DNA of 24,917 bases. It comes from Parvularia atlantis (lineage: Eukaryota; Opisthokonta; Rotosphaerida). This document shows positions 1-24,917 of this stretch, one piece after another (the stretch's first letter is position 1; every line of letters begins with the position of its first letter). The notes under the pieces are model-generated. The model saw only the letters and a program-made list of their open reading frames with translations, ran no database searches and was not told the origin of the DNA. The DNA is taken from the NCBI GenBank assembly GCA_943704415.1, contig CALSCO010001580.1, forward strand, positions 1-24,917, in the 5' to 3' direction. Both the position numbers and the translations under genes were made by a program.

Positions 1-12
1 CCCCCCGCACAG

Positions 13-722
13 ATGTCGCTCAACGTCGCCAAGGCCGTGCTCGTGCTCGACAGCGAGGGCAAGCGCCTGCTGGCCAAGTACTACGGCAAGGACTTTGCGA
101 CGGTCAAGGAGCAGCACGCGTTCGAGAAGACGCTGTTCGAGAAGACTAAGCGCCTCGCAGGTGCGCCGCGCGCCATGTCTGCGCGCCAGGTTGTGCGCGC
201 CACACGCCGACCGCGCGCGCGCGCCACGCCGCAGGCGGCGAGATCACCATGTTTGACGGCCTCATCAGCGTCTACCGCAACAACATCGACGTGTTCTTCT
301 ACGTCGTCGGCTCGGCCAAGGAGAACGAGCTGATTCTGTTCAGCGTGCTCACGGCCTTCTACGACGCCGCGACCATCCTCCTCAGGTGCTCTCTCGGCCG
401 GCGCAAACCAGCCACCTGCTGACCGACCGCGGCGGGCGGGCGGGCAATGCAGGAACCAGATCGAACGGCGCAGCGTGCTCGACAACTACGACGCGCTCGT
501 GCTGGCGCTCGACGAGCTGATCGACGACGGGTGCGCGCGGCCGCCGGCTCCACGTCGCGCTCACGCGGGCGCAGCATTCTGCTCGAGGCGGACCCCTCGC
601 AAATCGCCGCGCGCGTCTCGATGAAGACCGAGAGCTCCAGCGCCGACGTGCCCTTCTCCGAGCAGACGCTCTCGCAGGCGCTCTCGACCGCCAAGTCGAT
701 CACGCGCTCGCTGCTCAAGTGA
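13..722 (+). CDS. RET3: Coatomer subunit zeta (COPI)
   Basis: This is the small zeta subunit of the COPI coat, which sits on Golgi membranes and helps form vesicles returning to the ER. Four exons, 13-160, 235-385, 453-530 and 575-722, join in frame to 174 residues, close to the family's usual length. The longin-like fold is covered: N-terminal KAVLVLDSEGKRLLAKYYG, then GGEITMFDGLISVYRN, VDVFFYVVGS-like NIDVFFYVVGSAKENELIL, and the conserved end segment DDGILLEADPSQIAARVSMK. The three introns (161-234, 386-452, 531-574) start GTGCG or GTGCT and end CAG. The ATG is the first in the window and begins the conserved domain at once; it directly follows GCACAG, so a 5' UTR intron or a further upstream exon is possible. 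It is convergent with the intersectin gene, with 67 bp between stop codons. Identity is near certain; only the true 5' end is open. Confidence 0.93.
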
Positions 723-789
723 CGGCACATCACCCGCATGTGCTGTCTGCGCGCCGCACACATCTCCCGGGCCCACCGGCCGTGTCAGC

Positions 790-3700
790 TCACACCGGCT
801 TGTACGACATCAGCAGCACCAGCTCGCCCGCGCGGTTGCTGCCCATGCTGCCGCCGCCGCGTCTGTGAGCGCGGGACCCGACCAGCCCTGCGCGTTCGGC
901 ACGCACGTGAGCGGCAGCGTGCAGTTCTGCGTCGACGAGAACTCGAAGATGTCGAGGTTGAACGTCGCCGTGCCCATAAAGTCCTCGGTCGAGAACTGCG
1001 GCGGGTGAGTCGCGCGCCCCAGCGTCGCGCGCGCGCCCTGCACCTCGTCGTAGTCGTACACGTCAAACTTGAGCGGCACACTCAGCGTCGACACTGAGAA
1101 CAGAAGCGACTGGTTCCACTTGGGGTTGAGGGTCTTGCGGATGATCTTCGTCTTCTGGAGCTGCGCGCACGGGCGTCGGACAGCGGCTCGACGAGCCGGC
1201 GCGCCGCGCGCACCTGGTGCTCCAGTTGCACCACGCAGAACGGGTCCGACTTGCCGTTGGCGTCCATCGGCAGCAGGTTGCGCCCCTCGACCACCGTCAC
1301 TTGCAGCGTGCCGATGTAGCTGCCCGCCGTCTTCTTGCTCGTGCGCGTCGCGTTCTTCTTGTTGAGCACGTTCTGCGGCCCCCCCCCCCCCCTGCGTTAG
1401 GCCTGCGCGGCGAGTGCAGCGCCTGCGCGTGCACCGTGTACGCCGTGAACGTCGTCTCCAGCAGCTGGATCCACTTGCGCTTCTCGGCGAGCGTCTCGGC
1501 GCGCACGTGGATCTTGTCCTTGGTCTGCGCCACCGTCGACCGGCCGGTCAGAAAGCGAGCCAGACACAGTGCGCAGCGACGTGCCTCCGAGTTGATGATC
1601 ACGAACGACAGGTCGCTACCCGGGTTGTCCGCCGCGACGACCAGGTTCATCGGCATCGGCGGCCGGTACAGCGACAGCGTGCTCGAGATGCCGCTCGGCA
1701 CGCACAGCAGCAGCAGGTCGTTGAGCAACACCACGTGCAGCTTCTTGCCCGACTTTTCCTGCGCCCCATCCGTGTCAGCGCGCGCCAGGGCAACGCGCCG
1801 CAGCGGCATGCCTTGAGCAGCGTGCCCTCGTGTATAAACTGCCGTCGGCCTAGCACGCGCGTCTCGCCGTCCAGCACCAGCGGCTCCTCCAGCTTGTCCA
1901 GCTCGATCAGCCTGCGTGCATGCACGCCGGTCAGCGGTGCAGGCACGCGTGCGCACAGGCCGCACTTTTGCAGGCGCTGCAGGTTCTGCGAGTCGTCGAA
2001 CCGCCGCGCGGCCTCGTTTGTGCGCCGCGTCCTGGCACGCCGTGCGCGCGGTCAACAGCGGCCTCACGCCCCGCGCAAACGAAGCGTGCACCAGTCCTCG
2101 GCCATGCCGAGCGCGCGCAGCGTGTCTGCGTGGTCTGGGTGGTCCTTGACCGTGTGGTGGACGATCGTGCGGATGAGCAGCGGGTATCTGGTGCGCCACA
2201 CAGCGTCAGCAGGCCCGCACGCAAGCCGCCCCGGACGCCTCGCACCGCGTCATGCGCTGCATGGGCTCGAGCAAGAACGACGACAAGTCGAGGCCGTTGA
2301 GGGCGCGGAACTCGGCGCGCTCGCACTGCACCTGGCGGGCACACGGGCGTGAGCCTCCGCACGTGTGCGTACGCAGAACACGGACCGTCACAAAGTGCGC
2401 AAACACGGGGTCCTTGAGCTTGCTCGTGATCGTCTGGATGGCCAGCATGTGGTTGCCGCAGTAGGTCAGGTACGGCTCGAGGTTGACCAGCTGCTGCACG
2501 AGCACGTCGCCGATGCGCTCGACAAAGTACCCGCTTTGCACCTGCCGCTGCTCCAGCGCCGCCAGGATGCGCCGGTTGACCTCGACCAGCTGCGGCACGT
2601 TGGCAAAGATCTGCTGGTGCTCCTGCGGCGTCAGGCGCGACCGCATCGGCTCGTAGAAGACCTGCAAGCGCGCCTCTCAGCCGCCTGCCGCGCGAGGCCG
2701 GTCGCACGTGCCCACCTCCATAATCACAGCCAGCTTCTTGACGTAGATCTGCTCGGTCTGAATCAGCTCAAAGATGCTCTCCTGCCGCTTGCGCTCGTCC
2801 TGCAACGCGGCTCAGCGACGCGGCGAGCCGCACGCGCCGTCTCGCGCACAGCCGAAATTTGCCGGAGCCGGGCGCCGTCGACGTGCGCAACCCACGCGTC
2901 CTGTATCGCACGGCCCGCGGCTGGCACCCCGAGGTCCTCCTCCTCGATCGACATGCGGTCGAAGCGCGAGCGGCCGTGCGGCCGGCTCGGTGGTGGGGGC
3001 ACTGCGCAGCGGGGGGCGTTTAGCACGCGCTTGCGTGGCAGAAAGATGCGCACGCACCCGGCGGCGGACGCGCAACAGCGGGCGGCCGCACTGCCGTGTT
3101 GCGCCGTGCGAGCGCAGCAGGGGAAGGGGTGACCACCGGCGGAGGCCGGCCGCCGCCTGCGCTGCCCTGTCAGCCGCGTGGCGTCTGCAAGAGCCGCACC
3201 CGCGCTCACCCAGCGATGCCGTGCTCCCCGCCATGTGCGGCTTCGCGGCCAGTGGCGGTGGCGCGTGGTACGCGACCGGCTTGGGCTTGGGCTCGACCAG
3301 CGGCGGCAGCAGCTCGAGGTACGTCGACGGGACGACGCCTGGGCACGCCCATGCACCGTCAAAGCTCAGCACCGCTGCCGGCGACCCGCACACCGCTCGT
3401 GCTGGAGCCATCCACCTGTGCCGTCCACCAGCCGTCGTCCGACTGGCTCAGGACGACCTGCAGCGCGGCCGCACGTGAGACACACGCACGCGCGCCACAT
3501 GTTGGCGGCCGCACCAGGACTTGGCCGGGCGCGATCGTCAGCTCGTCGCCACGCTGCGCGGTGTACGCATACAGGACCTTGGCCAGGACGCGCGGCGCCT
3601 CCTTACTCGCCACGCTTGCGTCGGACGTCGTGCGCATCGAGCCATCGCTCAGGGCCTTGACCGCGGCGTGCACCACGACCGCCTTCAGCTCCTCAACGTA

Positions 3701-6555
3701 CGTGCGCGGGAACACGCCTGCGCGACGTGCTTCCATTAGCGCCCCGCGCCCCGCGCCCCGCGCCCCGCGCGCGGACGGACGGCGCACCACGCCGAGAGGG
3801 GTTGGTTACAAGGTAGCCGCGCCACCAGTCGTTGTCCTCCTTGTGCTCAACGACGACCTGCAACGCGAGCGCGGCTGTCAGACCGCGGCACAATTGCACG
3901 TCTGGCACGCACCTCGTCGTCCGCGCGCAGACTGAGCTCGTCAGGCTGGTTGGCCGTGTAGTCGTACAGCGCTGCGCAACGGACACACAAGCGTAAGCGT
4001 GTGCGCGGCGGCTCGGGCAGCGGCGCACCTCGGGCCATGACCAGCGCGGCCGCCTGGCGTGCCAGCTGTATGCGCGACCCGTGCTGGTGAGACGTCGGGA
4101 GAGCATGACTAGCGCGCAGCACACCTCTTCCTCGGCGCGGCGCTCCTCCTCCTCGCGCTGGCGTCGTTCCTCCTCGCGCTGGTTGTGCTCCTCCTCACGC
4201 TGACGGCGCTCCTCCTCCTCGCGCTGGCGTCGTTCCTCCTCGCGTTGACGGCGCTCCTCCTCGGCCTTCTTTCGCTTGGCCTCGAGCTCGGCCTTCTTGC
4301 GCGCTTCCTCCTCGGCCTTCTTGCGCGCTTCCTCCTCGGCCTTCTTGCGGGCGTCTTCCTCGGCCTTCTTGCGGGCGTCTTCCTCGGCCTTCTTGCGGGC
4401 GTCTTCCTCAGCCTTCTTGCGCCTCGCCTCCTCCTCGGCCTTGCGCTTGGCCTCGGCCTCACGCTGCCGCGCTGCCTCCTCCTCGACCTTGCGCTTGGCC
4501 TCGGCCACACGCTGCTGCGCTGCCTCCTCCTCGGCCTTCTTGCGGGCGTCTTCCTCAGCCTTCTTGCGCCTCGCCTCCTCCTCGGCCTTGCGCTTGGCCT
4601 CGGCCACACGCTGCTGCGCTGCCTCCTCCTCGGCCTCAGCTCTGCGCTTGGCGTCCTCGTCAGCCTTGCGCTTGGCCTCCTCCTGCCGGGCCGCCTCGGC
4701 CTCGGCCCGCTGCCGCGCCGCCTCCGCCTCGGCTCGCTGGCGTGCCTCTTCAGCCTCGCGCTGCCGTGCCTCTTCTTCCTCGCGCTGCCTCGCTTCAGCC
4801 TCTTCGCGCTGCCGTGCCGCCTCAGCCTCGCGATGTTTCGCCTCGGCCTCGCGCTGCGCCACAGCGTCGTCACCGTTCTCCTCCGTCGGCGATGCCTGGA
4901 TGACGTCGAGCGACCCAGCTCGCTTGAGAGCCAGTGCCGCCATTCTGCCGCGACGCGTTTAGCGCGAGCGCCCGGGGGACGAAGAAGACACACCTCTTTT
5001 GCAGCATCAGGCGCGCCTTGGCCTTGAGGCGTTCCTCGTCGCTCAGTCCATCGAGACTTGCATGCGCACCTGGGGGCGGCGAAGACGATACGGAGCGGCG
5101 CTCGGGCACGGGCGGGAGCATGTTGGGCATGCTGGGCGATGCCCGCAGCGGCACGGGTGGCGCGGGCGGACGCGTCCGTCCGAACGGGCTCGCGGGCGAC
5201 TCGGAGCGCGGCGGCGGCAGCGGCGGCGGCGTCGTGATGATCGGGGTGGGCGGTGCACGCGGCTTGTCGAGTGAGGCCTTGAGCGCGGTGGTGAGCTGCG
5301 AGATTTCCTGCTCGAGGTGCGTGCGGCGCTGCAGAGCCGCATCGATCGCGCTGCGCTGTTCCGTCAGGCGCTCGCTCAGCATGGCGCGGTGCTTGGCGGC
5401 CACCGCGAGCGCCATCATCAGGCTCGACACGACCGCCTCAGAGGCCGACTGGATGGTCGCGGCGGTGTTGGCAGCCGTCTGGGCGTCGTCGCGCCGCCGC
5501 TCCGACGCCGCGCGCTGGCGCTGCAGATCGCTGAGCTTCTTCTGCAGCTCCTGGGCTGCCGTGCTTGGCGCTGCCGTGTTGGCTGTGGTCGTGCTTGCGG
5601 TCATGCTCACTGCGGTCTTCTCCACGGGCTGGGCAGCCACGGGCGGCGGCGAGATGGCCAGCTCGGGCGGCAGCACCGACGGGAGCTCCTGCCCGGCCAG
5701 CTTGCCGACGATTAGGTGCATGCCGACGGCAAACTGCTCAAGTGTGAGCTTGCCCTGCCGGCCCGGGTTGATCAGCTGCCTGTGGGCGCGGCCGTGAGCA
5801 CGGGCGGCGCGTTCGGTGCGACAGCGCACATAACGCGGTCCAGCGCGGCGGGCGGCAGGCGCGACTTTGCAAACATCTGCTCGACCTGGTCGACTGCGCG
5901 CGCGCGCGTTGGGCGGCGTCAGCCGGGCCGGAGGGAGGGCGACGAGGACGGCGCACGTGACGCAGTGCCGGTGCGGGCGGGGTCGAGTGCGGCGAACGAG
6001 GCCTGGTACTTTGCGTGGTCGGCGGTGGCGATGCGCGTCCACTGCTGCTGCTGCTGCGAGCGGGCGGCGGTGGCGACCGAGGCGACGGCGAGCGGTGCGG
6101 CCGGGCCGTGGAGGACCTCGCTCTGGACGGCGGGCGGGAGGCGGTCGGGCACAGTCTTGCCCTTGAGCACGCTGTCGACTAGGAACATGGCCAGGGCGAA
6201 CTCACGCAGGTTGAGGCGGCCGTCCTTGTCCTGGTCTGCGAGTTCCCTGTGTGCGTGTGTGTGTGTGGCTGAGAACAAGGCCACGAGCACCACCACGCCC
6301 GCACGAGCACCACCACGAGCACCGCCACGAGCACCACCACGAGCCACGAGGAACGCACCAGATGCGCCCGAGCACAAACTTGGGCAGGTTCGACTTGAGC
6401 AGCGCCCCGCGCGCCTTCTCGCCGGTGATGTGGTCGCCCGTGCCCGTGCCCAGGCCCTCGAACTGCGCCGTGTACCGCGCCAGGTCGCCCGCGGCGACAA
6501 ACGACGCGCCGCCGGGGCCGAACCCGCCGTGCTCGACGCCGCGTGTCCCGCTCAT
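790..6555 (-). CDS. CIN1: Intersectin/Cin1-like endocytic scaffold with RhoGEF module
   Basis: This is a multidomain adaptor linking clathrin endocytosis to Rho-GTPase and actin control. In order along the protein: EH1 (about 6530-6170; canonical calcium loop DQDKDGRLNLRE), EH2 (about 6040-5690), a coiled coil (about 5560-5270), a proline-rich linker (about 5260-5070), a very charged E/K/R/A coiled coil (about 4940-4110), SH3-1 (ALYDYTANQPDELSL, EDNDWWRGYL, GVFPRTYVEEL; about 3985-3690), SH3-2 (VLYAYTAQRGDELTI, DDGWWTAQVDG, VPSTYLELL; about 3610-3310), DH (about 2810-1950), PH (about 1890-1435) and C2 (about 1290-790, ending GELVLLMSYKPV). The gene has many short introns; well-placed ones include 848-906, 996-1043, 1161-1213 and 1373-1434. 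Animal intersectins have five SH3 domains; this has two, as I recall for Cryptococcus Cin1. I chose the ATG at 6555 because the EH1 domain follows it within about 25 residues. It diverges from the kinase gene. Family assignment is strong; exact exon ends between the SH3 and DH domains are uncertain. Confidence 0.88.
1379..1392. repeat. Homopolymer run of 14 C inside an intersectin intron
   Basis: Fourteen consecutive C (G on the coding strand) lie inside the intron 1373-1434, between the PH and C2 coding exons and near its 3' splice site. Such a run is prone to length variation and sequencing error, but being intronic it does not affect the reading frame. Confidence 0.9.
4262..4640 (-). repeat. 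Tandem repeat encoding the charged coiled coil of intersectin
   Basis: On the coding strand this is a set of near-identical 24- and 33-nt units giving EEDARKKA and EEEARKKA type repeats. They alternate with blocks reading AKRKAEEEA, and longer duplicated blocks recur (compare 4420-4520 with 4560-4620). The repeat lengthens the coiled coil linking the EH half to the SH3 half. Unit number is likely to vary between strains. The same bases on the plus strand read as long leucine/alanine-rich open frames, which are shadows. Confidence 0.8.
6282..6350. repeat. Short tandem repeat in an intersectin intron
   Basis: About five imperfect copies of a 12-nt unit reading CACGAGCACCAC are found here, with variants GCC and CGC. 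They lie within the intron that splits EH1 (between the segment ending KFVLG and the one starting RELADQDKDG). A GT dinucleotide run at about 6253-6268 adjoins it. There is no sign of a coding role. Confidence 0.7.
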
Positions 6556-6744
6556 CGGAGGGCCTGCGTCACACTGCCAATCCTGGTGTTTGGTGACTCG
6601 TAACACCGCGCGTTTCAGCCTTGTGCGGACGACGTCTCGTTCTTGTGCCGCCGCGTCCTTTGCTGTGCGCCTCACACACGCCTCACACACGCCTCACACA
6701 CGCCGCTCACACACGTCGCGCACCTGCCTCTCAGCCCAGCAGCA
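6556..6744. promoter_or_regulatory. Divergent intergenic region, intersectin / AKT-like kinase
   Basis: These 189 bp separate the two start codons and must hold the 5' leaders and promoters of both genes. At 6670-6716 there are three perfect copies and one imperfect copy of an 11-bp unit, CCTCACACACG, on the kinase side. Just upstream of each ATG is a 3' splice-site-like motif: GTGACGCAG about 10 nt before the intersectin ATG (minus strand) and CAGCCCAGCAG just before the kinase ATG. This suggests, without proving, 5' UTR introns. No TATA box is seen. Confidence 0.6.
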
Positions 6745-12021
<5,277 letters not shown>

Positions 12022-12059
12022 GCGAGTGAGCGATCTTACGTTGGTCACTCTTGAATCAG

Positions 12060-12825
12060 ATGTCGGTGCCATCGCTCGCCCAGCTGCGCGCCGTGCTCGC
12101 GGGCGGCGGCGACGCGGCCGCGCTCGGGGCGGGCGAGCACGGCGCGGTGGGCGCAGCGGCGGAGGAGGACGACGCGGAGCAGCGCGTTGAGGCGATGCAG
12201 TGGTTCGTCGTGCCCGCGCGCCACGCCGCCGGATGTGCGCGCGGCTGCTGATCGCGGCGCAGGACGGTGCGGCAGCAGGCCGAGCAGCAGCGGTCGGACG
12301 AGGACGAGCTGCCGCGCGTGACCGAGCGCGTGATGCACGACGTGCGGCCGCGTGCTGCCCGCCCCCGCCCCGTGGCGCGCCGCTCACACGCCGGCCGCAG
12401 CTGAAGCTCGAGACACAGCGCCTCAACAGCGTCGGCAAGCGCCTGGACGCGCTGATCGAGGGCAAGGAGCGCGAGCTGCGTCGCGCGCTGCACGACGACG
12501 ACGACGGCGGCGGCGAGGGACGCGGCCGCGCGCATCGCGTCGACTTTGGCGGACGCGGCGTGCGCTCGGCCACGCTCGGCGCGTACCGGCGCCTGCCCTG
12601 GTCGCTGCTGCGGCCCGTGGTCGTGCTGGCCGACGGCGTGATGCAGGCGTGGCTGCGCACGCGGTGCGCCGTGCCGCAGCTCAACTGTGCGCGCGCCGTT
12701 GCTGACCCGCCCGCCGTGGCGCAGGGTCTACGTGGCGCTCGGCGCCTTCTCCGTGCCGGTCGTCGTGGCTGCGGCGGCGTTGCTGTACGAGGGGCTGCAC
12801 GTGCTCTGGCTGTGGCGCGCGTGAC
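12060..12825 (+). CDS. Unrecognised coiled-coil protein with C-terminal membrane region
   Basis: I do not recognise the family. The model reads MSVPSLAQLRAVLAGGG, an acidic stretch (EEDDAEQRVEAMQW), a charged helical segment (RQQAEQQRSDEDELPRVTE, then LKLETQRLNSVGKRLDALIE), an acidic DDDDGGGE patch, and then two apolar segments, LLRPVVVLADGVMQAWL and ALGAFSVPVVVAAAALLYEG, ending VLWLWRA. That pattern suggests a cytosolic coiled coil anchored by a C-terminal hairpin or tail. Introns are inferred from about 12202 to 12272 (donor GTTCGT), and at 12340-12402 and 12668-12727. An alternative ATG lies three codons upstream at 12051. It follows the kinase stop by only 38 bp on the same strand, and TCAG sits directly before the ATG. 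The gene is probably real because several open exons join in frame; function is unknown. Confidence 0.6.
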
Positions 12826-12882
12826 ATAGGCCGTGGACGCCGCTGTGCTGTGACCTGCGTGGCTGTGCTCACTGTACGTACT

Positions 12883-13616
12883 TTACACAATCTTGCTCGC
12901 GTTGGTCGACGAGAGCTCGTGGATGCTCTTGACGATGTCGAGCTGGTCCCGCACCGTCACGAACTTGGCCCCGTCGCCCACCGCGGGCACATTAACCGGC
13001 AGCAGCACCATCCACCACGGGCTGCGGGCGCACGCGTGAGCGGCGCGGCACACGGCACGCGGCACGCGGCACGCACTAGCGCTCGCAGACGTTGAAAAAG
13101 TTGACCAGGTTCCAGCGCACGCCCAGGTCGTACTCGTTCACAAACACCTGGCCCTCAAGGCGCATCTCGTCGGCCGTGTACCGGTTGAGGTAGAACTCGA
13201 TGCTAGTTTGCGCCGTCGCGACGAGGTACAGGTGCCAGCACATGAGCCCGCCGACGGCGAAGATCATCGCGACTGCCATAATGAACGAGAACGTGACGAA
13301 GGCGGCCGTGGCGGCGCCGGGCTGCGCGCGCGCACGTTCAGCACACCTCCATGCCCGGCGCAGGACGCAGGACGCACCGCAAACCCGCCACGGTAGTGGA
13401 TGTGGTAGAAAGGCACGGCCGTGATGCTGGCGTAGTAGATGCACCCGACCCAGAGGTAGACCAGCGTCATGACAAAGTAGCGCCGATTGTTGTGTCCGAC
13501 ACAGTTGTGCATCCAGGCTGCGTGCGCGGCGCTTCAGTCGGGCGAACGTGCGGGTGGACGCGCGCGCGCACGGCAGTGGTGGTCAAACTCGTAGTAGCAC
13601 CTGCGCGGCGGGTCAG

Positions 13617-13649
<33 letters not shown>

Positions 13650-14207
13650 AAACCGGTTGCAGATGCTGCAGTGGTGCGCGCGCGGCGGCCTGACGGCGCG
13701 GCCTGCGGCGAGCGGGCGTGAGCGGACGTGATCGGGCTGGTGCATGCGCGGTGCGGACGCACACTTGCGGCAGACGGTGTGGCCGTGCGGGATGGGCTTG
13801 CCGGCCTGCGGTGTCGTGCGCGCGCGTGAGCCGAGTGCCATCCGCTCTTCGCGTGCGCCGCACGCGCCTCGGCCTTGGGCGGCTCGCCGGCCGAGCTGAC
13901 AACGGCGGTGGCGTAGTTGAAGACGAGGTTGGCCAGCAGCCACACGCTCACGGCAAAGTTGGCGACGAGCCCGGGCGAGGGCGCGGGGAAGAGGTACGGC
14001 AGCGTCGTCCAGTAGTAGACCCACACGCACAGGCCGATCAGCACCGCGGCGAAGATCACCAGCAGCACGCCAAAGACCCAGAAGAAGCTGGCGGCACGTC
14101 GCGCATCGCGTGAGGGGGCGCGCGCGGCAGGCGCGGCAGCAGCGTGTGCGGCACCTGTCCACGGCGCGGCACGCGAGCGCCCAGGCGAGGCGGCGCACCG
14201 CCGACAT
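12883..14207 (-). CDS. DHHC-family protein S-acyltransferase
   Basis: This integral membrane enzyme attaches palmitate to cysteines of target proteins. The cysteine-rich domain is clear: VCRKC (about 13785), then AHHCSICNR, then YYEFDHHCPWMHNCVGHNNR. The catalytic DHHC is split by an intron directly after its cysteine codon. Four membrane segments have the usual 2+2 arrangement: FFWVFGVLLVIFAAVLIGL (about 14085), NFAVSVWLLANLVFNYATA (about 13940), VMTLVYLWVGCIYYASITA (about 13450) and FVTFSFIMAVAMIFAVGG (about 13290). The C-terminal part (LNRYTADEMRLEGQVFVNEY, ending SSTNASKIV) is cytosolic. The ATG at 14207 starts MSAVRRLAWALACRAVD, joined by an intron to the first membrane segment. The start lies 18 bp beyond the stop of the synthetase gene on the same strand. 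It resembles the DHHC16/Pfa3-type subgroup, but the subtype is not secure. Confidence 0.88.
13616..13649. repeat. TGCG tetranucleotide repeat in a DHHC-gene intron
   Basis: About eight copies of the 4-bp unit GTGC/TGCG occur in a row, inside the intron that separates the HHCSICNR exon from the YYEFDHHC exon (minus strand, donor GTTTGC). On the plus strand the unit equals the GTGCG motif used as the normal 5' splice site, but the gene is transcribed from the other strand, so this is best read as a simple microsatellite. Confidence 0.8.
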
Positions 14208-14225
14208 GCTTTCGTGACAGCGACC

Positions 14226-17744
<3,519 letters not shown>

Positions 17745-18444
17745 ATGCTCGACGACGCGCCCGGCTCTGCCTGCCTCGCCAAGACGGCCGGCGCCGCGGC
17801 GACGAGCGCGGTGGCCGGTGCGCCGCCCGCCCGCCCGCCCGCCGCCCCACCTCGGTCGCGGCGCGCTCAGCCGCGTCGCGCGCGCGCAGGCGTCATCGTC
17901 GGGTCGATCAACGCCGCGTGGATCACCAACCCGCAGGTCAAGGACCAGTCGGGCCCGATGCTGCGCATGACGGCCGAGATCATCCGCAGCCACGCAGCCG
18001 TGTTTGGTGCGCGCCGTTCCCCCCCGCACGGCCGCACAGCCGCACAGCCGCCTGACGCGCGCCGCAGCGGCCGTCGGCACCGTCTACATCGCCACCGAGT
18101 GCTCGCTTGAGGCCGCGCGCGGCGAGCGCGACATGCTCAACTCGCTCGTGGCCGGCTGCGCGGCCGGGTCGGTCTTCGGCCTGCGCAGTGCGTCCGGCCC
18201 GGCCGACGCGGCGACGCGGCGACGCGTGGCTGACGCGCGCGCGCCGCGGCATCCCCGCGCAGACAAGAGCGCCGCGATGGGCTTCGGCGCCTGCGCGGCG
18301 ATGGGCGTGATGGCCGCGGCGGTCGACCTGGCCGGCGCCGAGCTCGCGCCCAAAAACCGCAAGAGCACAGAGTTCTTCCGCGAGTGGGAGGCCGCGGCCG
18401 CACCAGCCGCCGCGACGTCGTCGGCGTCGTCTGCGAAGCACTGA
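17745..18444 (+). CDS. Tim17/22/23-superfamily protein, likely complex I subunit (NDUFA11 / 21.3b type)
   Basis: This is a small mitochondrial inner-membrane protein. Four exons, 17745-17817, 17890-18006, 18068-18187 and 18263-18444, add up to exactly 492 nt, or 163 residues. After a short polar N terminus come VIVGSINAAWITNPQVKDQ, MTAEIIRSHAAVFAAVG, TVYIATECSLEAARGERDML, NSLVAGCAAGSVFGLR and SAAMGFGACAAMGVMAAAVD. These form four glycine-rich, weakly hydrophobic segments with the small-residue spacing of the Tim17 fold. The RGERDMLNSLVAGCAAG part resembles the region after the second helix in the NDUFA11 branch of complex I accessory subunits. The end is charged (NRKSTEFFREWE). A true import translocase (Tim22-like) is the main alternative. 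All three introns are GTGCG to CAG. Confidence 0.8.
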
Positions 18445-18500
18445 GACGCGGGCTGTGGGCCGATGGTCGACCATACATTCATGCACTCGCGCCGCCGCGC

Positions 18501-20040
18501 TCACAGCCCAAACAGGCGCAGGTACAGCGGCACGTGCTCCGTCGTGATCTTGAGCTCGCTCAGCAAGGCCTGCACCGCGTCGTGCTTGCGCGCCAGTGCT
18601 CGCTGCAGATACGCGCTCTGCGGCCACAGCCTGCGGGCGCGTCGCCGCGTGAGCCGTCGAGCCGTCGCCCGCAGCGCCGGGCCGCACACACGCACACGCG
18701 CAGGAAGACGAGGCACAGCACCCGCACCTCGGACGACGTCAGGTTGCCCACCTCGCCCGGCAGCCGCAAGGTTTCGGCGAGCTCGAGCACGTGCTGGTCG
18801 GCCACGGGCTCGAGGGCGAGCAGCGGGCGCACGACGAGCATGCTGCGCCGGCGCGTGAGCGGGCCCGGCGCGCGACGGCGCCAGACGCACCCCTTGCCGA
18901 GCAGACGCGCAAACACGCGCTGCCGCGCGCCACGGTCCGGGTCGGGCACAAAGTAGTCGCCCGCGCCGTCGCCCGTGTCGCCGGCAACGCCCGTGGCCGC
19001 GTCGCCGCCGCTCTTGACGAAGGCGACCGTCTCGGGCGTGACCGCGCCCGACAGAAAGCTCCACGTGCGCGCAAAGAGCGACATCTGCATGTACGCCGCG
19101 CGGCGCTCGTCCGCGGTCATCGGCGGCTCGACCTCGTCCTCGTCCTCGCTACCCGACGGCGTCTCGTCCGAGCTGCTCGTTGCCCGCTGCGGGGCGTCGC
19201 GGTCGTTGGCGCCGCCGGCCACGTCGGGGTGGAACGTCACGCGCTTTTTTGCCGACGCGGGTGGTGTGGGCGCGGTCGCGGGCGCGGGTGCAGGCGCGGT
19301 CGCGGGCGTGGTTGCGGGTGCAGTCGCGGGTGAAGGCGCAGTCGAAGCTGCAGAAGCGACGTCGACGACGGGCTTCTCCGACACGGACAGCGCGGCGAGC
19401 TGTGCCGCGGACACGTCGGCAGGTAGATGCTCGCGCAGGCGCGGCAGGGCCGCCTGAAACACGCTCAGGCCGGCGGCCGTCTCGGCGTCGGCCGGCGCGT
19501 CCCTCCCGCGGCATCGCGCCAGCACGAACCTGCGCCGCGGCACTGTCAGCGCTGCGCCCCGCCGGTCCCCGCTGCGGCAGCGCACGTCGCGTCTTTGCGC
19601 ATGTACAGCGGCTCGGGCGACAGTTGCGCGCGAAAGTAGGCCGAGGCGACGAGGCACTCGCGCGAGCAGAACAGCCGGCGCAGATCCTGGTCGGCCTCGC
19701 CCAGGAAGACCGTGGTGCGGGCGCGGCGCATGTCGACGACGCGCGCGCACGCAGGGTAGCCGCAGCAGTCGTCCAGCGTGCGCTCCTCCACGACCTCGTC
19801 GTAGCTGGCCGGCTGCAGCCAGCGCGACTTGTGGCGTGACGGCACGGCGTCAGGCGGCCAAAAGCGGGGCGCCCCGGCGGCGCGCACCGCGGCCTCCAGC
19901 TGCGCCTCGCTCGTCTCGCGCTCCAGCAGCGCGTTCTGCACCGCCAGCGCCGTTCGGTCCAGCGCCAGCCGCGCCTCGACGCGCTGGCGGGCGCGGCGCG
20001 CGACGGCGGGCGGCGGGCGTGGCGCTGCCTTCGCGGGCAT
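18501..20040 (-). CDS. RTR1: Rtr1/RPAP2-family RNA polymerase II CTD phosphatase
   Basis: Members of this family remove Ser5 phosphate from the RNA polymerase II tail and help polymerase assembly and import. The zinc-binding core is plain: DDCCGYPACARVVD (about 19765), then RRLFCSRECLVASAYFRAQL, followed by SPEPLYMRKD (about 19680-19600), matching the family's two-cysteine and C-x3-C arrangement. The N terminus MPAKAAPRPPPAVARRARQR leads into a helix. After an intron at about 19590-19545 the model continues TFVLARCRGRDAPADAET. A low-complexity Ala/Pro/Thr stretch (about 19345-19255, a hexanucleotide-type repeat) follows, then AKKRVTFHPDV, an acidic SSDETPSGSEDEDEVE region, and a C-terminal helical domain ending LKITTEHVPLYLRLFGL. 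That tail is typical of the longer RPAP2 form. It converges on the Tim17-family gene, with 56 bp between stops. Confidence 0.87.
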
Positions 20041-20227
20041 CGGTGCGGTGCGATTCCAGCCATGCGCCGGTCATGGACGTGCTCGCGGGCATTGGTGCGG
20101 CGCGGTCCTAGCCAGGCAGCTTTCGAGCGGGCTTCTCCCGTTGCACGCCGCCCGCCGCGTGCACTCGCCCCGCTGCTCACGCCCCGCTCACCGCACACGC
20201 GCCGACAGCCGCAGCAGCCGCCCCACC
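20041..20227. promoter_or_regulatory. Divergent intergenic region, Rtr1 / EHD
   Basis: These 187 bp lie between the divergent ATGs of the Rtr1-like and EHD genes. The EHD start has a good context (CCCCACCATGTTC). Two near-identical 10-mers, GGGCATTGGTGCGG (20088-20101) and GGGCATCGGTGCGG (20035-20048), flank the Rtr1 start. The EHD side is C-rich with several CTCAC motifs, and CAGCCGCAGCAG lies before the start, so a 5' UTR intron is possible. Confidence 0.5.
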
Positions 20228-22747
20228 ATGTTCAGCAGCAAGAAGCCCGCGCCCGACCCCAAGGTCGTGCGCTCGGTCATCGACGGGCTCAAGAACATCT
20301 ACGCCAACAAAGTGCGGCCCGTCGAGGAGACGTGCGTGGGCCGTGGGGCCGCGTCGCCGCGCCGCCGCGGTCGGCCGGGCTGAGTGGGTGCCGCGCGCAC
20401 GCAGCTACCACTTTGCCGACTTCTACTCGCCGCTACTGCGCGGTGCGGGCGGGCGCGGGTAGGGCCGTGGCCGCAGTGCTGACGTGCGCGCGGCGCGCAG
20501 ACTCGGACTTTGACGCCAAGGCACGCGCTATAAGGGGGAGGGGCGCGCCGTGCCTGACACCCGCCCGCACGCGCCGCACGCGCAGCCGATGGTCCTGTTG
20601 CTCGGGCAGTACAGCACAGGTGCGCCCGCCGCCCTGCACGTGCGCGCGTCGCCCGCTCACGCCGCGCTCGCGCACCCCGCGCAGGCAAAGCACGTGCGCC
20701 CCGTTGCAGCGCGCCCGCCCGCTGACCCGCCGTGTGTGTGTGCGCGCGCGCAGACCACGTTCATCACGTACCTGCTCGAGCGCAACTTCCCCGGTGCGGC
20801 GACGGCGACGACGACGGCGACGCGCCGCACTGCTGACGGCGCCCGCGGGCCCCCAGGCGCGCACATCGGCCCCGAGCCCACGACCGACCGCTTCATCGCG
20901 ATCATGTACAACAAGGAGGAGCGCGTCACGCCCGGCAACGGTGCGGCGGCGCCGTCCACAAGACGTGCGCCTCAACGCGCGCACACTCGCAGCCCTCGCC
21001 GTCCAGGCCGACAAGCCCTTCCGCGGCCTGGAGATGTTTGGCACGGCGTTCCTGAGCAAGTTCCAGAGCTCCGAGCTGCCCGCGCCCCTGCTCGAGGATC
21101 TCATCTTCATCGACACACCAGGTGTGCTCTCGGGCGAGAAGCAGCGCATCGGCCGCGCGTACGACTTCATCAAGGTGTGCCGGCTGCCGTCCTTGCTCGC
21201 AACCGCCGGCTGATGCACGCGCGCGCTGTGCCGCGTCGCCAGGTCATCCAGTGGTTCTCCGAGCGGTCCGACATGATCCTGCTGCTGTTTGACGCGTACA
21301 AGCTCGACATCTCGGACGAGTTCCGCATGGCGATCGAGACGCTCAAGGTGTGCGCTCGCCGCCTGCCACCCGGCGCGCTGCTCACACGTCGGCACGCGCG
21401 CAGGGCCAGGACGACAAAGTCCGCCTCGTGCTGAACAAGGCCGACCTCGTCAACAGCCAGCAGCTCATGCGCGTGTACGGCGCGCTCATGTGGTCACTCG
21501 GCAAGGTCATCAAGACGCCCGAGGTCATGCGCGTCTACATCGGCTCCTTCTGGAACGAGCCGTACCAGAACAAGGAGAACGAGAACCTGTTCCGGGTGCG
21601 CTCGCGCGCACACTGCACGCACGGGCGCGCCTGCTGATGGGGGGGAGACGACGGCGCACATGTGCAGGCGGAGCAAGCCGATCTGCTGCGCGACCTGCGC
21701 AACATGCCCGCCAACGCGACCATCCGCAAGGTCAACGAGCTGGTCAAGCGCGCGCGCCTGGCCAAGGTCCACGCGTACATCGTCTCGTACCTGAAGAACC
21801 AGATGCCGACCATGTTTGGCCACAAGTCCAAGCAGGACGAGCTGCTGAAGACGCTGCCGCAGGTGTTTGAGACCGTATCGCGGCAGTACAACCTGCCGAT
21901 GGTGCGCGCCCCGGACGCCCTCGCGCTCAGCCGCGCGCTGCTGAGCCTCCCCGGCCGCACAGGGCGACTTCCCCGAAGTGCAGCGCTTCCGGGACAATTG
22001 CGGCCGCTTTGAGTTCTCGAAGCACTTTGTCAAGCTCAACCAGAAGGTGATGCGCGGGGCTGGAAGGGGCGCTTGCTGACGGCTGCGCGTGACGGCCAGA
22101 TGATCGAGTCGATGGACACGGTGCTGTCGAAGGACCTGCCCGACCTGATGCAGCGCTTTCCGCAGGACAAGCCCAAGGCGCACATGCTCGAGGGCGTGCA
22201 GAACTGTGCGCGGGGAGGGGCGGCGGCGCGCGGGCCGAGTTGCTGAAGACGCGCTTGCCGTCGCAGCCAAGGGCGGCGGCAGCAGCAGCACGGCCGCCGC
22301 AGCAGCAGGCGGCGTGCCGGACGAGGACGCGTACGCGATGACAGAGGCTGCGCGGGACAAGTACAAGCGCCAGTTCCAGGAGCTCGCGGCCGGGGAGGAG
22401 TTTCTGTCGGCCGACGTGGTGCGCTGCCCAGGGAGACCTGCACGGACGCGCGGGCTGATCGGGCGCAGGCGAGGGGCGAGCTGGTCAAGTCCAACCTGGA
22501 GAAGGACATCCTCAAGCGGATCTGGTTCCTGTCGGACATCGACAAGGACGGCAAGCTCGACGTGGACGAGTACGTCCTGGCGATGCACCTGGCCAAGGTC
22601 TGTGCTGCGCGCGACGCATGAAGGGAGGGGGGAGGGGCCTCACGCGCGCCCCGTGCCGTGGCGCAGCTGTGCATGAAGGGCACACCGCTGCCGCACCAGC
22701 TGCCCACGTCGCTCATGCCCGTGTCCAAGATCAACTCGCCGTTCTGA
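20228..22747 (+). CDS. EHD-family dynamin-like ATPase (C-terminal EH domain)
   Basis: This is a membrane-remodelling ATPase of endocytic recycling. The protein starts [20 protein letters not shown], then [30 protein letters not shown] (Walker A), [29 protein letters not shown], then [20 protein letters not shown] (Walker B/switch II) and [10 protein letters not shown] (guanine/adenine-specificity NKAD). A long helical part follows ([38 protein letters not shown]). The C-terminal EH domain has a canonical calcium loop, [12 protein letters not shown], and the protein ends PVSKINSPF. At least ten introns are needed. Two in a row around the P-loop use GC donors and leave a 5-nt microexon at 20685-20689. 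All family landmarks are present in order, so the gene looks intact. It converges on ubiquilin, with 162 bp between stops. Confidence 0.92.
20685..20689 (+). other. Inferred 5-nt microexon carrying the EHD Walker A lysine
   Basis: The exon before ends AGC ACA G (S-T-G...) at 20620 and the exon after starts ACC ACG TTC (T-T-F) at 20754. Joined directly they are out of frame and lack the invariant GK. Within the gap, GCAAA at 20685-20689 is preceded by GCGCAG and followed by GCACGT, a GC-type donor also seen elsewhere in this window. Inserting it restores S-T-G-K-T-T-F exactly. This is inference from family conservation. Confidence 0.75.
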
Positions 22748-22909
22748 GCGGCGTCGCGGGACTATCCGGTGTCATGTGTCCTTGTCGTGAGCGGTCGATC
22801 GCGCACGGCAGAACGTGCACGGCGCAATGTGCACGGCGCGCCCAAGTCGTGCACAGTACGCGCTCGGAGACACAACAAAGACAAAGACCGCTCTCGCTCT
22901 ATGCCCCCA

Positions 22910-24184
22910 TCAGCGCGGCTGCGTCAGCAGGCTGCGGCAGCGGCGCGTCAGGGTCAGGACAAGCCGGCCGCGCGTCGGCCGGGCGTGGCGCGCACCGCTC
23001 GATCGCCACATTGACGTTGCCGCCCGCAGCCAGCAGCGCGTTGATGTTCTCGGTCGGGTCGTAGAAGCCCATCTCCTGCAGCTGCTGCAGCTGCACCTGG
23101 AAGCGCACCTCGGGCGGCGGCAGGTTGGCGGCGGCGGCGGCGGGCGGCGCGCTGAGGCCGGCCAGGAGCTGCGCAAGGCCCGCGGCACCGGCCGGGTTGG
23201 GCGCGCCGGGAGCGAAGCCCGGGAGGGTCGGTGCGGTCGCGGTGGTGGCGCCGGGCGCGGCGAGCCCCTGGGCGGCCTGCATCTGCCCAAGCAGGGCCTG
23301 CATCTGCATCATCATCTGCAGGTTCTGAGGGTTCATCATCTGGCGGACGTTGTTGGGGTCGGAGAGCATCTGGCGCATCTCGGGCGTGACCATGCCCTGT
23401 ACGCGTGTGCGTGTGCGTGGTGTCGGCCCGGGCGCGGGCACGCGCGCGCAAAGGCGGCAACGCACCTGCATGCTCGGGTTGGACGCGAGCATCATGTCGA
23501 CAAACTGCGGGTCGGCCATCATCTGCGTCATGGCCTGCTGCATCAGCGGGTTCTGCATCATCTGCAGTACCGTCTGCATGTCCATCCCGCCAGGCAGCAC
23601 CCCGTCGGGCAGCCTGCCGAGGCCCGCGAACGGGTTGGCCGTACCCTGTGGCGGCTGCGGCGCCGTCGGCATCGGCGCCGTCGGCATCGGCGACCTAAAC
23701 AGGCCCGCGAACGGGTTGGCCGGCTGCGCGGCCGCGGGCGTCGCGCCGGGCGCGGCGGTGGCCGGGGCGGCGGCCGGGGCGGGCGCGCCCTGGGCCTCGG
23801 CGGCGGCGGCGGCGGCGGCAGGGCGGGTCGGCGTGTTGGTCCGGACCTGCGTCGTGTGTCAGCAGCGTGCAGCAGCGTGTAGCAGCAGCAGCAGACCGCG
23901 CCACGCACCATGTGTACCGTGTGGCCGTCCTTCACGCCGTACACCGCCCCGAGCGCGTCGCCGTCCTTGAGCACGCGCCCGCTGAAGATCAGCCGCTGCT
24001 GGTCGGCCGGCGTCGCGTTGGGTGACGCCGCGATGGCCTCCTTGAGCTGCAGCACCGTCGCCGCGTCTGTCGCGCGCCGCTTGGTCAGGCCATGCGCGCA
24101 GTGGCGGCAGCGACGAGACGCGACGGCACCGTCCACCGTCACGTCAAACTTGGTGTCGTTGAACGCCTTGATCGAGACCTTCAT
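22910..24184 (-). CDS. DSK2: Ubiquilin (UBL-STI1-UBA proteasome shuttle)
   Basis: This is a shuttle factor that carries ubiquitinated proteins to the proteasome. The N-terminal ubiquitin-like domain (MKVSIKAFNDTKFDVTVD, then ATVLQLKEAIAASPNATPAD, QQRLIFSGRVLKDGDALG) is followed by a Gly/Ala/Pro-rich linker with two NPFAGL motifs (about 23715 and 23635). Met/Gln-rich STI1-type repeats come next (MQTVLQMMQNPLMQQAMTQM, QMLSDPNNVRQMMNPQNLQM). The UBA domain is last (VQLQQLQEMGFYDPTENINA, LLAAGGNVNVAIER). The last intron runs to 22932 and leaves a 22-nt final exon, 22910-22931, that gives AIERLLTQPR and stop; read-through to 22899 is the alternative. The start at 24184 begins the UBL fold directly. 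A pyrimidine-rich tract lies upstream on its coding strand. Confidence 0.92.
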
Positions 24185-24270
24185 CGTTGTCGAGGTGCTT
24201 TGGCTGACGTGGACAAAGTGTCACTCAACCCGCGCGAACAGCAGACGACGCGAACGACGCGAACGACACG

Positions 24271-24341
24271 AAGGAACGAGGCGAGGGAAAGAAGCCTGAA
24301 AGAAAAGAAAAGAAAAGAAGGAAGAAAAAAAAGGAGAAGAC
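24271..24341. promoter_or_regulatory. Polypurine/polypyrimidine tract upstream of ubiquilin
   Basis: The plus strand is almost pure A/G for about 70 bp; on the ubiquilin coding strand this is a C/T-rich tract 87-157 nt before the ATG. Long CT tracts of this kind are common near fungal transcription starts. It also contains the T8 run that would end RNA polymerase III transcription of the tRNA. To its left (24240-24270) the unit CGAACGACG is repeated about three times. Confidence 0.5.
24325..24332 (-). terminator. RNA polymerase III T8 terminator of the permuted tRNA
   Basis: Eight T on the minus strand begin 13 nt after the last base of the tRNA 5' half (G37 at 24346). The position, downstream of the 5' half and not of the 3' half, is what a permuted gene order predicts. 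No comparable T run follows the 3' half inside the 10-nt spacer. Confidence 0.75.
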
Positions 24342-24345
24342 TCAA

Positions 24346-24427
24346 CCCGAACGGAGAATCATACCACTAGACCAAGCTCCCCAACGGGATGGGGGAGCTG
24401 CGGGAATCGAACCCGCGACCTCTCCGA
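24346..24427 (-). tRNA. Circularly permuted tRNA-Pro(CGG) gene
   Basis: In minus-strand order: the 3' half (24427-24392, tRNA positions 38-73), a 10-nt spacer (24391-24382), then the 5' half (24381-24346, positions 1-37). Put in the normal order they make a 72-nt tRNA. The acceptor stem GGGAGCT/AGCTCCC pairs 7 of 7, the anticodon stem CTCCG/CGGAG 5 of 5, and the T stem GCGGG/CCCGC 5 of 5 with loop TTCGATT. The D-arm TGGTCTAGTGGTATGATT is characteristic of eukaryotic tRNA-Pro. The anticodon loop TTCGGGT gives anticodon CGG, reading CCG, which should be a common codon in so GC-rich a genome. The discriminator base is C, as in other eukaryotic tRNA-Pro. No 5' half lies upstream of the 3' half, and no 3' half follows the 5' half, so this is not two normal genes. 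The B box precedes the A box. CCA is not fully encoded. Confidence 0.85.
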
Positions 24428-24429
24428 TG

Positions 24430-24795
24430 CTCGATCAGCCACATGAAGGATGCGCGACAAACGCCTATGAGCCGTGGCTTGGGCGGACTGCGCCGGGCTG
24501 AGGGCGGAAAACGTCCGTGCGTACTGCCCGCGCGGCCCCTGCTGCTGCCGCCGCTGCCATTGCGCCGTGAGCTGACTTGCCCGCCGCATCGCAGACAAGC
24601 GCAAGCTGAGCGCGCATCGGGGCAGAGCCAGCGACGGCCTTTGACGGTTGCTGACCCAGACGCGCGGCTACTGAGGAACCTGCTCGTCCGTTGAACCTCG
24701 ACGACTTCTCGAACGAGCCGTGCCGCGGCGCCCGCTTACTCGAAGCAGAGGTGTCGATGCGCCTGCCTTTTTAAACCTAAACTGAACTCCTTGTG
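24430..24795. other. Intergenic region upstream of the permuted tRNA, no gene recognised
   Basis: I find no conserved protein or RNA here. The first bases (24430-24450) are the leader of the permuted tRNA and can pair with its trailer. A plus-strand open frame across 24389-24694 runs through the tRNA antisense and has no recognisable content. A T5 run occurs at 24770-24774 on the plus strand. Composition becomes less GC-rich towards the right. Confidence 0.5.
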
Positions 24796-24917
24796 TTACT
24801 GTGGAGCCGAGTCGTCCTTGGTGGCACTTTTCTCCGGGCCCGAGGCAGCCTCAGGGGTTTCCCCCCGCATCACGAGCAGTGCTCGTGGTTCTTGAGATAA
24901 GCCAGGCCTGTTCCAGT
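24796..24917 (-). other. Hairpin-rich, less GC-biased segment; possible ncRNA or partial 3' exon
   Basis: On the minus strand several small hairpins follow one another: CACGAGC/GCTCGTG with a 3-nt loop (about 24875-24891), GGGG-GAAA-CCCC with a GNRA tetraloop, GAGG/CCTC, and CGGGCCCG. This could be a structured RNA. The same strand also has an open frame from the window edge to TAA at 24796-24798, containing LLVMRGETPEAASGPEK and ending KDDSAPQ, which could be the C-terminal end of a gene cut by the window. Its codons (TTA, TCT, CAA, GAA, CCA) are unlike the strongly G/C-ending codons of the other genes, which argues against coding. I cannot decide. Confidence 0.3.

Follow-up and report, generated by a model that had tools for sequence, protein, structure and literature searches.

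A probable circularly permuted tRNA-Pro(CGG) gene in a contig with opisthokont-type gene content

Introduction

Can a nuclear genome of the fungal or animal lineage encode a proline tRNA with its two halves in reverse order, and could such a gene be used? The question is raised by a DNA stretch of 24,917 nt (the window, i.e., the whole stretch that was analysed), on the minus strand of which the 3' half of a tRNA-Pro(CGG) precedes the 5' half. The 34 permuted tRNA genes reviewed in 2014 come from six algae and one archaeon, have spacers of 1-74 nt and include none for proline (PMC3978253); the nucleomorph of Amorphochlora (PMC4494063) and Auxenochlorella (PMC12633428) were added after that review. 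It is debated whether permuted genes are ancient traits retained in algae and archaea or recent and repeated inventions (PMC3978253). Here we describe the locus and weigh the explanations for it. We conclude that it is very probably a genuine nuclear gene that encodes tRNA-Pro(CGG) in circularly permuted order and belongs to type II, with its junction at 37/38.

Results and Discussion

Rejoining of the two halves

Dissection of the sequence places tRNA positions 38-73 (24427-24392) upstream of positions 1-37 (24381-24346) on the minus strand. Along the minus strand, the parts are:

24392..24427, minus strand: 3' half of tRNA-Pro (T38 to C73), consisting of CGGAG, the variable region AGGTC, the T arm GCGGG-TTCGATT-CCCGC, AGCTCCC and C73
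24403..24413, minus strand: B-box sequence GGTTCGATTCC, preceding the A box rather than following it
24382..24391, minus strand: 10-nt intervening sequence CATCCCGTTG between the acceptor strands
24346..24381, minus strand: 5' half of tRNA-Pro (G1 to G37), consisting of GGGAGCT, the D arm, CTCCG and the loop part TTCGGG with the anticodon CGG
24364..24374, minus strand: A-box sequence TGGTCTAGTGG, located after the B box

The rejoined halves form a sequence of 72 nt, GGGAGCTTGGTCTAGTGGTATGATTCTCCGTTCGGGTCGGAGAGGTCGCGGGTTCGATTCCCGCAGCTCCCC. Its acceptor (GGGAGCT/AGCTCCC), anticodon (CTCCG/CGGAG) and T (GCGGG/CCCGC) stems are fully paired (7/7, 5/5 and 5/5, respectively), and the D stem has three pairs, one of them G-U. 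Conserved residues of tRNAs are in place (U8, A14, the GG of the D loop, U33, TTCGA and C73), and ARAGORN identified the rearranged sequence as tRNA-Pro(cgg). The original prediction had described halves swapped on the minus strand, a separation of 10 nt and complete stems after swapping, and had proposed a tRNA finder as a check; its coordinates proved identical base for base, the spacer CATCCCGTTG lies at 24391-24382, and both the pairing and the outcome of the check agree with it. The 37/38 junction coincides exactly with the canonical splice site. The source of T38 is ambiguous, as the base following G37 could equally well supply it, both being T.

In its native order, the locus was not called as a tRNA by ARAGORN. 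The program found no ordinary tRNA in the window either, with introns disallowed or allowed, and no tRNA was present in the window at Rfam gathering thresholds. Four sub-threshold Rfam matches were obtained for 24200-24917, and the one that spans both halves (24328-24445, minus strand; 22.5 bits, E 0.032) is to YrlA (RF02553). The tRNA-mimic module of YrlA has the permuted order itself, and the locus might be imagined to encode a tRNA-like regulatory RNA, e.g., a Y-RNA-like (YrlA) molecule. However, the score is far under the gathering score of RF02553 (69 bits), and at the locus nothing is missing from the anticodon stem, from the 7-nt loop that carries a proline anticodon or from the possible splice motif. 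YrlA is a bacterial family. We regard a regulatory RNA of this kind as extremely improbable, and the permuted tRNA gene is the reading pursued below.

Flanking signals

The following elements flank the two halves:

24428..24440, minus strand: leader side of the possible splice motif, with pairing possible between GGCT (24440-24437) and the trailer's AGTC and between CGAG (24433-24430) and U32-G35 of the loop, and with a 3-nt bulge made up of CA and U38
24339..24345, minus strand: trailer TTGAGTC, immediately past G37, the AGTC of which (24342-24339) can pair with the leader
24325..24332, minus strand: T8 run, the presumed RNA polymerase III terminator, which begins 13 nt past the 5' half

The T8 run, which is preceded by the trailer sequence TTGAGTCTTCTCC after G37, is the longest T run on both strands of the window and the only one of at least seven; the next is T6. 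In an ordinary tRNA gene the terminator stands after the 3' half. Here T8 stands after the 5' half and the spacer CATCCCGTTG contains no T run, so that the transcription unit looks made for read-through in the permuted order. With 10 nt, the spacer is inside the known range of permuted genes (1-74 nt).

At 37/38, leader and trailer could adopt a relaxed bulge-helix-bulge (hBH) motif. Its central helix would be CGAG/UUCG (4 bp, one G-U), accompanied by a 3-nt bulge and by GGCU/AGUC as a loosely paired distal stem; no motif of the strict hBHBh' type was found at this junction. Relaxed hBH motifs at 37/38 have been described for green-algal permuted genes (PMC3978253). As 1571 of the 49828 4-mers on both strands of the window (3.2%) can pair as well as CGAG, the helix between leader and loop is modest evidence if taken alone.

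An upstream promoter signal was not recognised. There is no TATA-like or AT-rich element in the 100 nt upstream, which contain no A/T run of at least 5 and are 36% AT; the sole run of at least 5 within 400 nt upstream is TTTAAAAA, 348 nt away. Nor is there a second A box within 130 nt upstream at up to one mismatch to the consensus used, which at this tolerance occurs 2.5 times per kb per strand. An upstream TATA-like element is found at most genes of C. merolae and at some green-algal and nucleomorph ones, and it is not universal (PMC3978253).

The missing promoter signal and the position of the B box before the A box would suit a dead, unexpressed relic, i.e., a permuted copy that arose when a tandem duplicate lost its outer halves, or via reverse transcription of a circular RNA. 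However, not one of the 17 pairs in the three long stems is broken, and both the terminator-like run and the possible splice motif occur where a working gene would have them. Moreover, remnants of the outer halves were not detected in the 60-nt flanks: the comparison of the leader with the 5' half gave a score of 5, which 81% of the 1977 background segments also attained, and that of the trailer with the 3' half gave the same score, attained by 99% of background segments. A very recent duplication is therefore unlikely, and a relic of either origin appears improbable to us.

The locus is known from one contig, and fragments of ordinary tRNA-Pro genes could have been misjoined during assembly or amplification. 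Such a random join would hardly produce together the breakpoint exactly at 37/38, the 10-nt spacer, the T8 run past the 5' half and the pairing of leader and loop, and we consider an artefact very unlikely. The permuted tRNA-Pro(CGG) gene predicted originally is instead supported, since the cloverleaf obtained on rejoining, the 37/38 junction, the length of the spacer, the T8 run and the possible hBH motif all agree; the upstream TATA-like element is the feature that is missing.

Folding of the precursor

At its predicted energy minimum (-42.5 kcal/mol), the linear precursor is not folded as a cloverleaf and does not contain the hBH motif; with the cloverleaf enforced, the energy is -38.9 kcal/mol. 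The optimum differs from the cloverleaf because pairing of the leader with the 5' half is possible as well. The complementary segments are 24439-24429 in the leader and 24377-24366 at the start of the 5' half (minus strand), a pairing that competes with the cloverleaf. The stability of the precursor is ordinary (z -0.91; 32 of 200 shuffles fold as well or better). Relative to 300 mononucleotide shuffles each, the gain in stability is only moderate both for the mature sequence (-30.7 vs. -24.7, sd 3.2) and for the 82-nt circle (-27.6 vs. -24.3, sd 3.3).

Chance expectation

The window was scanned with strict rules for a permuted cloverleaf: a T arm, a 7/7 acceptor stem across a spacer of 1-75 nt, A-box features and a 5/5 anticodon stem, with G-U pairs allowed. 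These rules, which use generic tRNA features but were formulated after the locus was known, gave one match in the window; 400 first-order Markov shuffles yielded none. When no more than the T arm and the acceptor was required (the loosest level), these shuffles yielded 27 matches in total. A pattern of a T loop followed by an A box likewise occurred once in the window vs. zero times in 100 shuffles.

A cruder test, in which doubled 180-nt windows were given to ARAGORN and introns were permitted, was dropped as unspecific (shuffles with hits, 0 of 10 at first and 11 of 60 later) and replaced with the strict rules. All nine hits that it gave in the window under study came from doubled windows overlapping the permuted locus; they were labelled Ala(cgc) (seven), SeC(tca) (one) and Pro(cgg) (one), and in further trials with five window sizes every label was Ala(cgc). 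Exact-pattern scans for a permuted tRNA-Pro gave no match in viral contigs, whether the pattern was narrow or wider, this being a viral collection rather than one of eukaryotic genomes, and no match in prokaryote genome contigs, a collection not meant for eukaryotes.

Neighbouring genes and the host

Pfam was run on 30 of the 122 listed open reading frames (ORFs). Above cut-off were adaptin small-chain, RhoGEF, SH3, protein kinase, Tim17, RPAP2/Rtr1, DUF5600 (EHD), ubiquitin and UBA domains, as well as tRNA ligase anticodon-binding and class I tRNA synthetase domains, including the editing domain of leucyl-tRNA synthetase; DHHC and EH were below cut-off. We read the ORF with the adaptin small-chain domain as zeta-COP. 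The gene next to the tRNA locus is:

22899..24184, minus strand: gene with ubiquitin-like and UBA domains, the ATG of which follows the tRNA 5' half at a distance of 161 nt

This neighbour is probably ubiquilin/Dsk2-like. On the other side, an open frame on the minus strand (24870-24917) ends in TGTGLAYLKNHEHCS followed by a stop; read by eye, it is possibly the end of the upstream gene.

An EHD-like gene was spliced by hand into a model of 503 aa with 14 introns. The model comprises EHD_N, Dynamin_N, DUF5600 and a C-terminal EH domain, and over 488 residues it aligns with an EHD4 chain (E 1e-164). All 14 introns (20332-22468) are 50-73 nt long, 12 starting with GT and two with GC, and in every one CTNA precedes the 3' splice site by 14-37 nt. 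In this hand-made model, a 5-nt microexon GCAAA (20685-20689), with a GT-AG intron on one side and a GC-AG intron on the other, restores the conserved P-loop GQYSTGKTT.

An intersectin-like gene (1200-6690, minus strand) shows EH, SH3 and RhoGEF domains, a weak PH domain and pieces of C2. Its EH signal is a single domain split between neighbouring frames, the halves of which score 21.6 and 18.2 bits, each under the cut-off of 22, and inspection by eye makes us suspect a second EH domain. The intersectin of Cryptococcus has DH-PH, with homologues in other basidiomycetes, and this protein, Cin1, is described with one EH domain and no C2 (PMC3645719). On the plus strand, conserved-looking exons followed by a protein kinase domain extend over 6643-11700, perhaps as one long multi-domain gene.

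Dbl-type RhoGEFs are not known as a feature of plants or green algae, and branch-site-like CTNA motifs are frequent in fungi. The GC content is about 70%. From these sequence features we infer that the host is an opisthokont, probably a GC-rich fungus. A chytrid and a basidiomycete were both weighed as hosts, and neither was decisively favoured. The domain architectures and intron signals thus speak for the lineage suggested by the original prediction, which had called the neighbours fungal or otherwise opisthokont, and fall short of proving it.

Proposed maturation and its implications

The most likely reading is a permuted tRNA-Pro(CGG) gene that works via the known circular pathway, in which transcription, circularisation, processing of the ends and use in translation are inferred. 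RNA polymerase III would transcribe the leader, the 3' half, the spacer, the 5' half and the trailer as far as T8. Leader and trailer, the sequences of which permit pairing, would then meet at the anticodon stem and might form the relaxed hBH motif. Cleavage by the tRNA-splicing endonuclease after G37 and before U38, followed by the action of a ligase, would close a circle of 82 nt. In this circular precursor, CATCCCGTTG would bridge both acceptor strands until it is excised by RNase P and tRNase Z, and CCA addition would complete a proline tRNA decoding CCG. This codon accounts for 8 of the 25 proline codons in one hand-spliced gene model.

What is new about this tRNA-Pro case is its host lineage. 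We think it likely, though with less confidence than we have in the gene itself, that an opisthokont (probably a fungus) makes tRNA-Pro(CGG) through a circular RNA. It would be the first working case outside algae, nucleomorphs and Archaea, possibly one among several permuted genes in the genome, and its RNA polymerase III would use the order B before A. Permuted tRNA genes of fungi, animals or other opisthokonts were not among the matches listed in the open-access literature, outside of which most subscription journals stand and an unseen report is possible.

If true, a case in the fungal/animal lineage would favour repeated origins of permuted genes and suggest that ordinary eukaryotic splicing at 37/38 is enough. 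It would also raise the testable question of how RNA polymerase III starts on a gene with the B box before the A box; TFIIIC-independent transcription has been proposed for Cyanidioschyzon (PMC3978253). Furthermore, tRNA genes would be missed by standard finders in non-algal genomes too, and the maturation of tRNA through circular RNA may be commoner across lineages than supposed.

Comparison with known permuted tRNA genes

Type II is the commonest junction in green algae (PMC3978253), and the closest parallels are found in the type II genes of prasinophytes (Ostreococcus, Micromonas), in which the 3' half also comes first. In the 2014 review, 18 of these 19 genes have the junction at 37/38, with an hBH motif, 18 of 19 are free of introns, and their spacers are 11-64 nt long (PMC3978253). 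They serve Ser, Leu, Cys, Arg, Asn and iMet in photosynthetic cells, whereas the gene described here is for tRNA-Pro and stands among genes of opisthokont type. Cyanidioschyzon merolae shares with our locus the order of the halves, the T stretch past the 5' half and the absence of an encoded CCA, and the junction is at 37/38 in 6 of its 11 genes. Unlike the present gene, those of C. merolae have junctions at several positions and mostly a TATA-like element upstream, and Pro is represented in 0 of the 11 listed.

The nucleomorph tRNA-Ser genes of Bigelowiella natans and Amorphochlora have the permuted order as well, those of B. natans with the 37/38 junction and 5-nt spacers; they differ from our case in being for tRNA-Ser and in belonging to a green-algal relict nucleus. 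Thermofilum pendens likewise shows the permuted order, but its genes are archaeal, have the junction at 59/60, encode CCA and bear introns. Finally, the halves are reversed in Auxenochlorella, too, where the genes, reported in 2025, were found after tRNAscan-SE had returned an incomplete tRNA set (PMC12633428). Auxenochlorella is a green alga (PMC12633428), unlike the probable opisthokont host of the tRNA-Pro(CGG) gene described here.
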